Below are positions 1-64,000 of a stretch of 64,000 nucleotides of DNA, piece by piece. Position 1 is the stretch's first letter; each line of letters begins with the position of its first letter. This DNA is from an uncultured Bacteroidales bacterium (lineage in GTDB: Bacteria > Bacteroidota > Bacteroidia > Bacteroidales > Bacteroidaceae). The notes below the pieces were generated by a model. It did no database searches. It had not been told where the DNA came from and saw nothing but the letters and a program-made list of their open reading frames with translations. The position numbers and the translations under genes were made by a program. The stretch spans positions 1 to 64,000 of the forward strand of contig CADBXL010000004.1 of NCBI GenBank assembly GCA_902798615.1, read 5' to 3'.

Positions 1-186
1 TATATTCTCCCTGTTGTTCTCGCTGTCTAAACTACTTTGACCTTGCGCTGTAATTGTAACATCAGAGTTTGCGGAGTAGGTGTAAGTGATGTTGTTGTCA
101 TCACTATACACAGTGTTGTCTTGCGCAAACATGTAGTTTGCACTTGCAGAAAGTACTGCTGCAAAAAGTAATAGTCTTTTTTTCAT
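1..186 (-). CDS. exported protein, N-terminal part only
   Basis: Reading leftwards from the ATG at 184-186 there is an open frame to the window edge (62 codons). It starts MKKRLLLFAAVLSASANYMFAQ, a clear Sec signal peptide with a positively charged start, a hydrophobic core and a likely cleavage after A-Q. The mature part seen (DNTVYSDDNNITYTYSA onward) is polar and rich in Asn, Asp, Thr and Ser, as in surface or extracellular proteins of this group. The family cannot be named because most of the gene is outside the window. A good promoter lies about 90 bp upstream. Confidence 0.75.
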   Translation of the reverse strand, partial: MKKRLLLFAAVLSASANYMFAQDNTVYSDDNNITYTYSANSDVTITAQGQSSLDSENNRENI

Positions 187-275
187 ACTGCTATATGTTT
201 TTTTGTTTGTATCATTTATAATGAATGTTTCCGTTTCCCTCCCTCTTTAGAGTTCGGTAACTATATAAATCGGTA

Positions 276-306
276 CAAAATTAGCAATTTCCTACGAAAT
301 GACCAA
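276..306 (-). promoter_or_regulatory. Bacteroidetes promoter for the gene at 1-186
   Basis: On the minus strand TAATTTTG (276-283) is preceded by TTTG (303-306) with 19 bp between, matching the -7/-33 arrangement of Bacteroidetes housekeeping promoters. It predicts a leader of about 85 nt before the ATG at 186. Confidence 0.6.
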
Positions 307-384
307 ATTTTTTATCAAAAAAAAGAAGAAATTAACAAATTAAGCTTGAATTTCTTGATTTTGATGTTTTTTTCATGTGAAAAA

Positions 385-417
385 CAAAAGGATGCCTAAT
401 GACATCCTTTTGTTTTT
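385..417 (-). terminator. terminator hairpin after the 51-residue peptide gene
   Basis: CAAAAGGATG (385-394) and its complement CATCCTTTTG (403-412) form a 10-bp stem with an 8-nt loop and T-runs on either side, so it can work in both directions. It lies directly after the stop codon at 426 on the minus strand. Confidence 0.6.
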
Positions 418-425
418 GAAATTGT

Positions 426-581
426 TTAGTCCTCGTATTCGTCTTCGAATTCGAAACTGCCATATTGTCCTTTTGATTCAAGGATTTCGTTTACTCCTGA
501 ACCTACAGGTATTCCTTCAAGAATTGCTTTGTTGTCAATTCGCACAGCAATGAAATCTGGCTTAATATATGTTTTCTTCAT
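426..581 (-). CDS. 51-residue acidic-tailed small protein
   Basis: This short frame starts MKKTYIKPDFIAVRIDNKAI and ends in a strongly acidic tail, FEFEDEYED. It has no signal peptide or membrane segment. It begins 14 bp after the stop of the BspA-like gene on the same strand and is followed by a hairpin terminator, so it is probably the last gene of that transcript. Small proteins with an MKKxYxxPxxxVxxI-like start are common and uncharacterised in Bacteroidetes (from memory of the group, not a search result). Some such peptides are precursors of modified peptides, but no modification enzyme is nearby. Function unknown. Confidence 0.6.
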   Translation of the reverse strand: MKKTYIKPDFIAVRIDNKAILEGIPVGSGVNEILESKGQYGSFEFEDEYED

Positions 582-595
582 AGTGTGATAATGTT

Positions 596-3154
596 TTATC
601 TGACAATGATTTTCTTAGTAGAGCCATTTGCCATCTTAACGATGTTTATGCCCTTCTGGAGTTCTTTAACCTTAACACTATTTGTCGAATAAATAGTCTC
701 GGCATTATCGTTTGAAGCAGATGTTACTTCATCTACGCCAGTTGTCTCGTCTGCGAATTCACCAATCACAACAATCTTGGCATTTGTTGTAGTCTGGATA
801 ATCTGACCTTCTCTGTCAGTAATTTGAACATACCAACGATATGGAGAAAGTGTGGTTATGTTGTTCAATACAGAATTGACAGCGCCTTGAGCTATCACAC
901 AAGCTCCTTTGTCAAGTAGACCGTTAATAGAACTGTATGTTCCTGTGAACTTGTATGCTTCCTCTATAGAAGAACATTCAATACTATTTTCATCATTGGC
1001 ATAGAGTGTTGCGTCTCTAACGATTATAGACTTTGCACCTGTTGTCTTTGCCTTGATGACGTAAGGGTGGTTTGGCCTAAGAGTGCCACTCTTTATCATT
1101 TCAATCTCAAGTTCCTTGTACTCGTTTGTGCCGTCTCCGTCTTTGTCGTATGTGTGGAAGTTTACAATTTTATAAACATAGAAGTCGTTCTTCCAGTCAT
1201 CGTATGACATGCTGAATGGGACATAGAGAGCCTGATAGTTTGTTGTTCCAAATGTCCTATTGTATGTAAGGGTGTTTACGTGAACCTCTACATCGTTAGT
1301 GTAATTGCCGCCATTGTCAGCAATAACGTAAGTGTCGAGGCTTACAACGATGTCACATGTGGTAGAAACGTATCCGTCTGTAGACTGAGCGGTGATAGTT
1401 GCGTTACCTGCTTTGATAGCGTGTACCCATCCGTCTGCGTCAACTGTTGCGACAGTTTCATCAGAAGACTCCCATGTTGCTGACTTGTATGTTGCATTTG
1501 CAGGGGATATAGTAGCCTTCAGCTGGAATGATGTTCCAGCGTTCATTTTCAAATTTTGCTTGTTGAGGGTGATGTTGTTTGCTGGCACAAACTGGTTGCT
1601 GACAGTAACGACACATTCTGCATAGTATCCTGTTCCGTCAGCAGCTGTACAAGTAATTGTTGCAACTCCGTTTTGGGTACCAGACTTGATCTGTCCTGTC
1701 TGCTCGTTGACGATTGCAACGATATTTGGGTTGCTAGTTGTGAATACAACATCCTTAACATCTGCGTCCTCAGGAGCGATGGATGCATTTAATTGGAAAA
1801 GGGTGTTTGTTGGCAATGTGAGTGTTGCCTGATCCAATGTGACGGTAGAGATATGCTTGATAGCAATATCTCCAACAAAATATGCGCTGTATGAACTCCA
1901 ATTTGTGCTGTTACTGAAGATACTAGCCATCTGTGTAAATACATGAATATGCATGCCAGATACCTTATTGAAAGGGTCAGAGACACTTATCTGTAGAAGT
2001 CTTGGAGTGTTGTTTACGTAAATGTCGTTGATGGTTGTCTTGTCAAATGCAAGATCGCCAATAGAAGTAACACTTGCAGGAATGTTCAATGTGCTTATTG
2101 TTGTTCCGTTATTGTAGAATGCTTTGTTCCTGATTGCGGTCAGATTTTCTGGAAGTGAAACATAGGTAAGCTTTGCACCCTCGAATGTTCCAGACTTGAT
2201 TTCTGTAATGCTTGCAGGGATTATGATAGAAGTGAGTCCAGTGTACGCAAATGCATAGGTTCCAATGCTATTTATAGTGCTAGGCAACTGTATGCTTTGA
2301 AGCGAAGTACAATTTCTAAATGCGTTGTTCTTTATTTCATTAATACCTTCTGATAATACAACGTTGTTAAGACTTGTACAAAACTGGAATGCAGACGCAC
2401 CGATTGTCAAAACTCCTGAAGGAATTACAATTTTTGAACTGAGAGCACGGGCTTCGTAAAATGCATTATCGCCAATTGTGGTGAGAGATGCTGGCATGTT
2501 GATAGAAGCAAGTGATGAGCAGCCCTGAAAAGCACTTTCGCCAATAGAAGTAACTCCATCTGGCAGAACGACACTTGTCAGATTAGAACAATTCAGAAAA
2601 GCATTGTTTGCAATGGTTGTTACTTTTGTTGGAACTGCACATTCGCCACTCTTTCCACCTGGACAGTAGAGGAGCGTTTTCTGATTCTTGCTGAGAAGGA
2701 GGCCACCGATAGAAGCATATTGTGGGTTCAGATTATCAACTGTGATAGCTTCAAGACCTGTACATCCGCTGAAAGCCTCGCTTCCGATTGATGTGATGGA
2801 TTCAGGGATAGCCACGGTTTTCAAACCTGTAGAATTATAGAAAGCATATTCTTGTATGCCTACTACAGGATATATATTGCTGTTGAATATTACAGTTTCA
2901 GGAATGTCAATGTTTCCACTGTATGAGTTGGCACCTTTGGTACTTCCCTCTGATTTCATTTCGCTGTTTGTCAAAACGGCGGTTCCTGCTTCCGAGTCAA
3001 TGAAAAAGTACAGACCGTTTCCGTTGTCAACTGACCAACCGTCCTTTGTTTCCCAAAAGCCACCATCGGCTCTTGCGCCTGTCCATGAGGCACTTGCGAT
3101 TAAGAGCAGAAGAATGCTCAAAATTTTGCTTGTAGATTTGTTCATAATCTTCAT
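596..3154 (-). CDS. BspA-like leucine-rich repeat surface protein with Ig-like domains
   Basis: The protein is 852 residues from the ATG at 3154, which opens a signal peptide (MKIMNKSTSKILSILLLL, cleaved near A-R-A-D). Residues about 80-420 are LRR_5/BspA-type repeats of about 23 residues, recognisable by recurring SIGxxAFxxCxxL units. Two Big_2-like bacterial Ig domains follow (about 435-620, each with xxVTLxxxxLxL and PxxA features). The end (LQKGINIVKMANGSTKKIIV) resembles a type IX secretion C-terminal signal, so surface display is likely; that is inference. BspA relatives bind host proteins or mediate adhesion. An open frame extends 43 codons upstream of this start but lacks signal-peptide character. 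Confidence 0.85.
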   Translation of the reverse strand: MKIMNKSTSKILSILLLLIASASWTGARADGGFWETKDGWSVDNGNGLYFFIDSEAGTAVLTNSEMKSEGSTKGANSYSGNIDIPETVIFNSNIYPVVGIQEYAFYNSTGLKTVAIPESITSIGSEAFSGCTGLEAITVDNLNPQYASIGGLLLSKNQKTLLYCPGGKSGECAVPTKVTTIANNAFLNCSNLTSVVLPDGVTSIGESAFQGCSSLASINMPASLTTIGDNAFYEARALSSKIVIPSGVLTIGASAFQFCTSLNNVVLSEGINEIKNNAFRNCTSLQSIQLPSTINSIGTYAFAYTGLTSIIIPASITEIKSGTFEGAKLTYVSLPENLTAIRNKAFYNNGTTISTLNIPASVTSIGDLAFDKTTINDIYVNNTPRLLQISVSDPFNKVSGMHIHVFTQMASIFSNSTNWSSYSAYFVGDIAIKHISTVTLDQATLTLPTNTLFQLNASIAPEDADVKDVVFTTSNPNIVAIVNEQTGQIKSGTQNGVATITCTAADGTGYYAECVVTVSNQFVPANNITLNKQNLKMNAGTSFQLKATISPANATYKSATWESSDETVATVDADGWVHAIKAGNATITAQSTDGYVSTTCDIVVSLDTYVIADNGGNYTNDVEVHVNTLTYNRTFGTTNYQALYVPFSMSYDDWKNDFYVYKIVNFHTYDKDGDGTNEYKELEIEMIKSGTLRPNHPYVIKAKTTGAKSIIVRDATLYANDENSIECSSIEEAYKFTGTYSSINGLLDKGACVIAQGAVNSVLNNITTLSPYRWYVQITDREGQIIQTTTNAKIVVIGEFADETTGVDEVTSASNDNAETIYSTNSVKVKELQKGINIVKMANGSTKKIIVR

Positions 3155-3343
3155 TTTTACTGATTTAGCTATCCCTGAATAATCAGCACAATGTTTAAAA
3201 GTTATTGTTATAGTCGTTGGGTACTCTACACACTTTTCGTTGCAAGCCGTCTTTCTTGTTGACTCGTCCTCTGTTTCCCGCAATTCTCAAGGTGTAAACG
3301 CTATTTTTTTAGTTGTTATGTTATCGTAAACACGAATTTGGGA

Positions 3344-3352
3344 GCAAATTTA
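3344..3352 (-). promoter_or_regulatory. probable -7 element for the BspA-like gene
   Basis: TAAATTTGC on the minus strand fits TAnnTTTGC. No clear -33 TTTG is seen at the right distance. It would give a leader of about 185 nt. Confidence 0.4.
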
Positions 3353-3544
3353 ATTCTTTTTTTTGAAAAAGAGAAATAATATGTATTTTTTTTGCTAAAA
3401 AGTAACATTTTTTTGTAATTTAACGTAAAAATTTATGAATTTTTCGGTGGTTTTGCGCAGCGTTTTTACATGGAAAGTAAATAGGGAAGATTCCCTCTCT
3501 AAGACAATTTCGAAAGTTTGCTAGAGGTGAGAAAAAAAGATTTT

Positions 3545-3605
3545 AAACGCAAAGACGCAAAGGCGCAGAGTTTTTTGCTTTGCGTCTTTGCGACTTTGCG
3601 TTTTA
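3545..3605. repeat. REP-like inverted repeat, copy 1
   Basis: AAACGCAAAGACGCAAAGGC and following bases (3545-3570) face CTTTGCGTCTTTGCG and CTTTGCGTTT (3578-3603), forming a long imperfect palindrome. A second copy lies at 5193-5265. It sits just after the stop of ilvE. The 466 bp between ilvE and the BspA-like gene hold only this and the BspA promoter. Confidence 0.8.
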
Positions 3606-3620
3606 TAAATAAAATTTATT

Positions 3621-4637
3621 TTAGTCGATAACGACACGAGTCCAGTTGTGTACGTCTGGCTCTATGCCGTACTGGATGTTGCGTAGTTTTGTGAAGAGCT
3701 TTTCTGATACAGGTCCCGGCTTATCGCCGAAGACATAGCTCTTGCCTGTCTCGATGTCGTCAATACGTGAGATAGGAGAGATAACGGCTGCTGTACCACA
3801 AGCTCCAGCCTCCTCGAATGTCTCAAGCTCCTCTTCTGGAATCTGACGACGCTCAACCTTCATGCCGAGATCCTCAGCCAACTGCATGAGAGACTTGTTT
3901 GTGATAGAAGGAAGGATTGATGTTGACTTCGGTGTGATATAGGTGTTGTTCTTGATACCGAAGAAGTTAGCAGCACCAGCCTCATCGATATACTTCTTCT
4001 CCTTTGCATCGAGGTAGAACTCGCAAGCATAACCGAGCTTGTGTGCCTTGTCATTAGCCTGAAGGGAAGCTGCATAGTTGCCGCCAACCTTATATATACC
4101 TGTGCCAAGAGGTGCGCTACGGTCGAACTCACGAACGATAACGTATGGGTTTGCGTAGAAACCACCCTTGAAGTAAGGGCCTACCGGAGTAACGAAAATC
4201 ATGAAGAGATACTCCTTGGCTGGATGAACACCAACCTGGGCACCTGTACCAACGAGGAGAGGACGAACATAGAGAGTTGCACCTGACTCGTATGGTGGGA
4301 TATAATCCTGATTCAGACGGACCACCTTGTCCACCATCTCATTGAAAAGCTCTGTAGGAACCTCTGGCATGAGAATTCCGCGACTTGTTGACTGCATACG
4401 AGCAGCATTCTCGTCGGTACGGAACACACGCACCTTGCCGTCTGGACAGCGGTAAGCCTTCAATCCCTCGAAAGCCTCCTGACCATAATGCAGGCATGTA
4501 GCAGCCATGTGCATGTTGATGTATTCGCTGGAGCAAACCTCGATTTCGCCCCACTTGCCGTCACGATAGTAACAGCGAACGTTGTAGTCTGTAGGTCTGT
4601 AGCCAAACCCCAGATTAGACCAATCTAAATCTTTCAT
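3621..4637 (-). CDS. ilvE: branched-chain amino acid aminotransferase
   Basis: This is a fold-type IV PLP enzyme that interconverts leucine, isoleucine and valine with their 2-keto acids using 2-oxoglutarate/glutamate. At 338 residues it has family length. GIYKVGGNYAASL holds the PLP-binding lysine and DEAGAANFFGI the conserved glutamate motif that binds the cofactor ring nitrogen. I chose the ATG at 4637 (MKDLDWSNLGFGYRPTD) because a promoter at 4677-4685 would begin transcription near 4673, which excludes a TTG start there. It appears to be a single-gene transcript. Confidence 0.95.
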   Translation of the reverse strand: MKDLDWSNLGFGYRPTDYNVRCYYRDGKWGEIEVCSSEYINMHMAATCLHYGQEAFEGLKAYRCPDGKVRVFRTDENAARMQSTSRGILMPEVPTELFNEMVDKVVRLNQDYIPPYESGATLYVRPLLVGTGAQVGVHPAKEYLFMIFVTPVGPYFKGGFYANPYVIVREFDRSAPLGTGIYKVGGNYAASLQANDKAHKLGYACEFYLDAKEKKYIDEAGAANFFGIKNNTYITPKSTSILPSITNKSLMQLAEDLGMKVERRQIPEEELETFEEAGACGTAAVISPISRIDDIETGKSYVFGDKPGPVSEKLFTKLRNIQYGIEPDVHNWTRVVID

Positions 4638-4676
4638 ATTGTTACTTTTTAGTTCGGAAAAATCAAATTTCAAAAT

Positions 4677-4708
4677 GCAAAAGTATAAATTTTCTTTTAA
4701 TTTTGCAA
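4677..4708 (-). promoter_or_regulatory. promoter of ilvE
   Basis: TACTTTTGC (4677-4685) on the minus strand, with TTG (4706-4708) about 20 bp upstream. The predicted start near 4673 gives a 36-nt leader. Confidence 0.55.
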
Positions 4709-4818
4709 GAAAGTGGGCTTTTTTTTCGTTTTAAGCCCAAAATAATTGTTTTTGCATAGAAATTGATACCTGTATGCTTCCCATTATCGCTTGCAGAAAA
4801 AGGGTTACAGGTCCGAAG

Positions 4819-4922
4819 ATAATCCATCGATAATCCATCGATAATCCATCGTTACTCCATCGATTCGATGGACTTGCTATGGAGTAGCTATGGAGTAGCT
4901 ATGGAGTAAGTATGTAGTATCT
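4819..4922. repeat. 11-bp phased inverted array, locus 1
   Basis: Four left units, ATAATCCATCG x3 then TTACTCCATCG (4819-4862), a 5-bp gap, and five right units in the opposite sense: ATGGACTTGCT, ATGGAGTAGCT x2, ATGGAGTAAGT, ATGTAGTATCT (4868-4922). Each unit is exactly 11 bp. It lies between the ilvE promoter and the xseB terminator. The same plan recurs at 39841-39942, with related arrays near 43.7 and 46.5 kb. Confidence 0.85.
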
Positions 4923-4946
4923 TACGAGGAAAAGTGGGGGATGAGC

Positions 4947-4978
4947 AAAAAAATAAGGAAGGTTTCGCCTTCCTTATT
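4947..4978 (-). terminator. intrinsic terminator of xseAB
   Basis: A perfect 11-bp stem, AATAAGGAAGG/CCTTCCTTATT (4952-4978), is followed on the minus strand by a run of T (4947-4953). It lies just after the xseB stop. Confidence 0.85.
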
Positions 4979-4983
4979 GATTG

Positions 4984-5178
4984 TTACTTTCCGCTTTCGA
5001 GGATCTTCTTTATTTCCTCGTCGGTTTTCGTGAGTTTGTCTTTGCAGAGCTTGATGAGCTGTTGAGCGTTTTTCAGTTCGGTGCTCATCATGTCAATGTC
5101 GAGTTCTCCGCTCTCCATTTTCTTGACAATCTCCTCAAGTTGTGAGACTGCCTCTTCATAATTAGGTGCTTTTTTCAT
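4984..5178 (-). CDS. xseB: exodeoxyribonuclease VII small subunit
   Basis: At 64 residues this matches the XseB family in length and pattern: YEEAVSQLEEIVKKMESGEL followed by a second helix (LKNAQQLIKLCKDKL), a coiled-coil hairpin. Several copies bind one XseA to form the nuclease that degrades single-stranded DNA to acid-soluble oligonucleotides. It lies downstream of xseA on the same strand. The gap of 111 bp is unusually long for this pair because a REP-like repeat sits in it. Confidence 0.93.
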   Translation of the reverse strand: MKKAPNYEEAVSQLEEIVKKMESGELDIDMMSTELKNAQQLIKLCKDKLTKTDEEIKKILESGK

Positions 5179-5192
5179 ATCTTTTTTGACTT

Positions 5193-5265
5193 AAACGCAA
5201 AGACGCAAAGGCACAGAGATTTTCGGAAAAGAACATGAAACTTTGCGTCTCAGCGTCTTTGCGTT
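5193..5265. repeat. REP-like inverted repeat, copy 2
   Basis: Left arm 5193-5218 is AAACGCAAAGACGCAAAGGC plus a few bases; right arm 5241-5265 is CTTTGCGTCT...GTCTTTGCGTT. The left arm is almost identical to copy 1 (3545-3605), while the loop differs. It separates xseA from xseB. Confidence 0.8.
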
Positions 5266-5289
5266 GGATAAGAAATAATATAAGTGGTG

Positions 5290-6573
5290 TTATTTTACGA
5301 CTGTGTCAATAGCTCCAGAGGCCATAACGACCGTCACTTCGTCGCCTTTTTTGAGCGATTTGGGGTCTTTTATCGCCATTCCATCGTGGAGAGCGATGCT
5401 GTATCCTCTTCGCAGAACATGAATCGGGTCAACGGCATTTGTGCGTTGAGAGAGCATTTCCAACTGGTATGAAGCTCTTTCAATTCTGTTCTTTATTATG
5501 AGAGGAAGCCTCTGCTCTATATTCGCAATTCTGTTCTGTTCGATGTTTATTTGCTGATTGACGGAAGTGTGGAGACGGGTGGCAAGGTTTGCAAGTCTTG
5601 CCTCCTCCTTTGTCTTCTTTAGTGAGAAGGCAACGGGAAGGAAGCTCTGTATTCTGCTAAGTCTAAGGCGTTCACGTTCCATTCTTGAACGGACATAATC
5701 CGTAATGCTTCGTGAGGCATCCTCGATTCTGTCGAGAGTTTCCAAGAGGTTGTCTATGAGCCATGTGGCTGCTGCCGTTGGAGTCTTTACTCTTACGCAT
5801 GAAATCATGTCGAGAATACATTCGTCACGATCATGTCCGATACCTGTTATTATAGGAAGAGGGAAGTTTGCCACGTTCTCGGCAAGTTCGAGGGTATCGA
5901 AACCTGAGAAATCGCTTGTTGCTCCACCACCTCGGATGACGACAACTACGTCATAATCCTCGATGGAATCGTTGATTTTGTTGAGCGCTTCTATTATTGT
6001 CTGTTCCACTTGCTCTCCTTGCATAACGGCAGGGAATAGTCGGGTGGTGAACTTGAATCCGTACTCGTTGTTTATCAGTTGGTTGCAGAAATCTCCGTAT
6101 CCTGCGGCTGTCTGGGAGGAAATGACGGCAATTCTTTGGGCGAACATCGGAACAGACAGGGATTTGTTGAGGTCGAAGATGCCCTCACGCTTCAATGTGT
6201 TAATGATTTCCTGCCGTTGACGGGCCATATCGCCAAGGGTATAGTTCGGGTCAATATCCTGAACAATCCATGAAAAGCCGTATGCCTCATGAAATTGAGC
6301 CTTGACCGAGAGCAATACTTTCATTCCGGGACGTGGACGCTCGCCTGTTACCTTCATGAACTTCGGTAGGACATAGCTCCAAATGCTTCTCCAGCATCGT
6401 GCCTGAGCACGGGCAACTAATGTGTCCTCGTCTTTCTGCACCAAATCCATATAGCAATGCCCGCCCGACTCGCGACATTCCGCAAGTTCGGCTTCCACCC
6501 AGTAGGTTTCGCTAAGCGAATAGTCGATAACCTGTCTGACAAGATTGTTGAGTTGGTAGAGTGTGAGGTTCAT
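5290..6573 (-). CDS. xseA: exodeoxyribonuclease VII large subunit
   Basis: The 427-residue catalytic subunit of exonuclease VII, involved in repair and single-strand DNA turnover. The N-terminal OB-fold (about residues 1-110) includes YWVEAELAE. The nuclease core shows the family signatures VIRGGGATSDFSGFDTLELA and PIITGIGHDRDECILD, and the C-terminal half is helical (coiled coil for XseB). The ATG at 6573 (MNLTLYQLNNLVRQV) is preferred to a start 18 codons upstream because the promoter places transcription start near 6587. Operon with xseB. Confidence 0.95.
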   Translation of the reverse strand: MNLTLYQLNNLVRQVIDYSLSETYWVEAELAECRESGGHCYMDLVQKDEDTLVARAQARCWRSIWSYVLPKFMKVTGERPRPGMKVLLSVKAQFHEAYGFSWIVQDIDPNYTLGDMARQRQEIINTLKREGIFDLNKSLSVPMFAQRIAVISSQTAAGYGDFCNQLINNEYGFKFTTRLFPAVMQGEQVEQTIIEALNKINDSIEDYDVVVVIRGGGATSDFSGFDTLELAENVANFPLPIITGIGHDRDECILDMISCVRVKTPTAAATWLIDNLLETLDRIEDASRSITDYVRSRMERERLRLSRIQSFLPVAFSLKKTKEEARLANLATRLHTSVNQQINIEQNRIANIEQRLPLIIKNRIERASYQLEMLSQRTNAVDPIHVLRRGYSIALHDGMAIKDPKSLKKGDEVTVVMASGAIDTVVK

Positions 6574-6591
6574 AAAGATATTGAATTTTGC

Positions 6592-6623
6592 GCAAAGATA
6601 TGAGAAAAAACTGATTTGGCAAA
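6592..6623 (-). promoter_or_regulatory. promoter of xseA
   Basis: TATCTTTGC (6592-6600) with TTTG (6620-6623) 19 bp upstream on the minus strand, a near-perfect Bacteroidetes promoter. It predicts a short leader of about 14 nt. Confidence 0.75.
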
Positions 6624-6641
6624 ACAAATTGACGAATTTAT

Positions 6642-6673
6642 TTTGAAATGATATAAAAAAACATTAACTTTGC
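6642..6673 (+). promoter_or_regulatory. promoter of the MATE-purT operon
   Basis: TTTG (6642-6645), 19 bp, then TAACTTTGC (6665-6673). It gives a leader of about 100 nt that contains the structured element at 6677-6740. Confidence 0.75.
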
Positions 6674-6676
6674 CCT

Positions 6677-6740
6677 CGAAAATTGTAAACGTACGCCAGC
6701 CTTTTAAGAGGCTGACGTACACTATTTTCTTCGTGCGAAG
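6677..6740 (+). ncRNA. structured 5' leader, copy 1
   Basis: After the promoter come a stem GTACGcCAGCCT/AGGCTGaCGTAC (6691-6702 with 6709-6720) and a short hairpin CTTCGTGCGAAG (6729-6740). The same arrangement recurs at 33996-34061 with altered but still paired stem bases. It may be a cis-regulatory leader of the MATE gene. I do not recognise a known riboswitch. Confidence 0.55.
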
Positions 6741-6779
6741 TATATATACTTTGTCCTCCTAAATAAATAATGTTCGTAA

Positions 6780-8120
6780 ATGGATAGTAAACAAGCCACT
6801 TTGGAGCTGGGTTCGAAACCGGTTGGTCGATTGCTGATGCAGTATGCTCTGCCGGCCATTGTCGCTATGGTTGCAGCCTCGCTCTACAATATGGTGGACA
6901 GTATTTTCATAGGTCAAGGCGTTGGCGTATTGGCGATTTCCGGATTAGCAATAACCTTTCCGTTCATGAATCTCTCTGCGGCCTTTGGCGCAGCGATAGG
7001 TGTAGGCTCCTGTACTTTCATAAGCATGAAACTTGGTCAGCGTGACTATGCCATAGCCAATAAGGTGCTGGGAAATTGCGTGATGCTCAATATAATAGTA
7101 GGCCTCCTGTTCGGCGGCATCTGCCTTTTGTTTCTTGACCCGATACTGAGATTCTTCGGTGCATCAGACAATACCCTTCCGTATGCAAGGGACTATATGC
7201 AGATAATACTTACGGGTAATGCCTTCACGCATCTGTACTTCGGCCTGAATGCTGTGCTTCGTTCTGCCAGTAAACCCCGTCATGCGATGTATGCCACGAT
7301 TTTCACGGTCGTGCTCAATACGATTCTCGACCCAATCTTCATCTATGGCTTGGACTTGGGTATCAGGGGAGCCGCCTTTGCAACGGTTATTTCTCAGGTA
7401 ACTGCGCTTTGCTGGCAATGGAGACTGTTCTCTAACAAGAATGAGATCCTGCATTTTGACTACAGTCTTTTCAGACTCAACAAGCCGATAGTGAAGAATA
7501 TCGTAGGTATAGGCATGTCTCCGTTTGCCATGAATGCGTGTGCCTGTCTGGTGGTGATATTTATCAATACCTGTTTGGGCAAGCATGGAGGTGACCTTGC
7601 TGTAGGTGCTTACGGCATAGCAAACAGAATAGGTTTCGTCTTTGTTATAGTGTCAATGGGTGTGAATCAGGGAATGCAGCCTATAGCCGGATATAATTAT
7701 GGAGCGCAGAACTACGACCGTCTTCGCAAGGTTGTGAAGCTCGCAATATCTTGTGCTACTGTGGTTTGTACGGTCGGATTCCTCGTGGCTATGTTTGCTG
7801 CCCATCCATGCGCAAGGCTGTTTACCAAGGATGAATCGTTGATAAATCTTGCAAGTACAGCCATAAGGATGATGATGATGATGTTCCCGATTGTGGGATT
7901 CCAGATAGTTGTAACCAGTTTCTTCCAGAGTATCGGCAAGGCAAAGGTGAGTATGTTCCTCTCACTTTCCCGCCAGTTGCTGTTCCTTGTTCCTGCTCTC
8001 GCTATCTTCTCGGAGATATGGGGACTATGGGGTATATGGGCTGCAATGCCGTTTTCTGATGCCCTTGCTACAATCGTGGCAGCGGTAATGATGAAAAAAT
8101 CGAGCGTATGGAAAAAATAA
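6780..8120 (+). CDS. MATE family efflux transporter
   Basis: A 446-residue membrane protein with about 12 hydrophobic segments in two pseudo-repeated halves. It starts MDSKQATLELGSKPVGRLLM and carries family-typical stretches such as YNMVDSIFIGQGVG in the first helices and NQGMQPIAGYNYGA in the second half. MATE proteins export drugs or metabolites by Na+ or H+ antiport; the substrate cannot be read from sequence. It is the first gene of a run that continues through the cytidylate-kinase-like gene and purT; its end overlaps the next start by 13 bp. Confidence 0.9.
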   Translation: MDSKQATLELGSKPVGRLLMQYALPAIVAMVAASLYNMVDSIFIGQGVGVLAISGLAITFPFMNLSAAFGAAIGVGSCTFISMKLGQRDYAIANKVLGNCVMLNIIVGLLFGGICLLFLDPILRFFGASDNTLPYARDYMQIILTGNAFTHLYFGLNAVLRSASKPRHAMYATIFTVVLNTILDPIFIYGLDLGIRGAAFATVISQVTALCWQWRLFSNKNEILHFDYSLFRLNKPIVKNIVGIGMSPFAMNACACLVVIFINTCLGKHGGDLAVGAYGIANRIGFVFVIVSMGVNQGMQPIAGYNYGAQNYDRLRKVVKLAISCATVVCTVGFLVAMFAAHPCARLFTKDESLINLASTAIRMMMMMFPIVGFQIVVTSFFQSIGKAKVSMFLSLSRQLLFLVPALAIFSEIWGLWGIWAAMPFSDALATIVAAVMMKKSSVWKK

Positions 8121-8746
8121 TTATCAATGTAGGTCGCCAGGTAGGCAGTAGTGGTAGTGAGGTTGCCAAGTTGCTTGCAAAGGAGTTTGATGCTCGTTTG
8201 CTCGACAAGGAACTTCTTGACCTTGCTGCTCAGGAAAGCGGTTTTTCCGCATCGTTGTTCAAACAGAACGATGAGCATAGAGGGTTCCTCAATCATCTGT
8301 TCCATATCCGTGAGACTATCACTTCAGGAAACTACTATGAGGACAGGCTTTCGCCAGAAGCATTGTTCAAGTTCCAGAGTGATGCCATCAGGAGGGTGGC
8401 AAGTGAGGGCTCATGTGTCTTCTTGGGCAGAGCAGCAGACTATGTGCTGCGAGATATGGAGAATGTCGTCAATGTCTTCATCCATGCGGAAATGGAAGAC
8501 CGCATAGCGTGTGTTTCGAGGGTTAAGATGTGTGATGCGGAGACTGCGAGGAAACTGATTGAGAGAAAGGAAGAGGAAAGAGCTGCCTACTACAACTACT
8601 ACACGGGAAAGAAGTGGGGAGACTCAAGAAGTTACGACCTCTGCGTAAACTCCTCTCTATTGGGCATAGAAGGAACTGCAAGGCTTGTTTCCGGATTCGT
8701 GCGCGAGGTTATATCTGCCAGAAAAGAGCAAATGGCTAATAAATAA
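8108..8746 (+). CDS. cytidylate kinase-like protein
   Basis: A 212-residue member of the cytidylate-kinase-like P-loop family. [16 protein letters not shown] near the N-terminus is a loose Walker A, and [10 protein letters not shown] plus the Arg-rich [20 protein letters not shown] resemble the lid region. The family differs from canonical Cmk (shorter, weak P-loop) and often occurs as an extra copy of unknown specificity. It overlaps the MATE gene by 13 bp and lies 17 bp before purT, so the three are probably co-transcribed. Confidence 0.8.
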
Positions 8747-8763
8747 TATTAATACTTAGACAA

Positions 8764-9942
8764 ATGAAAAAGATTTTACTTTTAGGTTCTGGTGAACTTG
8801 GTAAGGAGTTCGTTATTGCTGCGAAGCGTAAGGGAGTTTATGTAGTGGCATGTGACAAATATGATAATGCTCCTGCTATGCAGGTGGCAGACGAGCGTGA
8901 GGTGTTCTCTATGCTCGATGGCGATGCTCTTGCCGCTGTGGTGAACAAGCATAAGCCTGATATCATCGTACCTGAGATTGAGGCAATCCGTACCGAGCGT
9001 CTCTTCGACTTTGAGAAGCAGGGGATCCAGGTTGTACCTTCTGCACGTGCGGTGAACTATACAATGAACCGTCAGGCAATCCGTGACCTTGCTGCCAAGG
9101 AACTCGGACTCAGAACTGCGAAGTATTTCTATGCCAAGACATACGAGCAACTCGTAGAGGCAAGCAAGGAGATAGGTTTCCCATGTGTCATCAAGCCTCT
9201 TATGTCTTCTTCTGGTCATGGACAGAGTACTGTTAAGACCTTTGAGGACCTGAAGCCTGCTTTCGATGCAGCTATGGCAGGTGCTCGTGGCGATGTGAAG
9301 GAAGTTATCATAGAGGAGTTTATCCACTTCACTTCAGAGTTCACCCTTCTTACTGTTACTCAGAAGAATGCTCCTACACTCTTCTGTCCTCCTATCGGAC
9401 ACGTTCAGGTAGGTGGCGACTATCGTGAGTCTTGGCAACCTTATCAGATTTCAGAGAAGGACCTTAGGGATGCTCAGAATATGGCAGACAAGGTGACAAA
9501 GGCTTTGACAGGCTACGGCATCTGGGGTGTTGAGTTCTTCCTCACAGATACTGGCGTTGTGTTCTCTGAGCTTTCTCCACGTCCACATGATACTGGTATG
9601 GTAACGCTTGCTCATACAACAAACCTCTCAGAGTTTGAGCTTCATCTTCGTGCTGTTCTCGGACTCCCTATCCACGATATCCGTCTTGAGCATGCAGGTG
9701 CTTCTGCTGTTGTGCTTGCAGACAAGGAATACAACGAGGCTCCTGATTTTAACCTTGTTGATGCTTTGAAGGAAGAGTGTACTCGTGTTCGCATCTTCGG
9801 AAAGCCAGATGGACACTTCGGTCGTCGATTGGGTGTAACACTCTGTTACGGAGAGAAGGATGCTGATGTCAATACACTTCGTGATAAGGCTAAGCGTCTT
9901 GCAAAGACAGTTCTCGGAACTGACCCTTATATGGAGAAGTAA
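8764..9942 (+). CDS. purT: formate-dependent phosphoribosylglycinamide formyltransferase
   Basis: A 392-residue ATP-grasp enzyme that uses formate and ATP to formylate GAR in purine synthesis, an alternative to folate-dependent Pur[13 protein letters not shown] opens the N-terminal domain, [16 protein letters not shown] is the ATP-grasp loop, and [14 protein letters not shown] near residue 275 is a highly diagnostic family motif. Codon use is strongly biased (many GTT, GCT, CTC, CGT), unlike the glycan genes downstream, consistent with high expression. The stop TAA at 9940-9942 shares a base with the next ATG. Confidence 0.96.
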
Positions 9943-11849
9943 TGTCTTTTGGGAAAAGAATCATAGGAATAATAAAGAACACGGGAAAGTCGCTATTCTC
10001 CAAGGATAGCCTCGGCTTTCTTGTGTTCATGTATGCCCTTGGCATAGTGGAGAGTTATGCGGTCCTTTCTAATTGGAAAGGAGCAAAGGTCTATGGCAAT
10101 CTCTACTATGAACTTTTCCTTGACTTGCTTGTACTTACCTTCCTTATCGCGCTTGTACCTAAGAAGATAAGGAAGTTTCCTTTACGTGCGACCGTGAGGG
10201 CTATCATCTATGCTATTGCCTATTCGCTTGCCATTATTGATACGTTCTGTATGGTGCAGTTCGGCAATACCATCAGCCCGTCGATGTTGTTGCTCGTAGG
10301 AGAGACTACGGGAAATGAGACGACGGAGTTCCTGAGCACATACGTCAATCTTGATGTTATGTTTACGACAAAACTTGGCTGGGTGTTGCTTGTCCTGCTT
10401 GTGCATATCCTATGGAAATGCTTTAGGGGTAAACTCAGAAAATTGTTTACCAAGTTATGTGGCAGTTCCATTGTATTTCGGCTTTCGTCCTATGCTTATC
10501 GGCTGTTCCCATACGCATTCAGCCTTTTCGCATTAGTCCTTGTGACTGTAGGTTGGAGCGATACTATCACAAACAAGAAGTGTATGGTTCGCCACTTCAA
10601 CTGCCAAACCGTAGGCGATGTTGAGAAGGATATGAACCTGCGTCCGATGGTGGTGATGTATCAGCCTGTGTATCGTCTTGCTGATGCTGTCTTTACCAAT
10701 CGCCTTGTCTCTCTTCAGCTCGACCGCTTGAAGGCTGAGGCAGAGAAAGTAGAGCGTATGACTCCAGAGCAATTGGGGATTCCGCAAGGGATAATGGAGT
10801 CTAAACCGTCAAATATCGTGCTTATCATCGGCGAGAGTTACAATAAGTATCATTCCCAACTCTATGGGTATGAGAAGAAGAATACCCCGCGACAGATGAA
10901 GTTGCAAAAGACTGGCCGGCTGGTGAAGTATTCCGATGTTATGGCTCCTTGGAATCTCACATCGTTTGTCTTCAAGCATCTCATGACCACATATACCGTA
11001 GGCGATAAAGGTGATTGGTGCGACTATCCTCTGTTCTGCCAACTGTTCCGTAAGGCTGGCTATCAGGTCAACTTTCTGACCAACCAGTTCCTGCCTCATG
11101 CCAAGGATGCAATATTTGACGTGAGCGGTGGATTCTTCATTAACGACGAGATGCTGAGCAAGGTACAGTTTGATATTAGAAATGAACAGACTCACCTTTG
11201 GGATGAGGATTTGCTGAAGGATTATGCCAGACTCGTAGCACCACCAGAAGGCTTTGTAGATACGGCATCCGTACCTTCGCTCACTATCTTCCACCTTATG
11301 GGACAGCATGTGAACTACCGCATCCGTTGTCCTAAGCAGAAGATGAAGTTCTTTGCCGAAGACTATGATTGCCCAGAGAATTCTCAGAAGGAGAAGAAGA
11401 ATATAGCCTTCTATGACTGTGCCGTGTGGTACAATGACTCTGTGGTTGGTGCTATCGTTGACAAGTTCAAGAATGACGATGCCGTGATTATCTATTTCCC
11501 TGACCACGGAGATGAGGTCTATGGTCCAGGCTCTCTGCATCATTGCGGAAGAAATCACACCACCAACATCACCAAGAACATAGCACAACAGGAATACGAG
11601 ATACCGATGTGGTTCTATTGGACTAAGAAATACGCAAAAAGGCATCCTGACGTGGTGGTTTCAATAAAGAAAGCCAAGAACAAGCCTTTCATGACCGATG
11701 CCATGTCTCATCTCGTCCTCGGTTTGGCTGGTATAAAGTGTAAGGCATATCGTCCCGAACTTGACCTGCTCTCTCCGCAGTATAATGAGAAACGTCAGCG
11801 ACTAATGCAACATCTCGTAGATTATGATGAATTAGTGAAGAAGAAATGA
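9942..11849 (+). CDS. phosphoethanolamine transferase-like sulfatase-fold membrane protein
   Basis: 635 residues with about five N-terminal membrane helices (residues 20-210), then a periplasmic alkaline-phosphatase/sulfatase-type domain. Metal-site motifs of the EptA/CptA group are visible: IVLIIGESYNKYHSQLYGY near residue 290, WNLTSFVFKHLMTT around 325 (expected to hold the nucleophilic Thr), HLMGQHVNYR and YFPDHGDEVYG. Such enzymes move phosphoethanolamine from phosphatidylethanolamine to lipid A or other surface glycans. The exact acceptor and donor are not determined. It overlaps purT by 1 bp and the next gene by 4 bp (ATGA). Confidence 0.85.
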   Translation: MSFGKRIIGIIKNTGKSLFSKDSLGFLVFMYALGIVESYAVLSNWKGAKVYGNLYYELFLDLLVLTFLIALVPKKIRKFPLRATVRAIIYAIAYSLAIIDTFCMVQFGNTISPSMLLLVGETTGNETTEFLSTYVNLDVMFTTKLGWVLLVLLVHILWKCFRGKLRKLFTKLCGSSIVFRLSSYAYRLFPYAFSLFALVLVTVGWSDTITNKKCMVRHFNCQTVGDVEKDMNLRPMVVMYQPVYRLADAVFTNRLVSLQLDRLKAEAEKVERMTPEQLGIPQGIMESKPSNIVLIIGESYNKYHSQLYGYEKKNTPRQMKLQKTGRLVKYSDVMAPWNLTSFVFKHLMTTYTVGDKGDWCDYPLFCQLFRKAGYQVNFLTNQFLPHAKDAIFDVSGGFFINDEMLSKVQFDIRNEQTHLWDEDLLKDYARLVAPPEGFVDTASVPSLTIFHLMGQHVNYRIRCPKQKMKFFAEDYDCPENSQKEKKNIAFYDCAVWYNDSVVGAIVDKFKNDDAVIIYFPDHGDEVYGPGSLHHCGRNHTTNITKNIAQQEYEIPMWFYWTKKYAKRHPDVVVSIKKAKNKPFMTDAMSHLVLGLAGIKCKAYRPELDLLSPQYNEKRQRLMQHLVDYDELVKKK

Positions 11850-12922
11850 TAAACATAAGCAAAACGGAATCTCAGGCAATGCGTGGTATCGCTATCCTCG
11901 CCATTGTTATGCACAATTACTGCCATTGGCTCGGGAAAATGGTACAGGAGAATGAGTATCAGTTCTTTGAGCGTAATGTCAGACGACTGATGGTTGAGGT
12001 TGCTCATCCTTCATGGGAAATTATTGCTCATCTTCTTTCTTTCTTCGGGCATTATGGTGTACCAGTATTCGTGTTTCTGTCTGCCTATGGGTTGGTGATG
12101 AAATATGAGAAGTCTTCTCCTGTAGAAGAAAATGCCAGTTCATTCATTTGGAAGCATTACAAGAAGTTGTTCTTCATGATGATAGTGGGATATTCCGCCT
12201 ACGTCATGGTTGACTATATGACTCCTGCCCCTCGCCGATATGAGTTCTGGAATGTGATAGGGCAGTTGGGCATGTTCAGTAATTTATACAAAGACCCTGA
12301 CCATGACATCTGGCCTGGACCTTACTGGTACTTCGGCTTGATGGTGCAGATATATATTCTGTATAGGTTGGTGTTTCATCCTTCTTGCAGGTTTTCCCGT
12401 AACAAGTGGATTATCGGCGGTCTGTTTGCCGTTACCTTGCTTGCTCAGTTGTTCTTCCGACCTGAAGGAATGACATTACAGTGGTATCGCTATAACGTAA
12501 TGGGGTCTCTGCCTGTATTCATTGCAGGACTGATGTTTGCGCGATACAATCGTTTCAATGAACCTACCCGTACATCTTATGCCTGTTTCGTCATTGCAAG
12601 CGTGGCTTTGATTTTCCTGTTCAGCCTTTGGGTTGCCACATGGATAATCGTGCCGTTCCTTATCTGCATAGGTACGGTGGCTTTGGTAAAATTGCTTCCG
12701 CAATCCCTTCTGAAGCCTCTTGTTTGGGTTGGAGGAATCTCGGCTTCGATGTTCGTTTGCCATCCTATCACCCGAAAGGTGATAATTCCAATCTCACGAC
12801 ATGGTGACCTCTATGCAGGACTTATTCTGTATATCGTTGCCACTATCGTTCTGGCTATGGTTTTCTCGCGCTTTTTCGCCAGGTCTGGCGAAAAAAGGGG
12901 GAACGTAATTGATAATTCGTAA
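11846..12922 (+). CDS. acyltransferase 3 family membrane protein (OafA-like)
   Basis: A 358-residue polytopic protein. The first helix AMRGIAILAIVMHNYCHWLG carries the histidine expected of acyltransferase-3 proteins, and FFGHYGVPVFVFLSAYGLVM matches the second conserved helix pair. The family O-acetylates or otherwise acylates surface glycans, consistent with the neighbours. The ATG overlaps the previous stop (ATGA). A perfect hairpin, TTTTTCGCCAG GT CTGGCGAAAAA (12872-12895), lies inside the last codons and looks like a terminator although the operon continues. Confidence 0.85.
   Translation: MINISKTESQAMRGIAILAIVMHNYCHWLGKMVQENEYQFFERNVRRLMVEVAHPSWEIIAHLLSFFGHYGVPVFVFLSAYGLVMKYEKSSPVEENASSFIWKHYKKLFFMMIVGYSAYVMVDYMTPAPRRYEFWNVIGQLGMFSNLYKDPDHDIWPGPYWYFGLMVQIYILYRLVFHPSCRFSRNKWIIGGLFAVTLLAQLFFRPEGMTLQWYRYNVMGSLPVFIAGLMFARYNRFNEPTRTSYACFVIASVALIFLFSLWVATWIIVPFLICIGTVALVKLLPQSLLKPLVWVGGISASMFVCHPITRKVIIPISRHGDLYAGLILYIVATIVLAMVFSRFFARSGEKRGNVIDNS
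12872..12895 (+). terminator. terminator-like hairpin within the end of the acyltransferase gene
   Basis: A perfect 11-bp stem with a 2-bp loop, A/T-rich at its base. It overlaps the codons for FFARSGEK. It could attenuate transcription into the next gene or be another dispersed palindrome. Confidence 0.4.
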
Positions 12923-12933
12923 TCGGAATCAGA

Positions 12934-13977
12934 ATGAAGATTAAGGACATAGACCTCGTAAACATCTCCCGATTCAGGGCAGAGCACATGGGGATGGCGA
13001 TGTTATTCGTCATTCTCTTCCACGTTGGCTTGCCAAGGTGGAGTGATTTCTACGGCTTGCGAAGAATGGGCAACCTTGGCGTGGATATGTTCCTTTTCCT
13101 CTCTGGCATAGGTCTGTGGTTCTCATGGACAAAGACCATCCTTTCACGTACAGGCTCCCTCCCTACGGGGGATGGAGGGGGGAGAGTTTTTTTCTTCCAT
13201 AATTGGTTCTCCTTCTATATGCGCCGACTAAAGCGTATCTATCCCGTATGGCTTATAATAGCGTGTCTGTATTATATCCCCCGATTTGACGGTGTTCATT
13301 GGATTGACCTCTTCGGCGATATCCTCATAAACTGGGACTTCTGGCTTCACGATGAGTTGACTTTCTGGTATATCCCAGCCACGATGATGCTATATGTCTT
13401 CGCCCCTCCTTATATGGAACTGATACGTCGACACCCAATCTATCATTGGCTTGTGTTGGTCATGGTTATGTGGTGCATCCTCGTTCAATGGGTTACGCCT
13501 ATCCATCGTGCAGTCGGTCATATAGAGATATTCTGGTCACGTGTGCCAATCTTTTTTCTTGGTATCAATATGGGTGAGATGGTTCGTCAGAAGAAGAGCC
13601 TTGACGGACAATGTATATGGATGGTTTGGATAATGTTCCTAATGTCACTCTGCACAAGCATCTGGCTGGAACAGGAGATACATGGTAAGTTTCCTCTCTT
13701 TATAGAGAGAATGCTCTATATCCCGCTCACCGTTACTACTATCATTCTGCTTAATCGTATATTCCGACGTACTCCGCAATGGTTCAACCGAAGCGTGGCA
13801 TGGTTCGGAGCACTCTCGCTCGAAGCCTACCTTATTCACATAGAGTTTGTTCTCAAACCTCTTGAGAAGAATACTGACCTTGGCTATTGGATGACCTTCC
13901 TCATCACCGTTGCTGTCACAATGCCCCTTGCCTGGCTTTTGCATAAGGGCGTGGATTTCTTATTGAAATTGAAATGA
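12934..13977 (+). CDS. second acyltransferase 3 family membrane protein
   Basis: 347 residues with about ten hydrophobic segments. MGMAMLFVILFHVGLPRW has the conserved H after the first helix, and GNLGVDMFLFLSGIGLWFSW is typical of the family. It is predicted to acylate a cell-surface glycan. Residues about 74-84 (GSLPTGDGGGR) are encoded by a copy of the GC-rich repeat (13153-13186) found elsewhere in the window. They fall between predicted helices 2 and 3, in a loop that may tolerate insertion. Probably last gene of the operon, followed by a terminator. Confidence 0.85.
   Translation: MKIKDIDLVNISRFRAEHMGMAMLFVILFHVGLPRWSDFYGLRRMGNLGVDMFLFLSGIGLWFSWTKTILSRTGSLPTGDGGGRVFFFHNWFSFYMRRLKRIYPVWLIIACLYYIPRFDGVHWIDLFGDILINWDFWLHDELTFWYIPATMMLYVFAPPYMELIRRHPIYHWLVLVMVMWCILVQWVTPIHRAVGHIEIFWSRVPIFFLGINMGEMVRQKKSLDGQCIWMVWIMFLMSLCTSIWLEQEIHGKFPLFIERMLYIPLTVTTIILLNRIFRRTPQWFNRSVAWFGALSLEAYLIHIEFVLKPLEKNTDLGYWMTFLITVAVTMPLAWLLHKGVDFLLKLK
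13153..13186 (+). repeat. GC-rich palindromic repeat inside a coding region
   Basis: GGCTCCCTCCCTACGGGGG then ATGGAGGGGGGAGAG. It matches the intergenic copies at 38023-38072 and 38131-38167, and here it is translated within an acyltransferase gene in a different frame from the lipoprotein copies. Confidence 0.8.
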
Positions 13978-14026
13978 GCGATTTGGGGCGTGTTCGACCA
14001 TCATTTTCCTCTTGTTTCCTCTCATT

Positions 14027-14056
14027 GCTCAGTCTGTCGTAGGTCTGGGCTTTTTT
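14027..14056 (+). terminator. terminator after the acyltransferase operon
   Basis: GCTCAG (14027-14032) pairs with CTGGGC (14045-14050), with some further weak pairing, followed by TTTTTT. It separates the acyltransferase genes from the glycan cluster. Confidence 0.5.
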
Positions 14057-14130
14057 GTATATATACAAGGTGATTTAGGGATAAAAATCACTTTTTTACT
14101 GCTTTTTTCCGTTTTCTCTTTTTTTTTTCT

Positions 14131-14139
14131 TATTTTTGC
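14131..14139 (+). promoter_or_regulatory. probable promoter of the glycan cluster
   Basis: TATTTTTGC fits the -7 consensus; no clear -33 TTTG. It would yield an 80-nt leader before the ATG at 14224. Confidence 0.5.
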
Positions 14140-14223
14140 ATTCTCATAGTGTCTTTTTCGGCTCAAACTTGGCCATATACAACCACGATTTCAGTATTCA
14201 ACTTACAATAAAGAAAACAAGGC

Positions 14224-15099
14224 ATGAAACATATCATCCGACTGACACGACCATACCAATGGGCAAAGAATATCTTCATTCTGTTGCCTATGTTCTTTGG
14301 TGGTGCGCTCACTGATGCTGAGACTGCCCAATATGGACTGATGGCATTTTTCGCCTTCAGTTTCACAGCTTCGGCGATATACTGCTATAATGATATCATC
14401 GACGTGGAGGATGACCGTAAGCACTCGGAGAAGTGCCATCGCCCAATAGCATCTGGCGCGATAAGCATACCCCAAGGATATGCAATAATGGCATTGATGA
14501 TGGCTCTCTCTGCCGTGATAATAGCATTGATGGGTGACAGGGCATTGCTGACAGGAGGAGTGATACTGACGTATTTCATCCTCGATATACTCTATTGCCG
14601 ATTACTGAAACGCCATGCCATTGTTGACGTGTGCGTGCTGTCCTTTGGCTTTGTGCTGAGGATTCTTGCAGGAGGCTTTGCCACGAATATCACTCCATCC
14701 AACTGGCTGGTTATGATGACCTTCCTGCTTACGCTTTTCCTCGCCTTTGCCAAGCGTAGGGATGATGTGGTGCGGATGATGAAAACAGGAGAGGCTCCCC
14801 GACATAACACGGAGAGATACAACCTCACATTCATCAATCAGGCTGTTACTATTACTGCAGCGGTCACGGTGGTCAGTTATATAATGTACACCATAAGTCC
14901 TGCAGTTATTGAGCGAACAGGCTCTGAATACGTTTATCTCACTTCCGTCTTCGTGATACTCGGACTGCTCAGATACATGCAACGCACCCTCGTTGATGAG
15001 AAGAGTGGAGACCCGACAAAGATGCTCTATTCCGACCACTTTCTTCAGTTGGTTATCGCCATGTGGTTCATGGCATACCTTATTATAATATATATCTAA
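14224..15099 (+). CDS. UbiA-family prenyltransferase, polyprenyl-phosphate phosphoribosyltransferase-like
   Basis: 291 residues with about nine membrane helices. The Asp-rich motif NDIIDVEDDRKH (about residues 56-67) is the first UbiA motif, and RLTRPYQWAKNIFILLPMFF is characteristic of the branch containing decaprenyl-phosphate 5-phosphoribose synthases (Rv3806c type). AFAKRRDDVVRM matches the second motif region. In that branch the enzyme moves 5-phosphoribose from PRPP to polyprenyl phosphate. The next gene, a HAD phosphatase, could remove the 5-phosphate, which supports this reading over quinone or heme synthesis. Function is inference from family and context. Confidence 0.8.
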   Translation: MKHIIRLTRPYQWAKNIFILLPMFFGGALTDAETAQYGLMAFFAFSFTASAIYCYNDIIDVEDDRKHSEKCHRPIASGAISIPQGYAIMALMMALSAVIIALMGDRALLTGGVILTYFILDILYCRLLKRHAIVDVCVLSFGFVLRILAGGFATNITPSNWLVMMTFLLTLFLAFAKRRDDVVRMMKTGEAPRHNTERYNLTFINQAVTITAAVTVVSYIMYTISPAVIERTGSEYVYLTSVFVILGLLRYMQRTLVDEKSGDPTKMLYSDHFLQLVIAMWFMAYLIIIYI

Positions 15100-15100
15100 G

Positions 15101-15688
15101 ATGAAGAGATGTATTTTCTGTGATTTCGACGGCACATTGACCACTAAGGACTCGATGATGTCGATAATCATCTATCAGCGTGGGAAGGTAGGACTTGCGT
15201 TAGCATTGCTTCGTATATTGCCTTGGCTCGTTCTGATGTTCATGGGCAGATACTCCAACCAACGCACTAAGGAGAAGTTGCTCCACAACTGCTTCGGACG
15301 GATGACGGAGGAGGAGTTCAACCAATTCTGTCAGAGGTTTGCTGATAGTCACAGGCATATACTTAGAAAAAAGCTCTACGACAGATTGATGGAGGCAAAG
15401 AAGAATGGCGACGAAGTAGTGGTGGTAAGTGCGAGTCCTGAGAACTGGGTAAGTCGTCTCGTTCCTGAGTTCAAGGTATTAGGCACGAAGATGGAGTTCA
15501 ACCCGCATTTCACGGGGAGATTCCTCACCGCTAACTGCTATGGTCAGGAAAAGGTGAACCGAATACTTCAAGTATATCCAGAACTGAAAACGGACAGAAA
15601 TCGCTATCATGTTACTGCATTCGGTGACTCGCGAGGAGATAAGGAAATGTTGGCTTTTGCCGATGAGCAATTTTATAAGCCTGAATAG
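15101..15688 (+). CDS. HAD-IB family phosphatase
   Basis: 195 residues. CDFDGTLTTKDSM is the HAD motif I with both aspartates, VVSASPENWVSRL is motif II, and FGDSRGDKEML is motif IV. It belongs to the HAD-IB (SerB-like) group acting on small phosphoesters. It starts one base after the prenyltransferase stop and is followed without a gap by a membrane protein, so it is tightly coupled. A plausible role is removing the 5-phosphate from a polyprenyl-phosphate phosphoribose; a serine-phosphatase role is less likely in this context. Confidence 0.85.
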   Translation: MKRCIFCDFDGTLTTKDSMMSIIIYQRGKVGLALALLRILPWLVLMFMGRYSNQRTKEKLLHNCFGRMTEEEFNQFCQRFADSHRHILRKKLYDRLMEAKKNGDEVVVVSASPENWVSRLVPEFKVLGTKMEFNPHFTGRFLTANCYGQEKVNRILQVYPELKTDRNRYHVTAFGDSRGDKEMLAFADEQFYKPE

Positions 15689-17128
15689 ATGAAGAGTTTA
15701 TTTGACATATTCAAGATACGTAAGGATGAGAGATGGCTGGCAATTGTGTCGGTCATCGTTTTCGCGTTCCTTAACTTCATGACTGTGAATATGTACTGGG
15801 GACGGTTCAGCGCGATTTCTGACAACTACCACCGTCTGTTTGTGAGGTGGTTCAGAATTTCAGGCTTCGACCCATTGACTTACGAAGTGATATCCCATTG
15901 GGACACGGCATACAATGTGTATAGGCATCCGCTGTTGGCTTTCTTCATGTGGCCTTTCTGTCAGTTGAATCAGTTGCTGATGACGCTCACGGGCAAGAAC
16001 TTCGCCACGGTCATCACGGCATTGATTATCGTATTCTGTGCAGTTTATTCTACTGTCTTCATGTTCAGGATATTCAAGGATATGATTAAGGTGAGGATGC
16101 GTGAGGCATATCTGTTAACAGGTATGACATTCAGCATGGCGTTCATCATGCTCTCGGCAATGGTGCCCGACCACTTTATGATGTCGATGTTCGCCCTTAC
16201 CTTGACGCTGTATCTCTCTGGAAAGAAACTTCGGAACGGTTCGGCACTCAATATGTGGCAGACAATAGTCTTGTTCGTGCTTACGGCAGGTATCTCCTTA
16301 AACAACGGACTAAAGGTGTTCCTTTCAGCCCTTATCACCCGACGGGAGCGCTTCTTTGAGTGGCGTTATCTGCTTCTCGCCGTGATATTGCCATCAGCTA
16401 TGATATGGGGCTTTGCCCGTTGGGAATACCGCACATACGTTTGGCCAAAGGAGATGGCACGCAATGAGGTGAAGGTGAAGAAGAACCGAGAATATACGGA
16501 GAAGATTCGTCAGCAGGTGCGCGATTCCATCGGCTCTACGGATTCTCTTGCTGTTGAGGCTTTGACAAAGAAGATAAAACAACAGAAAGCAAAGGATAAA
16601 TACCGTCGTGACCATAAGCAGATATGGAACAGAAACACTGGCAAACCGATGGGAAAGGGTGAGTTCATGCGTTGGACTGATAAGACTACCTCTCGCTGGG
16701 ATGTGGCGGTGGAGGGTTTGTTCGGAGAAGGAATACAGTTGCATAGGGACTATCTCCTGGGTGATGTGCTTAGAAACCGTCCTGTGATAGTTAGATATCA
16801 GAATTGGTGGAACTATGCATTTGAGACAGTCATCATGGTTTTATTTGTTGCAGGTACATGGTGCGGACGGAAGCAACGTCTGATGTGGTTGGCTATGGCA
16901 ATGTTAATGTTTGATATGGCTCTTCACATGGGACTTGGTTTCGGCATAAACGAGATATACATCATGTCGGCTCATTACCTATTCGTACTGCCGATAGGCA
17001 TAGCGTATCTGTTCAAGGCGTTAGAGGCGAGGAAACGCCCGTACATGGCCGTCGCATTCGCTTGTGCCCTGACCGCCGTGTGGTGCTTTGTGTGGAATAT
17101 TATTAACATTATCGGTTATTGTCTATGA
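15689..17128 (+). CDS. polytopic membrane protein, possible GT-C glycosyltransferase (paralogue A)
   Basis: 479 residues with about ten hydrophobic segments and one charged Lys/Arg-rich loop (about residues 255-320). It is homologous along its length to the next protein. Shared blocks are SGFDPxTYxVxSxW followed by RHPLL and MWP in the first large loop, RPVxVRYxxWWNYAFE, and GRKQRLMW. An acidic residue in the first extracytoplasmic loop followed by an HP motif recalls GT-C enzymes, which use polyprenyl-phosphate sugars. I cannot confirm the family (it may fall under DUF6080). Position after the UbiA-HAD pair makes it a candidate user of a lipid-linked pentose. Confidence 0.6.
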   Translation: MKSLFDIFKIRKDERWLAIVSVIVFAFLNFMTVNMYWGRFSAISDNYHRLFVRWFRISGFDPLTYEVISHWDTAYNVYRHPLLAFFMWPFCQLNQLLMTLTGKNFATVITALIIVFCAVYSTVFMFRIFKDMIKVRMREAYLLTGMTFSMAFIMLSAMVPDHFMMSMFALTLTLYLSGKKLRNGSALNMWQTIVLFVLTAGISLNNGLKVFLSALITRRERFFEWRYLLLAVILPSAMIWGFARWEYRTYVWPKEMARNEVKVKKNREYTEKIRQQVRDSIGSTDSLAVEALTKKIKQQKAKDKYRRDHKQIWNRNTGKPMGKGEFMRWTDKTTSRWDVAVEGLFGEGIQLHRDYLLGDVLRNRPVIVRYQNWWNYAFETVIMVLFVAGTWCGRKQRLMWLAMAMLMFDMALHMGLGFGINEIYIMSAHYLFVLPIGIAYLFKALEARKRPYMAVAFACALTAVWCFVWNIINIIGYCL

Positions 17129-18477
17129 AGCAGTTTCTGGTAAAACATAGGGAGAGTTTACTTGTTGCCTTGCTCGGCCTTGTCATTATTGTTGCGCTCA
17201 ACGTGATGATGCTTCAGTATCATTATCAGCCATGGACGAATCCGAAGGTAGGTTTCTGGAGTGCTTTCTGGAACAGATTTGAGATATCGGGGTTCGACCC
17301 ATATACATATATCGTGGTATCGAAGTGGCGCACTATCTATGTACTTTCGCGTCATCCGTTACTTGCGGGAATGATGTGGCCCTTGTCTGAGTTGAATGGT
17401 TGGCTGATGGAAGAGACTGGCATGAACTGCTCGATATTCATAGTGGGAGTGTTGCTCGTGGTGTGTGCAATGTCGGCATGGATGCTGATGTACAGAATAC
17501 AGCGCAGACTGTTGGGTATGAGCATGAAGATTAGCCTTCTGCTCATCTTGTACTTCTATTCATTCTCTCATGTTATGCTGACTATCTTCGTGGAGGACCA
17601 CATGGCATTCACCCTTCCGCTATTGCTTTTGGCAATATATCTCGCAGAAAGAGCCATTCAGAAAGGCAAGACTATGCCTTTGTGGCAGTCATTACCTCTG
17701 TTGTTCATCTCAACGGGAGTGACAACAACGAATTGTGTTAAGATAGGACTTGCCGACCTGTTTACACAGTGGGGCAGGAAACCGTTCAGAAGGATAGTAT
17801 TGCATTTCCTCGTATATCTCATTCCGCTTGGCGTGATTGGATGGCTGTATTACTATCAGCAGGAGAACACGCAGAAGGAGGAGGCACGTAATATAGAGAG
17901 GACGGTGAACAGGCGTATGGCGCGTGACTCTGTATTTGCAGTGAAATGGAAACAGGAGCAGGCTGAGATTAAGAAACGCAAGGAGCAACAGCTCATTCAT
18001 CTTGACTTCGTTACCAATACCGACTATAAGATAGACCGTTTGCCTTCGTTGGTGGAGAATGTATTTGGTGAGGGCTTTATCCTTCACAACCGCTATCCAT
18101 TGCGTGATTCGAACAAGAACTACCGTCCTGTGCTTGTGAGGTATAAGTATTGGTGGAACTATGCGTTTGAGGCAGTCATTGTATTGCTTTTCTTGGCAGG
18201 TGTGTGGTTCGGACGGAAGCAACGGCTCATGTGGATGTTGATGTCGATGTTCCTGTTTGACATGCTACTGCACGTAGGGCTTAATTTTGCCTCTGCCGAT
18301 GTGTATATCATGACGGCACATTGGGCTTTCGTCATACCTATAGCCGTGGCATATCTCATCAGGCATACAGCCACAAAGCCAAGGCTTAACACTGTTGTAT
18401 TGTGTGCCGTCCTGTTCCTTACATTATATATGTGGGGACATAATCTGCAAATTATAATCCAGCATATAGTCAGATAA
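17125..18477 (+). CDS. polytopic membrane protein, possible GT-C glycosyltransferase (paralogue B)
   Basis: 450 residues from the ATG at 17125, which overlaps the previous stop as ATGA. It shares SGFDPYTYIVVSKWRTIY, RHPLLAGMMWP, YWWNYAFEAV and a charged loop (about residues 245-300) with paralogue A, so the pair arose by tandem duplication and has diverged considerably. Both end in a C-terminal membrane bundle. The substrate is unknown; a glycosyltransferase or polymerase role is inferred from context. A TTG two codons upstream is a less likely start. Confidence 0.6.
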   Translation: MKQFLVKHRESLLVALLGLVIIVALNVMMLQYHYQPWTNPKVGFWSAFWNRFEISGFDPYTYIVVSKWRTIYVLSRHPLLAGMMWPLSELNGWLMEETGMNCSIFIVGVLLVVCAMSAWMLMYRIQRRLLGMSMKISLLLILYFYSFSHVMLTIFVEDHMAFTLPLLLLAIYLAERAIQKGKTMPLWQSLPLLFISTGVTTTNCVKIGLADLFTQWGRKPFRRIVLHFLVYLIPLGVIGWLYYYQQENTQKEEARNIERTVNRRMARDSVFAVKWKQEQAEIKKRKEQQLIHLDFVTNTDYKIDRLPSLVENVFGEGFILHNRYPLRDSNKNYRPVLVRYKYWWNYAFEAVIVLLFLAGVWFGRKQRLMWMLMSMFLFDMLLHVGLNFASADVYIMTAHWAFVIPIAVAYLIRHTATKPRLNTVVLCAVLFLTLYMWGHNLQIIIQHIVR

Positions 18478-19605
18478 ATGAAGGTTCTGATATTAAGCAC
18501 GTTCCAGTCGTCGGGAGGAGCTGGTATTGCGTCAACCCGACTCATGCGCGCCCTTCGGAAGAATGGTGTGGAGGTATCCATGCTATGTAGGAAGAATATA
18601 TCCTTTGGTCCTGCTGGGCTTAGGAAGCAGTCGTGGACGAGTATCTTTGAGCGGGCATATATATGGATGTGTAACGGATTCTCCACTCGCAACCTATGGG
18701 CAACCGACATAGCCCTTTTCGGCCAGAACATCACCAGTACACGCGAGTATAAGGAGGCTGACGTGATACACCTTCATTGGGTTAACCAGGGGTTCATCTC
18801 TCTTGCCACTATTCGTAAGATGCTTGATGACGGTAAGAAGGTGGTGTGGACCATGCACGATGCATGGAACGCTATGGGGGCTTATCACCTCAAGATACAG
18901 AGGAAAGACGACTATCTTGAACGTTCTACTTTTGAACGCAAGCAGAGACTCTATGCCGACAGGAAGATACAGTTCGTGACCTGTAGTCAGTGGTTGATGA
19001 ATGAGGCTTTGACAAGTCCGCTCATGGCAGAGCAGAGAGTGGTGGCAATTCCTAATCCTCTTGACACAAGTGTTTTCAAGCCTGTACCACATCAGAATCG
19101 TCGTCGGGTGCTCTTCGTGGCGCAGTTTGTCAACAACCCGATGAAGGGAATGAAATATCTTGAAGAGGCATCCGCTATCATCAATGAGAAAGTGACCAAG
19201 TTTGGCCACGCAGACTCAAACCGTGTAGAAATCATTGCCCTTGGCAGAGACATACCGTATATCTCCGACACCCATGAGATGGCAAGACTCTATGCCTCCG
19301 TCGATGCCTTTGTACTCCCTTCTCTCTCTGAGAATCTTCCTAACACGATAATGGAGGCAATGGCTTGCGGTACGCCATGTGTTGGTTTCCGCGTAGGAGG
19401 CATTCCTGAGATGATAGACCATCTTGAGAATGGCTATCTTGCTAACTATAAGGACTCCGAAGACCTTGCCAAAGGTATTCTCTATGTGCTTGATGAGGCT
19501 AATCATGAGCGACTTGCTACGAATGCCCGTCAGAAGATAATAAACTGCTACGGAGAGAAAGCCGTTGCCTCACGCTATATCGAAATCTATGGAAATGAGC
19601 AATAG
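18478..19605 (+). CDS. glycosyltransferase family 4
   Basis: 375 residues, GT-B fold. The N-terminal SSGGAGIASTRLMRAL is the acceptor-domain glycine-rich loop; HLHWVNQGF and WTMHDAWNAMGAYH are typical of this GT4 subgroup; PSLSENLPNTIMEAMACGTP contains the EX7E motif that binds the nucleotide sugar. It acts in the cytoplasm on a growing lipid-linked oligosaccharide. It starts directly after the previous stop and overlaps the next gene by 11 bp. Confidence 0.9.
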   Translation: MKVLILSTFQSSGGAGIASTRLMRALRKNGVEVSMLCRKNISFGPAGLRKQSWTSIFERAYIWMCNGFSTRNLWATDIALFGQNITSTREYKEADVIHLHWVNQGFISLATIRKMLDDGKKVVWTMHDAWNAMGAYHLKIQRKDDYLERSTFERKQRLYADRKIQFVTCSQWLMNEALTSPLMAEQRVVAIPNPLDTSVFKPVPHQNRRRVLFVAQFVNNPMKGMKYLEEASAIINEKVTKFGHADSNRVEIIALGRDIPYISDTHEMARLYASVDAFVLPSLSENLPNTIMEAMACGTPCVGFRVGGIPEMIDHLENGYLANYKDSEDLAKGILYVLDEANHERLATNARQKIINCYGEKAVASRYIEIYGNEQ

Positions 19606-20401
19606 GAAATACTCAATCATCGTTGTCACGCTGAATAATGCCGACGGACTAAAGAGAACGCTCCAAAGTGTGAGAGCCCTCAACTATCCGTGTCTTGAGG
19701 TCATAGTGATTGACGGGGCAAGTACAGACTCCACAAAGGATGTTATCAAGGGCTTTGCCCAGTTAGTCACCGTCTTCGTGTCAGAGAAGGATAAAGGTAT
19801 ATATAACGCAATGAACAAGGGGATAGCCCATGTTACTGGCGATTATGTGGTCTTTATGAATGCAGGTGACTGTTTTGCTGATGCCGACGTTCTCACAAAG
19901 GTAAATGATGCTGATACAGATATCATTCTCGGAGGTGCTAAGTATGGGAATGATGTCCGTTTTGTGCCAGATAAGATGACACTCTACGATGTGCTCTCGC
20001 TTGGCATAAACCATCAGTCAACATATTACAAGGCTGATGTGTTGCGTAAGTATGGCTTTGATGAGAGTTACCGACTGACTGCCGACCTCAAATCGGTCAT
20101 TGAGCCTATGGCGCGTGATAAAGCAACCTTGGCAACCATTCCTTCCGTTCTCTCTATCTGTGAGGGTGGGGGAGTGAGCAAGCAATGCTGGCGAGACACT
20201 CTCATTGAGAATAAACGCATTGTTGCAGAGGTCGTAGAGCCTTACTATCGTGAGGACTATCTCCGTTTCTCCCGTATCAATAACTCTATGCTCGATGATT
20301 TCATTGTCCTTTCGCATTTCCAAAGCATCTTCCCTTTGCTTCGTCTTTTGGCGAAGGTAATGCGTTTCCTTAACTCAAAGTTCAAGCATATACCTCTCTG
20401 A
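19595..20401 (+). CDS. glycosyltransferase family 2
   Basis: 268 residues from the ATG at 19595 (MSNRKYSIIVVTLNNADGLK); an ATG two codons earlier is equally possible. It has the GT-A Rossmann start IIVVTLNN, VIDGASTDST and VFMNAGDCF, the latter near the position of the DXD motif. It resembles WcaA/WbbD-type sugar transferases that build O-antigen or capsule repeat units. Confidence 0.88.
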   Translation: MSNRKYSIIVVTLNNADGLKRTLQSVRALNYPCLEVIVIDGASTDSTKDVIKGFAQLVTVFVSEKDKGIYNAMNKGIAHVTGDYVVFMNAGDCFADADVLTKVNDADTDIILGGAKYGNDVRFVPDKMTLYDVLSLGINHQSTYYKADVLRKYGFDESYRLTADLKSVIEPMARDKATLATIPSVLSICEGGGVSKQCWRDTLIENKRIVAEVVEPYYREDYLRFSRINNSMLDDFIVLSHFQSIFPLLRLLAKVMRFLNSKFKHIPL

Positions 20402-20402
20402 T

Positions 20403-21341
20403 ATGACCGTTACAATACTTGTACCCGTCTTTTGCGTGGAGAAATACATAGCCGAGTGTGCGGAATCACTCTTTTCTCAGACATATTCTGATATAGAATA
20501 TGTATTCTGTGATGACTCTACTCCCGACAGGAGTATTGAGGTGCTGTGTGAAGTTATGAAACGGTATGCAGAAAGAAAGGAGCATATAAGAATCATTCGT
20601 AATGAGCCGAACAGGGGAATAGGCGCTACTCGCTCACGTCTCGTTTCCGAGGTCAGTACTGACTGTTTCATGTTTGTGGATAGTGATGATATCCTGCCTC
20701 GCAATGCCGTGGAGATTCTTGTCAATAGGATGAAACTGAAGGATACGGATATTGTGGATGGTGGATATGCTCTTTTTGAGAATGGCAAGTGTGGAGCAAC
20801 TATTAAGCCGTCTCACGATTCACCTTCTCGGTATCTCGACAAGATTCTATGTCAGAACATAATCCTGCCTCGTCTGTGGGGAAGGCTCTATAAAGCCTCT
20901 GTGCTTTCCAAGGTGAAGGATATTTTCATTGATGGTATTGACTTTGCTGAGGATATATGCGCTACCAGCCGACTCGCTTGTGTCACTACCCGTTCATGGA
21001 CTGATGAGGCTGTATATTACTACCGTACAGACAATACCTCTTCATACACGCAGAATATAAGTGAGAAGAATATATATTCCTATTTCCGTGCCATGTCGGT
21101 GGTGCTCTCGTTCTACCATCAGCGCAAGGGGCATCTCCCAATGTCTTTGGAGATAGGAGTGCTCAATGCCTACCGTCAATGTGGAAGGTCACGAATTCCA
21201 GTCACTACGGCTGATGAAACCATAGCCTATGTTCCAGAGCATTTCAGTGCTCGGTTGCTCTATTGGCTATTCCATAGCAAGTCAGGGCTCGTGCTGAAAC
21301 TGGCGGATTATCTGTATAGACTAATAAGAATTAGCAATTAA
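20403..21341 (+). CDS. glycosyltransferase family 2
   Basis: 312 residues, start one base after the previous stop. TVTILVPVFCVEKYI and CDDSTPDRSIEVL are the nucleotide-binding part, FMFVDSDDILPRNA contains the DxDD metal motif (about residues 90-100), and EDICATSRL supplies the downstream catalytic acidic region. It is another repeat-unit glycosyltransferase, EpsJ-like in pattern. Confidence 0.88.
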   Translation: MTVTILVPVFCVEKYIAECAESLFSQTYSDIEYVFCDDSTPDRSIEVLCEVMKRYAERKEHIRIIRNEPNRGIGATRSRLVSEVSTDCFMFVDSDDILPRNAVEILVNRMKLKDTDIVDGGYALFENGKCGATIKPSHDSPSRYLDKILCQNIILPRLWGRLYKASVLSKVKDIFIDGIDFAEDICATSRLACVTTRSWTDEAVYYYRTDNTSSYTQNISEKNIYSYFRAMSVVLSFYHQRKGHLPMSLEIGVLNAYRQCGRSRIPVTTADETIAYVPEHFSARLLYWLFHSKSGLVLKLADYLYRLIRISN

Positions 21342-21347
21342 GAACAA

Positions 21348-22778
21348 GTGTCCGAATCTCTAAAGCAAAAAACGGCGAAAGGCCTGTTCTGGGGGGCGCT
21401 CAATAGCGGAACAACCCAGATACTTAATCTCATAATCGGCATCATCCTTGCTCGTCATCTAACCAAGGCTGATTACGGCATCATTGGCATTCTCACCATC
21501 TTTATCGCCATTGCCTCCGACCTTCAGAGTGCAGGTTTTACGCAGGGACTAATCAACATTAAGCGACCTACGGCACGTGATTATAACTCCGTTTTCTCGT
21601 TTAATGTGTGTATGTCTGTACTGATGTATTCCGTGCTTTTTTTCTCTGCACCTTTCATTGCTGAATACTTTCACCAGCCATGCCTCGTTTCCGTGTCGCG
21701 TGTGGTATTCCTTACCTTCTTCATCTCCTCTCTCGGCATAGCCCACGGAGGATATATGGCAAAGAATATGATGAATCGTGAACTTGCCATAATAGGTGCA
21801 CTCGCTCTCATTCTTTCGGGTGCGGTAGGTATCACTCTCGCTCTTCTTGACTTCGCCTATTGGTCACTTGCCTGGCAACAGGTGACGTATATGATAGTAG
21901 TAAACATTGGACGCTATTATTATGTGCGTGACTGGCGACCACGTCTCTCTCTCGATTTCGGACCTGTGCGCCTTATGGCTCCGTTCGCCTTGAAGATACT
22001 CGTAACAAAGATTCTTAACACATTGTCGGCCAATATCCTTACACCGATATTCGCACGTTGGTTCACCATACATCAGGTGGGAAGTTATACACAGGCTTTC
22101 AAGTGGAACACTATGGCATACTCTCTCGTTGCCAATACCGTAGGACAGATAGCGCAACCTGTCTTGGTTGAAACTGATAGGAGTGAAGCTTTCCGTAAGA
22201 TGCTACGCTTCACTTGTTTCATCTCAATGCCATTGATGTTCGGCTTTGCCCTTGTCGGCAGGGAGTTTATTCTGATTACAATCAAGGAAGAATGGCTTGA
22301 ATGCGTACCGCTATTGCAGGTGCTGTGTATCTCTGGAGCGTTCATGCCAATCCACACCATGTATCAGAATCTCGCAATAAGCCATGGGCGAAGTGATATC
22401 TATATGTGGCTCAATATCGGTCAGATTCTTCTCCAGATAGCAGTTGTATTTGCATGTTCTGACGATGGAATGTTCGTAATGGTATCTGCCTATTCTGCCA
22501 TGATGATTCTATGGTTATTGCCGTGGCATCTCTTTACTGGCAGGCTTATCGGCTATAGTTGGTGGGATGTGTTCAAGGATGTAGCACCATTCACGCTTAC
22601 GGCTATTGTTACTATGGCTATCACCTATTATGCCACCAGAGCGATTACCAACATCTATTTTCTTCTTATCGTGAGATGTATTCTAGCTACTGCAATCTAC
22701 TATGCGGTTATGAAGCTATGCAAGGTCCAGATACTTGCTGAGTGCGAGAACTTCGTCTTGAAACGCATCAGGAAATAG
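21348..22778 (+). CDS. Wzx-type polysaccharide flippase
   Basis: 476 residues with about 12-14 membrane helices. Start is GTG at 21348, giving MSESLKQKTAKGLFWGALNS, typical of PST-family flippases; GIIGILTIFIAIASDLQSAG follows. These proteins move undecaprenyl-linked repeat units across the inner membrane. Its presence with three soluble-type GTs points to a Wzx-dependent surface glycan; no Wzy polymerase is obvious unless one of the GT-C-like proteins acts as one. Confidence 0.88.
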   Translation: MSESLKQKTAKGLFWGALNSGTTQILNLIIGIILARHLTKADYGIIGILTIFIAIASDLQSAGFTQGLINIKRPTARDYNSVFSFNVCMSVLMYSVLFFSAPFIAEYFHQPCLVSVSRVVFLTFFISSLGIAHGGYMAKNMMNRELAIIGALALILSGAVGITLALLDFAYWSLAWQQVTYMIVVNIGRYYYVRDWRPRLSLDFGPVRLMAPFALKILVTKILNTLSANILTPIFARWFTIHQVGSYTQAFKWNTMAYSLVANTVGQIAQPVLVETDRSEAFRKMLRFTCFISMPLMFGFALVGREFILITIKEEWLECVPLLQVLCISGAFMPIHTMYQNLAISHGRSDIYMWLNIGQILLQIAVVFACSDDGMFVMVSAYSAMMILWLLPWHLFTGRLIGYSWWDVFKDVAPFTLTAIVTMAITYYATRAITNIYFLLIVRCILATAIYYAVMKLCKVQILAECENFVLKRIRK

Positions 22779-22899
22779 GTCGGGACAAAAGCTTGATTGG
22801 GATATATTTGTCTTCTACTCCTTGTGCTTCCAAGTGGAGCTTCCGAAACGTGAAGATTATTTGTTATTCATTGCCTTTTGATATTTGATATTTGCAGAA

Positions 22900-23766
22900 A
22901 TGAAAGAACTTTCAACTGAAGAGTTTGCGGAATGGAAACGCATCATTACTGATGTGCTTCGGGAGTTCCATGATTTATGCCATAGACATGGACTTACCTA
23001 TTATGCAGTTGGTGGTACTGCTATCGGTGCTGTGCGTCATAAAGGTATTATTCCTTGGGATGATGACATTGACGTGGCAATGCCAAGGCCTGATTATGAC
23101 AGGTTTGTTGAAATCTGCAGGACTGAGAATCTTGGGGGCTATGAACTTGTTTCTGCTGAAACACATGAAGGATATAATCTGTCGTTCGTAAAGTTCTGCA
23201 ACAAGAATACCACTTTGGTGGAGCGATGGGACACTCCATGCGTTATTGGATTGTATATAGATGTCTTCGCCCTTGATTCTACGAGTGATAACCCAAAGGA
23301 AATGAAAATGCTCGTGGAGAAATGTAGGAAATACAGAAACAGGTTTGAGGCTGTCTCTACACATAATTCTTTTGGCGAATATATGTCTCTTCTTCTTACT
23401 CCGCATGAGTGGGGACGATTCGTTGTCAAGATGTTGGGATTCTTCTTCCGCAAGAAGATGAGAAAATTCCTGCTTAATAGAATTGATGGGATATGCAGGA
23501 AATATCCGTATGGAAGCACTCATAGTCTTATAAACTATGGAGGTGCGTATGGCATTCGTGAGGTCTTTAGTGCGGATATACTGAAAGGTGAGACGAAGAA
23601 TATGCCGTTTGACGACATCACTATTGATATGATGCCCGATTATGACAGTTATCTGCGTGGAGTATATGGCGACTATATGCAAATGCCTCCAGAAGACAAG
23701 CGTATTCCTCATCATCTGAAGGCATTCTATAATCTCAAGGCTCGTGTTGAGGTTAAGATGCAATAA
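22900..23766 (+). CDS. LicD family protein
   Basis: 288 residues from the ATG at 22900. YYAVGGTAIGAVRHKGIIPW followed by DDDIDVAMPR is the diagnostic LicD/fukutin nucleotidyltransferase-fold signature. The family transfers phosphocholine, or ribitol-phosphate-like groups, from a CDP-activated donor to glycans. No choline genes (LicABC) are visible, but a CDP-forming cytidylyltransferase lies opposite at 24780-25502, so a CDP-polyol or CDP-sugar donor is plausible. It converges on the SDR gene with a 14-bp overlap of the 3' ends. Confidence 0.88.
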   Translation: MKELSTEEFAEWKRIITDVLREFHDLCHRHGLTYYAVGGTAIGAVRHKGIIPWDDDIDVAMPRPDYDRFVEICRTENLGGYELVSAETHEGYNLSFVKFCNKNTTLVERWDTPCVIGLYIDVFALDSTSDNPKEMKMLVEKCRKYRNRFEAVSTHNSFGEYMSLLLTPHEWGRFVVKMLGFFFRKKMRKFLLNRIDGICRKYPYGSTHSLINYGGAYGIREVFSADILKGETKNMPFDDITIDMMPDYDSYLRGVYGDYMQMPPEDKRIPHHLKAFYNLKARVEVKMQ

Positions 23767-24775
23767 TGTCTAATGTTCGCCATAGGGCCTCCTTCATATT
23801 GTATAGAGGAGTCCAGCCAATAGAGCGCAGGCGTGAATTGTCGAGTACGGCTTTCTGAGCTACGCTAAAGCCTTTCCGCTCAGTTTCTGATGGTAGCTCA
23901 AAGATAACGTCCTTACCGTTATATTGTGCACAAAGCCCTGCAAACTCTTTCAGTCTGACATCGCATGACTCGCAACTTATATTGTATGCCGTGCCTACTT
24001 CTCCATATATAAGGACATGAAGCATTGCACGTACTGCATCTGTAATGTACGTATATGAGAACAACTGATTGCCTTCGCTCTTTAGGATTATGTCCTCATG
24101 AGCGAGGGCTTTCTTTATGAACTGAGACGAAGCTTTACTGTCAGTCATTAGCATTGTAGGGCCAAACAGGCGACTGAGACGCACTATCTTTACCTTTGCT
24201 CCTTTCTCTGCTATGAACGATTGGCACATTGCTTCTGCCGAGCGCTTTGACTCTGTGTAGCACGAACGTGACGTTGACAGGTTTAGCTTTCCTGTATAGT
24301 CTTCTGAAAAAGTATCTTCGCCAATGGCATTGCCATACACCTCAACAGTAGAAGGGTAGAGTACAGTAGCACCTGTCTCTACTGCGAGATTAAGTGCATG
24401 TTCTGCTCCCTTGATGTTGATAAGCATGGTTTCTACAGGGTACTGCGAGTATGCCAGTGGATGAGTGTTGCTTGCAAGAGGTATTATGATATCAGGCTTA
24501 ATGTCTGAAGGAAACTTATTGCAAACATCCTGCTCTACGAATGTGAATAGGGGTGAGTCGTAGTAAGAACCGAGCCTGTCTATAGCCCTGTTCTTGTCTC
24601 TGCCAACTGCATAGACCTTCACATCCCCTAACAGCATAAGGGCATCTATAAGGTGAGTGCCAACCATTCCCGTGGCACCTGTTATGAGTATAGTCTTGCC
24701 GTGCAGAGTCTCAATGCCTGGCATGGAGACAATGTTTCTGAGGTCTTGCTGATATAATGCGTTCTCCTTGTTCAT
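23753..24775 (-). CDS. NAD-dependent epimerase/dehydratase (SDR)
   Basis: 340 residues from the ATG at 24775 (MNKENALYQQDLRNIV). ITGATGMVGTHLIDAL is the GxxGxxG NAD-binding loop, LASNTHPLAYS the substrate loop, and YTESKRSAEAM carries the catalytic YxxxK. Extended SDRs act on nucleotide-linked sugars; the substrate is probably a CDP- or other nucleotide-activated sugar made by the adjacent gene. It starts 4 bp after the cytidylyltransferase stop, so the two are translationally close. Confidence 0.88.
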   Translation of the reverse strand: MNKENALYQQDLRNIVSMPGIETLHGKTILITGATGMVGTHLIDALMLLGDVKVYAVGRDKNRAIDRLGSYYDSPLFTFVEQDVCNKFPSDIKPDIIIPLASNTHPLAYSQYPVETMLINIKGAEHALNLAVETGATVLYPSTVEVYGNAIGEDTFSEDYTGKLNLSTSRSCYTESKRSAEAMCQSFIAEKGAKVKIVRLSRLFGPTMLMTDSKASSQFIKKALAHEDIILKSEGNQLFSYTYITDAVRAMLHVLIYGEVGTAYNISCESCDVRLKEFAGLCAQYNGKDVIFELPSETERKGFSVAQKAVLDNSRLRSIGWTPLYNMKEALWRTLDIIAS

Positions 24776-24779
24776 TTTC

Positions 24780-25502
24780 TTATTTGAGCCATGTACCCTT
24801 GTCGCGTGACAGGTACCCCTTGAACAGTTCAAGGTCGTCTTTGGTCGTGAGTTTTATGTTCTTGTCCGAACCCAGGGCAAAATGCAGTCTTACACCGAGT
24901 TGCACCATCATTGTGTTGGCATAGTTAGAGCCATGAATGCCTATGCCTTTCTCGTATGCTTCGTGATACTTGCTGTCAAGTAAGTCAAAGCGGTAGGCCT
25001 GAGGCGTACTGACACGTCGGAGCTGTTCTCGTGGAATATATTGCGTGGTTGTCGTTTCGTCATCCTCGCTCACCATGAATATCTGCTCGTTGTAAGGCAT
25101 TGAGGTTACGGCATTTCCGTATTCCTTTGCTTTGGCTATCACATCTGTGAGTACTGTCGGCTCTACAAGAGGACGAATGCCGTCATGTACAATTATGATA
25201 TCATCGTCACTACATGTCCCTTCAAGGGCATAGACTCCGTTGCGTATTGATTCCTGTGCCGAACTGCCTCCCTTTACTATCCATCGCAGTTTGGTGATGT
25301 TAAACTGGTTTGCGTATGCCTTAACCATATTCTCCCAGCCTTCTATGCAGACAACACCTATAGCATCTATATCCTCGTGATGCTGAAAACTTTCGAGGGT
25401 ATAGATAAGTATTGGCTTGTCATGAACGTTGATAAACTGCTTGGGAATATCCTGTCCCATGCGGTTGCCTGAACCGCCTGCTATGATTATTGCTATGTTC
25501 AT
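24780..25502 (-). CDS. IspD/TarI-like cytidylyltransferase
   Basis: 240 residues from the ATG at 25502. IIAGGSGNRMGQDIPKQF is the CTP-binding signature, and IIVHDGIRPLVEP is conserved in IspD and TarI/Bcs1. Two roles are possible: MEP cytidylyltransferase for isoprenoids, or synthesis of a CDP-polyol such as CDP-ribitol for surface glycans. Linkage with KpsF, an SDR epimerase and LicD favours the glycan role. The genome's other IspD copy, if any, would settle it. Confidence 0.85.
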   Translation of the reverse strand: MNIAIIIAGGSGNRMGQDIPKQFINVHDKPILIYTLESFQHHEDIDAIGVVCIEGWENMVKAYANQFNITKLRWIVKGGSSAQESIRNGVYALEGTCSDDDIIIVHDGIRPLVEPTVLTDVIAKAKEYGNAVTSMPYNEQIFMVSEDDETTTTQYIPREQLRRVSTPQAYRFDLLDSKYHEAYEKGIGIHGSNYANTMMVQLGVRLHFALGSDKNIKLTTKDDLELFKGYLSRDKGTWLK

Positions 25503-25543
25503 ATCTGGGTGTTCACAAAAACTCTCTATAATGGTTATCTGAA

Positions 25544-26494
25544 TTAAAGCATACATCCATAGTGGTCCACAATGCCGAGCAAATGCTTCTGCTTATCAGC
25601 CACAAGCACGCTGTGCACCTTGTATTTCTGCATTACTGCCTGAATGGCGGTAATCTTTGTCGTTGGCAGTACTATCTTCGGTGAGGTGGTCATTATGTCA
25701 CTGACCTTGTGGTTGAAGAACTGCTCTTGCCAACGCTCTGTGGCGCGTCTCAGGTCACCATCGGTTATAAGGCCGATGATACGTCCTTCCTCATCAAGCG
25801 ATACGCCCATACCGAGCTTTCCCCGGCTTACCTCTATGATAGCCTCTCCAAGTCGCATATCGGCTGGGACGACAGGAAGGTTTTCCTTGAACATCACATC
25901 CTCTGCCGTGGTGAGAAGTCGTTTGCCAAGTGAACCGCCTGGATGGAACTGTGCAAAGTCGTTAGGCTTGAAGTTACGCATGTGTACCAAGGCACAGGCC
26001 AAAGCATCACCCATAACCATTGTCGTGGTGGTTGAAGAGGTAGGAGCAAGGTTCAGAGGGTCTGCCTCATGGTCAACGGCTATGTTTAGGTGGCAGATAG
26101 AGTATTGAGCAAGGAGCGAGTCGGGATTTCCCGTAACACCTATGATAGGCACCTTACGCTCTATGAGTAACGGAATGAAGCGAAGTAGCTCGTCGGTGAA
26201 GCCCGAATAGGAAATAGCCATCACCACATCTTTTGCGTCTATCATTCCGAGGTCGCCATGATAGGCATCGAGCGGATTCAGAAAGAAGGAAGGAGTGCCA
26301 AGAGAGGCGAGGGTGGAGGCTATCTTCTCTCCCACATGACCGCTCTTGCCAACACCTGTAACGATGAGCTTTCCCTTACATTTATATATCATTTCCACTG
26401 CTTTCTGAAAATTGTCGTCGAGCAATGGAATGAGGTTCAGTATGGCTTGTGCCTCATCTCGGAAGCATTTTATAGCAAAGTCCTTTATTTCCAT
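25544..26494 (-). CDS. kpsF: KpsF/GutQ-type sugar-phosphate isomerase
   Basis: 316 residues from the ATG at 26494. The N-terminal SIS domain (about 30-180) includes VTGVGKSGHVGEKIASTLAS and NPLDAYHGDLGMI; the C-terminal half has two CBS domains (about 200-316; EDVMFKENLPVV and DIMTTSPKIVLPTT). The family converts ribulose 5-phosphate to arabinose 5-phosphate for Kdo. As first gene of a three-gene transcript with a cytidylyltransferase and an SDR, it may instead feed a pentose phosphate into a CDP-linked donor. Confidence 0.88.
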   Translation of the reverse strand: MEIKDFAIKCFRDEAQAILNLIPLLDDNFQKAVEMIYKCKGKLIVTGVGKSGHVGEKIASTLASLGTPSFFLNPLDAYHGDLGMIDAKDVVMAISYSGFTDELLRFIPLLIERKVPIIGVTGNPDSLLAQYSICHLNIAVDHEADPLNLAPTSSTTTTMVMGDALACALVHMRNFKPNDFAQFHPGGSLGKRLLTTAEDVMFKENLPVVPADMRLGEAIIEVSRGKLGMGVSLDEEGRIIGLITDGDLRRATERWQEQFFNHKVSDIMTTSPKIVLPTTKITAIQAVMQKYKVHSVLVADKQKHLLGIVDHYGCML

Positions 26495-26541
26495 ATCACA
26501 TGATGTGAACCAGCTTATATTGCTGGTTGTATTTATCATGT

Positions 26542-26574
26542 GCAAAGGTACAAAGAATTATCGGAATGACCAAA
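26542..26574 (-). promoter_or_regulatory. promoter of the kpsF operon
   Basis: TACCTTTGC (26542-26550), with TTTG (26571-26574) 20 bp upstream on the minus strand. Leader of about 45 nt. Confidence 0.75.
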
Positions 26575-26756
26575 TATTCACAGCCTTATATCTGGTAAAC
26601 TTCCCTAAACTGACAAATAATCATGTATTTTCAACTCTCAAAAGGACTGTGTGATATCAATGTGCTATCTGTGGCAATTAACGTGAATTTGATGATTTTT
26701 GATAATTTTTGTCTTCACTAATTTATGATGAATATCGTTAATCTTCTATAATCGCC

Positions 26757-26788
26757 TTGTTTTTACGGCATTTTTTTCGTACCTTTGC
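26757..26788 (+). promoter_or_regulatory. promoter overlapping the M23 gene start region
   Basis: TTG (26757-26759), 20 bp, then TACCTTTGC (26780-26788). The TTTG ends only 5 bp before the ATG at 26793, so transcription should begin at or within 2 nt of the start codon. Confidence 0.75.
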
Positions 26789-26792
26789 AGTC

Positions 26793-27914
26793 ATGAGCCT
26801 GAATCGAAAAATACAAACAGCTATATTCGTATGTATCTCGATACTATGTCTGACAAGCTTTGCTGTGGATGATTTCACTAATGTGGAACAGCATCAGATT
26901 AGTGTTGAGACTCCTGGACTTTTCTCTCATTCCAATGCCTTCATGGTGGATTTCTCACAATTGGCAAAGGATGAATATTCTTTCCCTCTTCCTGTGGGAA
27001 AGATAACTGATGTGACCTCTTCTAATATAACTATTGAGTCGGCCAAAGGTGATGCTGTGAAGGCTATGTTCGGCGGTGTAGTTAGACTGTCGCGCCATAT
27101 TCATGATATGGGTAATGTGGTGGTCATTCGCCATGACAACGGCCTTGAGACTGTTTACGGGCGTAATGCGCAGAACCTTGTAAAGGTAGGACAGCGTGTC
27201 AAGGCTGGCCAGACCATCGCTATTATAGGTGTAGAAGGCGGTCGTGGAAGCCTGTTGTTCGGCATAATGGTTAACGGTTGCAAGATTAATCCGGAAATCA
27301 TTCTCGACGTGGATGCACATGCACTTCATCGTCAGGTGGCTACATTTACCAAGGCTGGTAAGGGGGTTAATGTGACTACTGCCCGTAAGGAGCGTAAGAA
27401 GAAGGAACCTGAGGGAATGAGTATGGACACCAACGACCCTTTCGGCGACAAGTCTGTATATCGTCTTGACCTTTCAGCTATCAAATCCTGGCGCTATCCT
27501 CTCGATGATTCTCACGTTATCAGCGGTTATGGAGGCAGAAGGCATCATTCTGGTGTGGATATAAAGAATGCCCCTAACAAGGAGGTTTATGCCGTGTTTG
27601 ACGGTCTTGTAGTGCAGTCAGGAGTGTTCGCTGGCTATGGCAAATGTATCACAGTTCGTCATCCTAACGGACTTGAGACACGCTATTCTCACAACAATAA
27701 GAACTATGTGAATGTTGGTGACAAGGTGAAGGCTGGCGATGTGATAGGCACTACAGGCCGTACTGGACGTGCCACTACCGAGCATCTGCATTTTGAAACC
27801 CGCATAGCAGGTCGTGCCTTTGACCCTGCATTTATCTTTGACCATGTGAACCATTGTCTGCATAATTGTGTGTTGCAGTTCAAGAAAAACGGAAGTGTAA
27901 TGAGAGTGAAATAG
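26793..27914 (+). CDS. M23 peptidase domain protein with a duplicated fold
   Basis: 373 residues from the only suitable ATG (26793, MSLNRKIQTAIFVCISILCL), which opens a signal peptide or anchor. The C-terminal domain has the LytM/M23 zinc motifs HHSGVDI and EHLHFE. An earlier region (about 75-175; VVIRHDNGLETVYGRN, VKAGQTIAIIG) repeats the same fold but lacks the zinc ligands, so it is a degenerate copy. It either cuts peptidoglycan cross-links in the periplasm or activates amidases. The promoter sits on top of the start codon, predicting a leaderless mRNA. Confidence 0.88.
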   Translation: MSLNRKIQTAIFVCISILCLTSFAVDDFTNVEQHQISVETPGLFSHSNAFMVDFSQLAKDEYSFPLPVGKITDVTSSNITIESAKGDAVKAMFGGVVRLSRHIHDMGNVVVIRHDNGLETVYGRNAQNLVKVGQRVKAGQTIAIIGVEGGRGSLLFGIMVNGCKINPEIILDVDAHALHRQVATFTKAGKGVNVTTARKERKKKEPEGMSMDTNDPFGDKSVYRLDLSAIKSWRYPLDDSHVISGYGGRRHHSGVDIKNAPNKEVYAVFDGLVVQSGVFAGYGKCITVRHPNGLETRYSHNNKNYVNVGDKVKAGDVIGTTGRTGRATTEHLHFETRIAGRAFDPAFIFDHVNHCLHNCVLQFKKNGSVMRVK

Positions 27915-27969
27915 GGAAATCCCTACACGGATTTCGGGATTCTGGCTTTTCCATATCGGCGAAATTGTG

Positions 27970-27978
27970 TATTTTTGC
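27970..27978 (+). promoter_or_regulatory. promoter of the glycine-zipper lipoprotein gene
   Basis: TATTTTTGC; no clear TTTG upstream. Leader of about 80 nt. Confidence 0.5.
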
Positions 27979-28062
27979 ACTCGAAAACAAATCAAGAGTC
28001 AAAGGTCCCCGAACCTTAGTCCTTAGACTTTAGACCTAAAAAGGTATGTAATTTTCAAGTAT

Positions 28063-28842
28063 ATGAAAAAGTCAGTCATTATAGGTGCTTGTAGCGTATT
28101 GCTGTTGAGTTCTTGTGGCTCAACGGCTGGAGAAGGTGCTTTCAACGGTGCTATGCTTGGCGGATGGTTTGGTTCTGCCATTGGCGGTATCATCGGTGGT
28201 CATTACGGTCACGATGTCGGTACGGTGGTTGGTATGGCTACTGGTGCTGTTATCGGTGCTCAGAATGGTGCTGAAGAGGAAGAACGTCGCATTGAGGCTT
28301 ATGAGGAGGCTCGTCGTGAGCGTGCTGAACGCCGTCGTGAGCGTATAGCTCGGCATCGTGGAAAGAGGCATCGTGAACGTGTAGAAAGTGAAACTCAAGA
28401 GAACTATGACAGTGGTTTCGATTCAACCAATTCTGGCGATGACCGCATTGAGTTTGAGTCAAGTGTGGCTGAGTCAAGTTCAACGGTCTTTGAACTGAAG
28501 AATGTGCGTTTCACCGATGCTAATGGTGACGGAATCCTACAGCGTTCAGAGGTGGGAAAGGTATCTTTCGAGATTAAGAACATAACCTCTCAGATGCAGT
28601 ATGACGTTATTCCTGCTGTTGTGGAATGCACTGACAACAGCCATATTCTCATATCTCCTTCCGCTCATATCGAGAATATCCTCCCAGGTCAGACTCTCCG
28701 CTATACGGCTATGGTGGTTGCTGACGGAAGTCTGAAGGACGGCAATGTGAGTTTCGAGGTTTCCGTATCTCTCAATGGCAGAACGCAGGGCGAACCTTTG
28801 GCTATTGAGGTAGCAACCAGTAAGACAAAGATTAAGAAGTAA
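28063..28842 (+). CDS. glycine-zipper lipoprotein
   Basis: 259 residues. MKKSVIIGACSVLLLSSCGS is a lipoprotein signal with the lipobox Cys at residue 18. Residues about 25-70 are a glycine zipper (GAMLGGWFGSAIGGIIGGHY) that can insert in the outer membrane, followed by an Arg/Glu-rich helix (about 75-105) and a beta-rich C-terminal domain of about 120 residues starting ELKNVRFTDANGDGILQRSE. Within it DANGDGILQRSE looks like a calcium-binding loop (EF-hand/dockerin-like). Function unknown; probably envelope integrity. Confidence 0.75.
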   Translation: MKKSVIIGACSVLLLSSCGSTAGEGAFNGAMLGGWFGSAIGGIIGGHYGHDVGTVVGMATGAVIGAQNGAEEEERRIEAYEEARRERAERRRERIARHRGKRHRERVESETQENYDSGFDSTNSGDDRIEFESSVAESSSTVFELKNVRFTDANGDGILQRSEVGKVSFEIKNITSQMQYDVIPAVVECTDNSHILISPSAHIENILPGQTLRYTAMVVADGSLKDGNVSFEVSVSLNGRTQGEPLAIEVATSKTKIKK

Positions 28843-28883
28843 AAAAAACTGTAAAAACATATTGCATTCTGATTATTTTTTGT

Positions 28884-28892
28884 TAACTTTGC
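28884..28892 (+). promoter_or_regulatory. promoter of a short transcript
   Basis: TAACTTTGC (28884-28892) matches the -7 consensus. The next strong signal is a terminator ending at 29004, not a start codon. Confidence 0.5.
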
Positions 28893-28896
28893 ACCT

Positions 28897-29004
28897 GTCT
28901 TGTTTAACTGACAGACACTAAGCAAACGTAAACAACCAATAATCTCAAGGAAAATGCAGAAAGAAGATTCCTCCTTGAAATACAAGGGGGATTCTTTTTT
29001 TTTT
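28897..29004 (+). ncRNA. candidate small RNA of about 105 nt
   Basis: A consensus promoter and a strong intrinsic terminator (AGATTCCTCCTTG/CAAGGGGGATTCT, one mismatch, then about ten T) bound a stretch without a convincing gene. The only frame inside, from the ATG at 28954, codes for about 26 residues, runs through the terminator and looks unnatural. It could be a trans-acting sRNA or an attenuated leader of the following large gene. Confidence 0.5.
28965..29004 (+). terminator. intrinsic terminator of the small transcript
   Basis: A 13-bp stem (one T-T mismatch) with a 5-nt loop and a T-run to 29004. Confidence 0.8.
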
Positions 29005-29093
29005 CTGTTATTCCAAATGCGAAAGTTGGAAATGAAGATAGGTTGTTATCGTTGTAAACAGGTAATCAGTAATTCGTCATTTGTAATTAATTT

Positions 29094-32075
29094 ATGAATT
29101 CTACTCCACTACGTGACGTCACGTTTCTCAATCTGATGAACAAACGCATCTACAGGGTGCTTATCATCGCTAATCCATACGATGCCTTCATGCTCGAAGA
29201 TGACGGTCGTATAGATGAGAAACTGTTCAATGAATACACCGAGCTTGGTCTTCGATATCCTCCTACGTTTACTCAGGTTAGCACTACGGAGGAAGCTCGT
29301 GCCGTGCTTACGTCAGTTGACGTGAACCTTGTCATCTGTATGCCAGGTAATCTGGACAATGGTGCTTTCGATGTGGCTCGTGCAGTGAAGGCCGACTTCC
29401 CTCACATGCCTTGCGTGGTGCTCACACCGTTCAGTCACGGTATTACCCGAAGAATGCAGAACGAGGACCTTTCCATGTTCGATTTCGTGTTCTGTTGGCT
29501 TGGAAACACAAACCTAATCCTCTCTATCATCAAGATAATAGAGGACAGCATGAACCTTGAGCATGATGTAAACGAGGGTGTACAGGTAATCCTCTTTGTT
29601 GAGGATAGCATTCGTTTCTATTCATCCATCCTCCCTCATCTTTACAGTTTTATCCTTGCCCAGAGCCAGCGTTTCGCTACCGAGGCTCTAAACCCTCATG
29701 CGTCTGCCCTTCGTATGCGAGGAAGACCGAAGGTGGTTCTTGCACGAAACTATACCGAGGCTGTGAGGATTTATGATAAATACAAGGAGAATATGCTTGG
29801 CGTAATCTCCGACTGCCGTTTCCCTATCACTGGCTACACTCAGCTCAATGGCGAAAGTGAGAAAGTGGCTGATGCTGGCTTCAAACTGCTCGACTATATC
29901 CGCAGTCAGGATGAGTATGTTCCTCTGATTATCGAGAGCTCGGAGCAGGAGAACATGGCTATTGCCAAGCAGAAGGGATATTTCTTCCTCGACAAGAACT
30001 CTAAGAAGATAAGCGTTGACCTGCGTAAGGCTATGGAGGAACACATGGGATTCGGTGATTTCCTATTCCGTGACCCGAAGACTCATGAGGTGGTCCAGCG
30101 TGTACGCTCCCTGAAGGAATTGCAGGACCATGTATTCTCTATTCCTCGTGAGTCAATGCTCTATCATGTTTCCCGAAACCATGTATCTCGTTGGCTCTCA
30201 GCTCGTGCCATATTCCCTGTGTCTGCCTTCCTGAAGCATATCACATGGCATAAACTTCAGGATGTGGATGCACATCGTCAGATTATCTTCGATGCTATCG
30301 TGCAGTACCGACACATGAAGAACATCGGTACGGTGGCTGTTTTCGATAGGCTGAAGTTCGACTCTTACAGTCACTTTGCCCGTATCGGTGAAGGCTCTCT
30401 TGGAGGCAAGGGACGTGGTCTGGCTTTTCTTGACAATGTGATAAAGAGCAAGGCTGAGTTTGACCAGTTCGAGGGTGTGAAGGTATCAATTCCGAAGACT
30501 GTGGTGCTCTGTACCGACATCTTCGATAAGTTCATGGAGGAGAATGACCTTTACCCTATTGCACTTAGCGATGCCTCTGATGAAGAGATTCTTGAGGCTT
30601 TCCTGAAGGCTCAGTTCCCTGATGATTTGCGTAGTGACTGCGAGACTTTCATACGTGCCACCAAGTGTCCGCTTGCCATACGTTCATCCTCTCTTCTGGA
30701 GGATAGCCACTACCAGCCGTTTGCAGGTGTATATTCCACATATATGATTCCTTATATCGCTGACCATGAGGTGATGCTCAGTATGCTTGCAAAGGCTATC
30801 AAGAGCGTGTATGCCTCTGTCTATTACAAGGATTCCAAGGCTTATATGACTGCCACCTCTAATGTCATCGACCAGGAGAAAATGGCTGTTGTGCTTCAGG
30901 AGGTAGTTGGTATGCCTCATAATTGTAATGGTGAGACGCTTTACTATCCTAATATGTCGGGAGTGCTTCGTTCGCTCAATTATTACCCTATAGGCGACGA
31001 GACTTCGGAAGAGGGCATTGCATCATTGGCTATGGGTTTGGGCAAGTATATTGTGGATGGTGGAAGAACCCTTCGTGTATGTCCTTATCATCCTCGTCAG
31101 GTGTTGCAGATGAGTGAGATGGAGATTGCCCTGAAAGAGACTCAAACCATCTTCTATGCCCTTGACATGAGCGAAGGTGATGAGGATTTCAAGGTTGACG
31201 ATGGCTTTAATATCAAGCGAGTGAGGGTGAAGGAAGCTGACTATAGCGACGGTTCGATGCGACATATAGTCTCTACCTACGACCCATACGACAATGTAAT
31301 CCGTGACGGTCAGTATGATGAGGGAAGAAAGCTCATATCCTTTGCAGGAGTGCTTCAGAATGATGTTGCGCCTATACCAGAACTTATGCAGATGGCTATG
31401 AAGTTCGGTTCAGAGGCTATGCGCCGACCTGTCGAGATTGAGTTTGCCACTAATATCAAGGGCGACGGTACTGTGGATTTCTATCTACTTCAGATTCGTC
31501 CTATCGTCGATTCTAAGCAGGAACTCAACGAAGACCTCACGAAATATTCTGATGATGAGTGCCTTATCCGCACATCAAGTTCGCTTGGTCATGGAGTTTC
31601 AGAGGATGTGATGGATGTTGTATATGTAAAGACCGATGAGAACTATACAGCATCAAACAATCCTTACGTGGCTGATGATATTGAGCGTATTAACCGTGTT
31701 TTCCTTGCCCGTGGTGAGAACTATATCCTGGCAGGTCCAGGGCGATGGGGGTCAAGTGATTATTGGCTTGGCGTGCCTGTGAAATGGCCTCATATCTCTG
31801 CATCAAAACTGATAGTTGAAGTAGGGCTTGACAACTACCGAGTTGACCCATCACAGGGTACTCATTTCTTCCAGAACCTCACCTCGCTCGGTGTAGGTTA
31901 TTTCACCATAAACCAGTATCGTGGTGAGGGTATTTTCCGCAAGGAGATACTTGATGCTATGCCTGCCGTTGAAGAGACGAACTATGTTCGCCATGTGCGT
32001 TTCTCAAAGCCTCTCAAAATCATGATGGATGGCATGAAACAACTCGGAGTGGTTCTTTTTGGTGAGGATAAGTAA
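29094..32075 (+). CDS. ATP-grasp (PPDK/PEP synthase N-domain) protein with receiver-like N-terminus
   Basis: 993 residues. The first about 330 resemble one or two pseudo-receiver folds (YRVLIIANPYDAFMLEDD, VILFVEDSIRFYSSIL, LGVISDCRFPITG). The middle matches the PEP/pyruvate-binding ATP-grasp domain of PEP synthase and pyruvate phosphate dikinase: GSLGGKGRGLAFLDN near 450, CPLAIRSSSLLEDSHYQPFA near 530, and FYLLQIRPI near 805. I see no phospho-histidine swivel motif or C-terminal TIM barrel, so it is not a complete PEP synthase. It probably phosphorylates or activates something in response to a signal; the partner is unknown. Confidence 0.8.
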   Translation: MNSTPLRDVTFLNLMNKRIYRVLIIANPYDAFMLEDDGRIDEKLFNEYTELGLRYPPTFTQVSTTEEARAVLTSVDVNLVICMPGNLDNGAFDVARAVKADFPHMPCVVLTPFSHGITRRMQNEDLSMFDFVFCWLGNTNLILSIIKIIEDSMNLEHDVNEGVQVILFVEDSIRFYSSILPHLYSFILAQSQRFATEALNPHASALRMRGRPKVVLARNYTEAVRIYDKYKENMLGVISDCRFPITGYTQLNGESEKVADAGFKLLDYIRSQDEYVPLIIESSEQENMAIAKQKGYFFLDKNSKKISVDLRKAMEEHMGFGDFLFRDPKTHEVVQRVRSLKELQDHVFSIPRESMLYHVSRNHVSRWLSARAIFPVSAFLKHITWHKLQDVDAHRQIIFDAIVQYRHMKNIGTVAVFDRLKFDSYSHFARIGEGSLGGKGRGLAFLDNVIKSKAEFDQFEGVKVSIPKTVVLCTDIFDKFMEENDLYPIALSDASDEEILEAFLKAQFPDDLRSDCETFIRATKCPLAIRSSSLLEDSHYQPFAGVYSTYMIPYIADHEVMLSMLAKAIKSVYASVYYKDSKAYMTATSNVIDQEKMAVVLQEVVGMPHNCNGETLYYPNMSGVLRSLNYYPIGDETSEEGIASLAMGLGKYIVDGGRTLRVCPYHPRQVLQMSEMEIALKETQTIFYALDMSEGDEDFKVDDGFNIKRVRVKEADYSDGSMRHIVSTYDPYDNVIRDGQYDEGRKLISFAGVLQNDVAPIPELMQMAMKFGSEAMRRPVEIEFATNIKGDGTVDFYLLQIRPIVDSKQELNEDLTKYSDDECLIRTSSSLGHGVSEDVMDVVYVKTDENYTASNNPYVADDIERINRVFLARGENYILAGPGRWGSSDYWLGVPVKWPHISASKLIVEVGLDNYRVDPSQGTHFFQNLTSLGVGYFTINQYRGEGIFRKEILDAMPAVEETNYVRHVRFSKPLKIMMDGMKQLGVVLFGEDK

Positions 32076-32107
32076 AATATATTCCCCTGAATATAATCAA
32101 GAAAGAA

Positions 32108-32146
32108 AAATGGATGGCCGTATCTGGTCATCCATCTCTTTTTTCC
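32108..32146. terminator. bidirectional terminator
   Basis: TGGATGgCC/GGtCATCCA (32111-32134) with an A-run before and a T-run after. It lies between two convergent genes. Confidence 0.7.
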
Positions 32147-32163
32147 CCCTTTCTTTAGAGCGT

Positions 32164-33078
32164 TTACAGCGTGTCGTTACCTCCAGCGCCATTGCCACCG
32201 CCGTTGTCATCACCGCCAGTTGATGAGCTGCCGCCTGCTGAATCAGCGCCAGGATTGAGGAAAATATCAGTGCTCTGTCCATAGCTTGAACTTGCCATAT
32301 TGAAGGCTATATCGCCCTGATACTCAGTCAATATGCTGTTTGCTGAAATAAGAGACTGTGAGCTCACAAGCACCTTGTTGTCACTCTTTCTTGAATGGAC
32401 CCAGGCGTATGCACAATCGCCATCGTTGCCCGCATGACCAACCTTTCCGTCAATAGAAGCAAAGCCTGAACTATGCTCAAGAACGCTATTGTCAGAAGCA
32501 TCCAGTACCACCTTCACAGCTGAGAATTGACAATAGGGAATGTTAGTCTCTGCGTTTACTTTCTGCTTCACAAGGAAGTACGAAATCTGGTCTCCATAGC
32601 GGTAATCAGGATTGTTGTCAACGATTGCCTTTGAGAACTGTGCCACGGTTGTTGCAGTTGTAATTGACAGACTGCCAAGAAGGATATCAGTCACGCCATT
32701 CTGGCCCGTGCCTGTGGTGACAATTGCAGGGAGCGAACCCTGTGTAATCTGATAAGGCGCACACACACAAGCACCGCCAGCCACCTGTTGCTTGGTGAGG
32801 TAAACAGGCTGTTTTTGCATATTAACCTTCACAAACATATTATAGTCGGAAAGGCCGTTAGGCTTGCTCTCGAAGCCAGAATTGAGTAATGGGCGAATGC
32901 CCCTGTACATAGCCACCACGTTAGTGAATTTTGTCCTCGTTTGCATTTGAGCCTGAGAGCGAGGGTTACGAATCTGAGTGATTCTTTCTCGAACAATAGT
33001 CATACCATTGCTGTTTTGAAAGGTCAAGCTACCAACTGAACCTGACATTTTGGAAATAATTCCATGTAAAATTGCCAT
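32164..33078 (-). CDS. DUF6266-like protein
   Basis: 304 residues, no signal peptide. The start MAILHGIISKMSGSVGSLTF, followed by VRERITQIRNPRSQAQMQTR, matches the pattern of Bacteroidetes DUF6266 proteins (a G-x-x-G-x-x-W/F start, then a conserved N-P-x-S/T-x-A-Q). The end is a flexible Gly/Ser/Asp tail (SAGGSSSTGGDDNGGGNGAG). Family function is not established; several members sit on mobile elements or in phage-like contexts. The assignment is by pattern recall. Confidence 0.6.
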   Translation of the reverse strand: MAILHGIISKMSGSVGSLTFQNSNGMTIVRERITQIRNPRSQAQMQTRTKFTNVVAMYRGIRPLLNSGFESKPNGLSDYNMFVKVNMQKQPVYLTKQQVAGGACVCAPYQITQGSLPAIVTTGTGQNGVTDILLGSLSITTATTVAQFSKAIVDNNPDYRYGDQISYFLVKQKVNAETNIPYCQFSAVKVVLDASDNSVLEHSSGFASIDGKVGHAGNDGDCAYAWVHSRKSDNKVLVSSQSLISANSILTEYQGDIAFNMASSSYGQSTDIFLNPGADSAGGSSSTGGDDNGGGNGAGGNDTL

Positions 33079-33150
33079 AGTTTTAAAAATTTAATTTAGT
33101 TAGTTATTAGTTTTTTCCCCCTTTCCGCCGGGCCCGGCGGAAACCCCTTC

Positions 33151-33183
33151 GCCTCCCTCCCTGTGATGGGGGTTGGTAGGGCG
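33151..33183. repeat. GC-rich palindromic repeat, degenerate intergenic copy
   Basis: GCCTCCCTCCCTGTGATGGG and following GGTTGGTAGGGCG. It is preceded by the palindrome TTTCCGCCGGGCCCGGCGGAAA (33123-33144 in outline). It lies upstream of the DUF6266-like gene. Confidence 0.55.
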
Positions 33184-33302
33184 TTGGTTAGGTTTTGGTT
33201 GGGATTTGCTAGCTTTCCCCCTGCCTACATTATATAAATATCTTTGACTTCAAAAAAAATACGAAAAACTGCATTTTTTTCAAAAAAAAATTCATTTTTT
33301 TT

Positions 33303-33422
33303 ACCGCCAGGCCTTTTGCCTTTAGCCTTTCGCCTTTAGCCTTTCGTCTTTTGCCTTTAGTCTTTCGTCTTTAGCCTTTTGCCTTTTGCCTTTAGCCTTT
33401 AGCCTTTTGCCTTTAGCCTTTG
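33303..33422. repeat. degenerate 6-7-bp tandem array GCCTTT(A/T)
   Basis: About 17 units of GCCTTTA, GCCTTTT, GCCTTTC and GTCTTTC alternate without interruption. A short related run occurs after the gene ending at 49683. No coding potential or clear hairpin. Confidence 0.85.
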
Positions 33423-33488
33423 TGGCAGTTGTGACAGTTACAATTAATAGTTTCAATGTTGAAAAGAACCTTTATAAAAACTTTTTTG

Positions 33489-33523
33489 AAATTATAATAT
33501 ATAATATTTATATATTATAATTT
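33489..33523. repeat. perfect AT-only palindrome
   Basis: 16-bp arms (AAATTATAATATATAA and its complement) separated by TAT. It lies just upstream of a small reading frame. Confidence 0.75.
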
Positions 33524-33552
33524 TTGAAAGGAATAATCCTTAGTGCCCAGAC

Positions 33553-33756
33553 GTGTTGTTTCCTTCTTTTCTTAGTGTTGCAACTGTCACAACTGCAACT
33601 TTCACTTTCGACCAGTACAGGGCATTTAGAAAGGCTAATGGTTTCAGAGATGATAAGAGTTCGACTGATGCTACACTCCGCACTTGGAAAAGCCGAAAGC
33701 ATGTAAGGCAGAATCAAGACGGAACATATACTAAGTTGAAATATACCTCTGCTTAG
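33553..33756 (+). pseudogene. 67-residue frame, possibly the remnant end of a larger mobile-element gene
   Basis: It reads VTTATFTFDQYRAFRKANGF then ...STDATLRTWKSRKHVRQNQDGTYTKLKY. The second half looks like a winged-helix-type C-terminus as found at the end of primase or VirE-like proteins of Bacteroidetes elements; this is a guess. Repeats of TGTGACAGTT flank and enter the frame (33427, 33578, 33760), and a hairpin terminator follows. It may be an intact small gene or a decayed relic. Confidence 0.35.
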
Positions 33757-33803
33757 TGTGTGACAGTTACAGTTGTGACAGTTTGTAACAGTGCATATAT
33801 ATT

Positions 33804-33840
33804 AAAAAGGTTAGGGCTTTTTTGGGGCTCTAACTTTTTC
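33804..33840 (+). terminator. hairpin after the small frame
   Basis: AAAAAGGTTAGGGC and GGCTCTAACTTTTT form an imperfect stem ending in T. It suggests that something upstream is transcribed. Confidence 0.5.
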
Positions 33841-33986
33841 TTGTTAAAAAGGGGAAAAAAGACAATTGTAAATTGTGTTTTACAATATTAATATTTTAAT
33901 TGCAATATAAAGATAACAAATTATTAATAAATTTGCAGTTTTAGTAAAAAACTTTATATTTTTATCGCTATTTTAGTTTTTATTTG

Positions 33987-33995
33987 TAACTTTGT
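33987..33995 (+). promoter_or_regulatory. promoter of structured RNA copy 2
   Basis: TAACTTTGT fits TAnnTTTG. It lies immediately before the structured element. Confidence 0.45.
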
Positions 33996-34137
33996 ACTCG
34001 CAAAATAGAAACGTGCCCCAGTTTTTAAGAACTGACATGCACTTTTTGACTTCGTGCGAAGAAGCACTCGCAAAATAGAAACATACATAGCAAAGTGAAA
34101 AATAAAAAATCGGCGTAGGCTCACCACGGTGGGCCTT
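33996..34137 (+). ncRNA. structured RNA, copy 2
   Basis: Stem GTGC..CAGTT/AACTG..GCAC (34013-34042), then hairpin CTTCGTGCGAAG (34050-34061), arranged as in the leader at 6677-6740. A 17-bp direct repeat ACTCGCAAAATAGAAAC flanks it (33996-34012, 34066-34082). A 9-bp hairpin AGGCTCACC/GGTGGGCCT near 34117-34135 could terminate it. No gene follows on this strand before the antisense tRNA, so it may be a free RNA. Confidence 0.45.
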
Positions 34138-34213
34138 TGTTCGTATATGTACTTTTGGAGTAAAGGTAAGGGTAAAAAAAATAACCCCATCCTATTTGGA
34201 TGAGGTTTCTTAG

Positions 34214-34286
34214 TTGCGGAGGCCCGACTCGAACGAACGACCTCCAGGTTATGAGCCTGGCGAGCTACCAACTGCTCCACTCCGCG
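34214..34286 (-). tRNA. initiator tRNA-fMet (CAT)
   Basis: 73 nt without encoded CCA. The acceptor arm is CGCGGAG/CTCCGCA, so position 1 is C opposite A72, an unpaired start that is the hallmark of initiator tRNAs; the anticodon loop is CTCATAA. The whole closely resembles E. coli initiator tRNA (GGAGCAG...GGTAGCTCG). The anticodon stem is CCAGG/CCTGG, so only two of the usual three consecutive G-C pairs are present. Confidence 0.95.
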
Positions 34287-34330
34287 ATGTTATTATCTTG
34301 GCAAATGAGGTTTGATTCTCAATTGCGGAT

Positions 34331-34363
34331 GCAAAGGTACTGATTTTTTCTGAAACTACCAAG
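34331..34363 (-). promoter_or_regulatory. promoter of the initiator tRNA
   Basis: TACCTTTGC (34331-34339) with TTG about 20 bp upstream on the minus strand. A 5' precursor of about 40 nt is expected. Confidence 0.6.
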
Positions 34364-34455
34364 AAAATCTGTCATTTTTTTATAAAACTATGGGTGATTA
34401 TTCATTTTTCATCCCAAAAGTTTGGGATATTTTTGGATTTTACGCAGAATTTTCC

Positions 34456-34464
34456 TATCTTTGC
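34456..34464 (+). promoter_or_regulatory. promoter of the TetR-fabG pair
   Basis: TATCTTTGC with a TTTGG near 34433. Transcription should start about 20 nt before the ATG at 34490, which rules out upstream in-frame starts. Confidence 0.65.
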
Positions 34465-34489
34465 ACATGAAAATACGAATGTGCAATCT

Positions 34490-35083
34490 ATGTCAATAAG
34501 TAAAACCGAACAAACCTTTGTGGATGTTGCCCGAAAGCTGTTTGCCAAGAACGGTCTGGAGGGAACCACGATGAATGACATCGCTCGCGAGTCAGGCAAG
34601 GGTCGCCGTACACTCTATACCTATTTCAGTAAGAAAGAGGATATATACTCTGCTGTGATAGAATCGGAGCTTGAGCGTCTTTCCGAGAAACTCGATGAGG
34701 TGGCATCGAAGAAAATCCGTCCGCAGGATAAAATCATAGAGCTTATCTATACTCACCTGAGTATGATACGTGAGACGGTGGTGAGAAATGGTAATCTCCG
34801 TGCCGAGTTCTTCCGTAATATCTGGATGGTAGAGAAGGTGAGGAAGAAGTTTGATGATGACGAGATTGCTATTTTCCGTAAGGTGTATCAGAGTGGGGTG
34901 AAGTATGGCGAGTTTGACATCGACAACATAAACCTCGTGGCTGATATTACACATTATTGCGTCAAGGGACTTGAGGTACCTTATATTTATGGTCGTTTAG
35001 GTCAGGGATTGAGCGATGATGCCACTCGTCCGATTGTGAGGAAAGTGGTTTACGGTGCATTGGGCAAGATGATTGACTCATAG
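34490..35083 (+). CDS. TetR/AcrR family regulator
   Basis: 197 residues from the ATG at 34490 (MSISKTEQTFVDVARKLFAK). The N-terminal helix-turn-helix is clear: GTTMNDIARESGKGRRTLYT then YFSKKEDIY (about residues 25-55). The C-terminal ligand domain is of usual length. It precedes fabG by 65 bp on the same strand; a lipid- or acyl-CoA-responsive regulator of fatty acid synthesis (FabR-like logic) is possible but not shown. Confidence 0.9.
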   Translation: MSISKTEQTFVDVARKLFAKNGLEGTTMNDIARESGKGRRTLYTYFSKKEDIYSAVIESELERLSEKLDEVASKKIRPQDKIIELIYTHLSMIRETVVRNGNLRAEFFRNIWMVEKVRKKFDDDEIAIFRKVYQSGVKYGEFDIDNINLVADITHYCVKGLEVPYIYGRLGQGLSDDATRPIVRKVVYGALGKMIDS

Positions 35084-35148
35084 CCAATGTTAGATAGGGA
35101 ATGAATTACGAAAACATTATTTGAAATCTAAAATATAAAAATCAAAAA

Positions 35149-35907
35149 ATGGGATTATTAACAGGTAAGACGGCACTCATTACAGGTGCTGCACGTGGCA
35201 TAGGTAAGGCTGTTGCCATGAAGTTCGCTCAGGAAGGTGCTAACATCGCTTTCACTGACCTTGTACTCAACGATGATATGAAGGCTGGCCTTGAGGCTAC
35301 TCGTAAGGAAATAGAGGCTCTTGGCGTGACATGTCGTGCTTATGCAGGTAACGCCGCAGATTTTGCAGAGACTGAGGCTGTTGTAAAGCAGATACATGCT
35401 GATTTCGGTTCAATTGACGTACTTGTAAACAATGCAGGTATCACAAAGGACGGTCTTATGCTCCGTATGTCAGAGGCTCAGTGGGATGCAGTTCTCAGCG
35501 TAAACCTCAAGTCTGCATTCAACTTCATCCATGCTTGTGCACCTATCATGCTTCGTCAGCGTGGTGGTTCTATCATCAATATGTCATCTGTAGTAGGTGT
35601 TCATGGTAATGCAGGTCAGTGTAACTATTCTGCTTCAAAGGCTGGTATGATAGGTCTTGCAAAGTCTATTGCTCAGGAGCTCGGTCCAAAGGGTGTACGT
35701 GCTAATGCAGTTGCACCTGGCTTTATTGAGACTGCAATGACAGCTCAGTTGCCAGAGGAAATCCGTAAGGACTGGATGAAGAAGATTCCACTTCGTCGTG
35801 GTGGTCAGGTAGAGGATATTGCTAACGTATGTCTGTTCCTTGCTTCTGACATGTCAAGCTACGTAAGCGGTCAGGTAATCCAGATTGACGGTGGTATGAA
35901 TATGTAA
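35149..35907 (+). CDS. fabG: 3-oxoacyl-[acyl-carrier-protein] reductase
   Basis: A 252-residue classical SDR. GAARGIGKAVA is the NADPH loop, VNNAGIT the structural motif, INMSSVVGVHGNAGQCNYSA SKAG supplies catalytic Ser, Tyr and Lys, and the C-terminus ends IQIDGGMNM as FabG proteins do. It reduces beta-ketoacyl-ACP in fatty acid elongation. Strongly biased codon use suggests high expression. Terminator follows at 35941-35973. Confidence 0.93.
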   Translation: MGLLTGKTALITGAARGIGKAVAMKFAQEGANIAFTDLVLNDDMKAGLEATRKEIEALGVTCRAYAGNAADFAETEAVVKQIHADFGSIDVLVNNAGITKDGLMLRMSEAQWDAVLSVNLKSAFNFIHACAPIMLRQRGGSIINMSSVVGVHGNAGQCNYSASKAGMIGLAKSIAQELGPKGVRANAVAPGFIETAMTAQLPEEIRKDWMKKIPLRRGGQVEDIANVCLFLASDMSSYVSGQVIQIDGGMNM

Positions 35908-35940
35908 TAATGTCTTCCCTTGGGAAGTGAAAATGAGAAA

Positions 35941-35973
35941 CCCCTGATGCATTCGCGTCAGGGGCTTCTTTTT
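35941..35973 (+). terminator. terminator after fabG
   Basis: CCCCTGATGC/GCGTCAGGGG hairpin followed by CTTCTTTTT. Confidence 0.8.
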
Positions 35974-35980
35974 GTTAGCT

Positions 35981-36087
35981 GTAAGTAATTTAAAAGAGGC
36001 AGAACTTCACAGACCTGCCCCTTTGATTACTTACGACGTACCCGAAGGTACGCTGGTGTTAACTCATTTCGCAACGTGTTGCACACC
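35981..36087 (-). ncRNA. cluster of stable hairpins, candidate structured RNA or 3' UTR
   Basis: Three stems follow one another: GTAAGTAAT...AAAGaGGCAG with CTGCCcCTTT...ATTACTTAC (35981-36034); GTACC-CGAA-GGTAC (36038-36051), which on the minus strand is a cUUCGg tetraloop; and GGTGT...GCAAC-GT-GTTGC...ACACC (36055-36087). The tetraloop favours the minus strand, placing it 3' of the gene at 36165-36584. No frame of note. Confidence 0.4.
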
Positions 36088-36164
36088 GATGACGAAAAAC
36101 TAAGATTACTAAAATTCAAACCTATGATTTATATGTTTTGTCTTTTTTGTTTTAGGACTTACCA

Positions 36165-36584
36165 TTATGGACGGCCTTGGCGATTCTGACGCTCTTGGCG
36201 TCTTTTCTCCATGTCTTCCGTATAAGCCTTGAACTGGTCGGCTGTCATGATTTTCTGCAGTTCCTCATTGTACTGCTTCATCATTTCCTGCCTGTTACCA
36301 CCATGACGTTGGCCTTGCTGGCCTTCAGGCCTTGGAGCCTGTCCGCCTTCTGGCCTCTGACGGCGTTGACCATTGCCTCGTGGCATTTGCTTCTCATTGA
36401 GGGCTTGCAGTTCTGCTGCCTGCTTCTCGTTGAGACCGTATTTCTGAACCATCCTTTCTGTGCGTTTCTTAACCCACTCTGTGCGGTCCATACTTGGTCG
36501 GCGATTGCCACCTTGCTCATTCTGTGCTGATGCGCCTACGCTAACAGCAACTATCAAAAAGATAGATACTAAGAATTTTCTCAT
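36165..36584 (-). CDS. small exported Gln/Arg-rich protein (DUF4890-like, Spy/CpxP-like)
   Basis: 139 residues. Signal peptide MRKFLVSIFLIVAVSVGASA, then a helix RTEWVKKRTERMVQKYGLNE KQAAELQALN resembling the LTxxQ-type helices of Spy/CpxP envelope chaperones, a low-complexity linker of G, Q, R, P (about 80-105), and a second helix LQKIMTADQFKAYTEDMEKR. Periplasmic; possibly a stress-induced chaperone. Single gene with its own promoter. Confidence 0.75.
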   Translation of the reverse strand: MRKFLVSIFLIVAVSVGASAQNEQGGNRRPSMDRTEWVKKRTERMVQKYGLNEKQAAELQALNEKQMPRGNGQRRQRPEGGQAPRPEGQQGQRHGGNRQEMMKQYNEELQKIMTADQFKAYTEDMEKRRQERQNRQGRP

Positions 36585-36664
36585 AACAAAATTTTAAAAG
36601 TGTATTAAGCGTAATTTTCAATCTTGCGATGACACTATAGATTCCTATGTCTATCCTTTCGACT

Positions 36665-36697
36665 GCAAAATTAATAAAAAGTTTAATAAAACCGCAA
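36665..36697 (-). promoter_or_regulatory. promoter of the DUF4890-like gene
   Basis: TAATTTTGC (36665-36673) with TTTG (36694-36697) 20 bp upstream on the minus strand. Confidence 0.7.
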
Positions 36698-36736
36698 AAA
36701 AAAAGGAAAAAAATTCCATATTTGATGTTTTTTTAC

Positions 36737-36744
36737 TAATTTTG
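36737..36744 (+). promoter_or_regulatory. -7 element abutting the DUF4230 gene
   Basis: TAATTTTG ends 7 bp before the ATG at 36752, implying a leader of only a few nucleotides. The -33 part is weak. Confidence 0.45.
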
Positions 36745-36751
36745 TCGTCTG

Positions 36752-37435
36752 ATGAATGACAAAAAAAGGAAAATAGGAGTGTTTTTGGGAATTATTGCAC
36801 TTTTGCTTGTAGTGTTTGTGGCAAGCAGGTGCAATTCTTTTTCTTCTGCTGAGAAAGCGGATGGGAAAGTTGATTCCATTTCAGGACCTACATTATTAAT
36901 GCAGTTACAACGTTGTTCCCGACTGAATACTGCGGAGGTCAAGCTTCATAAGATTATAACTCATGACGACGAGTTGAAACTGTCGGGAAATCTCATGGGA
37001 AAGGAGTTGTCGGTTAATATTCCAGCAGGCAGGCGTAAGGTTGCCATTCCGCTTTATGCTACCGTAAAGGCGAGTATAGACCTTGGAAAGGTTACTGATG
37101 ACGACATAGTGCGTGAAGGTGACAAGATAACGGTATTCCTCCCAGAACCTGATGTTGAGATAACCGAGACGCATATCGACCATGAAGGCGTAAAGCAGTA
37201 TGTGGCTCTTACACGCAGGAACTTTAGCGATGAGGAGTTGCAGAAGTATGAGCTGGAAGGCCGTAAGTCAATAGAAGCGTCACTTGGCAGTCTTGGTCTT
37301 GAGAATATGGCGAGAGAGAGTGCTGCCCGACAGTTAGTGCCTATTGTTCAGGCTTTTGGATTCAAGGATAAAGATATAACCATTACATTCCGTAAAAATG
37401 AAAAGAATAACACGATTCTTAGGAGGCTTGAATAA
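36752..37435 (+). CDS. DUF4230 domain protein, first of a pair
   Basis: 227 residues. One N-terminal membrane helix (IGVFLGIIALLLVVFVASRC) anchors a periplasmic domain of about 180 residues beginning QLQRCSRLNTAEVKLHKIIT, and containing ATVKASIDLGKVTDDDIVRE, KITVFLPEPDVEITETHID, and a C-terminal AARQLVPIVQAFGFKDKDIT. This pattern matches DUF4230 as I know it; the biochemical role is not established. It overlaps the next gene by 38 bp. Confidence 0.75.
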   Translation: MNDKKRKIGVFLGIIALLLVVFVASRCNSFSSAEKADGKVDSISGPTLLMQLQRCSRLNTAEVKLHKIITHDDELKLSGNLMGKELSVNIPAGRRKVAIPLYATVKASIDLGKVTDDDIVREGDKITVFLPEPDVEITETHIDHEGVKQYVALTRRNFSDEELQKYELEGRKSIEASLGSLGLENMARESAARQLVPIVQAFGFKDKDITITFRKNEKNNTILRRLE

Positions 37436-38015
37436 CGGTCTCACACGTTTGTACCTCTTTATAGGGACATTGTGCGTGGTCCTTATTATTGTCGTCTTTG
37501 TATGGACGTGCAATGGTGTGAAGAATAGTTCTCTTTCCATTGGGGTTGATGAGAAGATTGACTGTACTCCTAATATCGTTGACAGAATGAGGGCCATAGG
37601 GCAATGGGAGTTCCTTACTGTTTCTGATGAGGAACTCATAGATACTGTGCGTAAGGGATTCTTCTCAGATGATGAGCTCGTTCGTATATATTATGGTAAA
37701 CTGCGATTGGGAATAGACCTCTCTAACTGCTCAGAGGACTGGATAATGCAGAAGGATGATACTGTTTACGTCACTATACCAGAGATACGTCTTCTTGACC
37801 AGAACTTTATAGATGAGGCTCGAACAAAGTCATTCTTCGAGTCTGGCAAATGGAGTAATGCAGACCGTCAGGCTATGTATGACAGGGCTCGTGAGCGTAT
37901 GATTAGGCGTTGTATGAATCCAGAGAATAAGAAAGTAGCTCGTGAGAATGCTATTGAGCAGATGCAGAAGATGCTTGCTCCGATTGCAAGTCCGAAAGCG
38001 GTAAAGGTGAGGTAA
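37398..38015 (+). CDS. DUF4230 domain protein, second of a pair
   Basis: 205 residues. It shares the plan of the preceding gene: one membrane helix (LYLFIGTLCVVLIIVVFVWT), then YYGKLRLGIDLSNCSEDWIM and DTVYVTIPEIRLLDQNFIDE matching the same blocks, and a C-terminal AREN AIEQMQKMLAPIASPKA. Divergent tandem duplication. The 38-bp overlap with the first gene suggests coupled translation and possibly a heteromeric complex. Confidence 0.75.
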   Translation: MKRITRFLGGLNNGLTRLYLFIGTLCVVLIIVVFVWTCNGVKNSSLSIGVDEKIDCTPNIVDRMRAIGQWEFLTVSDEELIDTVRKGFFSDDELVRIYYGKLRLGIDLSNCSEDWIMQKDDTVYVTIPEIRLLDQNFIDEARTKSFFESGKWSNADRQAMYDRARERMIRRCMNPENKKVARENAIEQMQKMLAPIASPKAVKVR

Positions 38016-38022
38016 AAAGAAC

Positions 38023-38072
38023 GGCCTCTCCCCCCGCCCTCCCCCGTAGGGAGGGAGCTGGAAGGCGAAAGG
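38023..38072 (-). repeat. GC-rich palindromic repeat, inverted copy
   Basis: On the minus strand it reads CTCCCTCCCTACGGGGGAGG and onward. 36 bases are identical to the copy at 38131-38167 in the opposite sense. It begins 8 bp after the second DUF4230 gene. Confidence 0.9.
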
Positions 38073-38130
38073 AAATTGATAAAGAAAATTTGTAGTTTAT
38101 AATTATTAAAGTATCCCTCATAGTCGAATC

Positions 38131-38167
38131 GGCTCCCTCCCTACGGGGGAGGGCGGGGGGAGAGGCC
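38131..38167 (+). repeat. GC-rich palindromic repeat, direct copy abutting a start codon
   Basis: GGCTCCCTCCCTACGGGGG then AGGGCGGGGGGAGAGGCC; it ends 2 bp before the ATG of the symporter gene. With 38023-38072 it makes a large inverted repeat with 36-bp perfect arms. Confidence 0.9.
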
Positions 38168-38169
38168 AT

Positions 38170-39594
38170 ATGCAAGAAATAATCTCCGAAATAAGCGGCA
38201 TCCTCTGGGGATGGCCAATGATTATAATGTTGTTGGGAACGCATCTGTTCCTGACGATAAGGCTGAAATTCCCGCAACGTCATATTTTCAAGGCTATCCG
38301 CCTGTCGGTTAGTCGTGACAAGGACTCAACGGGTGATGTTTCGCAGTTCGCTGCCCTTGCCACAGCCCTTGCGGCTACTATCGGTACAGGAAATATCGTG
38401 GGCGTGGGAACGGCTATTGCCCTTGGAGGTCCTGGAGCTGTGTTATGGTGCTGGCTTACGGGTGTGTTTGGTATTGCCACGAAATATGGTGAGGGTTTGC
38501 TTGCTATCAAGTATCGTGTTCAGGCAAAGCATGGTAAGATGCTTGGAGGTCCTATGTATGCCCTTGAACGAGGTTTGGCTGAGAGAGCAACTGGATTTCG
38601 TAAGACTATGTGGAAGACTTTGGCGATAGCCTTTGCCTTCTTTACTGCTTTGGCAACATTCGGAATAGGTTCTACCGTTCAGGCTAATGCCATATCTACT
38701 TTGAGTTCTGATACTTATGGAGTCTCTTCTGTCGTGGTGGGAGGAATAGTCACCATTCTTGTTGCTGCCGTTATCATGGGTGGCGTTAAGAGTATCGCAA
38801 GGTGTTGCGAGATGCTTGTTCCGCTTATGGCAGCTCTCTATGTTGTGGGATGTGTGGTGATACTCTGCATAAATGCGGCCTATGTTTGGCCGGCTATGAA
38901 ACTCATAGTTGTTTCTGCTTTCAATCCTGATGCAGCTGGAGGCGGTTTTGTCGGCTCTTCAATTATGATTACGGCAAGATACGGTATTGCCCGAGGACTG
39001 TTCTCTAACGAGTCAGGACTTGGCTCTGCTCCTATTGTTGCAGCAGCTGCTCAGACGAAGAATCCTGTACGTCAGGCACTTGTGTCTTCTTCCGGAACAT
39101 TTTGGGATACCGTTGTGATATGTGCCCTTACAGGTATAGTTATTGTTTCTTCTATTATTGCCTACCCAGATATCAGCATGTCGAATGGTGGCATCCTCAC
39201 AAAGATGGCATTCTCAAAGATTCCTTATATTGGCGAGCCTCTGCTCACTTTTGGCTCTTTGACCTTTGCTTTCTCCACTATTCTCGGATGGAGTTATTAC
39301 GGAGAGAGGGGAGTGGAATATCTTGCCAATAAATATATGCACAGACAAGCCCGCAAGGTAAATGGCAATGAGAAGAACAAGTTCGTCGGCCATACAATCA
39401 ACTGTTACAGAATCATATTCCTTATCACAACCTATCTTGGAGCTGTTGTAAGCCTTAATCTTGTTTGGGACTTGGCAGACATCTTTAATGCTCTTATGGC
39501 AATTCCAAACCTCTTGTCGTTGCTTTTCCTCTCAGGTATGATTGTGCATGAAACGAGGAAATACCTCTGGAGAGGCAGATTGGACAGAGAATAG
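38170..39594 (+). CDS. alanine/glycine:cation symporter (AGCS family)
   Basis: 474 residues with about ten membrane helices. GTGNIVGVGTAIALGGPGAV is the family signature and FSNESGLGSAPIVAAAAQT the second conserved block that binds substrate and Na+. It takes up alanine or glycine with Na+. The ribosome binding region is occupied by a GC-rich repeat whose partner lies about 100 bp upstream, so folding of the mRNA could hide the start codon. Confidence 0.93.
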   Translation: MQEIISEISGILWGWPMIIMLLGTHLFLTIRLKFPQRHIFKAIRLSVSRDKDSTGDVSQFAALATALAATIGTGNIVGVGTAIALGGPGAVLWCWLTGVFGIATKYGEGLLAIKYRVQAKHGKMLGGPMYALERGLAERATGFRKTMWKTLAIAFAFFTALATFGIGSTVQANAISTLSSDTYGVSSVVVGGIVTILVAAVIMGGVKSIARCCEMLVPLMAALYVVGCVVILCINAAYVWPAMKLIVVSAFNPDAAGGGFVGSSIMITARYGIARGLFSNESGLGSAPIVAAAAQTKNPVRQALVSSSGTFWDTVVICALTGIVIVSSIIAYPDISMSNGGILTKMAFSKIPYIGEPLLTFGSLTFAFSTILGWSYYGERGVEYLANKYMHRQARKVNGNEKNKFVGHTINCYRIIFLITTYLGAVVSLNLVWDLADIFNALMAIPNLLSLLFLSGMIVHETRKYLWRGRLDRE

Positions 39595-39704
39595 CATAAA
39601 TCCTAATCTCGATACTCTATAAGCAAAAGAAGGTCAAGGAACAAGTGGGAAATGAATGTTTTGATTATCCTACCGCTTTTCCATTTATTAAGAATCCTTG
39701 AAGT

Positions 39705-39740
39705 GAACCCCGAAAGTTTCTTATCAGACTTTCGGGGTTC
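39705..39740 (+). terminator. terminator hairpin after the symporter region
   Basis: A perfect 13-bp stem, GAACCCCGAAAGT/ACTTTCGGGGTTC, with a 10-nt loop. Confidence 0.65.
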
Positions 39741-39814
39741 ATTTCATTTCCTGTTTTTGTTGGTATGAAATAATCTTCTCCCTCTTTCAAGGCGAAAGAA
39801 GGGTACTTTTTCCG

Positions 39815-39985
39815 TCGTGCCTCCGCTTTAGCTCCTATGTAATTACCATTAAATTACTATTAAGATACCATTAAAATACCATAGTTAATGGTAATATTAT
39901 GGTATTATTATGGTAATATAATGGTATTATAATGGTATTATCATCGGAGGTACAAGGGATGAGCATAGGAGGAAGAACGAACCTA
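39815..39985. repeat. 11-bp phased inverted array, locus 2
   Basis: Core: four left units AATTACCATTA, AATTACTATTA, AGATACCATTA, AAATACCATAG (39841-39884), TTA, then five right units ATGGTAATATT, ATGGTATTATT, ATGGTAATATA, ATGGTATTATA, ATGGTATTATC (39888-39942). The 11-bp rhythm continues outward into TCGTGCCTCCG, CTTTAGCTCCT on the left and AGGTACAAGGG, ATGAGCATAGG, AGGAAGAACGA on the right. The 630-bp stretch 39595-40227 otherwise holds only hairpins. Confidence 0.85.
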
Positions 39986-39999
39986 AAGCATAGAAAAAT

Positions 40000-40057
40000 C
40001 CCCTTCTCTCTGCACTAAAGACAAAACGTCAAAAGGCTGAGAGAAGGGGAGTTTTTT
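40000..40057 (+). terminator. intrinsic terminator
   Basis: CCCCTTCTCTC/GAGAGAAGGGG (11 bp, perfect) with a T-run at 40052-40057. Confidence 0.65.
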
Positions 40058-40100
40058 AGAGAGTAAAAATTGGCATTCCTTTCAGCCGCTGAACAAGATT

Positions 40101-40138
40101 TTCCCACACCGCCAAGGATTCACAAGGCAGTGTGGGAA
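40101..40138. terminator. hairpin between convergent transcripts
   Basis: TTCCCACACCGCC/GGCAGTGTGGGAA, one mismatch, 12-nt loop. Without a strong T-run; probably ends the minus-strand genes beyond it. Confidence 0.45.
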
Positions 40139-40227
40139 TGAGAGAATTATTGAGTCGGTAATGCTCTTACTCTATCTGCTCCAAAACGACTTTCCATTGG
40201 AAATGCACACATTCTCTCAAAAAATGT

Positions 40228-40458
40228 TTATTCGTCAAAATCAGCTCCATATTCACTGTTGAAAATTAACTGGCTAATACTTACATCATCATACTTGTTC
40301 CCTGGATAAACTCCTAATATTTTTAAAGAAACAATAAAGATTACTGTTATGAACAACAACGTGCTCCACTCTTTATAAGCAAATAATGCTGATAATGCGC
40401 ACACAATCAGAACATATAGTAATACGCACAGAATTTTGATAACGACTTGCTTTTTCAT
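40228..40458 (-). CDS. small two-helix membrane protein
   Basis: 76 residues: MKKQVVIKILCVLLYVLIVC and LLFITVIFIVSLKILGVYPG are two membrane helices, with a polar C-terminus ending YGADFDE. It lies 47 bp after the BatD-VWA gene on the same strand and may form an operon with it. Not recognised. Confidence 0.55.
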   Translation of the reverse strand: MKKQVVIKILCVLLYVLIVCALSALFAYKEWSTLLFITVIFIVSLKILGVYPGNKYDDVSISQLIFNSEYGADFDE

Positions 40459-40505
40459 AATCTACTAATTGATTATTCGATTGAAAAATTCTTTTAACCT
40501 GACAA

Positions 40506-42143
40506 TCAGAACCCCTTCATTGCATCTTGTTCTATCTCCTTATATAACAGATTCAACAGATATGGCTCAGGAAAGAAATCCTGATTGGACTGTCTATTAG
40601 GTGCGTGTCTTAATTGGACATCTTTCACTTTACGTATAGCATTCGATATCTGGTTTTTATCGTATATCTGAATGAACAGCCCACCTGTCGCTTTCGCTAT
40701 TCTTTCAACATCACTGAAATCTTGTGTATTCTTAATCATTCCTCCGCCAATAGTATCATTGAATACGTAATAGACGGAATCGTTTCTGCTCGCAAAAACT
40801 ATAACATCTACTCGAATATGGTGTTGAAGAAGAAGATTTGTTAGTGTTTTCTCTGAAAATCTGCTCCTATTATCTGAACCATCGGTAAGAAGTAGGAGAG
40901 AATATTGTGGGCGTTCTTTTGTTAAAGCATCGTCACGTAAGGCACTGGCCAAAATAGCATCGTAGATAGCCGACCCGTCATTCTCTTCCGATGGCGACAA
41001 CTTTATTATTTCAGACAAATTGGATGATTTGGGGAAATGCGGCTTCCCTGCAAAGAGGGTAACGGAATAATCTTCAAATTTTTTACCCTTTGTCAGTTGC
41101 TCAACAAATATACTCTCTAATTGTAAATATGTGGGCGCTAGGCTGTCGTTCTGCGCTTTTAGACTTGAAGAGCGGTCAATCACCAGACCCCAATTATGTG
41201 TAGACTTACTGTCAAATGCAATAACTTTGTCTGGTAATTGTCTGTTCTCAACTTGTATTTTAATGGGATTGGTCAAAATGACAGTATCCCTATACATGCT
41301 CCCCCCATTAAAGAATGCCTCAAAGGGATCTACATTTGGATTAGAATCCAATCTTGTTGCGGTAAACTTCATTGGTTCTAATACAAATTCTCCAGCTTGC
41401 ATAGGAATAATGGAGACCTTCTGCCAAAGAATAGAATGAACCGAGTCACCTTTATACTCAACTGTCTCAAAAGTATTGTCTTTTGGCAATTCAAACTCAT
41501 GCCAAAATGCAGGGCAGATTGCCATATTGGATGATGATGACATATGACTTACATTCAAATTCGTGTATAGTCGAATCTCGCAAATAACGCTATCGCCAAG
41601 GGTTATACAATTTTTGTTAAAGGTAGCTTCAACAACTAACAAATCATTCTTTGAGGACTTTGATGAAGTCGGGATATTTGATGATAACGAGACTGCCTCT
41701 TTTGTTGCGCGAACGGAAAAGGAGTTTGAAAACAAATTCTTTCCAGAACCTGTTTGAGCTTTCATTATTGGCATGGAGTACTGTCCTTCCTTGTTGAAAG
41801 ATAGTAAAAAGGTAAATGTTTCGCCATACGTTGTAGTAGTCCTTCCATTCTTTATCGATGTTGATGTCTGAGAGGAACGTGAAGGTCCCATTAGAACTTC
41901 AAATCCATAAATGTTTTTCTCCCAGTTCCAAGTCGGTGATATGATTCTTTCAGTCGAGTCATTGAAATTGTATTGATAACGCAGTTTATAAGTTTGCCCT
42001 AACTGTGCTACAGAATCTGCATCCACAACTATCTGTGCAGATGCATATATTGACAGAAAAAGAAATAAACTAAACACCAGACATATACGCTGGAGATGAT
42101 TTATATTCTGATAGCAACTTCTTTCGCTATTTAAACTTGCCAT
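40506..42143 (-). CDS. BatD-like protein fused to a von Willebrand A domain
   Basis: 545 residues from the ATG at 42143 (MASLNSERSCYQ...LVFSLFLFLSIYASA, signal peptide). The N-terminal about 300 residues resemble BatD: beta-sandwich domains with ISPTWNWEKNIYGFEVLMGP and SLSFNKEG-type strands. The C-terminal 230 residues form a VWA domain with the MIDAS start VIDRSSSL (DxSxS), then DGSAIYDAIL and LLLTDGSDNRSRF. Canonical Bat operons encode these on separate proteins with membrane anchors; here one secreted chain carries both and no MoxR ATPase is adjacent. Confidence 0.7.
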   Translation of the reverse strand: MASLNSERSCYQNINHLQRICLVFSLFLFLSIYASAQIVVDADSVAQLGQTYKLRYQYNFNDSTERIISPTWNWEKNIYGFEVLMGPSRSSQTSTSIKNGRTTTTYGETFTFLLSFNKEGQYSMPIMKAQTGSGKNLFSNSFSVRATKEAVSLSSNIPTSSKSSKNDLLVVEATFNKNCITLGDSVICEIRLYTNLNVSHMSSSSNMAICPAFWHEFELPKDNTFETVEYKGDSVHSILWQKVSIIPMQAGEFVLEPMKFTATRLDSNPNVDPFEAFFNGGSMYRDTVILTNPIKIQVENRQLPDKVIAFDSKSTHNWGLVIDRSSSLKAQNDSLAPTYLQLESIFVEQLTKGKKFEDYSVTLFAGKPHFPKSSNLSEIIKLSPSEENDGSAIYDAILASALRDDALTKERPQYSLLLLTDGSDNRSRFSEKTLTNLLLQHHIRVDVIVFASRNDSVYYVFNDTIGGGMIKNTQDFSDVERIAKATGGLFIQIYDKNQISNAIRKVKDVQLRHAPNRQSNQDFFPEPYLLNLLYKEIEQDAMKGF

Positions 42144-42613
42144 TACTAACTCCCTTATTCGTGTCGGGCGCAACTTCTTTATTACGTATATTTCGTTCCT
42201 CGCGATGGAGGTCGTCTAGTTGTTAAAAATGTGTCTTGTATTCATTGCAGAATGTCGGTGCAAAAATACTAAAAAATACGCAAATAGACGTAAATCAAAG
42301 ACACATTTCCCTTATATAGCGAAATTCTTGAAGAACATTTATATCGAATACGTAAATCTACATTTCAAAACACGTTACAAATTCAATTATGAGTCCACTT
42401 GTAAAAGTGGCATTATTTTGATTCAACATTGACCTATGACAGGCTTTGTTTCCCAGCATTGGTCGTTAACTCTCGGAGCTAATGTGAGTCATTAATCGGC
42501 CTTTGCAGTCAATATGGATGCTCACAGGCTCATATATGGACCTCACAGGAGGCCTGATGCGGTCTTTGAAACATTTTATGTTCTCTGGAGAGCTATTTTG
42601 ATGTCAAACAGCA
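42144..42613. other. non-coding stretch, nothing recognised
   Basis: AT-rich sequence with short, unconvincing frames. The right half may be decayed upstream portions of the DUF2264 remnant, but I cannot align it. Confidence 0.4.
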
Positions 42614-42805
42614 GGAGCCGACGCACAGATTCACATGTCAGAGGATTACATCAATACTGGCTCTGAATACCTTGTATGCGCTGGTTTCTGTGCCCTCGGA
42701 CTTCCTGCTTCAGATGCTTTCTGGGCAAATCCATACGCTGATTGGACAAGCAAGAAAGCGTGGAACAACGTTGAAGTTCCTGCAGACCATTCAATAAGGA
42801 ACTGA
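42614..42805 (+). pseudogene. DUF2264 protein fragment
   Basis: An open stretch of about 63 codons reads GADAQIHMSEDYINTGSEYL then VCAGFCALGLPASDAFWANP and ADWTSKKAWNNVEVPADHS, ending at a TGA. The blocks xxxYxxTGSxYL, LPLGLP and DxFW are diagnostic of the C-terminal part of DUF2264 proteins, which occur with polysaccharide degradation genes. The N-terminal about 300 residues are absent, so it is a remnant. A terminator follows, perhaps the original one. Confidence 0.75.
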
Positions 42806-42834
42806 TTTAGCTACGAATGAGCCTCTAAGAGCAT

Positions 42835-42868
42835 AAAAAGGGCCTGCCCAAGCGGACAGGTCCCTTTT
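42835..42868 (+). terminator. terminator after the DUF2264 remnant
   Basis: AAAAGGGCCTGCCC/GGACAGGTCCCTTTT stem, loop AAGC. T-rich end. Confidence 0.65.
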
Positions 42869-42896
42869 ATAATTATTGTCGGATATAAATTACTCC

Positions 42897-43124
42897 TCAA
42901 CAGCAGCCAGGACCATACCTATAGGCAAGATAAGCACCATCTGTCTGAATACTGCTAATTTTTGCATTTACATCAAACGCTGTAAGAACGGTATTCGAGC
43001 CGATATTTTTGCTACTATTGCTGACAGAAGTTACTGCATGAGGTTTGTCTTCGCTATCATACGTATATTGGCCGACATCACTCTTGTTTAGAATGTTACC
43101 ATTATCAGCATATGATATGCTCAT
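42897..43124 (-). pseudogene. RHS-repeat protein fragment
   Basis: 75 codons: MSISYADNGNILNKSDVGQY then TYDSEDKPHAVTSVSN, the hallmark YDxxGNIxxKxDxGxYxYxxxxxHAV of RHS/YD repeats, then VLTAFDVNAKISSIQT as in RHS core strands, and an end without the expected RHS core or toxin. It lacks a plausible start and is far too short, so it is a relic of a large RHS gene. Confidence 0.75.
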
Positions 43125-43340
43125 AGTTTTTGCCTTTGATACATTATTGTGTAAATCGGCAGTTTCGGGAAAATCATTGTAATTGTGTGCAAAAAACGCT
43201 CAATATTTTCAATTGTCATCATTTCTTCATATATAAAAACTGCGGAAGAATGAAAAAACAATAGCTGTGAATTCCAAAATATATGTAATTTGCAATGTGG
43301 AGATTGCAATTTTGTGCTCAGAAAAAGAGTTTTGAAAAAA

Positions 43341-43668
43341 CTCGTCACTCGTCACCCATAGCGCTGTAAATCGTTATGACATTGAGAATTGCAGCGCTAA
43401 TTCGCCCTATACCACTCGTCACCCGACTCGTCACCAAAATCCGTGTATCTTATTGATAATATGAATATTACGCGCACAATTTACCCTTACACCACTCGTC
43501 ACCAATTTTTAGGGTGACGAGTGAATTAGCTCTGCAAGTTGCTCAATATCAGAAGGATATGCCATATGAGGGTGATAAGTGGGTGACGAGTGAGATAAAA
43601 TGAATCACCGCTGTAACTCTTTGATGTACATATTGTTATGGCGCTGCGGGTGATGAGTTGACGAGTTG
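43341..43668. repeat. ACTCGTCACC inverted-repeat array
   Basis: ACTCGTCACC or close variants occur at 43340, 43348, 43414, 43427 and 43494; the complement GGTGACGAGT at 43513, 43581 and, decayed, around 43649-43667. The central pair CACTCGTCACC/GGGTGACGAGTG (43493-43523) is a near-perfect palindrome. AGCGCTG/CAGCGCT half-sites are interspersed. No gene is evident in 43125-44017. Confidence 0.75.
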
Positions 43669-43724
43669 TGTAAAAATTCTGTTTTTTCTTTCTGTAAAAG
43701 TGAGCAATACAAATCAAAGGCTGT

Positions 43725-43815
43725 TATGCCTCCGTTGATCCTTCGCTATGCCTTCGCTTTAAATCCGCTGTAAGTCCGCTCCGGAACTATAGGATCATGG
43801 GAGGTACATAGGAGT
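43725..43815. repeat. 11-bp phased array, locus 3
   Basis: Left units ending in CGCT at 43747, 43758, 43769 and 43780 (for example ATGCCTTCGCT, TTAAATCCGCT, GTAAGTCCGCT) are 11 bp apart; right units AGGATCATGGG and AGGTACATAGG (43791-43812) have the same period. It resembles the outer parts of locus 2. Confidence 0.6.
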
Positions 43816-43993
43816 ATCGAATGGACCATTTTTGTTCCAAATAACACAGAAATAACAAATATTGATTATCAGAGAGTTACGGATTTGTTATATAATAAGG
43901 AAGAACGGATGATTTTACTATCTGTAAGAGGCTTGTTGAAATGTTGGTAGAAAGCTTCTTTTTGGGCGTTTGCAAAAAATATATTAGCAAAAA

Positions 43994-44026
43994 TTTGGAG
44001 TTCTCGGTTAAATTGTTTATTTTTGC
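43994..44026 (+). promoter_or_regulatory. promoter of the secreted-protein/acetylesterase pair
   Basis: TTTG (43994-43997), 20 bp, TATTTTTGC (44018-44026). Leader of about 80 nt. Confidence 0.75.
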
Positions 44027-44110
44027 AAGCACAAGGAAAGATACGGATGCTAAAAGACAAAAGACTTTGCCTTTAGACTTCGGCCTTAAAATGATATCCA
44101 TAGAAAAAAT

Positions 44111-45133
44111 ATGTTAAGAAAAATATTGTTCTCCATTCTTGCAGTCTTATGCTCTATAAGCGCATTCTCACTCAATATCAGAACCTTACAAGGAACGGAT
44201 ATTGACAGATTTGTTGAGCCCGAAGCTAAGGATACGTCATCTCATAAATTATTTCATAGCAAGTTTGGTTATGATGTGAAGTTCCCGAAACTTACAGATG
44301 ATGCAAGCAAGAATGCGGTTATACTTAGCAATTTTTTCTCTAAGTTTGCTAAAAAGAGAGATGCTAAGGTTGAGACTTTTATAGCGCTTGTCCCTCTTCT
44401 TCCGAAAAAAGCTGACTCAATAAGCGTAGAGACTCTTAACAAAATGCTTCCTATCAGGTATCGTTGTTTCTATTCTGCCTCTATGGAGTATCTTCTCTTC
44501 TGTGAAATGGGAGGGAAAAACGGTCAGTTGCGTCAGGTTTTCTATGCATATCGTGCTGCAGCAAGCGCAACGTTTACGCCTTTGTGCCATAAATTTCCTG
44601 ATGTGTATTGTGCTCAGCTTGATTCAGTTTCGGCTTTCCTGAAGAACCTTGATTATCTCGGGGATATATATCCTGAGATTCATGGAATCAAGTCAAAGGA
44701 AACTCAGGATTCTATTGTCGGAAGACTGGTTGATGGTATTGAGAAAATAAAGACCAATATGCGCAAAAATGCCGAAAGAGACAGTAAATTCCGTGAGCTC
44801 GTATGGCAGTTATACGAGGATTCTGAACATTTGGATATCCGCAAGTACTTCTCTGAGAAGATGTGCAAGAAGATAGAGGCTAAAGAGTTCGACCTCAAGA
44901 GTATATCTCCTAATCAGAATTGGGGGGGATGGGATGTGAACAACTCGGATTTATGCTCTTTCTACTTTGAAAGAATGAATACGTTTCAAGTCATATTGTC
45001 GAATAAGCCCAAGAATGATTTGCTGTTGGATGCTGACGAGTCAAGAGAGGTTCGCTCTTATTCGCTTGAATTCGTAACTGAAGGTGACTGGCATCTTATA
45101 GATGACGTGAATGTGCAAACTGTCTCAAGATAA
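44111..45133 (+). CDS. secreted protein of unknown family
   Basis: 340 residues. MLRKILFSILAVLCSISAFS is a signal peptide. The mature protein is rich in Lys, Asp and Ser, mostly helical by pattern (NLDYLGDIYPEIHGIKSKET, LVDGIEKIKTNMRKNAERDS), and ends in a short beta-rich segment (YSLEFVTEGDWHLIDDV). I do not recognise a domain. It is followed after 9 bp by the acetylesterase gene, so the two probably share a transcript. Confidence 0.7.
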   Translation: MLRKILFSILAVLCSISAFSLNIRTLQGTDIDRFVEPEAKDTSSHKLFHSKFGYDVKFPKLTDDASKNAVILSNFFSKFAKKRDAKVETFIALVPLLPKKADSISVETLNKMLPIRYRCFYSASMEYLLFCEMGGKNGQLRQVFYAYRAAASATFTPLCHKFPDVYCAQLDSVSAFLKNLDYLGDIYPEIHGIKSKETQDSIVGRLVDGIEKIKTNMRKNAERDSKFRELVWQLYEDSEHLDIRKYFSEKMCKKIEAKEFDLKSISPNQNWGGWDVNNSDLCSFYFERMNTFQVILSNKPKNDLLLDADESREVRSYSLEFVTEGDWHLIDDVNVQTVSR

Positions 45134-45142
45134 ATTTGCCAG

Positions 45143-46438
45143 ATGAAAATACTGACGATATTAGCCTTTTTATCCTCCTGTGTTGTAGCAACGGCACAGG
45201 AGATAACTTATGACCTTACCAAGCAGCAGCCGAGATATTCTGAGGCTCAGGGCTATGGCTATGATGTTGTAGAGACTCCTACGGCAAAGAGCGTTTCTCC
45301 ATTCTATTTCTCAGCAAAGGTGCCTGATGGCAACTATCGCGTTACGGTTCGTCTTGGCAGTAAGAAACGTGAGGGCGAGACAACAGTACGTGCAGAGTCG
45401 CGTAGGATGATGGTTGAGAAATGTGTGACGAGAAAGGGAGAATTCCGGGAATTTTCATTCATAGTAAATAAAAGGAGTATTGACATTCCTTCGTATATAG
45501 GTATTGACGGCAAGCCTACACAGCCTTCGGTTGTACGTATAAAACCGGGAGAGGTAGGCTCTTTTACATGGGATGAGAAACTCACGCTTGAATTTAATGG
45601 GGCCTCGCCTTGTGTGCAAAGTATAAAGATGGAGCCAGACACAACGGCTACAAACATATTTCTATGCGGAAACTCTACTGTCGTTGACCAAGGAACAGAG
45701 CCTTGGGCTTCTTGGGGACAGATGTTTACGAGATGGTTTGTGGAACAGTCACTAAACACTCACCCCTCAACACTAAACATTAGCATCGCTAATTATGCAG
45801 AAAGCGGTCTTACAGCCACTTCTTTCATGGCTCAGAACAGGTTGGAGAAGATTCTGTCGGTTATAAGGGAAGGCGATTATGTGATTTGTGAGTTCGGGCA
45901 TAATGACGAGAAGGAAAAAGGTCCGGGAACAGGTGCTTGGTATCACTATTCTGTGGCGTTGAAGAAGTTCGTGGATATGGTTCGCGCAAAGAAGGGAAAT
46001 ATCATTTTCTGCACGCCTACCCAACGCAGATTCTTTGATGCAGAAGGGAAGATAAAGAACACTCATGGTGATTTCCCAGCAGCTATGAAGGCTGTTGCAG
46101 AGCGAGAAAATGTTCCTCTCATAGATTTGAGCGCTGAGACAAAAACACTCTTTGAAACTATGGGTGTTGAAGGCTCAAAGCATCTTCTCGTGCATTATCC
46201 TATGGGAACTTTCCCTTGGCAGCAGAAGAAATTCTCAGATAATACCCATTTCAATCCCTTTGGGGCATACGAGGTTTCAAAACTCGTTGTAATGGGGTTG
46301 AAAAGGCTAAATTCTCCGTTGGTACAATATCTTTCTTCCGATTGGAAAGACTTCTCTCCAAGTCAGCCAGATGATTGGCAAACATTCTATTGGCCTTTGT
46401 CACCGGTATATGATGGCAAGAAGCCAGATGGGAACTAA
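45143..46438 (+). CDS. rhamnogalacturonan acetylesterase-like SGNH hydrolase (CE12)
   Basis: 431 residues with signal peptide MKILTILAFLSSCVVATAQ. A beta-sandwich domain (about 20-165; EITYDLTKQQPRYSEAQGYG) precedes an SGNH core: IFLCGNSTVVDQG with the block-I serine (GNS instead of GDS), YVICEFGHNDE (block III), and FSDNTHFNPFGA with the catalytic Asp/His. This is the architecture of secreted CE12 enzymes that deacetylate pectin. The window shows no other pectinase. Confidence 0.88.
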   Translation: MKILTILAFLSSCVVATAQEITYDLTKQQPRYSEAQGYGYDVVETPTAKSVSPFYFSAKVPDGNYRVTVRLGSKKREGETTVRAESRRMMVEKCVTRKGEFREFSFIVNKRSIDIPSYIGIDGKPTQPSVVRIKPGEVGSFTWDEKLTLEFNGASPCVQSIKMEPDTTATNIFLCGNSTVVDQGTEPWASWGQMFTRWFVEQSLNTHPSTLNISIANYAESGLTATSFMAQNRLEKILSVIREGDYVICEFGHNDEKEKGPGTGAWYHYSVALKKFVDMVRAKKGNIIFCTPTQRRFFDAEGKIKNTHGDFPAAMKAVAERENVPLIDLSAETKTLFETMGVEGSKHLLVHYPMGTFPWQQKKFSDNTHFNPFGAYEVSKLVVMGLKRLNSPLVQYLSSDWKDFSPSQPDDWQTFYWPLSPVYDGKKPDGN

Positions 46439-46461
46439 GTTCGCTGTTCCTCCTATGTTCT

Positions 46462-46580
46462 TCCTAACCAAACTCGATGAAGCTCTTATTCTGTATAAGA
46501 GAAAAAGCGGAGGTTCATCGAGTTTGGTTAGGAGGAAGAGCGAAGGAAGAGGGGAGGAAGAGCGAAGGCAAAGCGAATTG
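46462..46580. repeat. 20-bp perfect inverted repeat next to an 11-bp phased array (locus 4)
   Basis: TCCTAACCAAACTCGATGAA (46462-46481) is exactly complementary to 46514-46533, with a 32-bp spacer. To the right follow 11-bp units AGGAAGAGCGA, AGGAAGAGGGG, AGGAAGAGCGA, AGGCAAAGCGA, with GG at 46534, 46545, 46556 and 46567. It may also serve as terminator for the acetylesterase gene. Confidence 0.75.
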
Positions 46581-46713
46581 TCATAAAACCATTTTTTTGT
46601 TAGGAAACTGAGAATTTAGGGCAAATTTGCTGATTGTAAACTTGGTAATTTGTAATTTGTAATTCGTAAAATATAGGAATTTGTGCCTTTTTGCAAAAAA
46701 AATGAAAGATTTT

Positions 46714-46745
46714 TTTGTTTTTTAATTTATTTTTACTACTTTTGC
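46714..46745 (+). promoter_or_regulatory. promoter of the 950-residue secreted protein
   Basis: TTTG (46714-46717), 19 bp, TACTTTTGC (46737-46745). Leader of about 80 nt. Confidence 0.8.
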
Positions 46746-46830
46746 CACCAGATGTAATCTATACAATATCATGATAGATTTTTAACATAAATAACTTAAT
46801 AACTTTAACATAATTAACTGACTTAGGCTT

Positions 46831-49683
46831 ATGATTAAGAATTTACTTTCATTGGCGTTGCTGTCATCGATGGCAATCGGTGCAAACGCTTACAATGTAG
46901 ATGACTTTATCTACACGCGCGCTGCTAAATATAAGGTAACTGCAGCTAACCTTGTAACTAATGGAGAACTGAAAGGCGCTTCTCTTGACGGTTGGACGGC
47001 TACTGATCCAACTGCCGCTGGTCTTGCTGAAGTTTTCACAGTCTTGGAAGATGGCGGAGTAAAAGTAAACTCTGGCATGACCGCCCTCGAAAACGGTATG
47101 TATCAGGTCATCAATGTTGCTAATGGTGGTACATACGTCGTTACCATGAAGGTTAAGGGTGCAGAGGAAGGTTATACCGACCTTGACCAGACAGCTCCTG
47201 CTACTAACTACATCTTCGCATATTTCAATACCGATGGTACTCTTTCTACCGTTGGCGGTAATAAGAATACAACACTCTCATTCGGAGAAGGTGGCGCAGC
47301 TATCGAGGCTTGCTATAGCTTCACTGCCGACGATTACACGGAGATGGCCTTCACCGTTGAGGCTCCATCCGAGGGTAAGATCGTCATCGACCTTCGCGGT
47401 ATGGTTGCAGATCTTGAAATCAAGGATATTGAGTGCCACGCAGTTACATCTGTTATCGATGAACGTATAGCGCAGGCTCGTCTTAACTATATCAAGTATA
47501 TCATTAATGGCTTCGAGTGGACATCTGAATACGACTATTTTGATGACGTAAAGGCTGATATAACAGCACTTGAGAATGCCATCAAGACTAATAGTGCTGA
47601 TATCAATACATACCTTGACAACCTGAATGGCGATTTCAAGAGCTTTGCTGAGGCTAACCTTGCAAATGTGTTCGAGGCTATCCCTACAACCGATGGTTCT
47701 TCAAATGCAGAAAACAACTCTGCTAACTGGATGAACTGGACTGCTAAGTGGAACAGTCTTGGCTATTCAGAGCGAAATGGTCAATATACAGGTAAGGCTC
47801 CTTGGAACTGGTCAACCGACCGTTGGAGCCATAAGACTGCTGCTAAGAATATGCCTATGCAGATTCAGTGGATGCGTAAGGCTTCTGGCGATTGGGATAA
47901 TATTGCTACCCTCACATGTACACTCGACAAGGGTACATACTTCTACAGCGTTGATGGTCAGGGCGGTATGATGACACTCAACAAGGAGCGCTGGGCACGT
48001 CATAGTGGTTACGAGTGTGCTTCTACACAGATATTCTTTGGCGTTGACGGAGCTGCTACTGCTAATGATACCCTCGATTGCGGTATGCTTCCAACCCAGA
48101 ACTATAAGTCATACATCAACAAGTATGTTCTTGCAGAGGATTCAAAGGTTAATCTCGGTATTCGTTGTAACCAGACTCTCGACGTGCTTAATGGCTTTGA
48201 CGTCTTCTTCGCTAACCCAATGCTTTATAAGGTACTTGTGAAGGGTGAGCTTACACCTAACCAGAAGACATACCTCTCTCTCGTAGAGACACAGATTGCA
48301 AAACTCGAAGAGCGTATCAAGGAGGCAGAAGAACTCGTTGCTGCTACTCAGACCGAGAAACCTTGGGGTAAGGAGAATCTCCAAAAGGGAATTGATGCTG
48401 CAAAGGCTCGCTTAGAGGTTATGAAGAAGTATAATCAGGAGGAAATCCTTGAGGCTATGGCAAATGAAACTGCATCTTTCAATGTTGAAGGTGGTATGTT
48501 CTATGTAGATGGTGAGTATATAACAAAGGACTCTGTATATACAAATACGGCTCTTTGTGATGTATTCGAGGCTGCAGGTTCTAACTATCTCAAAAATGAG
48601 TTTGTCGATGTATTTAATGCTCTGAATACTCCTCTCACAGATATGCCTGCTGCTATTGAGGCTGCAAAGGTTGCAAAGACTCAGCGTATCTTCTCTAGCT
48701 CTTCTAAGATGGGTGAGCTTGGAAATGAGATTACAAAGGTTGAGAATCTCTATAAGGAAAAGCTCGCTGCAGCTTACTCAGCAGAGAACGCACAGGCTCT
48801 CGTTGATGCAAAGGCTGCCCTTGCCCAGTTGGTTGAGGAATTTAAGGCTGCAATCAAGGCAGAAGTACTTGTTGACATAGACTTTGAGAATACTTCATTC
48901 GTTAAGCATGAGGATCCTGAAGGTGAGGTTGATACATACTTTACACTCGCAGGTAAGACTGGTGAAATGAAGTTTACTTCAATAGCAGAGGATAATGCTC
49001 TTGGAACAAACCTTTATGAACTTGGCTATCGTTCTGATGCTGAAGCTGAGCTTGCGTATCCTGGTATTCTCCGTGTGGGTGATACTTCTGCAACAGTCGA
49101 CTTTAATGCAGCTCCTGTAAATAAAGATGAAATTGTTCGCGTTTCATTTGACTATTATTTCGGTAATCTTACAGGTGGCTATGCAGGTTACTACCTCACA
49201 GCAGGTCAAGATACAATCTGTGGTCTCTTCTGTGATATGTATAACTCTAAGGATACCTACAACACACTTGGTGTTGATTATGGAGGTAAGTTGACAAAGG
49301 TTGGTTCTGGTGCTGCTCAAAACGATGCAATTGCTGCAGAATCTAACAAGTCACACTTCGAGGTGGTTCTCGATTATGGCAATAAGACAATGTACTGCAC
49401 AACAACAAGTTCTAAGGGTACAGCAACAACACAAGAGGTTGCACTCAACCCAGAACAGAAGGCTACAGGTTTCATTCTCGCATCTAACTATGCAAATACA
49501 AATCGCCGTTGTTGGTTCGACAATCTGAAGATTGAGAGCATTACAGTTGGCGCTACAACAGGTATCAACGATGTTGCTACAGTTGCTAAGGCTGTTAAGG
49601 TGGTCAAGGCTATTGAGAATGGTCAGCTCGTAATCAAGACGGCTAATGGCACATTCAACGCTGTTGGTGTTCAGATTAAGTAG
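46831..49683 (+). CDS. large secreted protein of unknown family
   Basis: 950 residues. Signal peptide MIKNLLSLALLSSMAIGANA. Beta-rich N-terminal region (about 40-195) with NLVTNGELKGASLDGWTAT, as in carbohydrate-binding-like jelly rolls; two helical coiled stretches (about 210-280 and 475-560; ETQIAKLEERIKEAEELVAA) and a third near 610-675; then a beta-sandwich (about 680-900; DIDFENTSFVKHEDPEGEVD). The end, GQLVIKTANGTFNAVGVQIK, resembles a type IX C-terminal signal. Strongly biased codons and a strong promoter imply an abundant extracellular or surface protein. Confidence 0.7.
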   Translation: MIKNLLSLALLSSMAIGANAYNVDDFIYTRAAKYKVTAANLVTNGELKGASLDGWTATDPTAAGLAEVFTVLEDGGVKVNSGMTALENGMYQVINVANGGTYVVTMKVKGAEEGYTDLDQTAPATNYIFAYFNTDGTLSTVGGNKNTTLSFGEGGAAIEACYSFTADDYTEMAFTVEAPSEGKIVIDLRGMVADLEIKDIECHAVTSVIDERIAQARLNYIKYIINGFEWTSEYDYFDDVKADITALENAIKTNSADINTYLDNLNGDFKSFAEANLANVFEAIPTTDGSSNAENNSANWMNWTAKWNSLGYSERNGQYTGKAPWNWSTDRWSHKTAAKNMPMQIQWMRKASGDWDNIATLTCTLDKGTYFYSVDGQGGMMTLNKERWARHSGYECASTQIFFGVDGAATANDTLDCGMLPTQNYKSYINKYVLAEDSKVNLGIRCNQTLDVLNGFDVFFANPMLYKVLVKGELTPNQKTYLSLVETQIAKLEERIKEAEELVAATQTEKPWGKENLQKGIDAAKARLEVMKKYNQEEILEAMANETASFNVEGGMFYVDGEYITKDSVYTNTALCDVFEAAGSNYLKNEFVDVFNALNTPLTDMPAAIEAAKVAKTQRIFSSSSKMGELGNEITKVENLYKEKLAAAYSAENAQALVDAKAALAQLVEEFKAAIKAEVLVDIDFENTSFVKHEDPEGEVDTYFTLAGKTGEMKFTSIAEDNALGTNLYELGYRSDAEAELAYPGILRVGDTSATVDFNAAPVNKDEIVRVSFDYYFGNLTGGYAGYYLTAGQDTICGLFCDMYNSKDTYNTLGVDYGGKLTKVGSGAAQNDAIAAESNKSHFEVVLDYGNKTMYCTTTSSKGTATTQEVALNPEQKATGFILASNYANTNRRCWFDNLKIESITVGATTGINDVATVAKAVKVVKAIENGQLVIKTANGTFNAVGVQIK

Positions 49684-49753
49684 GACAAAAGGCAAAAGCC
49701 AAAAGGCGTAAGTCTTTATACCTTAGCCTTTAGCCTTTTGACAAAGTAAATAT

Positions 49754-49792
49754 GAATCCCTCATTCCCATAGTGGAGTGAGGGATTTTTGTG
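49754..49792 (+). terminator. terminator of the 950-residue protein gene
   Basis: AATCCCTCATTCC/GGAGTGAGGGATT stem with loop near CATAGT, then TTTTG. Confidence 0.75.
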
Positions 49793-49846
49793 TTGCTGAG
49801 CTGTAGATTATACATTAAAAAATTTATGGAAATATTCGTGAAAAAA

Positions 49847-49879
49847 TTTGGTGATGTAAGAAAGAATTATTATTTTTGC
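49847..49879 (+). promoter_or_regulatory. promoter of the 109-residue gene
   Basis: TTTG (49847-49850), 20 bp, TATTTTTGC (49871-49879). The 90-nt leader holds a hairpin GCGT..GGTGC/GCAC..ACGC near 49898-49923. Confidence 0.75.
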
Positions 49880-49973
49880 ATTCGAAGAGAAAATAGCGTG
49901 AAGGTGCTTTGTTGCACAACGCAAAAGGAATCTTTACACTTATGTCTGACAATCTAATCGTTAATGTAATACT

Positions 49974-50303
49974 ATGGATTCTATACTCGTAAAGGCAATA
50001 CAAAAGGCTACGGAAATACTCAGCCTAAGCAATAATAATGTTATGCAGGCTCTTGAAACTGTTAATGCGGAAATGAGCCAGCAACGTATTGATATAGCAA
50101 AACAGATTGCTCCACAACTTACCGGAGGGGTAGAGGTGGATCCGCAGGAAGGTGTGGATAGGCTCCTGTTGAAGTTGAGCAATCAACTGAAGGACGATGA
50201 TGTGGTTCAATTTAATGGTTCATCATTACAACTTGTAAGTTCGTATATTCTGAATCAGACCATAGTAGGAGTCTTGAATAAGAAAAGAGCAAGGAAAGAA
50301 TAG
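49974..50303 (+). CDS. small protein of unknown family
   Basis: 109 residues, soluble, no signal peptide: MDSILVKAIQKATEILSLSN followed by helices (VMQALETVNAEMSQQRIDIA) and a basic end KKRARKE. It has its own promoter and terminator, which argues it is a real gene. Not recognised; the basic tail and helical content would allow nucleic-acid binding, but that is speculation. Confidence 0.65.
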   Translation: MDSILVKAIQKATEILSLSNNNVMQALETVNAEMSQQRIDIAKQIAPQLTGGVEVDPQEGVDRLLLKLSNQLKDDDVVQFNGSSLQLVSSYILNQTIVGVLNKKRARKE

Positions 50304-50314
50304 AAGCTACAAAT

Positions 50315-50357
50315 CGCCTCTCTTCTGTCGCACGATGGCAGAAGAGGGGCTTTTTTT
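50315..50357 (+). terminator. terminator of the 109-residue gene
   Basis: GCCTCTCTTCTGTC/GGCAGAAGAGGGGC stem followed by TTTTTTT. Confidence 0.8.
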
Positions 50358-50420
50358 CTGTTTTATTCTTTTTTTTCGCATTTTTTTCTTGAATTATGCG
50401 GAAATGTCAAATAATTTGGC

Positions 50421-50429
50421 TATTTTTGC
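50421..50429 (+). promoter_or_regulatory. promoter of the fasciclin-SusCD locus
   Basis: TATTTTTGC; -33 not clear. Leader of about 105 nt to the ATG at 50541. Confidence 0.6.
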
Positions 50430-50540
50430 AAAGCGAAACAAGAGTGTATTAATACCCTTTATTTTACACCCTTTCAATCTGATTCCTAATAACTCTCACT
50501 AACACGGAAAATATTAACGAATAATACCAATAAAGCAATT

Positions 50541-53360
50541 ATGAAAAAGCTCATCTTATGTGCATCTCTTTCATGCTTGGTTATGATGAATTCCTGTCAG
50601 AGGGAAGAATTAGTGCCTGCTGACGAGAAGCCTGAATGGCTCGGTTCTACAATCTATGAGGAACTGGAGTCAGGGAGGCATCTTGAGGGGACTTTTCATA
50701 ACTATCTGCAGTTGGTTAAGGATCTTGGATATGATGAAGTTCTTGGCCGAACAGGTAGTAAGACGATCTTCCCTGCAAATGATGCAGCTTTCGAGGCTTT
50801 CTTCCAGTCAGACAATGCCTTTGGCGTTCACTCGTATGCAGAGTTGACCGGAGGTATGAAGAAACAGTTGCTATATACTTCCATGCTTGACAATGCGATG
50901 CTCACAGGTATGCTTTCGAATGTATCTGCCGATGATAATAACGTGAGTCGTGGCGTCGCCTTGAAACATGCTTCCAACCTAAGTATTACCGATACGATAT
51001 ATACTCTGTACTCTGGAGCTACTATGCCTCAGGGTAATTCCTATTGGAAAGGCTACTATAATAAGGGTATCAATGTAATATATGATGGAACAGTTCCTAT
51101 GATTGTTCACTTCACTCGTGAGCAGATGCTTAACAATGATATTACCGTGACGGGTGCTGATTGTGATTTTGGTATTCTGCGTGGTGAAAATGTAGGCGCG
51201 AGTGTTGACGATTCGCAGGGTGCATATATATTCGGCAATAAGGTAGTAAAGGGTGACGTAACCTGTTTGAATGGCTATATACATCAGGTGGATAAGGTCG
51301 TAGTGCCTCCTGGGAATGTAGGACAGGTACTCCGTAGTGAGAAAAACACAAAACTATTCTCACGTATGCTTGACTATCATTGTGCTCCTTACTTTAACGC
51401 CAATGCAACCAACTCGTATAACTCTTGGGCTATACAGAATGGTCGTGCGGTTTTGGACTCTATATTTGAGGTACGTTATTTCTCAAAGAAATCGCATGGA
51501 ACAGGTGGTACAACCCTCGATCCAAACGGTTCTTCTACGACAAACAAGCAGTTGCTTTGGGATCCAGGTTGGAATCAATATACTTCTTCTGCAATCTCCT
51601 TAGCAGATATGGGCGCTGTTCTTGTGCCAACCGATGATGTTTTGCAGAAATACTTCTGTGCTGGTGGTGATGGAGCGTTCTTCGTGGAGAACTACGGTAG
51701 GACAGGTCTTCCTAATACTCCGGAGAATCTTCCTGAGCATCTTGATACCATGTATGTGAAAGGAAAAGGCATTCTGACAACCTTTGTAAACAATTTGATG
51801 CAAAGTTCTTTCATTGAGAGTGTGCCAAGCAAGTTCAGTAAGATTCAGCAGAATGCATCTGGCGAGTTTATGGGACTTACAATCGCTGACCTTGCACGCA
51901 AGCAAACAGCAGAAGGCGAGAAATATGATATTTGTGTGGCAAGCAATGGAGTGGTGTATAAGCTCAATAGGATGATTGTTCCTGACGAGTATCAGTCAGT
52001 GCTTGGTCCTGCGGTTATATTCCCAGAGTATAGCATAATGAATTCCTTCGCACAGGATAAGACCAATGGAACATCTGCCTCTACATGGGGAGCTGACCTT
52101 TACTATTATTTGTTGGCGATGAAGTCTAAGTTCGCTTTCTTCCTGCCAACCAATAATGCCTTTGCCGGGTGCTATATCGACCCTGTATCACTTGGCTCTT
52201 CAACTCCTCGTGCACTTGAGTTCTATTCACATTGGGAGGCAAATAAACGAGGTGAGCTTGTAGAGAAAATCGGAGTGAAGGTTCACGATTACAATAAGGT
52301 GACGGGCGAGATATCTGCATCCATAAGGAACACAGTAGAGGATATCACAGCAAGCTCAAAGGACTATAAGTCTCAGGTTTATGATGTACTTCAGTATCAT
52401 ACGCTTATCCTTGATTCGTCAAATGTGGATCGCTTTGGTGAGAATCATTACTACCTCACTAAGCATGGTGGAGCAATACGTCTGGATGATTTTAGTAAGA
52501 CTGTTAATGGTAACGTTGTGACATTCACGGGTAAAGTGCGTGGTGGTGCTCAGTTGGATAACGGCGCCAAAGCTGCTAACATCACCCGAGGCTGGTATCC
52601 TAAAAAAGGTAATGGTTATACTTTTGCTCTTGATAATGTGATTCAGCCGTCAATAACGAGTGTATATGCGCTTCTGCATAAGTATGAGGATCGTTTTTCA
52701 GAGTTCCTTGATATGATATCAATCTTTGATGAGTCGGTGCTTTTGAGTTGGGCTGGTATTGCAGAGACAGCTGCTGTGGGCACATCACCACAGGAACGTT
52801 ATTTCGTTTTTTCGTCCAAAGGCGGATGTGCTCTTGATCAGAATGTGAACTTCTTCAATGGTTATAATTACACTTTCTTTGCACCTGACAATGCAGCGAT
52901 GGAGATAGCATATAACAATAACGGTTTGCCCCGTATCTCTGAAATCAAGGCAATCTTTGAGAAGTATCAGGGAAGTGAGGGCGACTATTCTGAAAGCGAG
53001 ATAAAGCAGGCAAAGGCAGATGTGCAGAAGAAATTGAATACGCTACGTGCCTTTGTGAGATACCACTTCCAGAACAATTCCGTGTTTGCTGATAATAAAG
53101 TGCCAAGAACCACATATCAGTCAATGTATTCATCAGAACTCGGTATTCCTGCTAAGATAACGACGGAAAGTACAGACGGCATTCTTACCGTTACAGATGC
53201 TACAGGTCACAGCATTAGGATTGATGCTAATTCCAAGGATAAGCTGGTGAACATGATGACTCGTGACTATGAGTTTGATGCGAAGTCGTCATCTGCAAAA
53301 AATATTAGTGTATCATCATTTGCTGTGGTGCATCAGATAAGTGAACCGTTGAAGTATTAA
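50541..53360 (+). CDS. multi-domain fasciclin lipoprotein
   Basis: 939 residues. Lipoprotein signal MKKLILCASLSCLVMMNSC with the lipid-anchored Cys at 19. Several FAS1 (fasciclin) domains show the H1-like motif TIFPANDAAFEAFF, FAFFLPTNNAFAGC and YTFFAPDNAAMEIA at about 75, 530 and 775, each followed by the closing strands near VLQYHTLIL or VRYHFQ. It is first in a locus with SusC and SusD genes, so it may assist binding of an extracellular ligand at the outer surface; the ligand is unknown. Its signal peptide lacks the GC-rich repeat seen in the two later fasciclin genes. Confidence 0.85.
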   Translation: MKKLILCASLSCLVMMNSCQREELVPADEKPEWLGSTIYEELESGRHLEGTFHNYLQLVKDLGYDEVLGRTGSKTIFPANDAAFEAFFQSDNAFGVHSYAELTGGMKKQLLYTSMLDNAMLTGMLSNVSADDNNVSRGVALKHASNLSITDTIYTLYSGATMPQGNSYWKGYYNKGINVIYDGTVPMIVHFTREQMLNNDITVTGADCDFGILRGENVGASVDDSQGAYIFGNKVVKGDVTCLNGYIHQVDKVVVPPGNVGQVLRSEKNTKLFSRMLDYHCAPYFNANATNSYNSWAIQNGRAVLDSIFEVRYFSKKSHGTGGTTLDPNGSSTTNKQLLWDPGWNQYTSSAISLADMGAVLVPTDDVLQKYFCAGGDGAFFVENYGRTGLPNTPENLPEHLDTMYVKGKGILTTFVNNLMQSSFIESVPSKFSKIQQNASGEFMGLTIADLARKQTAEGEKYDICVASNGVVYKLNRMIVPDEYQSVLGPAVIFPEYSIMNSFAQDKTNGTSASTWGADLYYYLLAMKSKFAFFLPTNNAFAGCYIDPVSLGSSTPRALEFYSHWEANKRGELVEKIGVKVHDYNKVTGEISASIRNTVEDITASSKDYKSQVYDVLQYHTLILDSSNVDRFGENHYYLTKHGGAIRLDDFSKTVNGNVVTFTGKVRGGAQLDNGAKAANITRGWYPKKGNGYTFALDNVIQPSITSVYALLHKYEDRFSEFLDMISIFDESVLLSWAGIAETAAVGTSPQERYFVFSSKGGCALDQNVNFFNGYNYTFFAPDNAAMEIAYNNNGLPRISEIKAIFEKYQGSEGDYSESEIKQAKADVQKKLNTLRAFVRYHFQNNSVFADNKVPRTTYQSMYSSELGIPAKITTESTDGILTVTDATGHSIRIDANSKDKLVNMMTRDYEFDAKSSSAKNISVSSFAVVHQISEPLKY

Positions 53361-53364
53361 ATTT

Positions 53365-53405
53365 CCCCAGCGGGCTCTCCCGCCTGTCCTCCTCCATAGT
53401 GGAAG
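53365..53405 (-). repeat. degenerate GC-rich palindromic repeat
   Basis: CAGCGGGCTCTCCCGCCTGT and following CCTCCTCCATAGTGG resemble the minus-sense copies at 38023 and 58994. It lies between the first fasciclin gene and susC. Confidence 0.45.
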
Positions 53406-53490
53406 TTGTTACCTTCTATCGTTAAGAGGAAAATTAGGGGCAGTTTATTAAACAGGCAATTTGTAATTGATAACATGTAATTAGTAATTT

Positions 53491-56400
53491 ATGTTTAGTA
53501 TATTTCGACATATAAGCGAAAGGCCCATTCTGTGCGAACTTCTTGCCCCTTTATGGGGAAAGATGCCCGTAGGGCGGAAAGGGGTATTTTTCCTTCTCTT
53601 CCTCTTTCTTCCTCTGTTCTCTTATGCCCAGAATCGTGTTGTCTCTGGAACGGTGAGCGATGATATGGGACCTATCATGATGGCAAACGTAGTGGAGAAA
53701 GATGCGAATAATCGTATCATTTCCGCAACGCAGACAGATATGATGGGTAATTTCTCTATGGAGGTAAAGAACCCTAAGAACAAACTGGAAATCACTTACG
53801 TCGGTTGTAAGAAATACAGTGTGACGATAGGCGATAAAACAACGTTTGAGGTAATGCTTACCTCAGAGAGCACCAATCTTAAAGAGATTGTGGTAAAAGG
53901 AACGCATGGAACATCGGGAGGCCTGAATATTGCTAAGAAGGAAATAACAGTAGCACAGTCAACGTTCAATCTTTCGGAAGTAGAAGGAATGGCATTTACT
54001 TCTGCAGATGAGGCTTTGCAGGGCGAAATAGCAGGACTTGATATTGTAGCTAACTCAGGAAACCTCGGTGCAGGCACAACAATGCGTCTGCGTGGCGTTA
54101 CCACTATAAATGGTAATGCAGAACCACTTATCGTTGTTGATGGTAAGATATTTGACAATCCTGACAAAAGCTTCGACTTCCAGAATGCCTCAGAAGAAGA
54201 GTATTCATCACTATTGTCTGTAAATGTAGAGGATATTGCGAAGATAGATGTATTGAAGGATGCCGCTGCTACTGCCGTATGGGGAGCAAGGGGTGCAAAT
54301 GGTGTGATAGAGATAACCACCAAGCGTGGTAGTCGTGGAAAACCACGCGTGAATTTCTCGTATAAGTTCACAGGTACTTGGCAGCCAAAGGATTATGACC
54401 TTCTAAAAGGTGATGATTATACAATGCTTATCAAGGAAGAGTACTATAATCCTAATCAGTCGAATACTGCAACCTCAAATATACGTGAGATAAATTATGA
54501 CAAGTCATGGGCTGATTTTGAAAACTGGAACAATAATATAGATTGGGTGAAGGAGGTGACGAAATTCGGTCCGCAGCATTCTTACAACCTGAATATTACG
54601 GGTGGTGGTCAGAAGGCAACATTTCGTATCTCTGGTGGTTATGATAACCAGGAGAACTATATCATAAAGCAACATTTGGATCGTTTGTCAACACGTCTTG
54701 TACTTGACTATAACGTGTCAGATCGCATACGTTTTTCAACTAACTTTGCGTTGACATACACTGATAACCAAATGAACTACTATGATATAGTAAATCAGGC
54801 ACAGAAAATGGCGCCTAATATGAGTGTGTATAAGCAGGATGCATATGGAAATGATACAAACCAGTTCTATATAATGAATACTGTTGGATCACTTAATGAT
54901 CTGACTCCATACACAGGTAACTACTCTTCATACGAGCTTCGTTCTATTCAGGAACTGGGAAACCCGGTGGCAAATGCGGAACTATCATGGAAGAGAGATG
55001 AAACATATCGTATTACCCCAGATTTCAATATCAAGTATGAACTTTTGGGTACGGCCACAGGGCAGACGCGACTGACATTCAATGGTCGTGTGGACTTTGA
55101 TATCTATGCTCGAACGGTACCAGCATATGTACCTGCTGAGATAGCGTCAATAACATGGGATAGTTCGCCACTTCAGTATAATTTCTCAGAGAAAACAGAA
55201 TCCAATCGTCTGAAGATTGGTGCACTTGGTGAGTTTGTCTTTACACCTTATTTCAAGAATGAGGATATTTCTATGACTATGCTTGCTCGTTATGAGATGA
55301 GTACGCAGCGAAGTAACTCACAGTATGTGGCAAAGTACAATCTGCCAAACGGTATTACGTCTGTAACGTCAGAAGGTGCTTTGCTTTATACCACCATCCG
55401 AACCAAGACGTACAATGGATTGGGTGACGGCAGTTCACGTTCAAACTCACAGAACATGATATACAATGCCCACTTCTCCTATAAACAGCGCTATAACCTT
55501 GGATTCTCACTTCGTGCAGATGGTGACTCTAAGTTCGGCCCAAAGCAAAAATGGGCATATTTCCCAGGAGTTTCATTACGTTATAACATTTCGGATGAGA
55601 ATTTCTTTGAGCCTTTACGCAAGCATGTCTCAATGGTAGGTCTACGTGCTTCATGGGGTATCAATGGTAAGGCTCCAGATGCTGACTACCTTTTCTATAA
55701 TACATATTCAACAGGCACCGGCGCATACGGATCTGCTTCAAAAATGGATGGCCTGAGACTTGACGATCTTCGTTGGGAAAAGACTACATCATACAATCTC
55801 GGTTTCAATCTTGGTTTTCTTGATGATATTATTGAGGTCGATTTTGATTTCTATCATAAAGAGACGAAGGATCTATTGCAGAAAGTTGTGGCTATTCCTA
55901 CTACCACAGGTTATGCGAGCCTTGCATATCAGAATGTAGGTGGCATGAAGAATGATGGTTGGGAATTGAATATCTCGGGCAATAAATTCCTGAAAATAGG
56001 TAAATTCTCTATGAGTGCCGGTTTCAATATAGCCCAGAATTATAATGAGATAACAGAGATGGACGACCGTGTGCTCAATGCGATAAACTCAGATTGGATT
56101 GCTACTAAACGTGGCGAATTCCTAAATCGTGTTCAGACGGGTAATGCACTTGGTTCAATTTATGGTTTCCGCTATAAAGGTGTGTACCAGTATTCATTCG
56201 ACTATCTGAAGAATTATAATTCTGAACAGATGCAGAGTAATCCCGCATGGACAACTTCAGATTATGAGAACTGGATAAATTCGATGCTTGCTGATGGTAA
56301 GACTATGCCAGTTGTCACAGGTACTGATGGTAAGGTGGTAATGGATAACAATGGACAGCCAAAGCGCATTGTGTATAATTATAACTCTGGTGCTGCAACA

Positions 56401-56991
56401 TATACCTTCCAAGGTGGTGATGCCATATATGAGGATATTAATCACGACGGTCAGATAAATGCCCTTGATATTGTGTATCTTGGCAATTCTATGCCAAAGT
56501 TGCAGGGCGGCTTCCACCTGACGTTGCTATATGGTGGTTGGAATCTGAAGGCGCGTTTCACCTATCGTTGGGGTAACAAGATAGTGAATGCTGCACGTCG
56601 TGACCTTGAGTCTATGTCAGGTGCCTACAACCAATGTGCAACAGTGAATTGGCGTTGGCGTAAGGATGGTGATGTGACTATGATTCCGCGTGCTATGTAT
56701 GTGTATGATGATAATTCTGCATACAACTATCAGGGCTCAAGTCGTTTCGTTGAAGATGGCTCATTCCTCCGTTTTCAGAACCTTCAGGTGGGATATAATT
56801 TCCCAAAGAAAGATTTGAAGAAATATGGTTTGAATCAGTTGCAGTTCTATGTTACGATGAACAACCTATTCTGTTGGACAAAGTACTCTGGTGTTGATCC
56901 TGAGATTTCTGTTGGCGGATGGGGAGTTGCCATTGATAACAAGACGGCACGTTCAAAGTCGTTTACTGCGAATGTGGTAGTAGGGTTTTAG
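53491..56991 (+). CDS. SusC/RagA-type TonB-linked outer membrane protein
   Basis: 1166 residues. The N-terminus MFSIFRHISERPILCELLAP is followed by a repeat-derived stretch (LWGKMPVGRKG) and then the hydrophobic core FFLLFLFLPLFSYAQ. A CarboxypepD_reg-like domain (VVSGTVSDDMGPIMMANVVE) precedes the plug, with the SusC signatures LRGVTTINGNAEPLIVVDG and KDAAATAVWGARGANGVIEI. A 22-strand barrel follows and ends in F. It imports a ligand with the SusD partner immediately downstream. Confidence 0.93.
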   Translation: MFSIFRHISERPILCELLAPLWGKMPVGRKGVFFLLFLFLPLFSYAQNRVVSGTVSDDMGPIMMANVVEKDANNRIISATQTDMMGNFSMEVKNPKNKLEITYVGCKKYSVTIGDKTTFEVMLTSESTNLKEIVVKGTHGTSGGLNIAKKEITVAQSTFNLSEVEGMAFTSADEALQGEIAGLDIVANSGNLGAGTTMRLRGVTTINGNAEPLIVVDGKIFDNPDKSFDFQNASEEEYSSLLSVNVEDIAKIDVLKDAAATAVWGARGANGVIEITTKRGSRGKPRVNFSYKFTGTWQPKDYDLLKGDDYTMLIKEEYYNPNQSNTATSNIREINYDKSWADFENWNNNIDWVKEVTKFGPQHSYNLNITGGGQKATFRISGGYDNQENYIIKQHLDRLSTRLVLDYNVSDRIRFSTNFALTYTDNQMNYYDIVNQAQKMAPNMSVYKQDAYGNDTNQFYIMNTVGSLNDLTPYTGNYSSYELRSIQELGNPVANAELSWKRDETYRITPDFNIKYELLGTATGQTRLTFNGRVDFDIYARTVPAYVPAEIASITWDSSPLQYNFSEKTESNRLKIGALGEFVFTPYFKNEDISMTMLARYEMSTQRSNSQYVAKYNLPNGITSVTSEGALLYTTIRTKTYNGLGDGSSRSNSQNMIYNAHFSYKQRYNLGFSLRADGDSKFGPKQKWAYFPGVSLRYNISDENFFEPLRKHVSMVGLRASWGINGKAPDADYLFYNTYSTGTGAYGSASKMDGLRLDDLRWEKTTSYNLGFNLGFLDDIIEVDFDFYHKETKDLLQKVVAIPTTTGYASLAYQNVGGMKNDGWELNISGNKFLKIGKFSMSAGFNIAQNYNEITEMDDRVLNAINSDWIATKRGEFLNRVQTGNALGSIYGFRYKGVYQYSFDYLKNYNSEQMQSNPAWTTSDYENWINSMLADGKTMPVVTGTDGKVVMDNNGQPKRIVYNYNSGAATYTFQGGDAIYEDINHDGQINALDIVYLGNSMPKLQGGFHLTLLYGGWNLKARFTYRWGNKIVNAARRDLESMSGAYNQCATVNWRWRKDGDVTMIPRAMYVYDDNSAYNYQGSSRFVEDGSFLRFQNLQVGYNFPKKDLKKYGLNQLQFYVTMNNLFCWTKYSGVDPEISVGGWGVAIDNKTARSKSFTANVVVGF
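53545..53585 (+). repeat. palindromic repeat inside the susC signal sequence
   Basis: CCCCTTTATGGGG next to GCCCGTAGGGC and AAAGGGG, a nested palindrome. It is translated as PLWGKMPVGRKG between the start and the hydrophobic core. Confidence 0.6.
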
Positions 56992-57029
56992 GCATAAGCT
57001 AATTGAAAATTTATAATTGAGAATTGAAA

Positions 57030-58991
57030 ATGAGTATATTGCACAACATATTTCGACATATAACGTATTACTTTAGCATTCCTGCTCCTTCTCTACGGAG
57101 TGGGAGAGCGGGAGAGGGCGCTCTTCTCTTCTTTATCCTTTTATCTTTCACCTCATGTGTAGATACTGTCATTCTTCCTGATGACAAGACGGTGGAGGAG
57201 GATTTCTGGCAGACAAAGGCACAGGTGCAGTCAATGGTCAATGGTGCCTATACCTCAATGGCTTCTGAGGATGTGCAGAGGAAACTTATTATATGGCAAT
57301 GCCGTTCAGATGAACTTAATGTGAATACATCGCTGAGTATAAACGAACTTAATCAGTTTGACTCTAACAATCTTCAGACAGATAACCGTCACAATAGTTG
57401 GGCGTCACTCTATTCTGTAATCAACACATGTAACCTTGTCATATCAAAATCTGCAGAGGTCATGGATATAGATCCTAACTACTTAGAGGGTGACCATAGG
57501 AATGTGTTGGCACAGATGAAAGCGTTGCGTGGATTGTGTTATTTTTATCTCATTCGTGCTTTCCGCGATGTGCCATTGGTTCTTGAGCCTTACAAGGAGA
57601 GTTCACAGCAACTCAATGTTGGTCAGACGGCGGCAGGAGTTGTACTTGATTTTGTAATCTCAGATCTTGAAGAAGTAAAGAACGATGCTCTTTCAACAGC
57701 TAATGTGACTGGCAATGTGCAGAAGTATGGGTGCTTTACTCGTAATAGTATCTATGCACTCTTGGCTGATTGCTATCTGTGGAGAGCGTCAGTAAACCAT
57801 TCTATTTCAGATTATAAGCGCTGTGTAGAATTGTGTGATATGATAAGAGATGCGCGTGGCGTTGCAAGTAAGCGTTTTGGTAATAATAGCCAGTTTGATG
57901 ATGATGGATATAATCTAAATCTCTTCAGGAATTACTATCAGCCATTTGCTACAGGAAATGATGGTGAGTCGCTGCTTGAACTCCAGTTTAATGATAATAC
58001 TGCTCTTTGCAATGCTTATTACAAAAGCAGATCATCATCAAATGCCAAGCCTTGGTTTTATACCAATTCATACTATTCATCTATAAAAAAGAATACGAAC
58101 ATAGGCTTGAACGCAAGTGTTTTTAACCAGTTGCATTCAGGTGATGCTGTATCTGATATCCGTGGCTTTGAAAGTGTCTATAACTTCAATAATGGAGCAG
58201 AGGATGAGGTGATGATACGTAAATATGTTGGTCAGGATATAATTGGTGATGTTAAGGCAGATGCGCCATCAAATCGTTCATATTTAGGTTATAGGGCAAA
58301 CTGGATTGTCTATCGTGTGACAGATGTAATGCTGATGAAGGCTGAGGCTATGGTTCAGATTGCAAGTCTGATGGGTGAGGAAGTGAAAGCTTCTGTTTCT
58401 CAGATTGCAAATGCCGGTTCACTTCACGACTCCGTCTCAATTGCTAAGGGGGCATATTCTAAAGTACACGAGATAAGCAACTACCTTGTGACTGGTATGC
58501 GTCAGGTGCAGATTGTGAATACTCGTGCGCAGAAAGATGGTGTATCCCTGTATGATTCACTTGCATATAAACTCAGTGTTCAAGAGGCGGAAACTGCTGA
58601 TTTTGTGAAAGCTATTACAAAATATGTATCTTCGTTAGACAAGACATGTGAGGATTTGGAACTTGAGGTGATGAACGAGCGTGCGCGTGAGTTGTGCTTT
58701 GAGGGTAAGCGTTGGTATGATATGCTTCGTTATAACTATCGACGTATGAATGGCGTAAACTATACAACGCTTATGGTTGATATGGGAGATAATCAAGCAA
58801 GGAACAATGATAATTTCCTCGCTCTCATGGCTCGTAAATATACTAATAGAAACGGAACAGCACTCGTGGCAAATATCAAAACTGAGCCTTATCTTTATCT
58901 GCCTGTGCTGAAGTCAGAAGTGGAGATAAATACTCTGTTGAAACAGAATCCGGCATATAAGGATAGGGCTACAGCGGAGAAAAATTATTAA
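57030..58991 (+). CDS. RagB/SusD family nutrient-binding lipoprotein
   Basis: 653 residues from the ATG at 57030 (MSILHNIFRHITYYF). The signal peptide is unusual: PAPSLRSGRAGEG, encoded by a GC-rich repeat, sits before the core LLFFILLSFTSC with the lipidated Cys. The mature part has TPR-like helices and SusD markers: DDFWQTKAQVQSMVNGAYTS and VMNERARELCFEGKRWYDML. It forms the lid on the SusC barrel. No in-frame start exists after the repeat, so the repeat must be translated. Confidence 0.93.
   Translation: MSILHNIFRHITYYFSIPAPSLRSGRAGEGALLFFILLSFTSCVDTVILPDDKTVEEDFWQTKAQVQSMVNGAYTSMASEDVQRKLIIWQCRSDELNVNTSLSINELNQFDSNNLQTDNRHNSWASLYSVINTCNLVISKSAEVMDIDPNYLEGDHRNVLAQMKALRGLCYFYLIRAFRDVPLVLEPYKESSQQLNVGQTAAGVVLDFVISDLEEVKNDALSTANVTGNVQKYGCFTRNSIYALLADCYLWRASVNHSISDYKRCVELCDMIRDARGVASKRFGNNSQFDDDGYNLNLFRNYYQPFATGNDGESLLELQFNDNTALCNAYYKSRSSSNAKPWFYTNSYYSSIKKNTNIGLNASVFNQLHSGDAVSDIRGFESVYNFNNGAEDEVMIRKYVGQDIIGDVKADAPSNRSYLGYRANWIVYRVTDVMLMKAEAMVQIASLMGEEVKASVSQIANAGSLHDSVSIAKGAYSKVHEISNYLVTGMRQVQIVNTRAQKDGVSLYDSLAYKLSVQEAETADFVKAITKYVSSLDKTCEDLELEVMNERARELCFEGKRWYDMLRYNYRRMNGVNYTTLMVDMGDNQARNNDNFLALMARKYTNRNGTALVANIKTEPYLYLPVLKSEVEINTLLKQNPAYKDRATAEKNY
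57084..57121 (+). repeat. GC-rich repeat translated in the SusD signal peptide
   Basis: GCTCCTTCTCTACGGAGTGG then GAGAGCGGGAGAGGGCGC, a diverged copy of the repeat at 38131-38167, read as APSLRSGRAGEGA. Confidence 0.8.
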
Positions 58992-58993
58992 TG

Positions 58994-59034
58994 GCCTCTC
59001 CATCGCCCTCCCCCATATGGAGGGAGCTGCGCCC
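58994..59034 (-). repeat. GC-rich palindromic repeat, intergenic
   Basis: GGCCTCTCCATCGCCCTCCC then CCATATGGAGGGAGCTGCGCC, opposite sense to the copy at 59166-59202, just after the SusD stop. A further CTCACAGAGGGAGTAGG follows. Confidence 0.8.
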
Positions 59035-59121
59035 TCACCCTCACAGAGGGAGTAGGTACCTTTTAATCAAGGGCAGTTAGTAAATTTGTTATTCATAATT
59101 TGTAATTCATATTAGACAATA

Positions 59122-61374
59122 ATGCTTAGGATATTTCAAAATATGGTGAACGCTTTTCGCATTCCGGCTTCCTCCTTGCGGGGGAGGGCGGGGGGAGGGG
59201 CCGCAGCCCTTTTCCTTTCTTTGTTATGCTTTTCTTCCTGTAATAAGGAACCGAATGAATCTGACCTATATACTTTTACGGGACAGACGATTCAGGAATT
59301 TGTAGAAGAGGATGACAATCTCTCGCTATTTAGACAGATTCTTGAGAGGGCAAACTTATGGGCTGAGATGCGCACGTATGGTCAATATACCTGTTATGCA
59401 CCAAGTAACGAGGGTGTTATTGCATACGTTGATAGCTTATGGAATGACCCGAAGTCAACGGATGACAATGGCAATCCTGTACATAATGGTATGAGCGAGA
59501 ATTCTGTGAATGGCCTTACTGATCAACAGTGTAAGGAGATTGCCAAATATCATATCTCAACAATGACATATTTATATGCAGATTTGTCTGAAACTTCGAG
59601 TGCTGGCGCCAATGAAGTATTCACTTATCTCGGTCAGACTTTCAGTTCGGAGATATGCAACGATGGTTCTGTTTGTCTCGGTGGCTCTGCTATAGTGGAT
59701 AAGGATAATGACAGACACGATATAGAATTGGCAAATGGCTATCTACACTATATTAATAAAGTGATACCTCGCAATACTCAGACAATCAACGAGATGATGA
59801 AGAACCTCACGCAATATAAGATATTCTATGAGGCTCTTGATAAGACAGGCTTACTTTCTCTGCTTTCTAAGACAAAGAAAGATTTCAATAGTGCTATTGA
59901 CAATAATCATGGTCGTCCAGGGTCAAGCTGGGCATCAACAGAATTCTATGTGCCTACCGAGTGTAATATTCGTTACACTGTATTTGCAGAGGATTCTACT
60001 GTTATGGCTGCTAATGGTATTCGCACATTTGCAGATTTGAAGGCTAAATGTATAGAATGGTATAAGGATGCAGAGAACTGGTATCCATTACCAGAAGGTG
60101 AGAAGATAAGTACTGGCGATGACTACACCTATACATACAACGTTGTGAATATGTTTGTGCGTTATCATATCCTAAAGGCAGGTATGGCAACTTCAAAGTT
60201 ACTCTTTGGTTATAATGCTTCTAACGTAAACTGGAACTTCGCATTTGGAGGTGAACCGTTCGACTATTATGAGACATTACTGCCTCACACTCTGATGAAG
60301 ATATGGCAACCTCTATATCAGAAGGAGAATGGTGAGATATCAACAGGTTCAAAGACTGGTATATTCATCAATCGTTTTCGACAGCATAACACATTGACTG
60401 ATGAGGTCGGTACTATGGGTAAGGCCTATACACATCAGGTGCTTATTCCTGGTATACTTGTATATACTGACAGCCGCAGCAATATCAAAGCTCTCAATGG
60501 GTATGTACATGGTATTAATGGTATGCTTGTTTATAATGCAGACGTCCCTCAGAAAGTACTCAATGAGCGTCTGCGCATAGATACAGGCTCTATGCTCCAC
60601 GAACTTGCAAATAACGACATTCGATTTGCTACGGAAGCAGAGATTGCAAGTAAGAATCTCAATGGTTCTGCTGGTACTATGACACGTTTCCCCGTAGATT
60701 ATTTTGACAACCTGTATAGTTTCACTGGTACTTCATCTGGCATTTCTTGGTACACACAAGGAGCATGGCGTGCGTGGGAGGCTGACCAGTTGTCATTCTG
60801 GGGTGCATACGACTTCGCTGTGAAACTCCCAAGTGTTCCTACGGGCGACTATGAACTTCGTGTCATCTATCCTCCTATGGCAAACTCTGGACTTATGCAG
60901 TATTTTATAGGTACATCAAGAAGTGCAGCCTCAATGCAACCGCTTGGAGTGCCTTTTGATGCTCGCTATCCTAATTCATCGCTTGATGCTGACCGTGATG
61001 CTACAGGCTATATGTTTTCAACGGAGTTCTCAGACTATGGTGTTGCTTCCGACCTCGTAATGCGTAACCATAATTATATGCGTGCGCCTGCGAGTTTTTC
61101 TCGTGGAACCTACAATAGTATTAAGGAACGTGCCACATCTGCAGATCAACTTATTCAGACGATAAGTAATTGTTGCAGATATGAAGAGGGTTACGGAACA
61201 AGTATGATGCGCCGTATTCTCGGAACAATCCATCTTGATCAGCGTAATGACTATTGGCTGCGTTTACGTAACCTTATTCCAGAAGAGACCACTCTCGGTG
61301 GTTCATTCGACTTCCTTGAACTTGTACCGACAACTGTCATCAATGATGCGACAATGACGGAAGATTGGTATTAA
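59122..61374 (+). CDS. fasciclin-domain lipoprotein with repeat-bearing signal peptide
   Basis: 750 residues. MLRIFQNMVNAFR is followed by IPASSLRGRAGGGAA from a GC-rich repeat, then the core LFLSLLCFSSC with the lipid Cys (about residue 40). FAS1-like segments: LFRQILERANLWAEMRTYGQ with YTCYAPSNEGVIAYV (about 60-90) and a second around YKIFYEALDKTGLLSLLS. The C-terminal 200 residues form a beta-sandwich (TGDYELRVIYPPMANSGLMQ) possibly for ligand or glycan binding. Part of the SusCD locus. Confidence 0.82.
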   Translation: MLRIFQNMVNAFRIPASSLRGRAGGGAAALFLSLLCFSSCNKEPNESDLYTFTGQTIQEFVEEDDNLSLFRQILERANLWAEMRTYGQYTCYAPSNEGVIAYVDSLWNDPKSTDDNGNPVHNGMSENSVNGLTDQQCKEIAKYHISTMTYLYADLSETSSAGANEVFTYLGQTFSSEICNDGSVCLGGSAIVDKDNDRHDIELANGYLHYINKVIPRNTQTINEMMKNLTQYKIFYEALDKTGLLSLLSKTKKDFNSAIDNNHGRPGSSWASTEFYVPTECNIRYTVFAEDSTVMAANGIRTFADLKAKCIEWYKDAENWYPLPEGEKISTGDDYTYTYNVVNMFVRYHILKAGMATSKLLFGYNASNVNWNFAFGGEPFDYYETLLPHTLMKIWQPLYQKENGEISTGSKTGIFINRFRQHNTLTDEVGTMGKAYTHQVLIPGILVYTDSRSNIKALNGYVHGINGMLVYNADVPQKVLNERLRIDTGSMLHELANNDIRFATEAEIASKNLNGSAGTMTRFPVDYFDNLYSFTGTSSGISWYTQGAWRAWEADQLSFWGAYDFAVKLPSVPTGDYELRVIYPPMANSGLMQYFIGTSRSAASMQPLGVPFDARYPNSSLDADRDATGYMFSTEFSDYGVASDLVMRNHNYMRAPASFSRGTYNSIKERATSADQLIQTISNCCRYEEGYGTSMMRRILGTIHLDQRNDYWLRLRNLIPEETTLGGSFDFLELVPTTVINDATMTEDWY
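59166..59202 (+). repeat. GC-rich repeat translated in a fasciclin lipoprotein signal peptide
   Basis: GGCTTCCTCCTTGCGGGGGA then GGGCGGGGGGAGGGGCC, close to the intergenic copy at 38131-38167, read as ASSLRGRAGGGA. Confidence 0.85.
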
Positions 61375-61429
61375 GTCTCTTAGAAAAAGACTAATTGATA
61401 ATTATTAATTAATAAATGGATTATTAAGG

Positions 61430-63379
61430 ATGAGTATATTGCACAACATATTTCAACATCTAGTGAAAGGCTTTAGCGAAGAAAGCCGTCCACACCCCTT
61501 CTTTTATAAGATGGGAGGGGGAGTAGGTCTTTTGTTGGGCTTCTTTTCCTCCTGTTCTGATTTCAACGACTATAACACGGTGGGAGTGGATACAAATCCT
61601 TCTGCCGAAAAAACATTGTGGGAGAATATATCGGATAAGGGAGAGTTGAGCGACTTTGCGCAGGTTCTTCAGACTGTAGGATATGATGCAGTCCTGAATG
61701 CTCCTACAACCTATACTGTGTGGGCTCCTGTCAATGGAACATTTAATAAGGATTCGCTAATATCATTGGCGCAGAATGCTGCTACAAGGAAGAATGTGAT
61801 AGAACAGTTCGTATATGATCACGTGGCTAACTATTCGCACTTTGAGTCAAATCCAGCTGATACTGTGGTATATATGCTCAGTAAGAAACTTATACGCTTC
61901 TCTGGGAAAAATACTAGTAACCTCTCATTTGACGGTAAGGCTATTAACTGGGGTGGTAATGCCTTCAATACTCCGTCAAGCAACGGACTTCTCTATACCC
62001 TTAACGGTATGGTGCCTTTTCGTCCAAATGCCTACGAGAATTTCTTTACAGATAAGAGCCATTATGGTATAGCAGACTCGTATTTTAATGCGTATGTGAA
62101 GAAATATGAGAAAATAATCCTTGACGAAGATGCGTCTGTGAAAGGTGAGATTGTGAATGGAAATCAGGTGTATGACGACTCTGTTACCGTTACAACGAAT
62201 TCATTTGTCACGAGCAGTCAGCATCTCAATGCTGAACTTGATAATGAGGATAGTCTTTATACCGTCATTATTCCGACTGATGCTGCATGGCAAAAGGCGT
62301 ATGACAAGATAAAATCATACTATAAATACATCACTCCAATCAAGTATCAGAATCTCAGTAGTACCTCTACAGATTTCGCAGGGAAAAAGGGCGGTACATG
62401 TCCTACTACATCCACTGGTAAGGCCACTATTCTTGCAGCTAGTGCTGGTGTGGATGCTAATAATGCTGCTACTTTGAGCACAGCACCTTCCGATGCGGAT
62501 ATACAGGACACAAAGGCATATTGGACAGACTCTATAGCAAAGCGATGGATTGTTCGAAACGCAGCTTTCTCAGAAACAAACAGAAAGTACAATTCAAAAC
62601 TTGTGTCAGGCACAGCCTTTGTCAAGAATGACACTCTCTTTTCTACATCAGGTAATAAACTTACGGGGTTAGACAAGCTCGATGAGGTTACTGTGCTCAG
62701 ACAACAGTTGAGTAATGGGCATGCGCGAATGGTAAATGACTTTCCGTATCGTGCTTCGGAGACTTATGCGCCTGTGATAAAGACACGAACTCCTGGGCGT
62801 GTGGTGAGTACCAGCGGATATGGTTATGATAATTTCTATATGGAACGTTGGCAGTTTGACGACAGCTTCTGTAAGCTGGACGATGATGAGGAGAATCTGA
62901 AATATGTTCGTGCATCACTTCCGGAAGGTTCAAACTTCGCCCCCGAAATGGATTTCTATCTTCCAGATGTGCTCTCTACTACATATGATATCTATGCTGT
63001 GGTGGTGCCTGCGAAGGTTGACGGTTCAGGACTTCCATATACCTTGCGTTTCGATCTTCACTATACTGATGCAAGCAACCAACCGCAGACAGGACGTCTT
63101 GATGGAGAGACGCTTCAGACCACGATAGCAAAGATATCAAAGGTTCCTGCTTTTGTGAATAATCCGACGAAGGTCGATACGTTATATCTCGGCCGCTTCA
63201 CATTCCCTATTTGCTACTATGGCACTAAAGCTGCTCCCAACCTCAAGGTTATGAGTACATTGAGCTCGTTTAGTATTAGTAATAAAACAAAGTATGATGC
63301 ACAAATACGTATTGCAAACATCATCCTAAAGCCGAAAGATCTTGAGGATAATGAACAAAATGCGACAAAAGAAGACTAA
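61430..63379 (+). CDS. fasciclin-domain lipoprotein
   Basis: 649 residues. MSILHNIFQH is nearly the same start as that of the SusD protein; a degenerate repeat-derived stretch (RPHPFFYKMGGGV) precedes GLLLGFFSSC, the lipobox. One clear FAS1 domain follows: DFAQVLQTVGYDAVLNAPTT then YTVWAPVNGTFNKDSL and a closing LNGMVPF; a second, less clear, around 270. The C-terminal part (STTYDIYAVVVPAKVDGSGL) is a beta-sandwich like that of the preceding gene. An internal Met at residue 28 could be an alternative start. Confidence 0.8.
   Translation: MSILHNIFQHLVKGFSEESRPHPFFYKMGGGVGLLLGFFSSCSDFNDYNTVGVDTNPSAEKTLWENISDKGELSDFAQVLQTVGYDAVLNAPTTYTVWAPVNGTFNKDSLISLAQNAATRKNVIEQFVYDHVANYSHFESNPADTVVYMLSKKLIRFSGKNTSNLSFDGKAINWGGNAFNTPSSNGLLYTLNGMVPFRPNAYENFFTDKSHYGIADSYFNAYVKKYEKIILDEDASVKGEIVNGNQVYDDSVTVTTNSFVTSSQHLNAELDNEDSLYTVIIPTDAAWQKAYDKIKSYYKYITPIKYQNLSSTSTDFAGKKGGTCPTTSTGKATILAASAGVDANNAATLSTAPSDADIQDTKAYWTDSIAKRWIVRNAAFSETNRKYNSKLVSGTAFVKNDTLFSTSGNKLTGLDKLDEVTVLRQQLSNGHARMVNDFPYRASETYAPVIKTRTPGRVVSTSGYGYDNFYMERWQFDDSFCKLDDDEENLKYVRASLPEGSNFAPEMDFYLPDVLSTTYDIYAVVVPAKVDGSGLPYTLRFDLHYTDASNQPQTGRLDGETLQTTIAKISKVPAFVNNPTKVDTLYLGRFTFPICYYGTKAAPNLKVMSTLSSFSISNKTKYDAQIRIANIILKPKDLEDNEQNATKED
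61490..61527 (+). repeat. degenerate GC-rich repeat in a signal peptide
   Basis: CACACCCCTTCTTTTATAAG then ATGGGAGGGGGAGTAGG. It occupies the same place in the signal peptide as the copies at 57084 and 59166. Confidence 0.5.
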
Positions 63380-63385
63380 CGGAAT

Positions 63386-64000
63386 ATGAAGAATACTATA
63401 GACATAATACGAAGAGTGGGGCAAAGGCTCTTTTTCTCTGCTATAGCCGTGTCCTTTTGCACCAACATCTACGCTCAGGAAGTGGATGATGATGCATCTG
63501 GTGATGACGAGGTGGAGGTTGGCAAAGCTCCGAAGCGTACTCAGCAAGTCGATAAGAATACTATGGTGCAACTTGCTGGCATTGTAATAGATGACGCTAC
63601 GAAACTTCCTGTTGCCGGTGTGAGAGTTCAGGCTCTTGGTGACAATCGATATACGGCAATGACAAATGCTAAAGGTGAGTTTTATGTTGCGATTCCGGAT
63701 TTCTGTACCTCCCTCTACGTTAGTTCTCCTTCGTATATGGCACAACAGGTGGCCGTCAGAAGCAATGATACAATGCAGAGGGTTAGAATAAAACTGATTA
63801 GCAAGAAATTCAGGAATATGTATGTTGATGCTACAGATTATATGGCGTCTTCTACCTATAAAGTGAAGGGGGGGGGGATTGTTCTTGATGAGGAAATTCA
63901 TGCTAATCTCGGAGGTCATCTGCGTGCTGTAACTCGTTCAGGTGTGCTCGATGGTGGTAGTGCTATGTTCATCCGTGGACTAAACTCTATAAATGCTAAT
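63386..64000 (+). CDS. second SusC-type TonB-linked receptor, N-terminal part
   Basis: 205 codons to the window end. MKNTIDIIRRVGQRLFFSAI AVSFCTNIYAQ is a signal peptide; an acidic stretch (EVDDDASGDDEVEV) follows; LAGIVIDDATKLPVAGVRVQ is a CarboxypepD_reg-like domain; GGSAMFIRGLNSINAN begins the plug. A run of ten G at 63868-63877 encodes KGGG in the present frame; a one-base slip would truncate the protein. Starts 6 bp after the preceding lipoprotein gene, so probably in the same operon. Confidence 0.88.
   Translation, partial: MKNTIDIIRRVGQRLFFSAIAVSFCTNIYAQEVDDDASGDDEVEVGKAPKRTQQVDKNTMVQLAGIVIDDATKLPVAGVRVQALGDNRYTAMTNAKGEFYVAIPDFCTSLYVSSPSYMAQQVAVRSNDTMQRVRIKLISKKFRNMYVDATDYMASSTYKVKGGGIVLDEEIHANLGGHLRAVTRSGVLDGGSAMFIRGLNSINAN

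Follow-up and report, generated by a model that had tools for sequence, protein, structure and literature searches.

The window analysed here, a stretch of 64,000 nucleotides from an uncultured Bacteroidales bacterium, carries a SusC–SusD–Fas1–Fas2 gene cluster with short palindromes in frame within its signal peptides, and these are probably REP/REPIN-like palindromes that act like the palindromic elements of Rickettsia, at a locus where 5′-leader/n-region modules have been exchanged among genes. According to this reading, family A would be one of at least six REP/REPIN-like families in a clade of uncultured gut Prevotellaceae, with many intergenic copies paired into inverted doublets that end right beside a start or stop codon; some of the copies would be read in frame at gene starts, about half of them as right arms with the start codon between the arms of the doublet, and in the four-gene cluster palindrome copies would make up the n-region of the signal peptide. 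Modules consisting of a 5′ leader, a start codon, a leader peptide and a palindrome would have been swapped from gene to gene within the cluster and would have undergone replacement from one species to the next, with the mature parts conserved, shared leaders and hairpins perhaps serving as sites of ectopic recombination or template switching. The first-pass annotation of this DNA, which had described a single palindromic insert tolerated by signal peptides, is thus partly confirmed, and the phenomenon is larger in extent than was first described.

Table 1. Genes and palindrome copies of the window discussed in the text.
Feature	Position	Strand	Details
Family A copy, intergenic	38023..38064	-	Left arm of inverted doublet
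Family A copy, intergenic	38128..38168	+	Right arm of same doublet; 2 bp from next called gene start
GDSL-type hydrolase gene	45143..46438	+	No palindrome; G111 orthologue with in-frame family A (empty/filled site)
Upstream fasciclin-domain lipoprotein gene	50541..53360	+	Ordinary signal peptide, alike in G111; internal control
SusC-like TonB-dependent receptor gene	53491..56991	+	Plug, CarbopepD_reg_2; signal peptide MFSIFRHISERPILCELLAPLWGKMPVGRKGVFFLLFLFLPLFSYAQ
Family B palindrome in SusC signal peptide	53535..53586	+	In frame; 59 bits
SusD-like lipoprotein gene	57030..58991	+	SusD_RagB, SusD-like_3; ATG at 57030
Diverged family A palindrome in SusD signal peptide	57084..57119	+	In frame as APSLRSGRAGEG
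Family A copy directly past SusD stop	58993..59029	-	Inverted partner of Fas1 signal-peptide copy
Fas1, fasciclin-domain lipoprotein gene	59122..61374	+	
Family A palindrome in Fas1 signal peptide	59160..59202	+	In frame as PASSLRGRAGGGA; 35 bits
Fas2, second fasciclin-domain lipoprotein gene	61430..63379	+	
Degenerate family H palindrome in Fas2 signal peptide	61490..61529	+	8.9 bits, E 0.009
Second SusC-like gene, start only	63386..64000	+	Continues beyond window; signal peptide apparently native

The presence, family and frame of these copies can be read directly from the DNA, as can the doublets, the confinement of family A to few genomes and the pattern of exchange described below. As the first-pass annotation had proposed, the palindrome is in frame in SusD and Fas1, ahead of the hydrophobic core and the lipobox cysteine; the SusC copy, in the gene adjoining SusD upstream, is absent from that account, and the element that it had taken to be the same in the second fasciclin gene in fact belongs, in degenerate form, to a different family, H. 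The SusD copy is weak (E 0.018 and 0.04 in two scans) and goes undetected when all six families are scanned for at E 0.01. It had also been claimed that no later start codon exists in SusD and Fas1, which is true of SusD, where no in-frame ATG, GTG or TTG stands between the palindrome copy and the lipobox cysteine, and fails for Fas1, which is without a later ATG or GTG and has in-frame TTG codons at 59176 (within the repeat) and 59221. In Fas2 an in-frame ATG at 61511 lies inside the family H copy, so that a later start is possible, and because family B holds its own in-frame ATG inside the palindrome, SusC translation could start there too. The repeat-containing peptides are presumably made. 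A 25-base leader common to SusD and Fas2 was considered as a dispersed repeat and rejected, the host genome holding only those two places at ≤3 mismatches.

Family A, with a copy length of ∼45 bp, gave 194 matches in a genome-wide search of the host, against 0 for a reversed control pattern. Within the window, five places match at ≤3 mismatches, where 100 shuffles gave none, and the three intergenic sites at which the same element had been claimed all hold it (Table 1). Family A is restricted to few genomes: across 150 genomes, three have 182, 220 and 154 matches, the other 147 have ≤28 each and 113 of the 150 have zero.

Six palindrome families were modelled, with models seeded from genomes G000 and G111, the source of two of the six loci compared below; matches above E 0.01 and weaker overlapping ones were removed before counting, and this cut-off places the SusD, Fas2 and MurB copies outside the 426 counted. 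Inverted same-family doublets take in 261 of these copies, and 132 of 137 pairs of same-family neighbours ≤250 bp apart are inverted; 90 of 109 −+ pairs are spaced 40–99 bp, and family G has no doublets (0/33). An automatic rule places 75 of the 426 copies in frame within likely genes; these include cytosolic enzymes, where the repeats occur both at N-termini and in interiors. Proteins with an internal site are MurB, a Pif1-like helicase and an AMP-binding enzyme, among others. Conserved domains start 1–5 residues past the repeat peptide in pantothenate kinase, HAD, PP-loop, formyltransferase and phosphoesterase proteins, and in MurB the repeat falls at a 10-residue gap of a solved MurB. The likeness to Rickettsia palindromic elements (RPEs) is borne out by such in-frame copies inside ORFs of conserved proteins. 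Since cytosolic enzymes also hold in-frame copies, the phenomenon is not special to signal peptides, and the idea of a single element that signal peptides tolerate survives as regards the in-frame palindrome before the hydrophobic core and gives way as regards its singleness, several families being involved, and its confinement to exported proteins. The automatic rule files the N-terminal copies as 16 in signal peptides and 37 others, a list with misfilings in which the groups are treated unevenly, and no enrichment of signal peptides over other N-termini is therefore claimed. Gene starts and signal peptides were called by our own rules, and the genomes include metagenome assemblies.

In six close species, the four genes have 24 signal peptides in all, 16 of which match family A, B or H; among 35 outgroup signal peptides there is one weak match. 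The outgroups are 46–51% identical in SusD, and because their signal peptides are short, ordinary and nearly free of matches, the palindrome is not ancestral; the case named in the first-pass annotation as a refutation, in which distant orthologues would all have the stretch, was not encountered. The closest relative of the signal-peptide region is another gene in 20 of 24 cases in the six close species versus 0 of 32 in eight outgroups (L290, in which SusD is cut by a contig edge and the SusC match is doubtful, was for that reason omitted from this test and from the outgroup identities, and was kept among the 35 signal peptides). The mature parts are alike across species, with medians of 0.83–0.95 over 200 residues. 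The tails of the SusC signal peptides match their orthologues in 6/6 cases and the heads in 2/6; over all 24 signal peptides, with ties split, the best match is to the same gene for 6.5 heads and 9.8 tails, a comparison that does not place the breakpoint at the palindrome in the three lipoproteins.

The rival explanation that survives best is start-codon capture only, in which a palindrome at a gene border becomes an N-terminal extension via an upstream ATG and the signal peptides are alike because they draw on a common stock of intergenic repeats. It is favoured by the position of intergenic family A copies, 19 of 24 of which have their right end ≤15 bp from a called gene border, by the 25 of 53 automatically called N-terminal coding copies that have an upstream inverted same-family partner ≤300 bp away and are thus right arms of doublets, and by the presence of such extensions in cytosolic enzymes. 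However, the likeness reaches the 5′UTR and leader past any palindrome, modules without any of the six families sharing 92% over 159 bp and 94% over 113 bp, and the second SusC signal peptide is replaced in L262 by a leader with a family H palindrome, whereas the other five genomes have the native type; we therefore consider capture alone rather unlikely. None of the six families occurs in the two regions shared most strongly, so exchange does not need palindromes, and since 5′-leader and n-region modules changed gene, insertion of a tolerated palindrome is by itself insufficient as an explanation. In G071, a gene at another locus has a similar leader and family H palindrome in its signal peptide.

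Building on the exchange of modules, we tentatively suggest that the doublets are movable export-signal cassettes, the spacer of which brings the leader, the start codon and the beginning of the n-region, and which would amount to natural signal-peptide shuffling. Surface-protein genes might receive such cassettes in place of their own 5′ ends, with SusC, SusD, fasciclin and further exported proteins passing them to one another, a possibility to which we give modest weight. The spread through the exported proteome imagined in the first-pass annotation is limited: among 32 automatically called orthologue pairs with signal peptides in G000 and G111, 22 keep ≥60% of the last 20 signal-peptide residues, and of the ten pairs under 60% three belong to this locus and several others resemble miscalls. 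These pairs required ≥75% identity and the same signal-peptide type on both sides, which excluded the SusC pair of this locus.

The stem of family A is kept by paired changes, one stem pair being C–G in 100, T–A in 27, T–G in one and A–A in one of 129 copies. The fold energy of family A is no better than that of shuffles (z −0.04); the test was negative for A (two variants) and D, and positive for B, E, G and H. The synonymous/non-synonymous test on coding family A copies gave no synonymous excess (12 to 37; non-coding copies read in three frames gave 47:141, 43:97 and 22:112) and thus no support for selection on the peptide. An RNA-level function, in which border hairpins would tune translation or the stability of the mRNA, leaving the peptide as a by-product, would agree with the kept stem pairing, with the location of copies at gene borders, coding and non-coding alike, and with the absence of detected amino-acid constraint, but in-frame internal copies sit far from starts and the SusD copy is in frame despite its weaker predicted fold (−6.5 versus −9.5 kcal/mol for the consensus), and we judge this explanation improbable.

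The elements may be mobile. When the flanks of copies were compared between G000 and G111, 151 of 361 copy clusters had flank matches in the other genome (77 from G000 and 74 from G111), comprising 62 filled sites, 24 empty by rule, 31 other and 34 without a joint. No consistent target-site duplications were seen in the 24 'empty' sites, several of which are partial deletions, shifted copies or a different family at the same spot. A RAYT as the mover of families A–H is not supported, as the Y1_Tnp search found no RAYT gene beside them. The host genome (94.75% complete) has two Y1_Tnp matches, neither with an A–H copy at E 0.05 within ∼1.5 kb; one has repeats of other families on both sides and the other has such repeats upstream. 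In G071, a Y1_Tnp match has a family H copy ∼330 bp away, but this copy is part of the signal peptide of the next gene. An assembly artefact, in which metagenome assemblies joined the wrong 5′ ends through short repeats, is very improbable, for although the relatives are metagenome assemblies and the regions are rich in repeats, at all 24 N-termini the frame runs open from Met through to the mature part, copies kept in both genomes sit within intact coding sequence, and the ∼45 bp repeats are shorter than ordinary sequencing reads.

These observations would carry protein-coding palindromes beyond Rickettsia and Wolbachia into uncultured Bacteroidota, with several families together, and suggest a testable path from intergenic repeat to coding sequence through a start codon within a doublet. 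The locus also offers a natural experiment on the evolution of export signals, four mature proteins being alike and their signal peptides unlike in six close species and ordinary in the outgroups. Caution is called for, as start sites are easily misplaced in genomes of this kind. Among the literature matches listed, covering titles and the openings of abstracts with few subscription papers, none reported that bacteria shuffle signal peptides naturally or that Prevotellaceae have palindromes within coding sequence. One paper reportedly concerns a MITE of Porphyromonas gingivalis (PMC4596501).

In the cited passages, REPs and REPINs are described as short palindromes of high copy number that form inverted doublets (PMC3116915), and the families described here resemble them in being short hairpin repeats with a stem kept by paired changes and in their same-family inverted doublets, family G excepted. 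REPs are stated to overlap coding regions rarely (PMC12306157), unlike the present repeats with their in-frame copies under the automatic rule (75/426), and, unlike for REPINs, a RAYT gene flanked by the same repeat was not found for families A–H in the Y1_Tnp search. The Yersinia palindromic sequence/RU-2 at YPO1552 is a small mobile sequence that partly makes up a predicted signal peptide (PMC2229807); the passage cited describes one locus, whereas here a four-gene cluster shows turnover in six species. The palindromic elements of Rickettsia and Wolbachia are described in the parts cited as dispersed, both intergenic and within ORFs, with the frame preserved (PMC3767692, PMC2229807). Those of Rickettsia are 100–150 bp in length, compared with ∼45 bp per copy here, and belong, like those of Wolbachia, to another phylum; the present families add doublets and the exchange of signal-peptide modules among genes, and are likened to these elements by behaviour and not by sequence.

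The core of the family A palindrome, CCCTCCCTACGGGGGAGGGC, occurs at five places in the window at ≤3 mismatches (none in 100 shuffles). The first-pass annotation had taken this element to be dispersed, and a search of the host genome G000 (3.455 Mb, 55 contigs, 94.75% complete), in which the window is C4:1-64000, agrees, with 194 matches and none for the reversed pattern. The palindrome had been placed in frame in the SusD gene and both following fasciclin genes: family A is found in frame in SusD and the first fasciclin gene (Fas1), but the palindrome of the second (Fas2) is a degenerate copy of family H, and SusC, upstream of SusD, holds a third palindrome of family B. The claim that SusD and Fas1 have no later start stands for SusD, where no ATG, GTG or TTG lies between the family A copy and the lipobox Cys, but not for Fas1, which has one TTG within the repeat and another within the core. 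Since there is an ATG within the family H repeat of Fas2 and the family B palindrome brings its own ATG, the predicted read-through of the palindrome is firm only for SusD, is likely for Fas1 and is less settled for SusC and Fas2.

The N-termini of the four genes were read in the window, in five related loci from other genomes (L260–L264) and in nine outgroups, in one of which (L290) the SusC match is doubtful and SusD is cut. All 24 N-termini of the six-member clade are open in frame from Met through to the mature part. The clade signal peptides align poorly (per-gene median identity 0.28–0.45; top single pair 0.88, in SusC), and the 200 residues that follow are 0.83–0.95 identical; for eight outgroups the values are 0.50–0.57 for the signal peptide versus 0.60–0.81 for the next 200 residues. 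At E ≤0.05, 16 of the 24 match family A (seven), B (six) or H (three), always on the plus strand. Three of these matches are weak (window SusD, window Fas2 and L264 Fas2), and only four of the six loci are independent of the family models, which were seeded from G000 and its close relative G111. Inspected by eye, four of the eight unmatched signal peptides end in runs like MLPLGGLGGF, resembling another palindrome, and three have one arginine-rich module in common. Outgroup signal peptides are short and ordinary apart from one SusD (L269), and one of 35 matches a family (E, weakly); the stretch is thus not general among orthologous lipoproteins once distant species are aligned, as expected if it was inserted. 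The L269 signal peptide holds the palindrome-like PSPWGRKGWG, a weak family E match. Six clade signal-peptide copies have an inverted same-family partner upstream in intergenic DNA (window Fas1; SusC of L261, L263 and L264; L263 Fas1; L262 Fas2), and mixed-family pairs are found at L261 SusD and L264 Fas2.

When the signal peptide plus the 40 bp preceding the first Met was compared, the best match was another gene for 20 of the 24 clade regions, in 19 cases in another genome; in eight outgroups it was the same gene in 32 of 32. Same-gene best matches thus number 4/24, with about 5/24 expected under random choice. The top pairs (92% over 159 bp and 94% over 113 bp) contain none of the six families. 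In SusC, the sole non-lipoprotein of the four and so favoured in same-gene tail matching, the last 33 bp of the signal peptide match orthologues in 6/6 cases and the heads in 2/6, which puts the apparent break near the palindrome. Over all 24, same-gene matches are found in 6.5 heads and 9.8 tails (ties split), with lipoprotein tails mostly scoring too low to discriminate. The second SusC gene gives a polarity: one signal-peptide type is kept in five of six genomes, and L262 alone has a leader and an H palindrome joined onto a native-looking end. A similar leader and H palindrome, alike by eye, are found in the signal peptide of a gene at another locus of the close relative G071. The upstream fasciclin gene keeps its signal peptide in both G000 and G111. 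The proposed spread through the exported proteome is limited in extent: 22 of 32 automatically called orthologue pairs of these two genomes, a set that includes several membrane proteins or miscalls, keep their signal peptide.

Across 1.18 Mb from G000 and 1.10 Mb from G111, six modelled families account for 426 copies at E ≤0.01 (G000 and G111, respectively: A, 93 and 65; B, 22 and 14; D, 48 and 48; E, 40 and 35; G, 17 and 16; H, 14 and 14), and further repeats (K, Q, R and more) are present. Of 137 pairs of same-family neighbours ≤250 bp apart, 132 are inverted, different-family neighbours make 36 more pairs, and the spacing is 40–99 bp in 90 of 109 −+ pairs. An inverted same-family neighbour accompanies 261/426 copies and none of the 33 family G copies. 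In 441 kb, 24 of 47 family A matches at E ≤0.001 lie outside called genes, 19 of these 24 with the right end ≤15 bp from a called gene border. The family A stem has two variants, and its pairing is preserved, as the variable pair is C–G in 100, T–A in 27, T–G in one and A–A in one of 129 stem-pattern copies; the family A fold energy is no better than that of shuffles. Family G is nested in family A at several places, coding DNA included, which speaks for movement of the elements, and at several intergenic sites a one-family doublet in G000 stands opposite another family in G111.

Positions of the genes, repeat copies and transposase matches discussed
Feature	Position	Remark
Additional family A copy	window 13149-13186	within called ORF 12934-13977
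GDSL-type hydrolase	window 45143	no copy; G111 orthologue filled in frame
Upstream fasciclin gene	window 50541..53360	
SusC	window 53491..56991 (+)	
SusD	window 57030..58991 (+)	
Fas1	window 59122..61374 (+)	
Fas2	window 61430..63379 (+)	
Second SusC	window, from 63386	
MurB	L053:7036-8082; C4:111036-112085	in-frame variant copy (19.5 bits)
UvrD-like helicase gene	L161:16284-18962	three in-frame family A copies (N-terminus, two in C-terminal third)
Family G within family A, in frame, coding DNA	L043 (C3:9757-9808)	
Family G within family A, in frame, coding DNA	G111 m37:22111	
Family G within family A, in frame, coding DNA	G111 C9:25632	
Intergenic copies/doublets, different family at same place in G111	C4:92546, 100306, 104180-104353 (L052, L053)	
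G071 gene with leader and H palindrome	L319 1-708 (-), G071:C13	beside Y1_Tnp gene
Y1_Tnp match	L031 1395-2005	K, Q, R copies on both sides
Y1_Tnp match	L032 1355-1770	K, Q, R copies upstream

By an automatic, home-made rule (open frame and codon-use score, with no ATG ≤12 codons downstream in N-terminal cases), which misfiled some rows and excluded six signal-peptide cases with a Met shortly downstream, 75 of the 426 copies are coding: 53 N-terminal, 15 internal and seven C-terminal. Among ten N-terminal cases searched with Pfam, the domain begins 1–5 residues past the repeat peptide in five (type III pantothenate kinase, HAD hydrolase, PP-loop, formyltransferase and calcineurin-like phosphoesterase), four residues past the repeat in a RadC-like protein, and further downstream in Sua5-like, TsaD, U32 and UvrD proteins. 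The formyltransferase repeat is of family B, own ATG included, and the MurB copy lies opposite a 10-residue gap of the solved MurB 7orz. Copies in a Pif1-like helicase, an AMP-binding enzyme, an alpha-amylase-like protein and a U32 peptidase are common to G000 and G111. Pointing the other way, the 34 coding family A copies carry 12 synonymous versus 37 non-synonymous substitutions, and 144 non-coding copies read in three frames give 47:141, 43:97 and 22:112. Either these copies arose recently or their peptide is under no constraint.

Among 150 genomes drawn from the genus, family A at ≤2 mismatches has 220 matches in G111, 182 in G000 and 154 in G071; no other genome exceeds 28, and 113 have none. 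The nearest SusD orthologues of this draw are those of G111 (87%) and G071 (84%). Family D gives 111 matches in G000; a smaller draw, from which G071 and G111 were absent, contained 59 other genomes, all without a match. The relatives found through SusD are metagenome assemblies of Prevotellaceae or Bacteroidales, the prefix RUG presumably denoting rumen, and L263 and L264 were treated as identical to the G071 and G111 contigs, respectively. One SusD relative is on a contig labelled Roseburia (L301), perhaps misbinned.

The palindromes most probably spread in doublet form, settling at gene borders, and the right arm would become coding if a start codon sits inside the doublet or if translation begins from a start further upstream. 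Signal peptides probably tolerate the insertion because the peptides of families A and B, in the frames used here, contain arginine or lysine without an extended hydrophobic stretch, which is what an n-region requires. Leaders and palindromes common to neighbours may then allow 5′ ends to be traded via ectopic recombination or template switching; the exchange pattern is read from sequence, and we infer both movement and the mechanism of exchange. No mover of the families was found: both Y1_Tnp matches in the host adjoin other repeats and look broken, one having an internal TGA and the other covering 17–113 of 121 positions. Together with the K, Q and R repeats, they are perhaps a separate REP–RAYT pair distinct from families A–H.

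Natural shuffling of signal peptides in bacteria is reported in none of the literature matches listed. The likeness to Rickettsia palindromic elements (RPEs) proposed at first pass is supported in this respect: RPEs are described as sitting within ORFs with frames unbroken (PMC3767692), as do the in-frame palindromes here. A review describes in-frame fusion of small mobile sequences and, at one Yersinia locus, a predicted signal peptide partly built from such a sequence (PMC2229807), whereas here a four-gene cluster in six genomes is concerned. REPINs are inverted REP doublets (PMC3116915), as in the families here except G, but are linked to RAYTs. Overlap with coding regions is described as rare for REPs (PMC12306157), in contrast to the proportion of copies called coding here by the automatic rule.
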